Shown: positions 1 to 33,298 of the stretch, one piece after another
Layout of the letters: every line of letters begins with the position of its first letter
How positions within the stretch are numbered: the stretch's first letter is position 1
Virus record (IMG/VR): IMGVR_UViG_3300010970_000118
Span: 1 to 33,298 of that record
Source of the DNA: a virus
DNA length: 33,298 nt
Direction: 5' to 3' (one strand)
Notes under the pieces: model-generated
Told to the model about the DNA's origin: nothing
The model's database searches: none
The model's input: only the letters and a program-made list of their open reading frames with translations
Position numbers and translations under genes: made by a program

Positions 1-143
1 GTTAGTACTGTGAAGCCAATCCATAAACCAATAATTCCTGCGACTCCCGCAAAAACTGGTGGTGCTGGTACTGGCAATTTGAATGCTGCGAAAACTACGC
101 CACATCCAAAACCTGTTAGTATTGATAGTAATATGTCTTTCAT
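1..143 (-). CDS. XapX-domain small membrane protein (partial)
   Basis: The gene is cut by the window edge; 47 codons are visible and no stop is seen. The reading begins MKDILLSILTGFGCGVVF, then has a KLPVPAPP motif and a second hydrophobic stretch (FAGVAGIIGLWIGF). Two hydrophobic segments joined by a P-A-P-P turn are the hallmark of XapX-domain (DUF1427) proteins, about 50-60 residues of unknown function, so only the tail is likely missing. The ATG overlaps the TGA of the gene before it (ATGA), and GGAGG lies about 10 bases upstream. It is the last visible gene of a long leftward run. An integral membrane location is inferred. The family call is by pattern only. Confidence 0.72.
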   Translation of the reverse strand, partial: MKDILLSILTGFGCGVVFAAFKLPVPAPPVFAGVAGIIGLWIGFTVL

Positions 144-307
144 TTTTTTATTGCCTCCGATTGTAATATTAAAAAGTGCTTCTCACATACATCTACTATG
201 ATTGATTCAGTTGGCCAAAGCCTTAAAGCTTCTTCCGTACATCCTTCTACCAGACATATCTGAAATTCATAACTCAGTGAAGCACCTATATTTTTAAATC
301 TTATCAC
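140..307 (-). CDS. Small Cys/His zinc-finger-like protein
   Basis: A 55-residue gene read by hand, too short for a standard ORF cutoff. It starts with GTG overlapping the TAG of the gene before it (TAGTG) and ends in a TGA that overlaps the ATG of the XapX gene. C18 and C23 are followed by C41 and H44 (VDVCEKHF), a spacing able to hold one zinc ion. The C-x-x-H(H)-aromatic end resembles that of the protein at 3093-3335. Linked start/stop overlaps on both sides suggest translational coupling, which supports it being real. Function is unknown; a nucleic-acid or protein-binding zinc knuckle is the likeliest guess. Confidence 0.68.
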   Translation of the reverse strand: MIRFKNIGASLSYEFQICLVEGCTEEALRLWPTESIIVDVCEKHFLILQSEAIKK

Positions 308-744
308 TACTCTAGTTTACCATAGTCTTCTGGCATGAGAGTTTTTAGCTTTTTATAGGCTGATGATATCTTTTTCATTGAATAATAGTGTGGATAAGCA
401 GATCCAACGATACCATATTCATCAAAATATAATATTTCTGGCTCAATATCAACCAAGAATTCACCTATTCCATTTTGAACATCCTCAATATACTGATATG
501 ACCAGTCTCTAGAGTCTGATAAGAACTTAATGAAGTCATCTTTTGCCTTTAACTCTATCTCTGGAACAGATGATACTTGATCTGATAAAAATGATAATCC
601 AGCAGCCATATCTATTTTTAATTGTGCATTTTCAACTTTTAGATTGGTATTTTCAATTTGCATAACAACAAGAAAGTAAATTGAGATTATGAATACCAAC
701 ATCATTGCTGAAACTAGTGCTACATTAATTATTAGAGATAACAT
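307..744 (-). CDS. Membrane-anchored conserved phage protein
   Basis: A 145-residue protein. Residues about 5-28 form one strong hydrophobic segment (MLVFIISIYFLVVM), followed by a short likely coiled coil (IENTNLKVENAQLKIDM) and a soluble C-terminal domain with KFLSDSRDWSYQYIEDVQ. It is probably anchored in the inner membrane by its N-terminus. The ATG overlaps the TAA of the preceding gene (TAATG). I have the impression that the SDSRDW...YIE..Q core recurs in other actinophage and cyanophage proteins of unknown role, but this is memory and not a search. I assign no function. Confidence 0.8.
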   Translation of the reverse strand: MLSLIINVALVSAMMLVFIISIYFLVVMQIENTNLKVENAQLKIDMAAGLSFLSDQVSSVPEIELKAKDDFIKFLSDSRDWSYQYIEDVQNGIGEFLVDIEPEILYFDEYGIVGSAYPHYYSMKKISSAYKKLKTLMPEDYGKLE

Positions 745-980
745 TAATCTTCTTTCCCGCCTTCTCTAACTAATAAAACAATTGCGCCATTATCTTCTAA
801 TGCCTTCTTTACACGAATCATATACTCTACTGCCCTATACTTTTCTTCAACTGAAAGCCTCATGAATATGTCTTCTGGTGCCCTTACGGTGATGAAGTGT
901 TCATTATCTACTAGTACTACTGAAAAGTTTTTAGGTGCCCTAATAGAATGAAATGCCATCTTCATTTGATCTGTATACAT
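744..980 (-). CDS. Conserved hypothetical phage protein, 78 aa
   Basis: A 78-residue soluble protein with no cysteines, predicted mixed alpha/beta: a beta-rich first half (FSVVLVDNEHFITVRAP), then a helix (VEEKYRAVEYMIRVKKALED) and a final strand (AIVLLV). The first ATG overlaps the TAA of the upstream gene (TAATG). Starts at codon 6 or 8 (MKM/MAF) are also possible because the region has no strong Shine-Dalgarno. I do not recognise the family. Its place in a run of coupled small genes suggests an early host-takeover or accessory role, by inference only. Confidence 0.75.
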   Translation of the reverse strand: MYTDQMKMAFHSIRAPKNFSVVLVDNEHFITVRAPEDIFMRLSVEEKYRAVEYMIRVKKALEDNGAIVLLVREGGKED

Positions 981-1222
981 TATTTAACCACAGTCTTTGG
1001 TAAAATGTTTACTGGCTCTTTAGACCAATGTATGTATGATTTAATGTACACAGCTGCATAGGCAATTGCTGAAAATATAAACCCATATTGCTTTGTAATT
1101 AAGGCATAGGCTATCCACAAACATTCATTAAATAAAAGAACAAACCAGCCCCATATGGTCTTGCGACCAACAAAGTAGATGCCTGTTACTCCGATTACTG
1201 CTAATATCCATGACCACATCAT
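980..1222 (-). CDS. Small multi-pass membrane protein
   Basis: An 80-residue protein with three hydrophobic stretches (about 3-18, 24-44, 47-66), rich in Trp and aromatics, and a short basic, cytoplasmic-looking tail (HWSKEP...KTVVK). The G-x-Y-F-V-G-R-K and W-I-A-Y-A pattern is like small membrane proteins found in many actinophages and faintly like one repeat of PnuC-type transporters, but it is far too short for a transporter. The ATG overlaps the TGA of the WhiB gene. Function unknown; a membrane-active or exclusion role is speculation. Confidence 0.75.
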   Translation of the reverse strand: MMWSWILAVIGVTGIYFVGRKTIWGWFVLLFNECLWIAYALITKQYGFIFSAIAYAAVYIKSYIHWSKEPVNILPKTVVK

Positions 1223-1503
1223 TTTTCAATCACCAACGACTTCCATGTGTTAGCCCAATCTTCTTTAGATTTATGATTGTTGAATTCTTTAGATATAGTT
1301 CCACCTTCAAGGTATACTCCACCCCAAACGCCCCACTCTTTTTGTGAAATACCTACAGCAAAGCATTGTTTTGCTACTGGACAATCTGAACATAGTTTAT
1401 CAACTGCTGCTCTTAAGAGTTCTCTATCTTCGTACCCTTCAAAAAAAATATTTGTATCATAGTCTAAACATAGACCTTTGTCTTTCCATTCATGCTTCGG
1501 CAT
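1219..1503 (-). CDS. WhiB-family iron-sulfur transcription factor
   Basis: A 94-residue protein with the WhiB signature: C12, then C38-x2-C41-x5-C47 to hold a [4Fe-4S] cluster, followed by the turn G-V-W-G-G at about 58-62. WhiB-like proteins bind the primary sigma factor and tune host promoters; they occur only in Actinobacteria and their phages, which is the main clue to the host. In mycobacteriophage TM4 a WhiB protein interferes with host WhiB2 and septation (known from that system). Here the C-terminus lacks the usual strongly basic AT-hook-like tail, so it may act through sigma binding without direct DNA contact (inference). The gene overlaps the next by 4 bases. Confidence 0.9.
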   Translation of the reverse strand: MPKHEWKDKGLCLDYDTNIFFEGYEDRELLRAAVDKLCSDCPVAKQCFAVGISQKEWGVWGGVYLEGGTISKEFNNHKSKEDWANTWKSLVIEK

Positions 1504-1504
1504 A

Positions 1505-1714
1505 CTAACCTACAAACTTGTCAGGTATATCCCAGCCGTCTGTAGTAGGAGTGAATCGAGCTTGAAGATGCCACTTACCCTTTACATAGGCACCAAATTT
1601 TGATGTTCTTCCCTTGTCTGATGGAAAAGAATTGACAACTGTCCATCCATCCCAATGAAGAAACTTGTTCTTTGAAACGATTTCTTCCATCTTTTCTAAT
1701 GACTTGATTTTCAT
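1505..1714 (-). CDS. Conserved hypothetical phage protein, 69 aa
   Basis: A 69-residue basic protein without cysteines or membrane segments. A short N-terminal helix (KSLEKMEEIVSK) leads into a Trp-rich beta region (HWDGWTVVNSF, GKWHLQARFTPTTDGWDIP). It begins MKIKSL directly after a purine-rich leader and ends one base short of the next start. I do not recognise it. The compact Trp/Gly pattern suggests a small beta-barrel or nucleic-acid-binding fold, which is a guess. Tight packing on both sides supports a real gene. Confidence 0.72.
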   Translation of the reverse strand: MKIKSLEKMEEIVSKNKFLHWDGWTVVNSFPSDKGRTSKFGAYVKGKWHLQARFTPTTDGWDIPDKFVG

Positions 1715-1724
1715 TTTTTATCCT

Positions 1725-2075
1725 TTAGTAGTTGAATATTCCGACATCGATATTATTATTTTTTGCTTGAGTTACTAACTTTGAAACTGGATCTCTTACT
1801 AGAGATAAGAATGCAAAGTAATTTACATATTCCATATTCTCTTCTATCCAGCTTGGTGCAACCTTATAGAACTTAATTTTCTTTCCACGAGACTTTAGTC
1901 CACGCTCAGAAAGATTTACAAACTCAGATACCATAGAATTTAAATTTCCAGGTCCTGCAGAGTAGATAAAGAATTCTCTATCTTCTTCTACAAGCATAGA
2001 CATAGCAACACCCATTGCTCTCAGAAAGACCTTGTAGTCTTCAAAACCACTGGTACCTTGAACTCCGACTATCAC
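1725..2075 (-). CDS. Possible SLOG/Rossmann-like nucleotide-binding protein
   Basis: A 116-residue protein. The start is GTG overlapping the TAG of the gene before it (TAGTG). It opens with a beta strand and Gly-rich loop (IVGVQGTSGFEDY), has a second strand plus G-x-G (FFIYSAGPGNLNSMV), a Ser/Arg-rich stretch (LSERGLKSRGKKIKF) and a W-I-E-E-N motif. Alternating strands with G-x-G loops recall small SLOG-superfamily (YspA/DprA-like) Rossmann folds that bind nucleotides. This is a fold-level guess. The protein seems typical of actinophage accessory regions. Confidence 0.7.
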   Translation of the reverse strand: MIVGVQGTSGFEDYKVFLRAMGVAMSMLVEEDREFFIYSAGPGNLNSMVSEFVNLSERGLKSRGKKIKFYKVAPSWIEENMEYVNYFAFLSLVRDPVSKLVTQAKNNNIDVGIFNY

Positions 2076-2479
2076 TATTCTTTCCCATCTCTAAGTTGAT
2101 CTATTATAAAAAGCATCTTATCTAATTCTACACTACCCATACTCATGATGTCAACTACTGATGTAGAGTCTCTATCTATTTGGTTATCGTATATCTTTGC
2201 GGTGTAAAATATATTTTCTTTTACCCAATAAGCATTATCACCAAAAATAATAACTCTTACATTAAATTTTTCTTCATGCTTATAGGACTGAGTGTTTCTG
2301 CTTTTTGTTGCAGGCGGTATCAGTGGTAGTAATGGCTCAACAATTTCAAATATATGCGATTGGCTATACCTAAACTTGTTGGGCTTATATTTTATTTTAT
2401 TTTTTATTTGTCGATTACTTATTGTCATAAACAGTATTCCAATAAATGCGCCAACAAAATATTCTATATTGATTGCCAC
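2075..2479 (-). CDS. Single-pass membrane protein of unknown function
   Basis: A 134-residue protein beginning with a hydrophobic segment at about 7-20 (YFVGAFIGILFMTI), then a basic linker (NRQIKNKIKYKPNKFRY) and a soluble domain including VRVIIFGDNAYWVKENIFYTAKI. The start codon appears to be GTG (codon 1 of GTG-GCA-ATC); an ATG two bases upstream is in another frame. The positive charges after the first segment suggest a cytoplasmic C-terminal domain. Family not recognised. It ends in TAG overlapped by the GTG of the next gene. Confidence 0.72.
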   Translation of the reverse strand: MAINIEYFVGAFIGILFMTISNRQIKNKIKYKPNKFRYSQSHIFEIVEPLLPLIPPATKSRNTQSYKHEEKFNVRVIIFGDNAYWVKENIFYTAKIYDNQIDRDSTSVVDIMSMGSVELDKMLFIIDQLRDGKE

Positions 2480-2483
2480 ATGA

Positions 2484-2813
2484 TCACCGATTATTAAATA
2501 ATACTCTAATTACTTCTTTTAGCGTCGATCTAATTTCTGGATCTAACTTGTCAACCTCTTCTTGCGTAAGAGCTTTTTCAGTTATCTTAACAAGCGGATT
2601 TTGTTCGGTTATATCCATTTCTATAAAATTGTTTTCCCATAAGAACATCATCTCATTTGAGAAATAGGTTTGTGTTTCATTGTAGATATCTGGATATAAC
2701 TCTTGAAGTTTATCCGTAAAGTTATATAAAAACTGACCAGTTTCCTGATCAATACCTGATACCTCAACGACACCTTCCAGTATCATCTTTTCAATAGCAA
2801 GATCATCACTCAT
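2484..2813 (-). CDS. Conserved phage protein, paralog of 14197-14457
   Basis: A 109-residue protein from the start at 2813, chosen because GGAG sits six bases before that ATG; an in-frame ATG at 2852 has no such site and would add a longer overlap with the thioredoxin gene. Residues about 4-45 (MILEGVVEVSGIDQETGQ, then LYNFTDKL) match the 86-residue protein at 14197-14457, with about 18 identities over 41 positions and a shared S-G-I-D...G-x-x-L-Y...T-D-K-L core. The C-terminal half is unique. No known function; small acidic soluble protein. Confidence 0.8.
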   Translation of the reverse strand: MSDDLAIEKMILEGVVEVSGIDQETGQFLYNFTDKLQELYPDIYNETQTYFSNEMMFLWENNFIEMDITEQNPLVKITEKALTQEEVDKLDPEIRSTLKEVIRVLFNNR

Positions 2814-3075
2814 CAATATCTCCATATGCAAAAGTAATAAAGTCAGGCTCACTCATAGCCCCACGATGCCTTCTAACCTCTTGATTGTTTTCATCAATAA
2901 GTATAAAGGTAGGTATGGAACTTACTTCATGGCTACGGGTAAGTTTTGCATTATCATCTGCATCTATTCTGACTAACTCTACAGTCTGTTCAGATCCCTC
3001 AAACTTTTCTAAAATTGGCTTCATTGCTTTACATGGTCCACACCATTCGGCTGAGAAGTATAATATCTTTGACAT
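2806..3075 (-). CDS. Thioredoxin / glutaredoxin-like protein
   Basis: An 89-residue thioredoxin fold with the active site W-C-G-P-C at residues 11-15 and the cis-proline loop S-I-P-T-F at about 53-57. The R-x-D-A-D-D strand matches the thioredoxin beta-3 region. It is shorter than bacterial thioredoxins (about 105) but usual for phage forms. It reduces protein disulfides and can feed electrons to ribonucleotide reductase, though no reductase gene is in this window. The stop overlaps the next start by 8 bases, so the two are probably translated together. Confidence 0.9.
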   Translation of the reverse strand: MSKILYFSAEWCGPCKAMKPILEKFEGSEQTVELVRIDADDNAKLTRSHEVSSIPTFILIDENNQEVRRHRGAMSEPDFITFAYGDIDE

Positions 3076-3092
3076 ATGTTATTCCAATCTAA

Positions 3093-3335
3093 CTATCTAC
3101 TTTGAACTAACTTATCTCTTTCATCAAGAATAGTGATGGCAAAGCTCATCATCTTCTTATAACTTACGGCATTGTCCATGATGCTATTGTAGTGATGACC
3201 ACAAAATAGCAGTTCTCCGTTTAGCCCAGTAACCTGCACCAAAGCTTCTGCATTACAAGAATCGCATCTATCTTTAGGTGATAGTAGCCATTCTTTATCC
3301 TCTAGTACTGATTCTTTGTCAATTGCCACACTCAT
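3093..3335 (-). CDS. Zinc-binding protein, DUF7455-like
   Basis: An 80-residue protein with C24-x2-C27 and C45-G-H-H48, a likely single zinc site; the segment DRCDSCNAEALVQVTG followed by GELLFCGHHY is characteristic of a small domain found in Actinobacteria and their phages (I believe DUF7455). The C-terminal half is helical. No enzyme role is known. It lies one base downstream of the FmdB-type gene, and another Cys/His protein of similar layout lies at 140-307. Confidence 0.8.
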   Translation of the reverse strand: MSVAIDKESVLEDKEWLLSPKDRCDSCNAEALVQVTGLNGELLFCGHHYNSIMDNAVSYKKMMSFAITILDERDKLVQSR

Positions 3336-3336
3336 A

Positions 3337-3522
3337 TTATACCTTTCGATTGTCTGTTTTATAGAATCCGCTACCGTTAAAAGTAACTCCTATAGATGAG
3401 TATACACGGTTTAGGGGTACATTGCAAGTATCGCAGGAATATCCTGGATCATCTTCAGACATACCCCTAACCTTTGTATAGTCTAAATTACATTCTGAAC
3501 AAATATAATCATATGCTGGCAT
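3337..3522 (-). CDS. FmdB-type zinc ribbon protein
   Basis: A 61-residue protein opening MPAYDYICSECN, with C8-x2-C11 and C30-x2-C33. The Y-x-Y-x-C-x-x-C opening and second C-x-x-C before a P-L/x-R-x-[YF] turn fit the FmdB/CxxC_CXXC_SSSS zinc ribbon family. Such proteins are named as putative regulators, but their true role is unclear. The start follows closely on the nuclease gene stop (one-base overlap). Confidence 0.82.
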   Translation of the reverse strand: MPAYDYICSECNLDYTKVRGMSEDDPGYSCDTCNVPLNRVYSSIGVTFNGSGFYKTDNRKV

Positions 3523-3929
3523 TACTTACCGCTTTTCTTCCTTGCCTTTGCAAGTGCAGAAAAATCTTTTACTTTTGTATCACCAAGATATCCCCAAGCA
3601 TAGCCATCATTTATCATCATATCGTTTAGAGATATGGTGTTTCCATCTACATATACCCAACCTAAAATGCGACCATACTTTTCTGATGAGTCCATCTTTT
3701 CAGTTTTAATAACAACAGACTTAGCATCTTTTAGAGCCTTCTTTAAGTACTCTTTAGCTTCAAGACCAAGAGTCTTTTCAGCAAGATCCTTTGTGCGAGA
3801 CTCAGGTGTATCAATACCAGCCAATCTAACACGGGATGCAAATAGGATATCAAACCCTAAATCAATAAGAACATCGATGGTATCTCCATCTACAACATTC
3901 TCTACTTTTCTTACATAATACTCATACAT
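3522..3929 (-). CDS. Staphylococcal-nuclease-like (thermonuclease) protein
   Basis: A 135-residue protein covering a full SNase domain. Visible motifs: V-V-D-G-D-T (12-17), R35-L-A-G-I-D40-T-P-E43-S, and K-Y-G-R87-I-L-G. These correspond to the calcium and phosphate-binding residues of staphylococcal nuclease (Arg35, Asp40, Glu43, Arg87), so it should be an active Ca2+-dependent DNase/RNase. There is no signal peptide, so it acts in the cytoplasm, plausibly in host DNA or RNA breakdown. The ATG overlaps the lysin gene stop (TAATG), so it may be coupled to lysin translation. Confidence 0.9.
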   Translation of the reverse strand: MYEYYVRKVENVVDGDTIDVLIDLGFDILFASRVRLAGIDTPESRTKDLAEKTLGLEAKEYLKKALKDAKSVVIKTEKMDSSEKYGRILGWVYVDGNTISLNDMMINDGYAWGYLGDTKVKDFSALAKARKKSGK

Positions 3930-4729
3930 TACTTAGACCCCTTGATTGCCTTAAAGGTTTGAGCGTCTACAATTCCAGTTACTTTTAGTCCATTAGACTT
4001 TTGAAAAGACTTTACAGCTTTTTCTGTTCCTGGACCAAAGTCTCCATCAGCATTTAGTCCAAGTGCTTCTTGAACAACCTTAACAGACTGACCCTTGGCA
4101 CCAACCTTAAATGCCTTAAACACCTTCTTAGCAGGTGCTACAGCAGCCGTAGAGGCAGGTGTTGAAGCCTTTGGTGCTGCATCAGATGATCCTACCTTAG
4201 AAAGAAGTGGAAGGTTTTCTTCACCAGTATAAACTGGACGACCCCAACCAACTACTGCATTCATAAGCTTAGGCTTGTTATTCTTTACATAAGCACGAGT
4301 CTTCTCTACACACATTCCACCATTGCGTTGGTCTCCCTTTGCAGTTCCTGATGTGTTTCCTTCAATAACTTGAATAGTACCGTCGCCATTATTCTTAATG
4401 CAAAGACCAACATGTGAAATACGATTTACGCCATCATCTGGGAAATCAAAATAAATCCAGTCTCCTGGAGTTGGATCATCATTACGAGCATCTGCCCAAC
4501 GATTTTCTTTCTTAAACTGATCTGATGCTGCAACTGTTGATGCAGACTTAGGGAACTTTGAAACCCCTGCTGTCATTGCACACCAAGAAACAAATGACTG
4601 GCACCAAGGCTGGAAGTTTACCTTCATCCATGCTCCGTACTTTGTTTCGTTATCCTTTGGACCTTCTATGGTTCCTAGTTCTGCTTTTGCAACCGCAATG
4701 ATTGCTTCTAATGATCCTTTTGTTGACAT
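3929..4729 (-). CDS. Endolysin: CHAP amidase/endopeptidase with peptidoglycan-binding domain
   Basis: A 266-residue modular lysin. N-terminal CHAP domain (about 5-170): catalytic C43 in P-W-C-Q-S-F-V-S-W-C, H106 in I-S-H-V-G-L, and E123-G-N in V-I-E-G-N-T. An Ala/Pro-rich linker (about 180-202) joins a C-terminal PG_binding_1 domain (about 208-262, ending G-x-V-D-x-x-T-F-K-A-I). It cleaves host cell-wall peptide bonds at the end of infection. There is no signal peptide, so it needs the holin. AAGGAG lies seven bases before the ATG, and an extended -10 promoter lies just upstream, so it is expressed from its own promoter as well as by readthrough of the tRNAs. Confidence 0.92.
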   Translation of the reverse strand: MSTKGSLEAIIAVAKAELGTIEGPKDNETKYGAWMKVNFQPWCQSFVSWCAMTAGVSKFPKSASTVAASDQFKKENRWADARNDDPTPGDWIYFDFPDDGVNRISHVGLCIKNNGDGTIQVIEGNTSGTAKGDQRNGGMCVEKTRAYVKNNKPKLMNAVVGWGRPVYTGEENLPLLSKVGSSDAAPKASTPASTAAVAPAKKVFKAFKVGAKGQSVKVVQEALGLNADGDFGPGTEKAVKSFQKSNGLKVTGIVDAQTFKAIKGSK

Positions 4730-4763
4730 TTTAATCTCCTTTTTAGTCTACAAGATACATTCT

Positions 4764-4769
4764 ATTATA
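4764..4769 (-). promoter_or_regulatory. Extended -10 promoter for endolysin
   Basis: The minus strand reads TGATATAAT: a perfect -10 hexamer with an extended-10 TG. The predicted transcript start is near 4757, giving a leader of about 28 bases with a good ribosome site. No good -35 is seen; that region falls in the 3' end of tRNA-Asp. The position right after the tRNAs fits a late-gene booster. Confidence 0.6.
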
Positions 4770-4784
4770 TCAGAATTGCATTTG

Positions 4785-4858
4785 CGATCCGTACGGGACT
4801 TGAACCCGTGACCTCTACCGTGACAGGGTAGCGAACTAACCAACTATTCTAACGGACC
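4785..4858 (-). tRNA. trnD: tRNA-Asp (anticodon GTC)
   Basis: Folds by hand into a complete cloverleaf of 74 bases. The acceptor GGTCCGT pairs with ACGGATC, discriminator base G (correct for Asp), anticodon stem CTACC/GGTAG around loop CTGTCAC, T arm ACGGG-TTCAAGT-CCCGT. CCA is not encoded. The D stem has a T-G wobble. It lies 4 bases downstream of tRNA-Asn and is probably cut from one precursor. It decodes GAY codons. Confidence 0.93.
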
Positions 4859-4862
4859 TTTG

Positions 4863-4935
4863 CTGGGGTGGCAGGTATCGATCCTGCGACATTCGAATTA
4901 ACAGTTCGACGCTCTACCATCTGAGCTACACCCCA
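4863..4935 (-). tRNA. trnN: tRNA-Asn (anticodon GTT)
   Basis: A 73-base cloverleaf: acceptor TGGGGTG/CACCCCA, discriminator G, anticodon stem TCGAA/TTCGA around CTGTTAA (anticodon GTT), T stem GCAGG/CCTGC. CCA is not encoded. The T loop reads ATCGATA, so the almost invariant T at position 54 is A; this is unusual and may slightly weaken the T-loop fold. It begins 8 bases after the subtilase stop codon, so it is transcribed with that gene. Confidence 0.92.
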
Positions 4936-4943
4936 TTGTTCTC

Positions 4944-5741
4944 TTAATTAGAGAGAACAGTTACCATCTTTGTGGATGGAACAACCGACTTCCAGTTTGC
5001 TGCAGTTGCTGCAGTTGCTGCAGATGTAGTAAATGGAACAGAACCAAACCAAGGAGAAACAGCCTTCATTGTGGCAGTCTTGTCTTTATTTGATAATGTA
5101 GCAATAATCTTTGCGCTTTGCTGATGGTATGAAGCCTGTCCCGTAGAACCAACAGAAATAACATCTGAAAGGCATGCTGGATATTGTAAAGGCTTCTTAT
5201 TATCATTTCCTGCTGCTGCAAGAACTGGAATATTTAATGCTTTTAGCGAAGCAACTAATGATTTAATTGATGAATCCATTACTCCCACAGAGCCACCTGC
5301 TGCAGAGATTCTACACTCACCAATCTTAGCATTTGAGTTTGTTAGGTTATAGGAAAATGAAACTGCAGAAACATTAGATGTGTTTGAGTTAGTCCAAGTC
5401 AAAGCTTTTACAAAATCTGAACCATCTAAAGTTGTAATGCTTCCCTTTGCTGAAACTTCTTCTGTCTGAATAAGAACTAGCGTTGCTGATGCATTTTGCT
5501 CACGAGCAATATTTGCCATAACTGTTCCATGGTTTACTGCATCAGTACCCATTCCTGGCTTAGGTGTTGCCTTATTGACACACTTATCAACTGCAAGACA
5601 GACAAACTCAACCGATCCAGAAATCTTTGATACATCAAAATAGCTATCGATGATTACAATTCGTTCACCCACTGCTGCTTGTGATTGTACTGGTACTACA
5701 ACTGAAAACAATACTGCTACTAGTGCTACGATCTTCTTCAT
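4944..5741 (-). CDS. Secreted subtilisin-like (S8) serine protease
   Basis: A 265-residue precursor from the ATG at 5741, chosen because AAGGA lies five bases before it; an in-frame ATG at 5756 has no ribosome site. A Sec signal peptide (about 1-23: KKIVALVAVLFSVV...QSQAA) is followed directly by a compact S8 domain. The catalytic residues are all present: D32 in V-I-I-D-S-Y, H71 in V-N-H-G-T, oxyanion N179 in A-A-A-G-N-D, and S240 in F-T-T-S-A-A. No propeptide or wall anchor is evident. It should be exported and cut proteins at the cell surface. It sits between an Ntn-hydrolase and the tRNAs plus endolysin, pointing to a late role in breaking the surface layer or maturing secreted phage proteins (inference). 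The GTSxAxP motif is degenerate after Ser. Confidence 0.85.
   Translation of the reverse strand: MKKIVALVAVLFSVVVPVQSQAAVGERIVIIDSYFDVSKISGSVEFVCLAVDKCVNKATPKPGMGTDAVNHGTVMANIAREQNASATLVLIQTEEVSAKGSITTLDGSDFVKALTWTNSNTSNVSAVSFSYNLTNSNAKIGECRISAAGGSVGVMDSSIKSLVASLKALNIPVLAAAGNDNKKPLQYPACLSDVISVGSTGQASYHQQSAKIIATLSNKDKTATMKAVSPWFGSVPFTTSAATAATAANWKSVVPSTKMVTVLSN
4997..5023. repeat. Three tandem 9-bp copies inside the subtilase gene
   Basis: TTGCTGCAG is repeated three times exactly on the plus strand. On the coding strand it encodes the A-A-T repeats just after the active-site serine, in the part that normally reads M-A-A-P. The repeat looks like a slippage expansion and could vary in copy number without breaking the frame. 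Confidence 0.8.
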
Positions 5742-5757
5742 TTTATTCCTTTTCATT

Positions 5758-5952
5758 TTACGATATCATCAATCTGACGACATGACAACATGGGTCTCCA
5801 CCTTGGTCCCACTCTTCAATCTCTTCTTCACTCATGTATTCGTATCCACCATCATGAGTATTGCAATAAGGATCTGAAATCCATCCTCTTTCAATACCGT
5901 TTGAAAGCCAGATACCAAACTCTTGATCTTCTACGGATAATTCTTCGTTCAT
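5758..5952 (-). CDS. Small acidic Cys/His-rich phage protein
   Basis: A 64-residue very acidic protein (Glu-rich 40-48) with C30-x2-H33 and C55-C56-H57, a possible zinc site, and a central SDPYCNTHDGGYEYMSEEE stretch that I believe recurs in actinophages. Function unknown. Its ATG lies only six bases after a TATACT -10 box, with a perfect TTGACA 17 bases further up, so its mRNA probably begins at the start codon itself (leaderless), a form that actinobacterial ribosomes translate well. Confidence 0.82.
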   Translation of the reverse strand: MNEELSVEDQEFGIWLSNGIERGWISDPYCNTHDGGYEYMSEEEIEEWDQGGDPCCHVVRLMIS

Positions 5953-5958
5953 ATATTA

Positions 5959-5987
5959 AGTATATCCTTAAACACTTACAATGTCAA
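5959..5987 (-). promoter_or_regulatory. Consensus sigma-70 promoter, leaderless start
   Basis: Minus strand: TTGACA (5982-5987), 17-base spacer, TATACT (5959-5964). The ATG at 5952 starts six bases later, where transcription should begin. The promoter lies in the last codons of the Ntn-hydrolase gene and should also serve the subtilase and tRNAs downstream. Confidence 0.75.
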
Positions 5988-6498
5988 CTGGACCCATGCA
6001 GGATGGGCTAAACTTTATTGCTGCTGATACTGCAGAATTAACACGATTTCTGGCATTTTTTTGCTTATCCGTAGCATATAAAACACCATATGCATACTCA
6101 GCTCCAGAACCCATTGCAAGATAAGGCAATGTATATTTAGATAAAGACATGTCTGCAGAACTGTGCTCATAGATCTGTCCACGAACACAAATAATTAAAC
6201 CAAGATCTCCGTCTTTAGATGTATCAACCCAAAAATCATTATAAAATTCTTTAAGTTCTTTAATAAATTTAGTCTGCATAAACTTATCAGTATCTTTAAT
6301 GTTTGGAGCGGTTGGGTGGAAGTTGTATCTGATTCTTTCGCCATCCATTGATCCAGCATACCCAATAAGGTATGGGCCAATCTTCCAAACTTTTGGGGCA
6401 TCTAATGCTAGAATAGTACCATCGTCTGAAGCACCACGGTCTCCTGCCATAAATATTTTATTGTTTACTTCATCACGAACTACAGCAATACAAGTCAT
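5968..6498 (-). CDS. Proteasome-beta/HslV-like Ntn hydrolase
   Basis: A 176-residue protein close to HslV length. Removal of Met1 would expose T2 (M-T-C-I-A-V-V) as the N-terminal nucleophile. The other proteasome-type residues fit: D20 in M-A-G-D-R-G-A-S (Asp17 equivalent), K36 in A-P-K-V-W-K-I (Lys33), the G-Y-A-G-S turn, and A-M-G-S-G-A-E-Y-A-Y-G (Ser129 region). This predicts an Ntn threonine protease or a relative (Anbu/phage proteasome-like). No partner ATPase such as HslU is in the window; it may use the host Mpa/ARC or act alone. It has a near-perfect promoter and an AGGAGGGG ribosome site, so high expression is expected. Confidence 0.8.
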   Translation of the reverse strand: MTCIAVVRDEVNNKIFMAGDRGASDDGTILALDAPKVWKIGPYLIGYAGSMDGERIRYNFHPTAPNIKDTDKFMQTKFIKELKEFYNDFWVDTSKDGDLGLIICVRGQIYEHSSADMSLSKYTLPYLAMGSGAEYAYGVLYATDKQKNARNRVNSAVSAAIKFSPSCMGPVDIVSV

Positions 6499-6528
6499 GC
6501 AGAAACCCCTCCTAGAGATATACCTTTA

Positions 6529-6557
6529 AGTATACCAGCTCCAGAAGGGGCTGTCAA
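6529..6557 (-). promoter_or_regulatory. Strong consensus sigma-70 promoter for the Ntn-hydrolase gene
   Basis: Minus strand: TTGACA (6552-6557), exact 17-base spacer ending TGG (extended -10), TATACT (6529-6534). It is followed by TAAAGGTATA and the ribosome site AGGAGGGG, seven bases before ATG at 6498. It lies in the gap after the holin gene and starts a new unit toward the subtilase, tRNAs and lysin. Confidence 0.82.
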
Positions 6558-6577
6558 ACATGCTCAATAATGATTAA

Positions 6578-6877
6578 TTATGCTAGCTTTGACTTTGCTC
6601 TGCGCTTTTCAACAGCAACATCCTGTACAGTTACTGCATTTTTATCTGTAGTAGAAAATGCTGCATTAATTTCATCTCTTGTAAGTCTTCCGTCATCCAT
6701 AAATGCACGAGCCAACTTTTCTACAACAACTGCTACTGCACTAAGGCCTGCAACTGTCATTGCTTTTGCTACTGAGATTCCTGCAATTGCACCTGCTCCA
6801 ATTACTGCTAATGCATTTGCTGCAAATACTGCAACAATACGCATAAGGATATTCCAAATATTTGTTATACTGTTCAT
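6578..6877 (-). CDS. Holin
   Basis: A 99-residue protein with two hydrophobic segments (about 8-28 IWNILMRIVAVFAANALAVI and 30-52 AIAGISVAKAMTVAGLSAVA), then a polar domain with D-D-G-R-L-T-R-D-E-I-N-A-A-F and a basic tail. This layout matches the common actinophage holin type with an EF-hand-like D-x-G-x-[LI]-x-x-[DE]-E-I motif. It would form the inner-membrane lesion that lets the endolysin out. The ribosome site GAGAGGAG lies five bases before the ATG; the 59-residue membrane gene ends just before it. Confidence 0.82.
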   Translation of the reverse strand: MNSITNIWNILMRIVAVFAANALAVIGAGAIAGISVAKAMTVAGLSAVAVVVEKLARAFMDDGRLTRDEINAAFSTTDKNAVTVQDVAVEKRRAKSKLA

Positions 6878-6879
6878 GT

Positions 6880-7059
6880 TTACTCCTCTCTATTTCTAAT
6901 TGGACTTGTAACAATCCAAAGTGTTGTAGTTGCCATGATTCCATAACCAACTATTGTTTTAGCACTACCATCTAGTACAACCCAGGCTATAAACATTCCA
7001 AGAAGAGTCCATGCCTGATCTACCATATCCTTAAGGATATTCTTTACTATTCTTACCAT
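6880..7059 (-). CDS. Small two-segment membrane protein, possible second holin/antiholin
   Basis: A 59-residue gene read by hand, just too short for a 60-codon cutoff. It reads MVRIVKNILKDMVDQAW, then hydrophobic TLLGMFIAWVVL, then IVGYGIMATTTLWIV, ending SPIRNREE. GAGGAGG sits six bases before the ATG. It overlaps the stop of the coiled-coil gene by 7 bases, and its stop TAA lies 2 bases ahead of the holin ATG. The pair of small membrane genes is the usual holin/antiholin or twin-holin arrangement; which one forms the pore cannot be told from sequence. Confidence 0.8.
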   Translation of the reverse strand: MVRIVKNILKDMVDQAWTLLGMFIAWVVLDGSAKTIVGYGIMATTTLWIVTSPIRNREE

Positions 7060-9569
7060 CTTCGTCCTCCTCTTGAACCTGGTGAATTGCTTCCTGAGCT
7101 TCCACCAGAACTTCCTCCGCCTCCTGAGCCACTGCCAGAACCACCTGTGGCTCCACCTGTTGCAACTGCTGCTGCGTTAATGGCAGCTCCTGCTGCTACC
7201 ACTGTTGCTACAACCATGTCTGTTGCTTCTTCTCTTTCAGCTTCTGTCATATCTGCACCAATACTTCCAAGGGCAGCAAATGCTGCTGCTGGATTTGTAA
7301 ATAATTCTTCTACAAGTGCTGCAGGGTTTTGAACTAATTCTACTTGTGCAGCTACTGCTGCTGTGATTATAAGAGCATTTCCATTCTCATCCGTACGAAC
7401 TTCAACTGGAGTTGATGCTGGAAGATCTGAGTATGAAACTCCTGATGCTTTTATATCTGCTGCTGAGAGTGATTCTCCAGGCTTAAGATTTTCAAGCAAT
7501 GCATCAACAAGAACCTCTTTTTGTTCTTCAGTTAATTCTTTTCCATCTTTTGCTTCTTCAAGTATTTTTTCCAACTTTTCTTCTTCTGCTTGAGCTTTTT
7601 CTTCTTCTGCTTTTGCATCTTCTAATTCTTTAGCCTTGGCCTCTGCTTCTGCTTTAGCATCTTCTTCAGCTTGTCTAGCAGCTTCTGCTTCTGCTTCTTT
7701 AGCTTCTGCCTCAGCTTTTGCATTTTCTTCAGCCTGTCGTGCTGCTTCAGCCTCTGCTTCTAATCTCTCAGCCTCAGCTTTTGCTTCTTCTTCAGCCTTG
7801 GCTTCTGCCTCTGCTTGTGCTTTGGCTGCCTCTTCTTCTGCTGCTATACGATCAGCTTCTGCCTTTTCAGCATCTGCTTTTGCTTGGGCTGCTTCTTCTT
7901 CTGCTGCAATTCTATCTGCTTCTGCTTTTGCAGCGGCTTCTTCTGCCGCTTTCGCTGCTTGGGCTGCCTGTGCTGCTGCTGCTTCTGCTGCTCTAGCATC
8001 TGATGCTGCTTGGGCTGCTGCAGCCTCTGCCTCTGATGCTGCTCTAGCACTTTCTTCTGCTTGTCTTTCTGCTTCTGCTCTTGCTGCTGCTTGTCTAACT
8101 GATTCTTCTGCAGCAAGGGTTGCATCTACAATTGATTCAGCAGCGTTAACAGCTGATCCCATTGCTTCAACTGATTGAGTTACAAGAATAATTGCAGAAT
8201 CTAATTGTGATTTTGCAGTATTGACTTGTCCTTGCCAGTAGGCCACCTGCTGGTTGGCTTCTGTTAAATTAGACTGTGCTGTTTGCAACGCTTGTTGTGC
8301 TGCATCTATTTCTGATTGCAGTGAATTTTTATTTGATATTAACCCAGACAAAACAGATTGTGCTGCGGTCAAAGTTAATTGTGCTGCAGACAAATTAGCC
8401 TGTGCAGATATAAGAGATTCTGCAAGATTAGTATTTGCTGGTGGTGCAGTGTAAGGAGTATAACCAGTTACATTAATATGAGCAGACATATTTGTTGGAG
8501 TACTCCCAGTATTTTGTTGAACAGTGGTGGAGTTAAGTTGGTTGTTTATAATTTGATTAACCTGGATTGCTCCATTACCTGCTTCTCCAACTGAAGATAC
8601 GTCTGCTTTCCATGTTCCATCAATAGGATTTACATCTGCATTAAATATAATATTTGTGAGCTGTCCAGACCGTGTTCCGTAGCCCCTAACCATCCACTCA
8701 ACCAACAAGCTATCAATAGTTGTTGAATATCTTAGGTATGTGTCTGCATCAACATTCCACCAGTCACGGAAGTTAATATAAACAGCTGGAGCATTTCCAC
8801 CCCAACCCTGTAGTTGTCCAAATGATATCAAACCATTTGTAGCAACATAAACATCTGTATAAGTTTGATCTCCAAGTCTTAGGGCATAAGGAAGTTCCAT
8901 CTTAAATGCCCAGTCATCATCTTTTGGAAGATCAGTGGTTTGTGGATTTCCAGCATTTTCTAGTCTAATCTGGTTTTGAACTAATGTTAAATCTTCCTGA
9001 CGGGCAAGTACTGTAGCACTATCAGAAGTTACTGTTGCTGTCTGGCTATCTATCTGTGTATTTAAAACAGTCATGCTATCAGCGAGGGTAGTCACTGTTG
9101 CTGAATCTGTTGCCACTACTTGTGCCATTGCAGTCTGCGTTTCTACTGCCTGGGATAGGGAGGTCTCTACAGAAATAACAGTGTTAACAGCTACAGTAGC
9201 ACTATCTACTACTGTCTGAGCCTGAACAATTGAGTCCTTTGCCTGTGTGATAGTGGCTGTAATGGTCTCTGTAGGCTGTGTAATGGCTGTTGCTAATGTC
9301 TCTGTGGCTACCGTTGTAGTTTCAGCCTGAGTTATAGCAGTCTGTGCTGCCTCAATTACGGCTGTTGGTATGACAGATATTACTGTACTAGTATCTGATG
9401 TTTGTACATTTAGAGTAGTGTCTGCTGAAATAGTTACAGTTGTTGACTCTGAGGGGGACATTTGGACAGTGTTTGTCTCATCAGCGTGAGCCGTATCTTG
9501 TGGAAATATAAGTAAACACAAGGTTAGAAGTGCTGTTATAAATGCTGATCTTAGTATTAATCGCTTAAT
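7053..9569 (-). CDS. Large secreted coiled-coil protein with NIDO-like beta domain
   Basis: About 838 residues if started at ATT 9569. From there the reading gives a signal peptide (IKRLILRSAFITALLTLCLL...TAHA), and AAGGGGG lies eight bases upstream; the first standard start (TTG 9521) would cut off half of the signal and has no ribosome site. Order: signal 1-30; Thr/Val-rich stalk about 35-215; a beta domain about 220-370 with V-Y-V-A-T-N-G-L-I-S-F-G, resembling nidogen-type folds; helical coil 385-480; Ala/Glu/Lys coiled coil about 485-670 with 21-residue repeats; a helical C-domain; Gly/Ser-rich tail ending G-R-R-W. Probably a surface or extracellular fibre. It starts the lysis operon. Confidence 0.75.
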   Translation of the reverse strand: MKRLILRSAFITALLTLCLLIFPQDTAHADETNTVQMSPSESTTVTISADTTLNVQTSDTSTVISVIPTAVIEAAQTAITQAETTTVATETLATAITQPTETITATITQAKDSIVQAQTVVDSATVAVNTVISVETSLSQAVETQTAMAQVVATDSATVTTLADSMTVLNTQIDSQTATVTSDSATVLARQEDLTLVQNQIRLENAGNPQTTDLPKDDDWAFKMELPYALRLGDQTYTDVYVATNGLISFGQLQGWGGNAPAVYINFRDWWNVDADTYLRYSTTIDSLLVEWMVRGYGTRSGQLTNIIFNADVNPIDGTWKADVSSVGEAGNGAIQVNQIINNQLNSTTVQQNTGSTPTNMSAHINVTGYTPYTAPPANTNLAESLISAQANLSAAQLTLTAAQSVLSGLISNKNSLQSEIDAAQQALQTAQSNLTEANQQVAYWQGQVNTAKSQLDSAIILVTQSVEAMGSAVNAAESIVDATLAAEESVRQAAARAEAERQAEESARAASEAEAAAAQAASDARAAEAAAAQAAQAAKAAEEAAAKAEADRIAAEEEAAQAKADAEKAEADRIAAEEEAAKAQAEAEAKAEEEAKAEAERLEAEAEAARQAEENAKAEAEAKEAEAEAARQAEEDAKAEAEAKAKELEDAKAEEEKAQAEEEKLEKILEEAKDGKELTEEQKEVLVDALLENLKPGESLSAADIKASGVSYSDLPASTPVEVRTDENGNALIITAAVAAQVELVQNPAALVEELFTNPAAAFAALGSIGADMTEAEREEATDMVVATVVAAGAAINAAAVATGGATGGSGSGSGGGGSSGGSSGSNSPGSRGGRRW
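7640..7950. repeat. 63-bp (21-codon) repeats in the coiled-coil gene
   Basis: Two repeat pairs are visible with the same 63-base offset: around 7657 and 7720 (R-Q-A-E-E-[ND]-A-K-A-E-A-E-A-K) and around 7827 and 7890 (D-R-I-A-A-E-E-E-A-A). The 21-residue period equals three heptads, so repeat gain or loss would keep the coiled coil in register and simply change fibre length. Confidence 0.75.
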
Positions 9570-9576
9570 TAATACT
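9553..9576. promoter_or_regulatory. Perfect inverted repeat across the start of the coiled-coil gene
   Basis: AGTATTAAT (9553-9561), 6-base loop, ATTAATACT (9568-9576): nine perfect base pairs. It begins right after the ribosome site (9577-9583) and covers the ATT start codon at 9567-9569. It could be an operator for a dimeric repressor or, in the mRNA, a hairpin hiding the start codon. Confidence 0.7.
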
Positions 9577-9608
9577 TCCCCCTTAAACTAATTATGTCTA
9601 ATAGGGTT

Positions 9609-9614
9609 ATTATA
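9609..9614 (-). promoter_or_regulatory. Extended -10 promoter for the lysis operon
   Basis: The minus strand reads TGATATAAT immediately after the terminator U-tract; a second TATAAT lies 14 bases upstream (9623-9628). The -35 is poor. Transcription would start near 9602 with about 33 bases of leader before the ATT start and would cross the inverted repeat at 9553-9576. Confidence 0.6.
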
Positions 9615-9628
9615 TCATTTTATTATAC

Positions 9629-9659
9629 AAAAAAGAGGGCTAGCACTTGGCTAACCCTC
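9629..9659 (-). terminator. Rho-independent terminator after the S-layer-like gene
   Basis: Minus strand: a 10-bp stem GAGGGTTAGC/GCTAGCCCTC (one T-G wobble) around a 5-base loop, followed by a run of six T. It begins 16 bases after the stop of the upstream gene. It is the only clear intrinsic terminator in the window and isolates the S-layer-like gene as its own unit. Confidence 0.9.
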
Positions 9660-9675
9660 CTAATTGTTGGATTAA

Positions 9676-11388
9676 TTAAGCACGAACCTTTTTCTGGATC
9701 TTGATGACCAAGTTAGTAAGTGTTGTGATTTGCTTTCTTAGAGCAGTGATCATTGCTGAAACATCTGCTGACAACTTAGCAACTGCATCTGCTGCTGCTT
9801 GTGCCTGTGCTGTTGCTGCATCTGCAGCCTTTACTGCAGCAAGTGCTGCATCAGTAGCAGCCTTTGCAGCTTCTGCTGCTTCTTCAGAAGCTTTTGTAGC
9901 AGCCTTTGCTGCTGCATTAGAAACTTCTGCTGATGCTGTTACTACAACCTGGCCTGCTAGAGGAAGCGAAGTTCCACCAGTTGCTGAGATTGTTACAACA
10001 TTTTCAGTCAATGGCATAAATACCTTGTATGACTTAACTGTCGCTGTATCTGTTGTTACAGATGTTGCTGTGAGTACATCTGATGTTGATCCAAACGCAT
10101 AGTTTGGCACAATTCCACCAGTTGCAAATAGGTTTGCGTGTGTCTTACCAGATACTGGAAGACCTGATGCATCAAGAACCTGAACGGTAATTGTTGCTGC
10201 TTCACCTGGAACATAAGCTGCCTTATCAAATGACAACTTTACGGTTGCTGCTGCACCCTCTACACGAGTAGATACTGGAGCAGAAACGATTGTTCCTGTT
10301 GAGTTCTTGATTACGACTGCTGATCCACCTGTCTTAACACCTGTAAGTGTAAAGACTGCTTCTCCGTTAACAATTGTCGCTGCTGTACCTGAATCAGATA
10401 CTACTGTTACATCGCTTGAATAAGCATTAAGTGTTCCCGCTCCAACTGTAACTCCTGCTGCATCGTATGCAACTGCCTTTACTGTTGTAGCATTTGCACC
10501 AACTGAAATAACAGACTTAATTGGAGTTGCTACGATTGTAGCGATATCTCCATAGAATGTTACCTTCTCTGTTGCAAGAACTGTGCCTGTAAGTGTTGTA
10601 AGAGTAATTGTTGATACTCCTGCTGTACCGTCAGCAAACACACCAATGTGATTACCATTAGGGACAACTAGAGCACGACCTGATGCTGAAATGGTAGTTG
10701 CATTTGAGCCAACACCAATGAGACCTGAACCTGTTACAGTTGCAAGGATTGACTCTGTAGCGTTACCACCAGCAGCATTCTTAGGTGTAACAACGATTAC
10801 CGCTGCTGCATCTGTTGATGTTGCCTTTGGTGCATATACTGAAGCATCTGCTGTTGCAGTTGTAACTTCACCAGAGTTAAGAATAGATGTTGTTGTTGAA
10901 GCAGATGGAGTTAGATCCGCTGCCTTAACTGTTACAGTCCATGTAACGGTTGGACCATTGATTGGACTTGTTGTAAGAATTCGTGCCTCATATGTACCTG
11001 CAACTGTTGGTGCATTTAAAGTTACCAAGAACTTTGCCGTTACGTATGTAGGTGTATTAACTGTTGAGTTTACATCTGCAGAAACATTGTTTCCTGCAAT
11101 TGCTACTGTAGCAGTTGATGTCTCAAGAAGTGAGAATGTTGCAGACTTTGCTGCACCTGTTGGTTGTGCAAACATTGCAGAAATAACTGTTGCTGTGTCT
11201 GCTGTTGTTTGAGAGATGAATGACAGGGTAACTACTGCAGTTGCTGACTCACCTGCGATAACAGCATCAGTTGCTGCATCGATTGTAAGAGTTGGAGCAT
11301 TTACAGCAGCACTTGTCGGAAGTGCTGATAGTACGCCAAAAGACATTGCTGCAGCAAGGCCTAGGGCGATTTTCTTAAATGAATTCAT
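9676..11388 (-). CDS. S-layer-like secreted surface protein
   Basis: A 570-residue protein. Residues 1-28 are a Sec signal peptide (FKKIALGLAAAMSFGVLSAL, then P-T-S-A-A). The body (about 30-480) is Thr/Val/Ala-rich repeated Ig-like beta domains, with an invasin/adhesin-like segment (K-A-A-Y-V-P-G-E-A-A-T-I-T-V-Q-V-L-D). The C-terminus is an Ala-rich coiled coil (about 490-545) ending TLTNLVIKIQKKVRA, an ending I recall from S-layer-like proteins of freshwater Actinobacteria. There is no LPXTG anchor. A ribosome site (AAGGA), its own promoter and a strong terminator suggest high independent expression. Possible roles: altered host surface that blocks further infection, a virion decoration, or a host gene captured by the phage. 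The host-like origin is inference. Confidence 0.78.
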   Translation of the reverse strand: MNSFKKIALGLAAAMSFGVLSALPTSAAVNAPTLTIDAATDAVIAGESATAVVTLSFISQTTADTATVISAMFAQPTGAAKSATFSLLETSTATVAIAGNNVSADVNSTVNTPTYVTAKFLVTLNAPTVAGTYEARILTTSPINGPTVTWTVTVKAADLTPSASTTTSILNSGEVTTATADASVYAPKATSTDAAAVIVVTPKNAAGGNATESILATVTGSGLIGVGSNATTISASGRALVVPNGNHIGVFADGTAGVSTITLTTLTGTVLATEKVTFYGDIATIVATPIKSVISVGANATTVKAVAYDAAGVTVGAGTLNAYSSDVTVVSDSGTAATIVNGEAVFTLTGVKTGGSAVVIKNSTGTIVSAPVSTRVEGAAATVKLSFDKAAYVPGEAATITVQVLDASGLPVSGKTHANLFATGGIVPNYAFGSTSDVLTATSVTTDTATVKSYKVFMPLTENVVTISATGGTSLPLAGQVVVTASAEVSNAAAKAATKASEEAAEAAKAATDAALAAVKAADAATAQAQAAADAVAKLSADVSAMITALRKQITTLTNLVIKIQKKVRA

Positions 11389-11403
11389 GTATTTCCTTTT
11401 CTT

Positions 11404-13179
11404 CTATAGTAGATTGAATCTATCCAAGTAATCTTTTACATCATTTGGCATAGGTTTATATTCTATCACATTTGCTAGAGGGTTGTCAACTTTAGGTCTG
11501 TCCCTAAAAGTATGTATCTCTACTTCATTGTTATTATTTTTAGGGGTATGTGATATTGCCCCAAATATTGCCCCACACACTGCATCCGCCAAGTCCTTGG
11601 AAGATTTTCTTGGGTGGTCAACTCTATTGCCCTTCATGATCTTTAGTTCTGTAAGCTCTTCAAATAGAAGGTCGATGGCTGGCATTACAAGTCTTTCCTC
11701 ATATACTAGCATAGCCATATCTTCATAGTGCTTCTTAGCTACAGAAACAGTATCTGTTCTTATCCCAACTTGTTTTAGCTCATTCTGAATATCAAAGGAC
11801 TGCCAACGGTCAAAGGATACTAGGCCTATGTTAAATCCAAGTCTTCTTAGATTCTGAATCCATTGCTTTACCTCTGAAAGATTTACTGGTCCTTCAATCT
11901 TTGGCTCCCACCATGCTACTGCATCTACAACTACTATTGGGGCAACCTGTTCATAGTTATTAATAACCTGAATGTTTACCCACTTGTCAACATGTGCAAT
12001 TGCAACAGCACACTTATCATGCCTTTGCGCTAAGTCAGCATGCACAAAGTAAACTTTTTCTGGGTCTGGTTTAAAAACCTCATCGAATCTTCTGTGACTA
12101 TCTAGTGGGTTTCTTAATGTCATACAGGTTCTAACTTTTTCTATCTGTTTAAAGAATGCATCTGTTGAGTATGTGGGAACGCATGCAAATCTCTGCATAG
12201 CATCTCCCAAATCAGTAAAGAAAGAAACCTTGAAGTCGTCTACCTTACGAGTAGGATTAACTACCCAGGTTGGTCTCTTTAGTGCAAATACTCCTGGATA
12301 TTTGTATGAAAGGATTGTGTCTTCTTCCCAGGAAATTTCCAGAGTATTTCCATCTGAGCTTTCTGGTAAGTCTGGGTTCATTAAAAACTTATGAGTCTTT
12401 GTTACAACATCTTTTTCAGCAATTACATCATCGTACTTCTGTGAGATAAAGTCTCCAGGGTATCTAGGAAAAGAAAGCAATGCAACCTTTCCAAGATCAG
12501 GGAAACGAGAATCTACAGAGGCACGGAAAGCCTTATAGATATTATCTGCAGTCTTTCCCTGATCATTACCAGTGCCAACCTCTTGTGCAAAACCAGAAAT
12601 CTCATCAAGAACTGCAACTAAAAGGTTCAAACCCTCATGTGATTCACGCTCTGAGTGACCAGAATAAACAGTAATAGAGTGATCAAACTCAATGCTTTCT
12701 GCCTTAGAGTTATACTTTCCAGCAAACCATGGTGAGTTCTCAATCTTATTCTTAAAGCCCTTAAAGAACACATTCTTTGCCTGCTGTGCGTTAATAGCCA
12801 CATTGATAATGTCTATAGCATCTCCAGAAGGCTTGCCATAGTATCTTGCTGGCTCTTTCAAACACAGAAGCTTGTACACTATATATGCACATGCCACTGT
12901 AGATACGAAGTCTTTTCCAGATCCCTTGCCAAGTTGCAGAATAATCTCATTCTTTGTATACTTCTTATAGTATCTAGTTCCCTCTTCGTCACCTAATAGG
13001 TCGATCAGATCTTCTAGTTTGTAGATCTGGCTCATGGCTTCTACGATGTCGTACTGTACTTGTGATAAAGATGGCTGACCAAGATATTCTTCACCCTCAA
13101 CGAATGTCTTAGCATCTACTGGTGTTTCAGCAAAATTATTATCTTTAAGTACCTCGAAGAAGTCATTAAAATTAGACAT
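11404..13179 (-). CDS. terL: Terminase large subunit
   Basis: A 591-residue packaging motor. The N-terminal ATPase has the P-loop L-G-K-G-S-G-K-D (about 83-90) and Walker B with catalytic acid A-V-L-D192-E193-I-S. The C-terminal RNase H-like nuclease shows acidic residues in V-H-A-D-L-A-Q-R-H-D, S-F-D-R-W-Q-S and K-D-L-A-D-A-V-C-G-A. It cuts concatemers and pumps DNA into the prohead using ATP. The ATG overlaps the small-subunit stop by 8 bases. Its position here, after the recombination genes and far from the tail genes, is unusual for many phages. Confidence 0.92.
   Translation of the reverse strand: MSNFNDFFEVLKDNNFAETPVDAKTFVEGEEYLGQPSLSQVQYDIVEAMSQIYKLEDLIDLLGDEEGTRYYKKYTKNEIILQLGKGSGKDFVSTVACAYIVYKLLCLKEPARYYGKPSGDAIDIINVAINAQQAKNVFFKGFKNKIENSPWFAGKYNSKAESIEFDHSITVYSGHSERESHEGLNLLVAVLDEISGFAQEVGTGNDQGKTADNIYKAFRASVDSRFPDLGKVALLSFPRYPGDFISQKYDDVIAEKDVVTKTHKFLMNPDLPESSDGNTLEISWEEDTILSYKYPGVFALKRPTWVVNPTRKVDDFKVSFFTDLGDAMQRFACVPTYSTDAFFKQIEKVRTCMTLRNPLDSHRRFDEVFKPDPEKVYFVHADLAQRHDKCAVAIAHVDKWVNIQVINNYEQVAPIVVVDAVAWWEPKIEGPVNLSEVKQWIQNLRRLGFNIGLVSFDRWQSFDIQNELKQVGIRTDTVSVAKKHYEDMAMLVYEERLVMPAIDLLFEELTELKIMKGNRVDHPRKSSKDLADAVCGAIFGAISHTPKNNNNEVEIHTFRDRPKVDNPLANVIEYKPMPNDVKDYLDRFNLL
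11460..11489 (-). promoter_or_regulatory. Candidate promoter for the S-layer-like gene
   Basis: Minus strand: TTGACA (11484-11489), 18-base spacer ending TGA (extended -10), TAGAAT (11460-11465). It lies inside the last codons of terL. Transcription would start near 11453, about 65 bases before the ATG at 11388. With the terminator at 9629 it would make a one-gene unit. Confidence 0.55.
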
Positions 13180-13705
13180 CGTGAACTACCGTGATTACTT
13201 CATTTTCTTTAGAGATAGATGAAAGCCTTCTCATTATTTCATCACGAACTTGTGGATACTCTGATGCTATATCTCTGAGAATGTTAATCAATACTTCTTG
13301 ACGCTTCTCTATCTCTACCATTTCATCTGCAAGCTCTTTATTCTCAAGCAGTCCTGCTTTTTGCAACATATCAATTCTTTTTGATTCTATATCCATTACA
13401 AGTTTAATAGCAGCAGTCTTTGCACTAAGATTGTTAGTCATTGAAGCTTCATCAATAACCTCGTATGACTTTGAAATAAGTTTGCTGTAATGTGCATCTG
13501 CTCCAGACAAAGCCTCTTTTGCACGAGCACGAATAGCAGCATTGTTGGAAGCACTAACCTTCCACTCATCAATATATGCGACTACTCTTTGTCTTGGCAT
13601 TGCAAGATCTTTAGATATCTGTGTTGGATCATTACCCTTTAGGTATTCTTCTACAACTTGATTTACCTGATCTTGATGCTTAACTAAATCATCTTCAATT
13701 GACAT
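13172..13705 (-). CDS. terS: Terminase small subunit (HTH)
   Basis: A 177-residue, mostly helical protein directly before terL. An N-terminal helix-turn-helix lies at about 17-50 (VVEEYLKGNDPTQISKDL then MPRQRVVAYIDEW), followed by long helices able to form an oligomer and a C-terminal Arg/Ser stretch. The small terminase finds the viral DNA and stimulates the large-subunit ATPase. The call rests on position and the HTH layout more than on family motifs. AGAGGG lies before the ATG. Confidence 0.78.
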   Translation of the reverse strand: MSIEDDLVKHQDQVNQVVEEYLKGNDPTQISKDLAMPRQRVVAYIDEWKVSASNNAAIRARAKEALSGADAHYSKLISKSYEVIDEASMTNNLSAKTAAIKLVMDIESKRIDMLQKAGLLENKELADEMVEIEKRQEVLINILRDIASEYPQVRDEIMRRLSSISKENEVITVVHDV

Positions 13706-13937
13706 ACTTGCCCTCTAGTCTATTTATCTCATCCTTGATATAAAAAATTGCCTTCTCAAGATCTTGGATGGTCTTACTCTCATCCTTAAGTCCTGCTCTC
13801 CAGAGATACTTAAAAGCATTACCAATGTTAAAGTTACGATGTCTTGTAATCTGTATACACTCAACTCCAGATGGATCTGTGGTGTAATGTTGTGGGTGGT
13901 TTACTTGATCAACCGTAATATTTAAATTTTCACTCAT
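13695..13937 (-). CDS. DUF3310-like phage protein
   Basis: An 80-residue protein from the ATG at 13937, chosen because GGGAGG lies six bases before it; three in-frame ATGs farther upstream (13940, 13943, 13955) are less well placed. The sequence V-N-H-P-Q-H-Y...G-V-E-C-I-Q-I-T...F-N-I-G-N-A-F-K-Y-L-W-R-A-G-L-K...D-L-E-K-A-I-F-Y-I matches the DUF3310 pattern (H-Y, C-I/E, G-N-x-x-K-Y-[LI]-x-R, D-L-x-K-A). The family is common in phages and sometimes named nucleotide kinase-like, but its activity is unproven. Confidence 0.88.
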   Translation of the reverse strand: MSENLNITVDQVNHPQHYTTDPSGVECIQITRHRNFNIGNAFKYLWRAGLKDESKTIQDLEKAIFYIKDEINRLEGKYVN

Positions 13938-14052
13938 CATCATCCTCCCAATCAAATGCTTCTGGTAAACCTCTTAATGTGTAAAGAGCATAACTAATTC
14001 CAACTGCACCGACAATTGTTGCAATTGCTAAAGCTTTTTTAATCTTTTTCAT
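13930..14052 (-). CDS. Single-pass membrane microprotein, 40 aa
   Basis: A 40-residue gene read by hand. It is MKKIKKALAIATIVGAVGIS then YALYTLRGLPEAFDWEDDDE: a basic N-terminus, one membrane helix (about 8-24), and a very acidic end. Its ATG overlaps the stop of the HTH gene (ATGA), and its own TGA overlaps the start of the DUF3310-like gene by 8 bases. The basic-helix-acidic layout puts the acidic tail outside or in the membrane face. Function unknown. Confidence 0.72.
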   Translation of the reverse strand: MKKIKKALAIATIVGAVGISYALYTLRGLPEAFDWEDDDE

Positions 14053-14204
14053 CGCTTAGACTTCCTTAATCCAAATTTAGCAAGGTAAACATAAATGGTC
14101 TCTGTTGAGACTCCACATTCTTTGGCAATATCTTCAGCAGACTTCTTATCCATATGAAATCTTTTCTTAAGCCACAACTCATTAGTATATAGTTTACTAC
14201 TCAT
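14049..14204 (-). CDS. Small helix-turn-helix DNA-binding protein
   Basis: A 51-residue gene read by hand: begins MSSKLYTNELWLKKRFHMD, then K-K-S-A-E-D-I-A-K-E-C-G-V-S-T-E-T-I-Y-V-Y-L-A-K-F-G-L, a textbook helix-turn-helix (first helix about 20-28, recognition helix about 33-44), and a basic end. It overlaps the gene before it by 8 bases and the microprotein gene by 4. It resembles the HTH of resolvase-type or HNH-associated phage proteins and could be a small regulator or packaging accessory; which one is not decided by the sequence. Confidence 0.78.
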   Translation of the reverse strand: MSSKLYTNELWLKKRFHMDKKSAEDIAKECGVSTETIYVYLAKFGLRKSKR

Positions 14205-14457
14205 CGAAGAACTCCGAATTAAACTTCCACTGCATAACCTCTGGACCCTTATCTATCATTTCAAACATACGCTTCTCAAAGTCTCCCTTTAGTTCTTTGT
14301 ATAACTTAGGGTTTACCGTCTTTAGCTTATCTGTAATATAGTATAACAGTTCTCCACTGTTTGAGTCAATCCCAGAAATTTCTATGGCATTTTGAAGTAT
14401 TAGGTGCTCAAGCATTGCCTGAGTCTTTAGTTGTAGTGGAGTATTATTCGATTCCAA
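14197..14457 (-). CDS. Conserved phage protein, paralog of 2484-2813
   Basis: An 86-residue protein. The start is TTG at 14457: GGAG lies eight bases before it, while the first ATG (14415) has no ribosome site. Residues about 16-56 (LEHLILQNAIEISGIDSNSG, then LLYYITDKL) match the start of the protein at 2484-2813, so these two are paralogs with different C-termini. No cysteines, no membrane segment. It overlaps the RuvC-like gene by 14 bases. Unknown role. Confidence 0.76.
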   Translation of the reverse strand: MESNNTPLQLKTQAMLEHLILQNAIEISGIDSNSGELLYYITDKLKTVNPKLYKELKGDFEKRMFEMIDKGPEVMQWKFNSEFFDE

Positions 14458-15037
14458 TTGCCTTACTCCAATTTTTCATTGCCCAATGTCCTATGCCACA
14501 AGCATCTGCCACATCGTTATCATTTATAGATCTATCATATTGAACATTAATAAAATTAATAGTTCTCTGCTTGCGAAGTTCTCTTTCATAGGATTTAAGC
14601 CATGAATCTGACTTCCCTGGATTTTGTGCTTTAATGTAAAACTTCTCATCTTTAGATATTTTTTTATTTCCAATAAAGTTTTGCCATGTGATTGGAGAAA
14701 CCTTGCCAATAACTTTTGTTCCAGATTGCCCAGCTGCACCAAGAATAGCTCCTTGAACTAATGCAAGATCTGCAGCAGTCTTAGGACTATTCATGAATAC
14801 GGTATGCTCAATTACTATTGCTTCAAACCCACCATAGTAATCAAAAAATGCTTTTACCTTCTGTCCAGCATCCATAACTTTTTCATAAGTATCTTTACCC
14901 TTAAAGTTAATCTTTCCAACAACCCCCAACTCTTTTTGCTGGGTATCAAAAAGAGCAAAGGCAAGGCTATTAGTGCTTGCGTCTATGGCACAAATAGTTT
15001 GTGGAATCTTAGTTCCTATTGCCTCTGCTAATTTCAC
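14444..15037 (-). CDS. RuvC-like Holliday junction resolvase
   Basis: A 197-residue RNase H-fold nuclease. Acidic active-site residues are visible: D19 in C-A-I-D-A-S-T, E77 in I-V-I-E-H-T, and D175/D178 in N-D-N-D-V-A-D-A-C. This order is that of RuvC and its phage relatives, which cut four-way junctions with Mg2+. It starts with GTG at 15037, AGGA nine bases upstream, and overlaps the previous stop (GTGA). Placed with RecA, Cas4-type and PD-(D/E)XK genes, it likely resolves recombination intermediates or branched DNA before packaging. Confidence 0.85.
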   Translation of the reverse strand: MKLAEAIGTKIPQTICAIDASTNSLAFALFDTQQKELGVVGKINFKGKDTYEKVMDAGQKVKAFFDYYGGFEAIVIEHTVFMNSPKTAADLALVQGAILGAAGQSGTKVIGKVSPITWQNFIGNKKISKDEKFYIKAQNPGKSDSWLKSYERELRKQRTINFINVQYDRSINDNDVADACGIGHWAMKNWSKAIGIE

Positions 15038-15309
15038 TTTAAGTTATCCTTTATTTGTTTTAATGCTTTTGCTACATCACTAGGATCTATATAGCATTTA
15101 ATACATAAAAGCTCGTCATTATAAATAGAAAGAGGTTCTTTGCAAGATTTGCATTTTCTATTCTTTCCTATTCTTTTTTGTCTTCTTTCAATTATGTATC
15201 TTGCTGCTATTTTTTCTTTAGTTGCAGACTCTCTGCATTCTACAGAACAATAGATTTTATACTTAATATCGGTTTCAAAAAAGTTATCACACCATTGGCA
15301 GTGTTTCAT
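15034..15309 (-). CDS. Double zinc-knuckle protein
   Basis: A 91-residue basic protein with two zinc sites: C4-x2-C7...C21-x3-C25 (K-I-Y-C-S-V-E-C, a MYM/TRASH-like form) and C53-x2-C56...C69-x2-C72 (L-L-C-I-K-C). The helix between them is rich in Arg and Lys (about 30-52). Probably binds nucleic acid or bridges proteins in the recombination region. GGAG lies seven bases before the ATG, inside the end of the Cas4-type gene (23-base overlap). Confidence 0.8.
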   Translation of the reverse strand: MKHCQWCDNFFETDIKYKIYCSVECRESATKEKIAARYIIERRQKRIGKNRKCKSCKEPLSIYNDELLCIKCYIDPSDVAKALKQIKDNLK

Positions 15310-16087
15310 CTAGTGGCTCCAAAGATTTTAATTTAAAGTCTCCTTTACCAGCATCTGCACATGCCTGCTTAATTGGACATGATTTACAAATTTTTGAGTT
15401 AGATCGATAGTTCTTTTCAGGTAGGGTTCTGTCGACCCAAGCCTTACGTACTGATCTCATCCACTCAAATGTCTGGTCTACCCACCGACGATAATAGTCA
15501 TTAACTTCTACAGGAAGAATTAGCAGTTCGTGATTATTTTTATTTTCATAAATTAAAACTGCTTTTGCTTTCTTTAGAATCTTCATATAGATAAGTAACT
15601 GAATAAGGTGACCGCTTTTTGGCTTCATGTGTGCCTTGCGGTATTCAAAACCTTCATTCATCATTGTCTTGATTTCACCAAGGAGTTCTTCTCCCTGCCA
15701 GTTAATAATAACATCTCCATATCCAAAAATTGGTGGATCAGAGTGTGTTATCTTAAATTCTGAATCTACAAGAAAGTCTGGAACATTTCCCATCGCTTCC
15801 TGTATTCTTTCGTGTGACTTTGTTCCTGCTGTCATATTAGCTGCACTATAAGGAGTTGCATCATCCTGAAATGTTTGTCCATCGAATGCAAGATACCAAT
15901 ATCTAGGACATTCTCCATGCCCATAGGCAATTGTTGATGGAGCAAAAGTCTTCTTCTGTGTGTGCTTATCAATACGGTTTACAGTATAGCCAGACTGAAT
16001 TTTTTCAGTAATACCAGCAACATCGATAGGATGAACTGGTGGCTTATCTTGTTTAACCATAACCTGCTGTAATAAACTTTTTGTCAT
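15287..16087 (-). CDS. Cas4-family RecB-like exonuclease
   Basis: A 266-residue PD-(D/E)XK nuclease with an iron-sulfur site. Nuclease residues: H92 (G-T-K-S-H-E-R-I), D125 (G-Y-G-D-V-I), E138-x-K140 (L-G-E-I-K-T) and Q163 (H-L-I-Q-L-L-I-Y). The four cysteines C60 (G-E-C-P-R), C234, C237 and C243 (C-K-S-C-P-I-K-Q-A-C) fit the [4Fe-4S] cluster of Cas4/AddB-type enzymes. It would make 3' overhangs for RecA-driven recombination. No CRISPR array or cas1/cas2 is present, so this is a replication and repair gene. It has its own extended -10 upstream. Confidence 0.88.
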   Translation of the reverse strand: MTKSLLQQVMVKQDKPPVHPIDVAGITEKIQSGYTVNRIDKHTQKKTFAPSTIAYGHGECPRYWYLAFDGQTFQDDATPYSAANMTAGTKSHERIQEAMGNVPDFLVDSEFKITHSDPPIFGYGDVIINWQGEELLGEIKTMMNEGFEYRKAHMKPKSGHLIQLLIYMKILKKAKAVLIYENKNNHELLILPVEVNDYYRRWVDQTFEWMRSVRKAWVDRTLPEKNYRSNSKICKSCPIKQACADAGKGDFKLKSLEPLDETLPMV

Positions 16088-16113
16088 TGTTTTACTCGTT
16101 TCTATTCACTATA

Positions 16114-16119
16114 AGTATA
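16114..16119 (-). promoter_or_regulatory. Candidate extended -10 promoter for the Cas4-type gene
   Basis: Minus strand TGCTATACT followed by TATAG, in the 37-base gap before the ATG at 16087. The -10 and extended TG are good, and the box shares TATACTTA with other promoters here; no convincing -35 is seen. Confidence 0.45.
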
Positions 16120-16124
16120 GCAGA

Positions 16125-16430
16125 CTATCGTGTTATGTATTTTAATGCTGACACTAAACTATTAATTGATTCTGCTGCTGTGTAATAAAGATTCTTCTTA
16201 CCACGATCAGACTTATCAACATTTGCCATCCAGGTTGCTTTGAATGCCATCTTTGCAGCAATGGCCTGTAGTCTTACTATCTCAACTGTAGCAACAGTTA
16301 GCGGGATGTCTGGCTTTATAATTATCTTAGCAATGAAAGTTAAAGCAGTAGTCAACTCTTCGTCCTGCATGTAGTCTGCTATCTCAGATAGCCCATTTAT
16401 CATATCTATTGTTGTTTGTTCTTGTTCCAT
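16125..16430 (-). CDS. Conserved hypothetical helical protein, 101 aa
   Basis: A 101-residue, almost wholly helical protein without cysteines: acidic N-terminal half (TIDMINGLSEIADYMQDEEL), central hydrophobic helix (IVRLQAIAAKMAFKATWMA) and a basic patch (DKSDRGKKN). GGAGG lies before the ATG, and its start overlaps the nuclease stop by one base. It probably works with the RecA/nuclease group, judging only by position. I do not recognise the family, though similar small proteins seem common next to recA in actinophages. Confidence 0.75.
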   Translation of the reverse strand: MEQEQTTIDMINGLSEIADYMQDEELTTALTFIAKIIIKPDIPLTVATVEIVRLQAIAAKMAFKATWMANVDKSDRGKKNLYYTAAESINSLVSALKYITR

Positions 16431-16711
16431 TATTCCTCCACTAATTGTTCTAGTATGCTCATTTCAATTATAGCAAGTCTTACTTTTGAGTTGCCCTCTC
16501 CAATGACCACGACTATCGCTGGATCTTTGCCATTTTTCATAGCATCAGTAGTAGCCTTAGCCCAAACATCCTTGTTAAGGGTAAAAGATTTTCCAACTTC
16601 TTTAAAGTCAACGACAAAGTTGTTCCAAGAAGCATCACCCTTTTGTGTATTTCTTCCTGAGTTCTTGTGCTGTTTAGCACCTATTCTCTTTGACTCACTC
16701 TTCTCTGTCAA
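16430..16711 (-). CDS. PD-(D/E)XK-type nuclease, possible second junction resolvase
   Basis: A 93-residue protein. G-A-K-Q-H-K-N-S-G-R-x4-K-G-D26 then F-V-V-D35-F-K37-E gives the D...(D/E)-x-K core of small Hjc/restriction-type nucleases, and the layout fits phage Holliday-junction-type endonucleases. The start is TTG at 16711 with AAGG six bases upstream; there is no nearby in-frame ATG. It overlaps the zinc ribbon gene by 17 bases. If active, the phage carries two unrelated resolvases (with the RuvC-like one). The function is inferred from the motif. Confidence 0.7.
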   Translation of the reverse strand: MTEKSESKRIGAKQHKNSGRNTQKGDASWNNFVVDFKEVGKSFTLNKDVWAKATTDAMKNGKDPAIVVVIGEGNSKVRLAIIEMSILEQLVEE

Positions 16712-16871
16712 AATCAGCCTTCTTCCTTCTACCCAAGTTGACTTTGCTTAAGTGTTTATCTTTGCATACCCAAGTCATCTCTTTTGTTTCTGGATATAAT
16801 CTAAGGCTAGTTACCTCTATCTTGCATGTGTGACAGGCAAACTGCCCATGATAAACAGTATACTTAGACAT
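16695..16871 (-). CDS. Small zinc ribbon protein next to RecA
   Basis: A 58-residue protein from the ATG at 16871 (M-S-K-Y-T-V-Y-H-G), with AAGG nine bases upstream inside the recA end; the longer reading from 16904 has no ribosome site. C13-x2-C16 (F-A-C-H-T-C-K) and C36...H40 (W-V-C-K-D-K-H) make one zinc site, followed by a basic tail (L-G-R-R-K-K). This small protein, with F-x-C-H-T-C and T-W-x-C..H-L-S, appears to be common in actinophages beside recA. It likely binds DNA or a protein partner. Overlaps recA by 8 bases. Confidence 0.82.
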   Translation of the reverse strand: MSKYTVYHGQFACHTCKIEVTSLRLYPETKEMTWVCKDKHLSKVNLGRRKKADFDREE

Positions 16872-17874
16872 TGAGTTTAGCCTTGATTGATTCTTGCAAG
16901 TCAAGATCCTCTCTTACACGATTAACAAATGCTTCTTTTCCTTGTACCTTTGTTCCATCAGGAAGTATGTACCAAGCACCAGTTCTTTCTACAATGCCGT
17001 TTAATTCTGCAGTGGTAACTAGGTCACCAATTGTATCTAGGCCTATGCTATCTCCTCTAAAGTAAAAGTCATACTCGCCAGACTGAAATCCTGGAGATGT
17101 CTTTGAGAACTGTAGTTCCCATCGAATTGTTCTTCCAACTTTTTCTTCAATAAGTTTATCCCCTACTGGGATTTTTCCCTTAATCGCTTGATTGTCTGAC
17201 TCTGAAGAAAAGAGCTTAACAATACATGAGGAATAAAACTTAGTAGCCTGACCACCAGAAGGCTGCTGGCTAGTATACATAGCATTGATATTGTTACGAG
17301 ACTGAGAAATAAGAACAAGCAAAGTTGGCTTAACTTTATTGTTTGCATAGTTAAGCATTTTCCATGCGTTACTAAAGTCACGGGATTCTGCTCCAATCTG
17401 TTTTGTATTTTCTAATGCTTTCATTTCATCTGTATCTTTTTCAAAATAGATTGCGGGAAGCATAGATGTAATAGAGTCTACTACAATTAGGTCAACGCCA
17501 GCATTCATTAGTCCAACACCAACATCAACCATATCACTAATAGTTCTTGCTTGTGAATAGATTAGCTTCTCTGGGTCTACTCCAAGTGATCTAGCCCAAT
17601 CTTCTGAGTATGACATTTCTGAGTCAATCCAGGCACATAGCTTTCCTTCGGCCTGTGCTAGAGCTATCATCTGAAGGCACATAGAGGACTTTGCAGACGA
17701 CTTACTGCCCCAAATGAGTACTTGTCTGCCGTATGGCAGTCCACCCCCAAGAGCACGGTTTAAACCAAAACTAGGCGTTGGCTGATACTCATAATTAATT
17801 CCAACCCCTGTACCTAATTTCTTTCTTAGCTTTGGATCTAGTTGTGCCATTGCTTCTTCTACTGTAACTGTCAT
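16864..17874 (-). CDS. recA: RecA-like recombinase
   Basis: A 336-residue RecA-fold protein. P-loop G56-S-K-S-S-A61-K62-S63-S, where the invariant Gly before Lys is Ala; Walker B D-L-I-V-V-D-S-I-T-S; L2-like loop around V-L-I-S-Q-S-R-N-N-I, followed by G-G-Q-A-T-K-F-Y. It should pair homologous DNA strands using ATP. It is close in length to bacterial RecA (about 345-350) but lacks the usual acidic C-terminal tail. Its ATG overlaps the MazG stop (TAATG). It lies among nucleases and resolvases that would act before and after it. The altered P-loop may change ATP handling. Confidence 0.88.
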   Translation of the reverse strand: MTVTVEEAMAQLDPKLRKKLGTGVGINYEYQPTPSFGLNRALGGGLPYGRQVLIWGSKSSAKSSMCLQMIALAQAEGKLCAWIDSEMSYSEDWARSLGVDPEKLIYSQARTISDMVDVGVGLMNAGVDLIVVDSITSMLPAIYFEKDTDEMKALENTKQIGAESRDFSNAWKMLNYANNKVKPTLLVLISQSRNNINAMYTSQQPSGGQATKFYSSCIVKLFSSESDNQAIKGKIPVGDKLIEEKVGRTIRWELQFSKTSPGFQSGEYDFYFRGDSIGLDTIGDLVTTAELNGIVERTGAWYILPDGTKVQGKEAFVNRVREDLDLQESIKAKLNV

Positions 17875-18197
17875 TAAAATCTTACTCCATGCTTCTCTGG
17901 TCTAGTCTCATTAAATTCCGTTTTTTCTTTTAAAGAATTATCTAGTGATAACCTAGTATACCCTGTTTCAACTAACCCTGCATAAAGATCTAAGGTCCTG
18001 ATCAGGATGTCTGCAACCTCTTTGGTAATCTCTTCCTCACCCTTATCTTTTCTTATTGCCTCCATAACTTCTGTTACTTCTGAGACAATCATCATGCACT
18101 GCTTTGCAATAAAGATATCATCTACATCTTCTGGCTCTGGCCAAAATCCTTTTATTACTGCAGTCTTGTGTAACTCAATCGCTAAATCATCAAGCAT
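17874..18197 (-). CDS. mazG: MazG-like nucleoside triphosphate pyrophosphohydrolase
   Basis: A 107-residue single-domain MazG-type protein. The metal-binding helices carry E40-x2-E43 (S-E-V-T-E-V-M-E) and E60-x2-D63 (K-E-V-A-D-I-L-I-R), and it ends R-P-x-K-H-G, typical of the family. It hydrolyses (d)NTPs to NMP and pyrophosphate; in phages it may adjust nucleotide pools or reduce ppGpp-type alarm signals (known for related phages, not shown here). GGAGG precedes the ATG by nine bases. Confidence 0.87.
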   Translation of the reverse strand: MLDDLAIELHKTAVIKGFWPEPEDVDDIFIAKQCMMIVSEVTEVMEAIRKDKGEEEITKEVADILIRTLDLYAGLVETGYTRLSLDNSLKEKTEFNETRPEKHGVRF

Positions 18198-21100
18198 TAT
18201 TTACATCCTCCAATATAACCGTTCCATCTTTAGTCTTTCCAAGGCTAAACTTATATACATTTCCTTCTTCAATCTTCATATACGCTTTTGCAAACGCAGT
18301 TGGGAAGACTGTTACAGAGTGTAACTCTCTGTTCGAATCTGCTATCGTTAGAGAAGCCATCTTCTTTCCAGCCTTTGTAATTCTTGGCTTGAATGAAACT
18401 ACAAACATATCTTCATCTTTATATGGCAACATCTTATAATTTAAAAACTTAATCAAAGCGTTATCTGAAACCTTTACTTGGTCAACTGGAATAGCAGAAA
18501 GAACTCTATTGTCGTTTGCAAGAATAATATATGATACTCCTGCCTCAATAGTTGTGTTTTCATCATCGAAGATACCAACACTGCCAGTTCTATCTAGCAT
18601 TTCTATTCTTGACCAACCCTTGGCTCTCTTAATTCCCTTAACCATTCCCATCAAAACGAATGATCCCTTTTCTTCATACTCCTCTGCAGGAGTAATGAAT
18701 GCATGATAATGAGATGGAACTGTTAGATTAAACTCTGGCAAGTTGAGAAACTCATACAGGTTTGCCTTAATCTCTTCATCATTACGAGGATTATCTGTAA
18801 AGGTAGCTGCACCAATAACTCTTAACGCTTGAAGTGCTCTGCTGTTAACGCCATTTCCTTTTGTAAAAGTGAATTCCTCAAGATCCTTGTAGGATGCAAA
18901 CGGACGAGATGAGATATATCTCTCTGCAATTTTATCCGAGATGAATTTAATAGCCGTAAGTCCGAATCTGATTCCTTTACCTTCAATCTTAAAGTCCGTA
19001 TCCGAATCATTAATGTGAGGAAGTTTAACCGAGATTCCCATTCTCTTTGCTTCAATAAGGTATTCAGTCCTAGCATCTTTATCCTTTTCATTTTTCAGTA
19101 GTGAGTACATAAACTCTAGTGGATAATGGTACTTTAACCATGCTGTCCAGTATGAGAGTGTTGAGTATGCTACAGCATGTGACTTGTTAAATGAGTACCC
19201 TGCGTGAGCCTCAAAGTCATGCCATAGGTCTAAAGCTTGATTCGGTGAAATGTATGCAGAAGCTCCCTTAACGAACTTATCTTTAAACTCATCAAATTCT
19301 TTAGCATCTTTCTTCTTACCAATGATCTTTCTAACTTTATCTGCTTCCGACATGGACATACCGCCAAGCTGTACGCATGCTTGCATAACTTGTTCCTGGT
19401 ATAGAATACAGCCATAAGTTTCCTCCGTAAATGATTTCAAGACTTGGTGCTTATAGTCTGGATTTTGACGACCATGCTTAATTGCAATATAGTCTTTACC
19501 AATTGTATTCATAGCACCTGGACGAACCAAAGCATTTGATGCTGCAAGTTCTGATAAATTCTTTACACCCATCTTAACAAGAAGGTTTGTGTATGGTGTT
19601 GCTTCACACTGAAATATACCCTTTGTGTATCCGTCAGATATCATCTGATAAACATTCTTGTCATCCATATCAATCTTTAAAAGATCAATCTTCTTGTTGT
19701 CTCGCTCTTCAATAATATCAAGCGTATCCTTTAAAACACTAAGAGTCTTAAGACCCAAAGCATCTATTTTAATTAAGCCAATCCGTTCTGCCTCTTCCAT
19801 ATCCACAGCAACAACAGGGATACGCTCATCACTACCAGTAGAAGATCGTGTCTCCATTGGTGCGAAGCGGAAGATCGGGTCTTTACTAGTGACAACACCA
19901 GCAGCGTGAATGCCAGTGCCTCTAATACGGCCACGAAGTTGTTCTCCATATATTTCTACCTCTGGATATTTCTCACGGAATTCCCGTGTTGTCTTTGATG
20001 TACAAAAATCATCCCATGTATCAACAAGCTTTAAAACCTTATTAACATCTGTAAGAGGAATATTTAAAACTCTTGCCACATCTCGGACTACTCCTTTATC
20101 CTTAAATGATAAGAATGTAGCGATAGATGCAACATGTCGATACTGTCTAACAAGATAGTCTTTCACTTCTTCACGACGAGTGTCTTGAATATCTGTATCG
20201 ATATCTGGAAAGTCATTTCTATCTGGGTTAATAAAACGGAAGAACAGTAGCCCATGTTTAATTGGATCAATATCAGTTATACCAAGTGAATAACATAGCA
20301 ATGAACCAGCAGAAGAGCCTCGACCAGGCCCTACCATAATTCCTTCCTTCTTGGCCCAAGAAATCATATTACGTACAACTAGAAAGTATGGACCAAACTT
20401 CTTATCTTTAATAATCTTTAACTCTTCATCAAGTCTATCTAGGTATTCTTGTGAGTCTACTCCTCTTTCAGTTAATCCAATAAGAGCCAGTTCCTTAAGC
20501 TCCTTGTCTGGATTCTTGTATTGTACTGGTAGTAGATCTAATCCTTCTTGAATTCCATATTCCCCAACTTTTTCAGCAACTCCAAGTGTATTGGCATAGA
20601 TATCTGGACGGTCAATGCCCTGTGCCTCCATAGCAGCCTTCATCTCATCATAAGACAATAAGTGAATATCAAATTCATTAAATGTAATCTGACGATCATG
20701 ACCATAGAGATAATCTAAACGCTCCATCATGTTAGTATACTTCTTAGACTTTTCAAAAGTATGCTCTTTGTCAATCTTTACATGTGTATTAAGTAGAAGC
20801 TTAAACTCTTGAATTTCCTTTTGATCTGTGTGGCTGTGATGGCAATCTGGCGTTACAACAACCTTGATTTCAAATTCATCAGCCAAAGCAATTAACTGCT
20901 TGTTAATTTCTGCTTCATTATGTGGCATTACCTCAATATAATAGTCATCATTAAAGACACGCTTAAACCACTCAATATGCTTTTTAGCAACTGCAAACTC
21001 ATTATTTTCAAGTGCTTTAACGAGTACGCTACTTGGACAAGCAGATGTAACAATAATACCCTCTGAATACTTCTCAAGAATTTCAAAATCAAATCGTGGC

Positions 21101-21462
21101 TTCTTAAAGAAACCCTCTGTCCAAGCAATCTCATTAATTTTATTTAGATTTTCCAAACCAATTTGGTTCTTGGCGAGAAGGACTATATGGTTGTAGATCA
21201 AATCTAGATCTCCGTCTCTTTCAGACTTATCTCTAGTATCAAATCTATCTTGACACATATAGCCTTCTACACCAAGTATAGGCTTAATACCCTTCGCTTT
21301 TGCAATACGGTGCAGTTCCCTATGCCCAGATAAAGTACCGTGGTCAGTGATGGCAATTGCTGGCATCCCTAACTCAACTGCACGGTCAATGTATTCTTCT
21401 GGAGTAGCGATTCCGTCAAAGAGGGAATAGTGGGTGTGTACGTGTAAGCCTACGTAACTCAT
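18190..21462 (-). CDS. dnaE: DNA polymerase III alpha subunit (DnaE)
   Basis: A 1090-residue replicative polymerase. N-terminal PHP domain: H-V-H-T-H-Y-S (7-13), T-D-H-G-T-L-S-G (39-46) and T-P-D-C-H-H-S-H (204-211) keep the metal-binding residues, so it may proofread by itself as mycobacterial DnaE1 does. Polymerase acids: P-D420-I-D422-T-D424 and I-D-A-L-G-L-K near 570; the G-P-G-R-G-S-S-A-G-S loop lies at 378-387. The C-terminus holds a helix-hairpin-helix region and an OB-like domain (W-S-R-I-E-M-L-D-R-T-G). It copies phage DNA in the cytoplasm. No epsilon or sliding clamp gene is in the window. Confidence 0.95.
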   Translation of the reverse strand: MSYVGLHVHTHYSLFDGIATPEEYIDRAVELGMPAIAITDHGTLSGHRELHRIAKAKGIKPILGVEGYMCQDRFDTRDKSERDGDLDLIYNHIVLLAKNQIGLENLNKINEIAWTEGFFKKPRFDFEILEKYSEGIIVTSACPSSVLVKALENNEFAVAKKHIEWFKRVFNDDYYIEVMPHNEAEINKQLIALADEFEIKVVVTPDCHHSHTDQKEIQEFKLLLNTHVKIDKEHTFEKSKKYTNMMERLDYLYGHDRQITFNEFDIHLLSYDEMKAAMEAQGIDRPDIYANTLGVAEKVGEYGIQEGLDLLPVQYKNPDKELKELALIGLTERGVDSQEYLDRLDEELKIIKDKKFGPYFLVVRNMISWAKKEGIMVGPGRGSSAGSLLCYSLGITDIDPIKHGLLFFRFINPDRNDFPDIDTDIQDTRREEVKDYLVRQYRHVASIATFLSFKDKGVVRDVARVLNIPLTDVNKVLKLVDTWDDFCTSKTTREFREKYPEVEIYGEQLRGRIRGTGIHAAGVVTSKDPIFRFAPMETRSSTGSDERIPVVAVDMEEAERIGLIKIDALGLKTLSVLKDTLDIIEERDNKKIDLLKIDMDDKNVYQMISDGYTKGIFQCEATPYTNLLVKMGVKNLSELAASNALVRPGAMNTIGKDYIAIKHGRQNPDYKHQVLKSFTEETYGCILYQEQVMQACVQLGGMSMSEADKVRKIIGKKKDAKEFDEFKDKFVKGASAYISPNQALDLWHDFEAHAGYSFNKSHAVAYSTLSYWTAWLKYHYPLEFMYSLLKNEKDKDARTEYLIEAKRMGISVKLPHINDSDTDFKIEGKGIRFGLTAIKFISDKIAERYISSRPFASYKDLEEFTFTKGNGVNSRALQALRVIGAATFTDNPRNDEEIKANLYEFLNLPEFNLTVPSHYHAFITPAEEYEEKGSFVLMGMVKGIKRAKGWSRIEMLDRTGSVGIFDDENTTIEAGVSYIILANDNRVLSAIPVDQVKVSDNALIKFLNYKMLPYKDEDMFVVSFKPRITKAGKKMASLTIADSNRELHSVTVFPTAFAKAYMKIEEGNVYKFSLGKTKDGTVILEDVNNA

Positions 21463-21465
21463 TTA

Positions 21466-22119
21466 TTACCAGTCTAGATTTGTGCTGGTAACGGATGGAG
21501 TATCGAACCCAAAGTAGAATGCTTCTTGCTCTGGATAAGGAACTTCACGAACAACCTTTTCTAGGTTGAAGTATTCAAAACCTTCCCATGCAAATGGTTC
21601 TGCATCAGGCTTTGATGGTAGAAGTGTGTAATTGGTTTCAGTTCCCTGTCCATTACGCTTTAGCTTCCACTCAAGATTTGATATGCTACCTGTATCAAGT
21701 GCATACTCACGAATGTTATTGAATGCTGATTGCTTTGAGATTCCTTGTGACCAAACAGCAATGTATGGATCTTCTGTTCCATCATTAATTAAAACATTGC
21801 AATAGAAACGAAGTCGTGCTCTCCAGCCTGACTTTGGTTCCTTACGAGCCATCTCACAACCAAAGCAGCGACCTTCAGACTCTTGTGTACAAGCAGCCTT
21901 TCGCTTGTAGTCCTTTGGGTTTGTGTGCTCTGCAACTACAACAGACAAGCCACGCTCTTCTGCGTAGTGTGCTGAATCCTGATCTAGTTCTTCAACAAAA
22001 CGAACCTTTGCAGACTGTCCGTCAGCTAGCTTTACCCAGCGAACCTTTTGTCCTGTACCTTCATATTTTGGCTTTTCGAGTAGGGCGTTGATATCTTTTA
22101 ATCCCTTAATTACACTCAT
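21466..22119 (-). CDS. ssb: Single-stranded DNA-binding protein (gp32-like)
   Basis: A 217-residue protein. The N-terminus resembles phage SSB start regions (G-Q-K-V-R-W-V-K-L-A-D-G-Q-S-A-K-V-R-F). A zinc-type loop C77...C85-x2-C88 (G-R-C-F-G-C-E-M-A) interrupts an OB-like beta domain, as in T4 gp32-type proteins. It ends with an aromatic/acidic tip (T-N-L-D-W), the usual place for partner binding. It lies between primase and polymerase genes. Ribosome site AAAAGGAG, six bases before the ATG. It would coat the lagging strand and assist recombination. Confidence 0.82.
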   Translation of the reverse strand: MSVIKGLKDINALLEKPKYEGTGQKVRWVKLADGQSAKVRFVEELDQDSAHYAEERGLSVVVAEHTNPKDYKRKAACTQESEGRCFGCEMARKEPKSGWRARLRFYCNVLINDGTEDPYIAVWSQGISKQSAFNNIREYALDTGSISNLEWKLKRNGQGTETNYTLLPSKPDAEPFAWEGFEYFNLEKVVREVPYPEQEAFYFGFDTPSVTSTNLDW

Positions 22120-22144
22120 CTTATTCTCCTTTTGTGTTGTTATA

Positions 22145-23089
22145 TTAGTTTAGCATAGACATGATTGACTTGTCAAACTCGAACTCTAGTTTCCTAATTT
22201 CTTCATCTGCCATGTCGCCTATGTCTTTATATTGTTTATCTAGTTTAATTACAGAAACACGAGATCCTAGTTTTTCAACTATCTTAGTCTTCATATTTCC
22301 ACCTGCTTCATCATTATCTGCAATAACAATAATGTTATTAAAGTATTTCTGAAGCAATTCTATTTGTATGTTTGATACATTCGCACCAAGTGTTGCAACC
22401 GCTGGAAACCCTACTTGGTCTAAACGAATTGCATCGAAAGATGATTCTACCACATAAACCCTGTCTGCTGTTTTTACTCTGTTTAAATTAAAAAGAGTTT
22501 TGGCTTTTGGTAGTCCTGGAGTATTCTTAAATTCTTTACCCTCAATAGACCTTCCAACAAAGCCAAGTGACATACCGTCTGGTGAATGCACTGGAACAGT
22601 AACCATGTCTTGCTTTTCAGAGTAACCCAATGAAAACTTTGTCCACGATTGTGTATTAATTTTACGATACTTGAAATAATCTTTTGCTCTCTCTGATGAT
22701 AATAGATTGTTGTACAATCTCTTTAAAATTAGTTCATCAAACAAAACAAACTCTGGCTTTGCATAGAGTTGGCGATTGATTTCTTTTTCAAGATCCATCT
22801 GAGTTTCTTTGTTTTTGATAAATCTAACAGACTCAAAGTATGTTCTTGCTGTGGTGTGCATTACAAGCTCTACTAAATCTGCTACCTTCTGACAAGAGAA
22901 ACAAAAAAATGTTCCATTAAACTTGTCTACTTCTCCAGCAGGTGTACGATTGTTATTGTGAAATGGGCAAAAAAGAATATAGTCAGAATCCACTTCTGAT
23001 TCTACTGTTAGACCTGCTCCTGTGATAACTCTTTTGATTTGTTCTTGGGTATATACACTGGTTTTGTTCCGTTTATTCCTGCTATCCAT
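22145..23089 (-). CDS. dnaG: DNA primase (DnaG-type)
   Basis: A 314-residue primase: N-terminal zinc finger C41-P-F-H44...C63-F-S-C66 (CHC2 type), then a short catalytic core with TOPRIM motifs, V-Y-V-V-E-S-S-F-D (about 210-218) and V-I-A-D-N-D-E-A-G-G (about 253-262). It is shorter than bacterial DnaG (about 600) and lacks a helicase-binding C-domain. It makes RNA primers for DnaE. The start has AAGGA seven bases upstream; it lies 82 bases inside the previous gene. Confidence 0.9.
   Translation of the reverse strand: MDSRNKRNKTSVYTQEQIKRVITGAGLTVESEVDSDYILFCPFHNNNRTPAGEVDKFNGTFFCFSCQKVADLVELVMHTTARTYFESVRFIKNKETQMDLEKEINRQLYAKPEFVLFDELILKRLYNNLLSSERAKDYFKYRKINTQSWTKFSLGYSEKQDMVTVPVHSPDGMSLGFVGRSIEGKEFKNTPGLPKAKTLFNLNRVKTADRVYVVESSFDAIRLDQVGFPAVATLGANVSNIQIELLQKYFNNIIVIADNDEAGGNMKTKIVEKLGSRVSVIKLDKQYKDIGDMADEEIRKLEFEFDKSIMSMLN
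22147..22176 (-). promoter_or_regulatory. Candidate promoter for ssb
   Basis: Minus strand: TTGACA (22171-22176), 18-base spacer ending TGC (extended -10), TAAACT (22147-22152). It lies at the 3' end of the primase gene; transcription would start near 22140, about 20 bases before the ssb start. A separate SSB promoter makes sense since SSB is needed in large amounts. Confidence 0.55.
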
Positions 23090-23334
23090 TCACTATTCCT
23101 TTTTCCTACATATATTCCGTACACTGTTAATTCAAAGTAAAAACTGTTCTTCTTTTCATTATACCCTATTGTGAAGTCTGGTTCAATGTCAAACCTTGGC
23201 ACATACCCACTGAGTCGCATCTCCAAAACAAGTAGCTTGATATACTCGATCTTAAGCCTGCCAATTGAAGATTCATCTTGGATAACTCCGTCCAAGCAGA
23301 ACTTCTTGATAGCCTTATGATGATAATTTGCCAT
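23008..23334 (-). CDS. Conserved hypothetical replication-region protein
   Basis: A 108-residue basic protein, mixed alpha/beta: helices (HHKAIKKFCLDG, RLKIEYIKLLVLEMR), then strands (FDIEPDFTIGY, SFYFELTVYGIYVG). Its last 27 codons are read again in another frame as the start of the primase. Promoter: TTGAGG-17-TATATA with TGG just in front, and the ATG lies nine bases after the -10, so its leader is almost nil. I do not recognise the family. Position between helicase and primase suggests a replisome helper. Confidence 0.78.
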   Translation of the reverse strand: MANYHHKAIKKFCLDGVIQDESSIGRLKIEYIKLLVLEMRLSGYVPRFDIEPDFTIGYNEKKNSFYFELTVYGIYVGKRNSEWIAGINGTKPVYIPKNKSKELSQEQV

Positions 23335-23343
23335 ATCATATTA

Positions 23344-23372
23344 TATATACCAATGTTAACTTTTATCCTCAA
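23344..23372 (-). promoter_or_regulatory. Candidate promoter before the 23008-23334 gene and primase
   Basis: Minus strand: TTGAGG (23367-23372), 17-base spacer ending TGG, TATATA (23344-23349). The start codon (23334) falls 9 bases after the -10, so the transcript would carry only about 3 leader bases. Confidence 0.5.
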
Positions 23373-24579
23373 AGTCCTTGTATCTGTAGTATCCCCTGTC
23401 AAAGTCAACCTGTACCAAGAAGTCTCCCATAAATCCATTACGGTTCTTTCTAAATGCACACTCAATGACATCACTGTTTGTAGCACGACCAAGTGCAATA
23501 ACCCAGTCAGCATCATAGGCAATCTGTCTTGACCATGCAGTCTGACCTAATGTTGGCACACCACTAAGATCATTTACATCGTCTGGTGTAGCAGATGAGA
23601 TAGCAATGATTGGAACTTCTTCACCAATAGCCATAAGTTTAAGTTCTCGTGAAAGGTTCTTCATTCGTACCGTTTCATTGTCTGACTTTTGATTAGGAGC
23701 CATCAGCTGAAGGTAGTCAACGATTACAAAGTCTGGTTTATACTGATCAATCTTTCCACGAAGAACTGAAGGATTGATTTCTCCACCCTGATCATTTGAA
23801 ATGATATGAAACTCTGGCTTACCTTGAAGGTGCTTAGCATGCCACATCTTTAAAGTTTCCATCTCAACTTCTCCATTGGATAGTTTTCTATGTGACCAAA
23901 GACCTTCACCCATAATTGTAAATACACGGTTTCTAACTTCTGTCTCAGACATTTCAAGCGAAATAACCAATGGTGACTTACCCTGCTTCCATGCTTGCAC
24001 TGCAAAGTAAAGTGCCATCCATGATTTACCAATACCAGGATAGGCAAGGAAGACTCCAAGTTGTCCTGGCATTATGCCAGAAGGAAGATAATTATCAAAC
24101 CCTGGAAGATTTGTTTTGATTCCAACATGACCTGCAGCCTGCTGAAGCTTTAAATTTTCAAAGTATGCAAGTGCTGACTCTAGATCTGTTACATCAATAT
24201 CACGGATTGCAGACGTATTCTTTTTTAGTTCCGATGTCTTTGTAATGAGTTGGTCTAAAGCAGTTGGCCCATTCCCAGTTTGAATTTCAGAGGCTGCTGA
24301 CCTAATAATATCCTTAAGGCTATCTGTAAGATATTCCCCTTGCAACTCTTCTAGGTGATGCTTTGTTGCTCCAACACCGTCTACTGGCTGAAAGTCTCTG
24401 AACTTATCTACAACTAAATCAATAGGCGGAACAGAACTGTTATGCTCAAAGTAGTTACGAATAAAATCCCAAACATCATTGTGGGTGCGAAGAAGGTTGT
24501 CTACATTTGCTTGAAGAAGAACATGCACCTGCTTATCATTTAAAACTGCGGAGATTAACTTTGCCTCTGTATTATTCAC
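23356..24579 (-). CDS. dnaB: Replicative DNA helicase (DnaB-like)
   Basis: A 407-residue RecA-fold helicase. Helical N-domain (1-125) typical of DnaB; P-loop A179-Y-P-G-I-G-K-S186; catalytic Glu region S-L-E-M-S (207-211); Walker B V-I-V-D-Y-L-Q-L-M (285-293); later motifs with R-x-A-x-x-N and a final F-R-K-N-R-N-G. It unwinds DNA ahead of DnaE as a hexamer. The start is GTG, overlapping the previous gene by 8 bases, with AAGGAG seven bases upstream. Confidence 0.93.
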   Translation of the reverse strand: MNNTEAKLISAVLNDKQVHVLLQANVDNLLRTHNDVWDFIRNYFEHNSSVPPIDLVVDKFRDFQPVDGVGATKHHLEELQGEYLTDSLKDIIRSAASEIQTGNGPTALDQLITKTSELKKNTSAIRDIDVTDLESALAYFENLKLQQAAGHVGIKTNLPGFDNYLPSGIMPGQLGVFLAYPGIGKSWMALYFAVQAWKQGKSPLVISLEMSETEVRNRVFTIMGEGLWSHRKLSNGEVEMETLKMWHAKHLQGKPEFHIISNDQGGEINPSVLRGKIDQYKPDFVIVDYLQLMAPNQKSDNETVRMKNLSRELKLMAIGEEVPIIAISSATPDDVNDLSGVPTLGQTAWSRQIAYDADWVIALGRATNSDVIECAFRKNRNGFMGDFLVQVDFDRGYYRYKDFEDKS

Positions 24580-24880
24580 TTAACCACTCCTTTGCCATTC
24601 TCCGACGGTATGCTCTATCTTTATCATCTTGCTCTTTATCTAGCTTTGCCTGTAATATTTTTTCTGCATTATATGCAAAATAGTTCCAACTTGGATTCTG
24701 AGATACTGAGAAGTATCGCTCCAATAAGTCATAGCACATTGGTAAACTGTATGACTCAATAAGGGCATCTGCTGCCCATTGCTCTACGTTTAGGTTTAGT
24801 GATGGCTTTTGCTCATACCTTACAGTATGGAACTTGCTGTAGCGTGAAAGCAAAGCCATTCGGTCTTTGCGTTCGGCCAT
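24572..24880 (-). CDS. Possible helicase loader
   Basis: A 102-residue helical protein right before dnaB, overlapping it by 8 bases. It has C-Y-D-L-L-E-R-Y-F and P-S-W-N-Y-F-A-Y-N-A-E-K-I-L, similar in kind to the W-x-x-F-A-x-N-x-E-K-I-L pattern of phage replisome-organiser/helicase-loader C-domains, and a charged C-terminal tail (D-D-K-D-R-A-Y-R-R-R). There is no ATPase motif, so it would load by protein contact. The function is mainly inferred from position. Confidence 0.62.
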   Translation of the reverse strand: MAERKDRMALLSRYSKFHTVRYEQKPSLNLNVEQWAADALIESYSLPMCYDLLERYFSVSQNPSWNYFAYNAEKILQAKLDKEQDDKDRAYRRRMAKEWLSE

Positions 24881-25080
24881 TACTCGTTGATTTCAGACTT
24901 TGCTTCGTTAATCTTTTCGGTTAGCTTGTCTTCAACAAACTTATAAACTCGCTCAAACGCCTGATCTGTAGTTTCTCCATCACGCTTTGAATCAATGATT
25001 CCAAGGTCAAGCCTTAGTGATTGGAAATTACCCAAATTAAGTGTATATCCAAGTGTTACGTTTACTTTTGTTTCTTCCAT
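24880..25080 (-). CDS. Conserved hypothetical phage protein, 66 aa
   Basis: A 66-residue protein from the ATG at 25080, chosen for AGGGG seven bases upstream; another in-frame ATG at 25095 overlaps the previous stop (TAATG) and could start a coupled longer form. N-terminal beta region (K-V-N-V-T-L-G-Y-T-L-N-L-G-N-F-Q-S-L-R-L-D-L-G-I), then a long helix (A-F-E-R-V-Y-K-F-V-E-D-K-L-T-E-K). The layout seems frequent beside phage helicase genes. Function unknown. Confidence 0.76.
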   Translation of the reverse strand: MEETKVNVTLGYTLNLGNFQSLRLDLGIIDSKRDGETTDQAFERVYKFVEDKLTEKINEAKSEINE

Positions 25081-25094
25081 TTTCATACCCCTCA

Positions 25095-25637
25095 TTAAAT
25101 AGATTCACTCCAAATTGGAATAAATCGTCCATCTTCAGTTCTCGTATATTTAAGTATACCATCGCCCATACGTCTTGTCAATTCTGCTTTGCTAGGCGTG
25201 ATATCGTTTGTTACTAACTTGTCTTTTCTTGGTCTTCCAATATGATATGAAGCAAGTATATCACGAATCTCTCTTACTTGCGATTCAGAGTAATAAGATC
25301 TAACTTGAAACCCTCTTGCCCCACCCTTTTGAGAGCCAGTTGGAAATGGTATAACTCCACGCTTCATCAATGAAGGCATATATTTTTTATGACGATTAAC
25401 TAAATCAGCAGTCTCTCCAACTGTGTATGCTCGTTCTCTTTTATTCTTAAAATCACTAATTAAACAGCTTTCAATTTTATCATCTATAATATTATAAACA
25501 GACATAATTCCATTAGATTTATTTAGATGATATATTCTTACAAGCTTTCCGTTAAGGAACCAAACTTTTTTATTCCCAGTAATTACAGGGAGGACATTGT
25601 AGCTTTCGCTCTCAATCGTTCCTTTTTTAGTAGCCAT
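25095..25637 (-). CDS. MerR/excisionase-like HTH protein
   Basis: A 180-residue protein. A beta-rich N-domain (1-65) is followed by R-A-Y-T-V-G-E-T-A-D-L-V-N-R (about 68-81), a winged-HTH start as in MerR and excisionase proteins, then F-P-x-G-S-Q-K-G-G-A-R-G-F-x-V-R-S-Y-Y-S-E-S-Q-V-R-E-I and an AT-hook-like G-R-P-R-K-D. It likely binds DNA as a regulator or origin-binding protein for the replication genes that follow. GGAGGG precedes the ATG. A full consensus promoter lies within its 3' end. Confidence 0.78.
   Translation of the reverse strand: MATKKGTIESESYNVLPVITGNKKVWFLNGKLVRIYHLNKSNGIMSVYNIIDDKIESCLISDFKNKRERAYTVGETADLVNRHKKYMPSLMKRGVIPFPTGSQKGGARGFQVRSYYSESQVREIRDILASYHIGRPRKDKLVTNDITPSKAELTRRMGDGILKYTRTEDGRFIPIWSESI
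25153..25181 (-). promoter_or_regulatory. Consensus sigma-70 promoter inside the HTH gene
   Basis: Minus strand: TTGACA (25176-25181), 17-base spacer ending TGG, TATACT (25153-25158), followed by TAAATATA. Both hexamers are identical to those at 5959-5987 and 6529-6557. Transcription from about 25146 would feed the replication genes downstream, about 65 bases before the ATG at 25080. Confidence 0.72.
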
Positions 25638-25774
25638 CTACCCTCCGCTGTGCTCTCTGGTGGATTTAAAAATCTTCTTGAACCACAATACAAGCAATAA
25701 AGTTCTAGGTGCATCGGAGAACTATATTGTCTGTCAACAAACATTCTCGATTTACATTTTATACAAGAGATCAT
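25583..25774 (-). CDS. Small zinc ribbon protein
   Basis: A 63-residue protein with C4-x2-C7 and C27-x2-C30 (L-Y-C-L-Y-C-G), a four-cysteine zinc ribbon, then a basic helix (W-L-L-K-K-E-R-L-R-A-K-A). The ATG overlaps the stop of the gene before it (ATGA); the gene's last 55 bases overlap the HTH gene, so they are translated in two frames. Function unknown, possibly nucleic-acid binding. Confidence 0.74.
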   Translation of the reverse strand: MISCIKCKSRMFVDRQYSSPMHLELYCLYCGSRRFLNPPESTAEGRWLLKKERLRAKATMSSL

Positions 25775-26217
25775 TCGTTCGGTATGCCAATGATAATTAC
25801 GTTGACATCAATCGCAAGATCTCCACTTGAGTTAAATTTAACAGTTCCCGCAGCACCAGAAGAAGTTATATCGTTTAAAACAACGGTAACATTTTTTCCA
25901 GCAACTGTGCTTTTAATATTTACTGGTGATGCAGTTATTACTGGTGGGTACTTAAAAGTAAAAGGATAGGTAATTGAGAATCCAACCTCTTCACCAGCTG
26001 TTCTTGATGAGCTATTGACTACTGATATAGTAGATGCTACCATTCTTACATCATTTACATTTTTATGCTCAACCCCACCACTAGGTATTTTTACAGACAC
26101 TAGCTTATTTGATGATGCACTGCTGCTAGATGAAAGCTGATTTACGGCATTGGCTAACTGATAGATGTATGTTACATCTAATGGTTGACCTCGCTCAGGT
26201 AATGGTATGATTGACAT
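25771..26217 (-). CDS. Probable tail/virion-associated protein
   Basis: A 148-residue protein from the ATG at 26217; a start at 26250 would run through the promoter. N-terminal P-L-P-E-R-G-Q-P-L-D...I-Y-Q-L-A-N-A-V-N-Q-L suggests an oligomerising helix, followed by a Ser-rich linker and a beta-rich domain (I-T-Y-P-F-T-F-K-Y-P-P-V-I-T-A-S-P), the form of small tail or capsid decoration proteins. It follows the tail genes but has its own promoter and near-leaderless start, so it is probably made in excess. Function inferred. Confidence 0.68.
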   Translation of the reverse strand: MSIIPLPERGQPLDVTYIYQLANAVNQLSSSSSASSNKLVSVKIPSGGVEHKNVNDVRMVASTISVVNSSSRTAGEEVGFSITYPFTFKYPPVITASPVNIKSTVAGKNVTVVLNDITSSGAAGTVKFNSSGDLAIDVNVIIIGIPNE

Positions 26218-26226
26218 GATTACTCT

Positions 26227-26232
26227 ATTATA
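26227..26232 (-). promoter_or_regulatory. Extended -10 promoter for the 25771-26217 gene
   Basis: Minus strand TGGTATAAT in the 63-base gap after the tail genes; the ATG follows 9 bases later, so the leader would be about 3 bases. The same gap holds tandem TGAAGCG/TGAAGCA heptamers (26250-26263) and a weak GAAGC/GCTTC hairpin (26258-26278) with no T-run, so I do not call a terminator. Confidence 0.6.
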
Positions 26233-26280
26233 CCAGAAGAGGCTGAGCATGAAGCGTGAAGCATTACTGATAGGCTTCTA

Positions 26281-26691
26281 TTATTCTGAAGAATCATAAA
26301 TCTTTATAGCCTCACTTAATTCTTTTTTAATTGATTGTACTTGTACTATTACTCTTATAGTTGCACCAGCAGTTTTTAAAAATGAGTATGTGTGTATGGG
26401 TGTTGTTCCATGGTAGGCTGGAGTTGATCCATCTACCCCAACAAATACGTCATATCCTGGTCTCAAAATCTCATCTTGCCAGGCACAAAGAACTGTGTTT
26501 CCTATAGTGTTAACTTCTCCAGTAACAGGCTCTATTGTTATTCCAGGAATGTTATAGTTCGGTGACCAGTGAGACATTCTGTTCTTATCTTCAGATACTA
26601 CCCTATATCTAAGAGTATAAGAATTAGACGGATCAACCAAGCCCAACTTACTAGTTGAGACAATAACTTTTTTTATTCCTGAATCAGACAC
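26281..26691 (-). CDS. Small tail protein, beta-rich
   Basis: A 136-residue protein with an alternating beta pattern (T-L-R-Y-R-V-V-S-E-D-K-N-R-M-S-H-W-S-P and R-P-G-Y-D-V-F-V-G-V-D-G), resembling a fibronectin-type or similar beta sandwich used in tail tips. The last gene of the tail operon, starting at one-base overlap with the gene before it. An assigned role in the tail or fibre rests on position. No catalytic motif. Confidence 0.68.
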   Translation of the reverse strand: MSDSGIKKVIVSTSKLGLVDPSNSYTLRYRVVSEDKNRMSHWSPNYNIPGITIEPVTGEVNTIGNTVLCAWQDEILRPGYDVFVGVDGSTPAYHGTTPIHTYSFLKTAGATIRVIVQVQSIKKELSEAIKIYDSSE

Positions 26692-27884
26692 TACTGTACG
26701 TCCATCCCAAATCTAAATTCAATATAGTTTGTTGTGTTTGGACTTTTTACTATTGTTTGAGCACCAGTATTTTTAATGACTGAGTATCCAGTTAAACCGT
26801 ACAAGGGGTTGTCTTGTGACTTATTGTCTAGTCTAAATGCATCAAGGCCTACATAGTAGTCTGAAGATGGCTCTCCATCCTTAATAACTGACACATAGAA
26901 TTTTGCAACATCAACCTCTGACCATGTAAACCCAGTACTTTTACGGAGATTCTGTAACTGCTTAGTAGCAACTACATACCTATTGTTTGTAAAGTCATGG
27001 GACTCTGTAGCAGTGCCTTCAGCAAAGTTAGAATCATCAATGTCTACCTCAAACCTAGCCCACTGACCAGTTCCATGAATGTCGCTTGAAGAAAATTCAA
27101 CCATTATTCTTACTTGATCTGGTGGAGTTGATGACTCTCCATTCTTGCTAATTAAAGAAAATGCAAGTTTTAGCTCATCCGATGGTGAGTTACTATTAAA
27201 ATCTAAAGTTGTTCCAGTTAAGTGTATATGGTTTGACCCACTATTTACAACAAGATTACCTGATGAAATTCCAAGATCAGCAGAGTCGCCTTGCATCATT
27301 ACAATACCATTTAGGAATCTACATCTTTCATATCTGGACAATCTTTCTGAGTTTGTAAATATCTTGTTATCTGCATTTGTTTTAAACACTGGAAGGGCAG
27401 TTAATGTTCCGTTTGCATCATAATCTTTAGTAGTAGGATTAATCTTATAAGACCCAACAATAATGTTATCTTCATTATCTAGTGGAATATAGATGCTAGA
27501 AATCTTTCCTGCAGATTCTTGAGAGTGGTATTCCCAGTTTTCAGAATCATTAAACACGAAGACAGTCTTACTGTCATAGGCACCTGCTGCAGTATTAGAT
27601 CCAGCAGAGAATATACCTACCTCGCTAATTTCATATCTTTCTTCTGTTGGCAATTCACCTGTTAGAACAATCTTATTTATACCGTTTTCATTTACAAAAC
27701 CTCTAGACTCAATTCTTACACGAAACATCTCAAAGTCTAGAGATGTCTTGGAAGAGTAATCGCCTAGTGCTCCGTCTGAAGCCAACGGCTTTGGCCCACA
27801 ACCAATCGCTATGTATGAGGCATAGGCTGGAGCCTGCCCTACAAGATATTTTGCTATAATGCTTTTGCCAGTATTAGTTATCAT
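26691..27884 (-). CDS. Minor tail / baseplate-type protein
   Basis: A 397-residue protein. The N-terminus (M-I-T-N-T-G-K-S-I-I-A-K-Y-L-V-G-Q-A-P, A-I-G-C-G-P-K-P, then L-D-F-E-M-F-R-V-R-I-E-S-R-G-F and G-E-L-P-T-E-E-R-Y-E-I-S-E-V-G-I-F-S-A-G) matches a tail-protein type I know from actinophages. The second half (from about 170) is beta-rich and could be a jelly-roll or receptor-binding domain. GAGGTG precedes the ATG. Probably part of the tail tip touching the host. Confidence 0.78.
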   Translation of the reverse strand: MITNTGKSIIAKYLVGQAPAYASYIAIGCGPKPLASDGALGDYSSKTSLDFEMFRVRIESRGFVNENGINKIVLTGELPTEERYEISEVGIFSAGSNTAAGAYDSKTVFVFNDSENWEYHSQESAGKISSIYIPLDNEDNIIVGSYKINPTTKDYDANGTLTALPVFKTNADNKIFTNSERLSRYERCRFLNGIVMMQGDSADLGISSGNLVVNSGSNHIHLTGTTLDFNSNSPSDELKLAFSLISKNGESSTPPDQVRIMVEFSSSDIHGTGQWARFEVDIDDSNFAEGTATESHDFTNNRYVVATKQLQNLRKSTGFTWSEVDVAKFYVSVIKDGEPSSDYYVGLDAFRLDNKSQDNPLYGLTGYSVIKNTGAQTIVKSPNTTNYIEFRFGMDVQ

Positions 27885-27885
27885 A

Positions 27886-28395
27886 TTAGTTCACCTCATA
27901 TATTGTATCATCAAACACAGATCCAGACGATAAAATCTGAACCTCAACCTGTTCTCCAGGTTCAAGAGCTATTGCCTCAATGATAACGCTTCCGTATGTA
28001 CTTGACTCTGTATCTGTATCCATATATACTATCTGCCCGTTTGGCCCATTTCCAATGTTTGGAATTTTGGTTTCTAGTCTAATTGGAAAATTTTGAAAAT
28101 ATGTTGCCGATGTGTCTTGTAGCCTTAAAATATTTTGTGGATTATACTGAAAGAATATGTTACTTATATTTTTGATTGGCTTATATATTACATCTTGCCC
28201 ATTAATTATATCATTTCTAGAAATATTTATCAACTCTTGACCACCTATGTTTTCAAAGATTAGATCAGTCATATACTCAATATCTAAAGGAGGACTGCTT
28301 AATGCCACTAAAGATGGAGTAGCTATCTTTATTGCAGGAGTTACTACGCTTTGAGTATTTGCAGATGGTTGAGCAGGCGTTGCATCTGTAGCCAT
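27886..28395 (-). CDS. Tail-associated structural protein
   Basis: A 169-residue protein: flexible Ala/Thr/Pro-rich start (about 1-30), then a beta domain with Y-M-T-D-L-I-F-E-N-I-G-G-Q-E-L-I-N-I-S-R, I-Y-K-P-I-K-N-I, and a C-terminal E-P-G-E-Q-V-E-V-Q-I-L-S. The I-G-G-x-E-L-[IL] start of the core is common in actinophage tail clusters. GAGGTGG lies before the ATG, inside the end of the large tail gene. Role inferred from position between two tail proteins. Confidence 0.75.
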   Translation of the reverse strand: MATDATPAQPSANTQSVVTPAIKIATPSLVALSSPPLDIEYMTDLIFENIGGQELINISRNDIINGQDVIYKPIKNISNIFFQYNPQNILRLQDTSATYFQNFPIRLETKIPNIGNGPNGQIVYMDTDTESSTYGSVIIEAIALEPGEQVEVQILSSGSVFDDTIYEVN

Positions 28396-31300
28396 TATGC
28401 CACCTCACTTACATAAATAGTCATTACTGGACCGCTTCCGCTCTTCGCATAATCTATATTATACACAACAAACCTCTTATCAGTAGAGCCAACCTTATCT
28501 ATTCCATTTTCAAAATATTCAACATTAACTATGTCTCCAAGCTGAATCATTGGATTAGAGAATATCTTTATACCAATTGATTTTCTTGGCTTCATGATTT
28601 TAGAAATCATCCATTTCATTAAATCGTTTGCATCGTCATGTGTTTGAATATAAGGAACATTCAAAGAGAAGTCCTTGTTTCCGTAGGTTAGTCTACTAAG
28701 TTTAATATCCTCATAGTCCTTTGCCACCTTGAATGGTGATGAGACTAAGGACGACCCCTTAAACTGAGGATCTGAGAAGTCAGAGTTTTTAGAAAAATAG
28801 TCATCTACATTTAAGTCATTTGATGACTGCTGGGTAAATGTAACACCTTGTATTCTTAAATAGTTTCCAGTAGTTTCATCTAAACTTAAAGCTGTATCCG
28901 TAGCATTAAAGATTAAGAATTCAGCACCGTAAGAGCCAGCCCTAAATCCAGAAACAGTATACCCCTTTATAGAGTTAAAGGTTGGTGACATTTTTGCATA
29001 TAACGCTGGATAAGCTTTATCATATTTTACATTAAATGCTGAAGCCTCACGCATGATGGATCCAAATTCTTCAAAATACATATTGTACGCTGGTGGCTGA
29101 CTAGCACTTATTCCAGCAAGGTATGTTGACTGAATGATTCCACTCATTGCATATTTTCTTAAGGATTCACTAGTATTTATTTCGCTATCGCCAAATACAG
29201 AATTTACAGGTGTATTAATTGCATATGCAGTATTTTGACTATAGTTATTTGTAATTGCATATAGGTTTTCAAACATCACCCTGGAAGATCCACGAACAAA
29301 CAAAGCCATATTATTATATGCTGGCAAAGGCTTTTCGTCTATTGCTGTAGCAACCATATTATTATTTATATACAAGAAAAACTTTCGTGCAGATCCAATG
29401 TCCTGATACTCTACTGCAAGATCATATACTGTTGGATTCTCTTCGGCTGTCATTCTGTACTGACCAGTAAACTTTCCATCATCAACAATAATGTTGCTGA
29501 GTCCTTGCCACAGCACAACTGGTACTGCATCTTCGCCAGACTTTTCAATCTTATAAAATATTATATTGTTTACATTCTTTTGCTGAGTGCTAGTTAATTG
29601 GTTTGCTCCAAGTGCGATTATCTCTAAATAATACCCATTATTTGTTTCAGGATTAACCATCACGCCCAGTCCACCAGATCCACCAATGATTGAAATATTT
29701 TTGTCTGGAGTTGTTCCAGGAATAAGGTAGTATGAGGATGCTCCGACTGGAGTTTGTCCACGATTAATATCGTACTCAATTTTTCCGATGACTCTCATAC
29801 GTGTTCCAAAATGCTTAAACTTATTTGTTAGTGGCTTATATACATAAGAGATAAAGTCTCTTGGTGTTTGAGTTGTTGTAAAACTTGGTCCAGTCATAAC
29901 AAGAGCTGACGACTGTATTGTTCCAGTCTGAGTGTTTACCATAGATCTAATTGCTGAGTCTTCTATATATTTAGATGAAAGGAAATTCTTTATGATTCCA
30001 TTTCTTGTTGTTTTTTGTGCAAGCGTATTATTAATGCCTGCTGCTCCTACCGTTGTTGTTGGCAAAGTTGTTGATGAATCAAAGATGTATGAGCTTTGCA
30101 TAGTACAACCACGAACATTTGAATTGTTTGACCAGTATGAATCAAGTCCTGCTGAATGTGCCACAACGCTTGTGCCAAACTGTCCACGACCATGCTTAGC
30201 AACTGCACCATTCTTTAATCTTAGAACTCCATCTATTTCTTCATAGTTTGGTTCTGAGTAAATTCTAACAAGTCCTGTTGGATATATTTTGCCATTAAAT
30301 GGCAACTTAGAAAAATAATAATCATACTCTTGTGTGCTATTTATCCAAACATCCCCGATTCCAGAAACATTATACTGAACAGCATCGTACTTAATTACTT
30401 CTCCATTGGCATAAAAATATCCGTTATACCTTGTAATCCAGTATGCAGATTCTCCAAAGCTTAAGATGTTTGCTTTTATTTGATTATTAGATACATATGG
30501 AACATCTGCTGATAAGTTTGCACTAAGTGGAAGAGCACTCAGGATATAGGAGGATTGATCGTTTACTTCTCCATTTATTGATTTTGTGTTCTTGCTACCA
30601 GAAACTTCCCAAAGAAGAACAGGCTTGTAAGCCCAATTTCTTTCATTATCAATAAGGCTTGCCTGCTTTATGGAGCCAACTGATCTTTGAATGTATCTTG
30701 TGTTATAGGTAATCTTTCCATTATTATAAACCTGATTGTCTTGTGAAGTCATCTCAATAATATTTGCAAGCTTTTCCTGAGTAGGACTATTCTTCACTAC
30801 TCCAGTATCTTCGTAATCAGCAGAACCATATAGTGTGATATTTGTTTCTCTCTGAGTAGATGATGGCATAATGTAATTCTTGCTCATCATAACAAAGTTA
30901 TTATACTCATCAAAGAACATCGCTGTCTGTGTGGATATAGCTAAATCCTGTAGCACCTGGGCAATGCTTGTATCTGGTGCTATATAAAAGAATGGGATAA
31001 TCGTTTCAGTTTCTCCAGCAACCCTCTTAAATGTGTAATTAGAAAATCCAATAGAGTCTAACAATATAGAAACTGCAGAGCTTAAGGATGTATTGCTTGA
31101 AAGTAATTGTGGAGCAGTTGTTGATTCAAGATAGAAGTATAAGTCTCTTAACTCTAAAGAAACCTCTCTATTTGAGTTATCTGATTTTGGGAATCCATCT
31201 GTATACATTGTCTTGATTGGAACAAAGTAGTCATACCCATCTACATTAACTACTACATCATAAATTTTTATTTGTATGTGTCTAGATATATACTTACTGA

Positions 31301-32654
31301 TAATGCTTCCAGAGTTGTTCTCATTAAATGCATCATCAAAATCAAATATCTTTATCGATCCATTAGACGCAAGTAGCTGTCCAACTGGCATACCGCTAAT
31401 TCCAAGGTCCGATGCACTTTTCTTAATAGATAAATCGGTTACGCTATCTGTTATATCTACGCACAGTCTTGGAGAAAGCTCTATAAGATCTAGCGTTGAA
31501 TTAGACTTTATCATACTATCTGCAACAACTCTTAGACCACGTATATAGTCAAACTCTCTGTAGCTTGTTGTGCCATCTGTTGGGTTTGAATAGGATACTG
31601 GGCTTGTAAGATCTGTAACAAAGTTGGTTAATCTATCTACCGTTTCTTCTTCTAGTTGCCATCCGTAGGCTGGTGTAAAAAACTCCCATTGGTTGTTATA
31701 CCAGATATGAAAAATACCAATGTCTGATTCGTTTGGCTTAATTAGATATGCATATCCTACAACTGCCTGGTCTGGTTTTAAATTTTCTGAAGCAAGAGTA
31801 TCAGCATAAACAAAGACTTCTTTGTATCTACTTGGAACCTTTAGTCCATAGGAAAGCTCTACATATCCATCGGACTTTATTACTTCTGATCCATCTCGTC
31901 TCTTTGTGTTTTCATTAAAAGTAAATAGGTCAACCCAGTTATTATTTTTTAGGGCTTGGATCTTCCACTTGTTTGGAACTGTTCTGTTATTATCTCCAAA
32001 GAATGGGTCAGACGATCCGAAATCGAAGTCTCCAACATTTGTTTGCATCTTCACTACAACTCTGTTTGCTGGAATTTTTTCATTATAAACAATAAAGGGT
32101 GCAGCATCTTCAATTATGTATCTACCAGAGATAGCATTATTAGATGACACTCCATACTCTATGCCGTTTTCTGTTCTAAAAGAAGACCAGTACTTAAACC
32201 CATCATTCTTATCTGGCATATAGTATCTTGGACGACGAGCCATGTTGACTCCAGGACTGTGAATATATGATCCAGATAGGTACCTTGCTTTATTAATTCC
32301 AGATCTTGGTCGAAATTGCTTAAAGCAATCCTCTAAAGAATAAAGCATTCCAGTTTTTTGTTTATTCGATAGCAGTGTCGTAGGCTGATCATTATCAGAA
32401 AAACCACCATCAATTACAACATCTGCATCAGTTGCTCCTGTATAAAAATTTCCATCATCATTAGCATCAAAATTATTTGGCAGTGTCTTATACTTTGCGT
32501 CTGACTCCTTTATAGATGTTGGTCTATATCTGTAGTTGCCAATTGTGAATATATTTGTTGGAATGTTCATATTCCATTCAGCAATAATAGCACTCTGTGT
32601 TGATACAACGGAGCTGGTTTCTAAATGTTTTTTAAGATCCTCATTTTGAAACAT
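28395..32654 (-). CDS. Large minor tail protein
   Basis: A 1419-residue protein, the longest in the window. N-terminus S-A-I-I-A-E-W-N-M-N...N-Y-R-Y-R-P-T as in other actinophage minor tail proteins; a tail-hub-like segment near 390-560; a concanavalin/LamG-like beta region about 960-1130 (R-K-F-F-L-Y-I-N-N-N-M-V-A-T-A); and a C-terminus with G-D-I-V-N-V-E-Y and V-V-Y-N-I-D-Y-A-K-S, typical of hub or baseplate proteins. No enzyme motif is seen. It probably forms the central tail tip and binds host glycans. One-base overlap with its upstream neighbour. Confidence 0.82.
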   Translation of the reverse strand: MFQNEDLKKHLETSSVVSTQSAIIAEWNMNIPTNIFTIGNYRYRPTSIKESDAKYKTLPNNFDANDDGNFYTGATDADVVIDGGFSDNDQPTTLLSNKQKTGMLYSLEDCFKQFRPRSGINKARYLSGSYIHSPGVNMARRPRYYMPDKNDGFKYWSSFRTENGIEYGVSSNNAISGRYIIEDAAPFIVYNEKIPANRVVVKMQTNVGDFDFGSSDPFFGDNNRTVPNKWKIQALKNNNWVDLFTFNENTKRRDGSEVIKSDGYVELSYGLKVPSRYKEVFVYADTLASENLKPDQAVVGYAYLIKPNESDIGIFHIWYNNQWEFFTPAYGWQLEEETVDRLTNFVTDLTSPVSYSNPTDGTTSYREFDYIRGLRVVADSMIKSNSTLDLIELSPRLCVDITDSVTDLSIKKSASDLGISGMPVGQLLASNGSIKIFDFDDAFNENNSGSIISKYISRHIQIKIYDVVVNVDGYDYFVPIKTMYTDGFPKSDNSNREVSLELRDLYFYLESTTAPQLLSSNTSLSSAVSILLDSIGFSNYTFKRVAGETETIIPFFYIAPDTSIAQVLQDLAISTQTAMFFDEYNNFVMMSKNYIMPSSTQRETNITLYGSADYEDTGVVKNSPTQEKLANIIEMTSQDNQVYNNGKITYNTRYIQRSVGSIKQASLIDNERNWAYKPVLLWEVSGSKNTKSINGEVNDQSSYILSALPLSANLSADVPYVSNNQIKANILSFGESAYWITRYNGYFYANGEVIKYDAVQYNVSGIGDVWINSTQEYDYYFSKLPFNGKIYPTGLVRIYSEPNYEEIDGVLRLKNGAVAKHGRGQFGTSVVAHSAGLDSYWSNNSNVRGCTMQSSYIFDSSTTLPTTTVGAAGINNTLAQKTTRNGIIKNFLSSKYIEDSAIRSMVNTQTGTIQSSALVMTGPSFTTTQTPRDFISYVYKPLTNKFKHFGTRMRVIGKIEYDINRGQTPVGASSYYLIPGTTPDKNISIIGGSGGLGVMVNPETNNGYYLEIIALGANQLTSTQQKNVNNIIFYKIEKSGEDAVPVVLWQGLSNIIVDDGKFTGQYRMTAEENPTVYDLAVEYQDIGSARKFFLYINNNMVATAIDEKPLPAYNNMALFVRGSSRVMFENLYAITNNYSQNTAYAINTPVNSVFGDSEINTSESLRKYAMSGIIQSTYLAGISASQPPAYNMYFEEFGSIMREASAFNVKYDKAYPALYAKMSPTFNSIKGYTVSGFRAGSYGAEFLIFNATDTALSLDETTGNYLRIQGVTFTQQSSNDLNVDDYFSKNSDFSDPQFKGSSLVSSPFKVAKDYEDIKLSRLTYGNKDFSLNVPYIQTHDDANDLMKWMISKIMKPRKSIGIKIFSNPMIQLGDIVNVEYFENGIDKVGSTDKRFVVYNIDYAKSGSGPVMTIYVSEVA

Positions 32655-33292
32655 TATGCTTCTTCCAAGGTTACAGAAATATTCCAGAAGTCATGAGTAT
32701 TTCCACCACGACGCTCAACAGTATATGAAAAATCTGAAAAGAATACTTCTACAATTTCATTGTATTGTGCTAGGTGTCCATATGCAGGATCATCTTTTCC
32801 AAAATTAGCGTAGTTGTCATAGGCTAGAAACACCCAAAAAGATCCCTTGTGGTTTTTATACCAATCCAAAAGCTCTACTCCACCTGCTCCACCATCTGTG
32901 GTATATTCTCCATCTGGATAGTTTGGCAAACCTCTTTGTCCAGTCATGTCTGACTTTCCATTAGAATCAAAACTTGGAGACAAGTGAAAGGCTCTTGATG
33001 GTAGGTTCTGCCAGGATAAGGATATCTGAAGTTTATCTGCTACATGATAAGACCTCATCCTTCCATTAATCATTCTTTCACGAACTTCAATTCTAGTGGG
33101 CTTAAAGTCTATGGGTGATCTATTATCATCAGACAGGATTAAAAACTCGTCAAACAGGCTTGTATCGGTTTCTGAGCCTGTGCTAGAGCCTATCTCATAG
33201 CCAGTTGGAACATACTTTCCATCAATAAGTGTGCCAGGATTATTAGACCATAGCATTGCCTGTGGTCTCTGGTATTTACGTCTACCAGTCAT
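32654..33292 (-). CDS. Tail protein upstream of the large minor tail gene
   Basis: A 212-residue protein, complete in the window (start M-T-G-R-R-K-Y, six bases from the edge). Beta-rich with R-S-Y-H-V-A-D-K-L-Q-I-S-L-S-W-Q-N-L-P-S-R and W-Y-K-N-H-K-G-S-F-W-V-F-L-A-Y-D, closing with Y-T-V-E-R-R-G...H-D-F-W-N-I-S-V-T-L-E-E, a pattern I know from actinophage tail genes next to the minor tail protein. It likely is a distal tail or tail-hub component. The rest of the tail operon lies to the right, outside the window. Confidence 0.75.
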   Translation of the reverse strand: MTGRRKYQRPQAMLWSNNPGTLIDGKYVPTGYEIGSSTGSETDTSLFDEFLILSDDNRSPIDFKPTRIEVRERMINGRMRSYHVADKLQISLSWQNLPSRAFHLSPSFDSNGKSDMTGQRGLPNYPDGEYTTDGGAGGVELLDWYKNHKGSFWVFLAYDNYANFGKDDPAYGHLAQYNEIVEVFFSDFSYTVERRGGNTHDFWNISVTLEEA

Positions 33293-33298
33293 ATATGC

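Follow-up and report, generated by a model that had tools for sequence, protein, structure and literature searches.

The window analysed here is a stretch of viral DNA of 33,298 nucleotides (IMG/VR record IMGVR_UViG_3300010970_000118), taken at its full length. Its minus strand carries a gene for a proteasome-like Ntn (threonine) hydrolase, preceded by a consensus-like promoter that is embedded in a putative RNA hairpin (Table 1). In the clade to which the phage belongs the gene order is holin-like genes, hydrolase, a 64-aa acidic protein, a fast-evolving subtilase-like protein and endolysin. A preliminary description of this DNA gave no strand for the gene; the strand is the sole correction to its description of gene and promoter.

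Table 1. Features at the hydrolase locus (positions in the window).
Feature	Positions	Strand	Remarks
Holin-like membrane protein, just upstream of the hydrolase	6578..6877	-	Stop codon 20 nt before the -35 box
-35 box TTGACA	6552..6557	-	With the -10 box, at least 10/12 in 48 of 50 distinct relatives
Hairpin 5′ arm AGCCCCTTCTGGAG	6539..6552	-	In the promoter spacer, plus the last -35 base; fold, covariation
-10 box TATACT with TG extension	6529..6534	-	Near the hairpin apex; sequence, relatives, fold
Hairpin 3′ arm CTCTAGGAGGGGTT	6504..6517	-	Holds the Shine-Dalgarno sequence; fold, covariation
Shine-Dalgarno sequence AGGAGG	6508..6513	-	9 nt 5′ of the ATG; sequence, opening cost
Proteasome-like Ntn (threonine) hydrolase, 176 aa	5968..6498	-	phrog_1040 match, alignment, predicted fold
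64-aa acidic protein, directly downstream	5758..5952	-	Neighbour in 78 of 80 close relatives; 11/12 promoter at 5987-5959

The terminase and the DnaE polymerase show 53% and 55% identity, respectively, to proteins of Streptomyces phages of the Stanwilliamsviridae kind, and judged by these sequences the phage is a relative of that group. This identity, together with a WhiB gene in the window, makes it very probable that the phage infects an actinobacterium. The sequence search with the hydrolase returned no Streptomyces phage among the groups named. Hundreds of related contigs from lake actinophages, a group abundant in fresh water, carry the hydrolase.

A number of observations concern the neighbouring genes. 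The 64-aa acidic protein contains Cys residues, and in some relatives its gene also follows the M78 or phrog_2696-type genes that are swapped into the locus (see below). Its promoter ends 7 nt 5′ of the ATG, which suggests a nearly leaderless mRNA. The subtilase-like secreted protein (4944-5756, minus strand) has about 33% identity among close relatives and a dN/dS of about 0.5; Asp37, His76, Asn184 and Ser245 were found in all 39 distinct aligned sequences, and from these alignments it looks like a real, fast-evolving subtilisin adjoining the endolysin. In one relative its place is occupied by the protein encoded at L027:2352-3560 (IMGGENASGDPKV...SGALIEPRIVLTAAHC), which appears trypsin-like by eye and has no PHROG match. 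Genes for tRNA-Asp and tRNA-Asn (4784-4935, minus strand) lie between the endolysin and the subtilase-like gene.

The hydrolase open reading frame is not a chance one, given that it matches phrog_1040 ('peptidase HslV family') over residues 1-175 with E=4e-21 in a profile search and that relatives are encoded on more than 500 viral stretches. The same profile was matched by all 74 aligned relatives. The protein begins MTCIAVV and contains stretches reading MTCIAVVRDEVNNKIFMAGDRG...DAPKVWK...AMGSGAEYAYG. Thr2, Asp20, Lys36 and the GSGAE motif (130-134) are at the positions given in the preliminary description; Gly46 and Gly-Ser-Gly 130-132 are further key residues. The match to the Pfam Proteasome family was sub-threshold (17.8 bits, gathering score 22.4), and the HslV equivalog cut-offs were not reached (15.0 against 157.75 bits and 14.2 against 137 bits). 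A profile built from 74 divergent relatives of the hydrolase (A5) detected Thermotoga HslV (1.4e-13), BPH (2e-10) and PrcB (4e-6) among PDB sequences. The same alignment served as input for AlphaFold2, which predicted with a pLDDT of 92.5 a four-layer Ntn fold of HslV/beta type having a short helix at 53-59 and a long one at 70-88. The best PDB folds for this model were BPH (TM 0.79) and HslV (TM 0.70-0.77).

Conservation of the active site was assessed in an alignment of 92 divergent relatives, most of them at 20-35% identity. The nucleophile is Thr or Ser in every one (Thr in 89, Ser in 3), Asp20 is kept in 92, Lys36 in 90 and Gly46 in 88. Homologs without Thr2, Asp or Lys had been named beforehand as evidence that would speak against an active protease; with these counts catalysis is not refuted. 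T2, D20, K36 and G46 correspond to the residues expected of a proteasome-like Ntn hydrolase, which in proteasome numbering are a Thr or Ser at the N-terminus, Asp17, Lys33 and, for the oxyanion, Gly47. Met immediately precedes the nucleophile in 92 of 92 relatives and a cleaved propeptide of the PrcB type is absent, which fits exposure of the nucleophile by methionine aminopeptidase. Thus the earlier proposal of an Ntn hydrolase with HslV/proteasome-beta fold and an intact Thr-Asp-Lys site in an actinophage is supported, and we regard the assignment as firm.

The hydrolase has a median dN/dS of 0.059; the large terminase has 0.080, the endolysin 0.22 and the neighbouring subtilase-like gene 0.50. 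These loci were selected by the hydrolase gene, so that the comparison with other genes is somewhat biased. For the same reason an apparent excess of hydrolase identity over that of the terminase was discarded: in loci chosen by the terminase the two proteins show similar identity (79-90% and 82-92%). We therefore relied on dN/dS, by which measure the hydrolase gene appears to be under purifying selection stronger than that on the terminase.

Members of the family are also encoded by phages and prophages of Salmonella, Vibrio, Paenibacillus, Mesorhizobium and others, and relatives are located on Rhizobium, Sinorhizobium, Streptomyces and Bacillus plasmids. A scan of cellular genomes with the single protein found no relative; with a looser alignment nine loci were found. 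More distant members are present in DSL-LC01 and Pumpernickel, both actinophages, and the mere occurrence of proteasome-like genes in such phages is therefore no novelty. Phylogenetically, the window clade forms a well-supported, long-stemmed branch (1.7 changes per site) outside the main radiation, at about 20-35% identity to outside members. Two tandem 'peptidase HslV family' genes were seen in Aeromonas phage 2L372X (L089:5001-5552 and L089:5570-5963). Three homologs of Vibrio and Pseudoalteromonas phages (L087, L088, L090) are extended at the C-terminus by about 110-210 aa, and their genes lie directly downstream of PhoH; they resemble the RPC of Fuchs et al. (PMC8665760).

Phage-borne proteasome homologs, PPH and AAH, were described by Fuchs, Alva and Lupas in 2021 (PMC8665760), who found neither a function nor an AAA+ partner for them. 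AAH homologs occur chiefly in alphaproteobacteria and Actinobacteria, and in phages too, and no Actinobacteria-specific phage with AAH was found (PMC8665760). The plasmid relatives recall this distribution, the likeness being to AAH as described. The hydrolase shares with PPH and AAH the Thr-Asp-Lys site, the lack of a propeptide, a compact HslV/BPH-like core, occurrence in tailed phages and prophages and, in the contigs scanned, the absence of a linked AAA+ gene. It differs, as far as comparison with the descriptions goes, in being a divergent actinophage sub-branch, with a length of 176 aa. PPH is described as having about 140 aa and no second helix, H2 (PMC8665760); the model of the hydrolase has the short helix 53-59 and the long helix 70-88. 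A promoter embedded in a hairpin is not described in that paper. To BPH (5ovs/5ovt/5ovu) and HslV (1m4y, 6kui) the likeness lies in the predicted fold (TM 0.70-0.79) and the nucleophile triad; however, structural identity is 16-21%, the scores are far below the HslV equivalog cut-offs and no HslU was found in the related contigs scanned, which may be incomplete. With PrcB the protein shares the superfamily fold and the triad, but it has no propeptide, is shorter, matches the profile more weakly and lacks prcA/mpa context. Within the proteasome-like family the hydrolase thus falls into the known branch carried by phages, which is closer to HslV/BPH than to actinobacterial PrcB.

The promoter (TTGACA-17-TATACT, 6557-6529, minus strand) scores 11/12 and has an extended TGn element. 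By chance a window of this length should contain about 1.3 sites as good as this; it contains six, each of them on the coding strand. As a promoter scoring at least 10/12 is kept in 48 of 50 distinct upstream regions of relatives while the spacer diverges, the consensus-like promoter noted earlier is borne out. The ribosome site had been called almost ideal. The AGGAGG sequence is indeed real (6513-6508), but on any transcript coming from upstream it would lie inside a hairpin.

This hairpin is formed by AGCCCCTTCTGGAG and CTCTAGGAGGGGTT, which pair over 14 positions, G-U pairs included. When the 47 gene starts of the window are compared, that of the hydrolase has by far the strongest predicted fold, at -34.7 kcal/mol and z -5.4 (next best values, -20.6 kcal/mol and z -3.1), and the best-hidden ribosome site. 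The same fold is predicted in 35 of 53 distinct upstream regions, the window included; about 18 do not form it in full, although the promoter is retained in most of these, so the gene can do without the hairpin. Double-sided changes occur at 8 of 12 pairs, 96% of cells pair, none of 500 shuffles reached the observed covariation, and sliding the register destroyed the signal. The two arms of one upstream region pair at -23.5 kcal/mol, against -19.4 kcal/mol for arms swapped between relatives (0 of 5000 permutations). A search by the pattern of the promoter half alone found 80 contigs, many of them from the clade already seen and so not independent; 79 have the hairpin, and one match looks random. 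Behind these 79 hairpins lies the hydrolase in 78 cases (77 called, one cut off) and a methyltransferase-like gene in one. No Rfam family matched the hairpin.

The positions of the arms suggest how the hairpin may act. Because the 5′ arm precedes the -10 box, RNA started at the hydrolase promoter cannot contain it. The upstream ORF ends -5 to 20 nt from the -35 box in relatives, and transcripts reading through would therefore as a rule include the hairpin in full. The predicted cost of opening the Shine-Dalgarno sequence is 15.5 kcal/mol on read-through RNA and 2.5 kcal/mol on RNA from the gene's own promoter (median of 35); for AGGAGG in the window the values are 15.5 and 2.7 kcal/mol. On these predictions the hairpin is probably a translational lock on read-through RNA. 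In phage T4, hairpins sequestering the ribosome-binding site are combined with internal late promoters at genes e, soc and I-TevI (PMC3014915, PMC2988022). The arrangement predicted here resembles theirs in that the Shine-Dalgarno sequence is paired on read-through RNA and free on own-promoter RNA, which lacks the 5′ arm, and the pairing is kept through compensatory change. It differs in that the promoter follows the sigma70 consensus and not that of T4 late promoters, with its -10 box near the hairpin apex, and in that the gene encodes a proteasome-like hydrolase in an actinophage. The SAS/ESAS elements of cluster K mycobacteriophages, which occur in 11-19 copies built on a constant motif of 13 bp (PMC3203893), are likewise inverted repeats by translation starts in actinophages; the window hairpin, in contrast, stands alone among the 47 starts, and the SAS motif GGGATAGGAGCCC was not found in the window.

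Two other explanations of the inverted repeat were considered. It could mainly be a terminator of the holin operon that overlaps the promoter, in which case the outcome, insulation of the hydrolase gene, would be identical. The stem is rich in GC, has 12-15 pairs and in many relatives runs into a TTT, which is compatible with this, and with the upstream stop codon so near the -35 box there is no room for a separate terminator. On the other hand, the T-tract is not conserved (for example, GGGCTCTGTCATG in L075 and GGGCTTCATCATG in L318), G-U pairs are common and the Shine-Dalgarno sequence is inside the stem, and we consider this explanation a good deal less probable than a lock on translation. 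An operator for a dimeric regulator would account for a repeat centred on the -10 region. It would, however, be expected to keep its sequence, whereas the arms vary among relatives and what is kept is their complementarity, G-U pairs included; such an operator is therefore improbable.

The hydrolase gene does not seem to be a constant part of these genomes. Of 19 relatives that were selected by terminase and extend far enough downstream, 11 have it 4-5 kb downstream of the terminase, and in 8 none was found within 10 kb. In two relatives (L287:19008-19397 and L290:19460-19846) it is replaced by an M78/IrrE-type metallopeptidase (HELFHA/HEIFHA) behind a hairpin promoter of the same type, and in L300 the slot holds a 229-aa phrog_2696-type protein. 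In three further loci an extra gene precedes the hydrolase and does not replace it: a methyltransferase-like gene in L013 and L027, and in L248 a 230-aa protein that by eye is a phrog_2696-type relative. An assignment of the 230-aa slot gene (L300/L248) as a 2OG oxygenase was abandoned, having no Pfam support; phrog_2696 was the sole match. The enzymes found in the slot are thus the proteasome-like hydrolase, the metallopeptidase, and the methyltransferase-like and phrog_2696-type proteins. The swapped genes stand behind like hairpins. Though few (two M78, two methyltransferase-like and two 230-aa-family loci), these cases suggest that the slot serves accessory expression and not lysis. Tentatively, one may picture a hairpin-locked, self-promoting slot between holin and endolysin in which unrelated enzymes swap or join, the hydrolase being a takeover or counter-defence protease shut off from late read-through.

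In other phages the hydrolase has other neighbours, namely PhoH, ribonucleotide reductase (RNR) with thymidylate synthase, or terminase, portal and prohead protease (several labels assigned by eye). None was accepted as a partner: PhoH (6 loci) and the terminase, portal and prohead-protease genes are not common to the window's clade, and RNR and thymidylate synthase, which occur in large Vibrio, Aeromonas and T5-like phages, are absent beside the window-clade gene. The lack of a constant neighbour speaks against the protein being a component of a single conserved machinery of phages.

As to the activity of the protein, the preliminary description had connected it with the host proteasome, as a replacement for its beta subunits or a poison subunit. 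Many Actinobacteria have PrcBA, the phage very probably has an actinobacterial host and the fold belongs to the same superfamily. This connection found no support: both profile and fold are nearer to HslV/BPH than to PrcB, and the PrcB propeptide is missing. Furthermore, many phages and prophages with a member of the family belong to bacteria that generally have no PrcBA; most of the hosts concerned, among them Salmonella, Vibrio, Paenibacillus and Mesorhizobium, are not known to possess it. Joining, replacing or poisoning host PrcB is thus unlikely as a general role, and for the window protein we give it very little credence. A second candidate, suggested by HslV being the closest solved relative by profile, is a protease working with an AAA+ unfoldase of host or phage (HslU-, ClpX- or Mpa-like). 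Linked ATPases, proposed earlier as a feature to look for in relatives, did not appear as AAA+ unfoldases: in 14 long related contigs, which may be incomplete, a scan with AAA_2 (PF07724) gave no match. Weak AAA (PF00004) matches were rejected as unfoldases; they are short partial P-loops in ORFs of 253-292 aa, and the representative checked is APS-kinase-like. These results agree with PMC8665760, where Actinobacteria are not listed as having HslV and these families are given no AAA+ that co-occurs with them, and cooperation with an unfoldase is accordingly doubtful.

The main rival is a non-proteolytic Ntn enzyme, such as an amidohydrolase, a transferase or a connectase-like ligase, whose substrate would be one particular peptide or small molecule. 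Not all proteasome-like proteins are proteases, connectase being a specific ligase (PMC8665760), and the phage branch is strongly diverged. The predicted model, however, has an ordinary HslV/BPH-like core and lacks the S3/S4 helical insertion typical of connectase, which leaves this activity unlikely, if less so than dependence on an unfoldase.

The explanation we favour, with a probability of roughly 0.55, is that the gene encodes an active N-terminal-threonine hydrolase, accessory and host-directed, whose expression is insulated by the hairpin promoter. Host methionine aminopeptidase would remove Met1 and expose Thr1, which Asp19 and Lys35 (mature numbering) would activate. Its most likely assembly is a small homo-oligomer of the HslV/BPH kind. 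As our best guess, the protein may act without an unfoldase as a peptidase on host proteins, possibly ones of defence or regulation, rather than as a component of lysis or of the capsid. On RNA reading through from the holin operon the ribosome site would be hidden by the hairpin; RNA started at the hydrolase promoter would have no 5′ arm and hence be translated. The activity, the ring, its substrates and the regulation and timing are what we infer; the sequences themselves show the family, the kept active site and promoter, the purifying selection, the fold (as a prediction), and the covariation of the hairpin with the placement of its arms.

Phage-borne proteasome homologs are widespread, and here one of them has a probable expression lock of its own, supported by covariation. 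Such a lock suggests that synthesis at the wrong time does harm, or else that the protein acts early and on the host. The occasional swap for a metallopeptidase provides a comparison that makes the question of which host protein must be cut a testable one. The type of control known from T4 gene e would extend to actinophages, with a promoter of sigma70 type.
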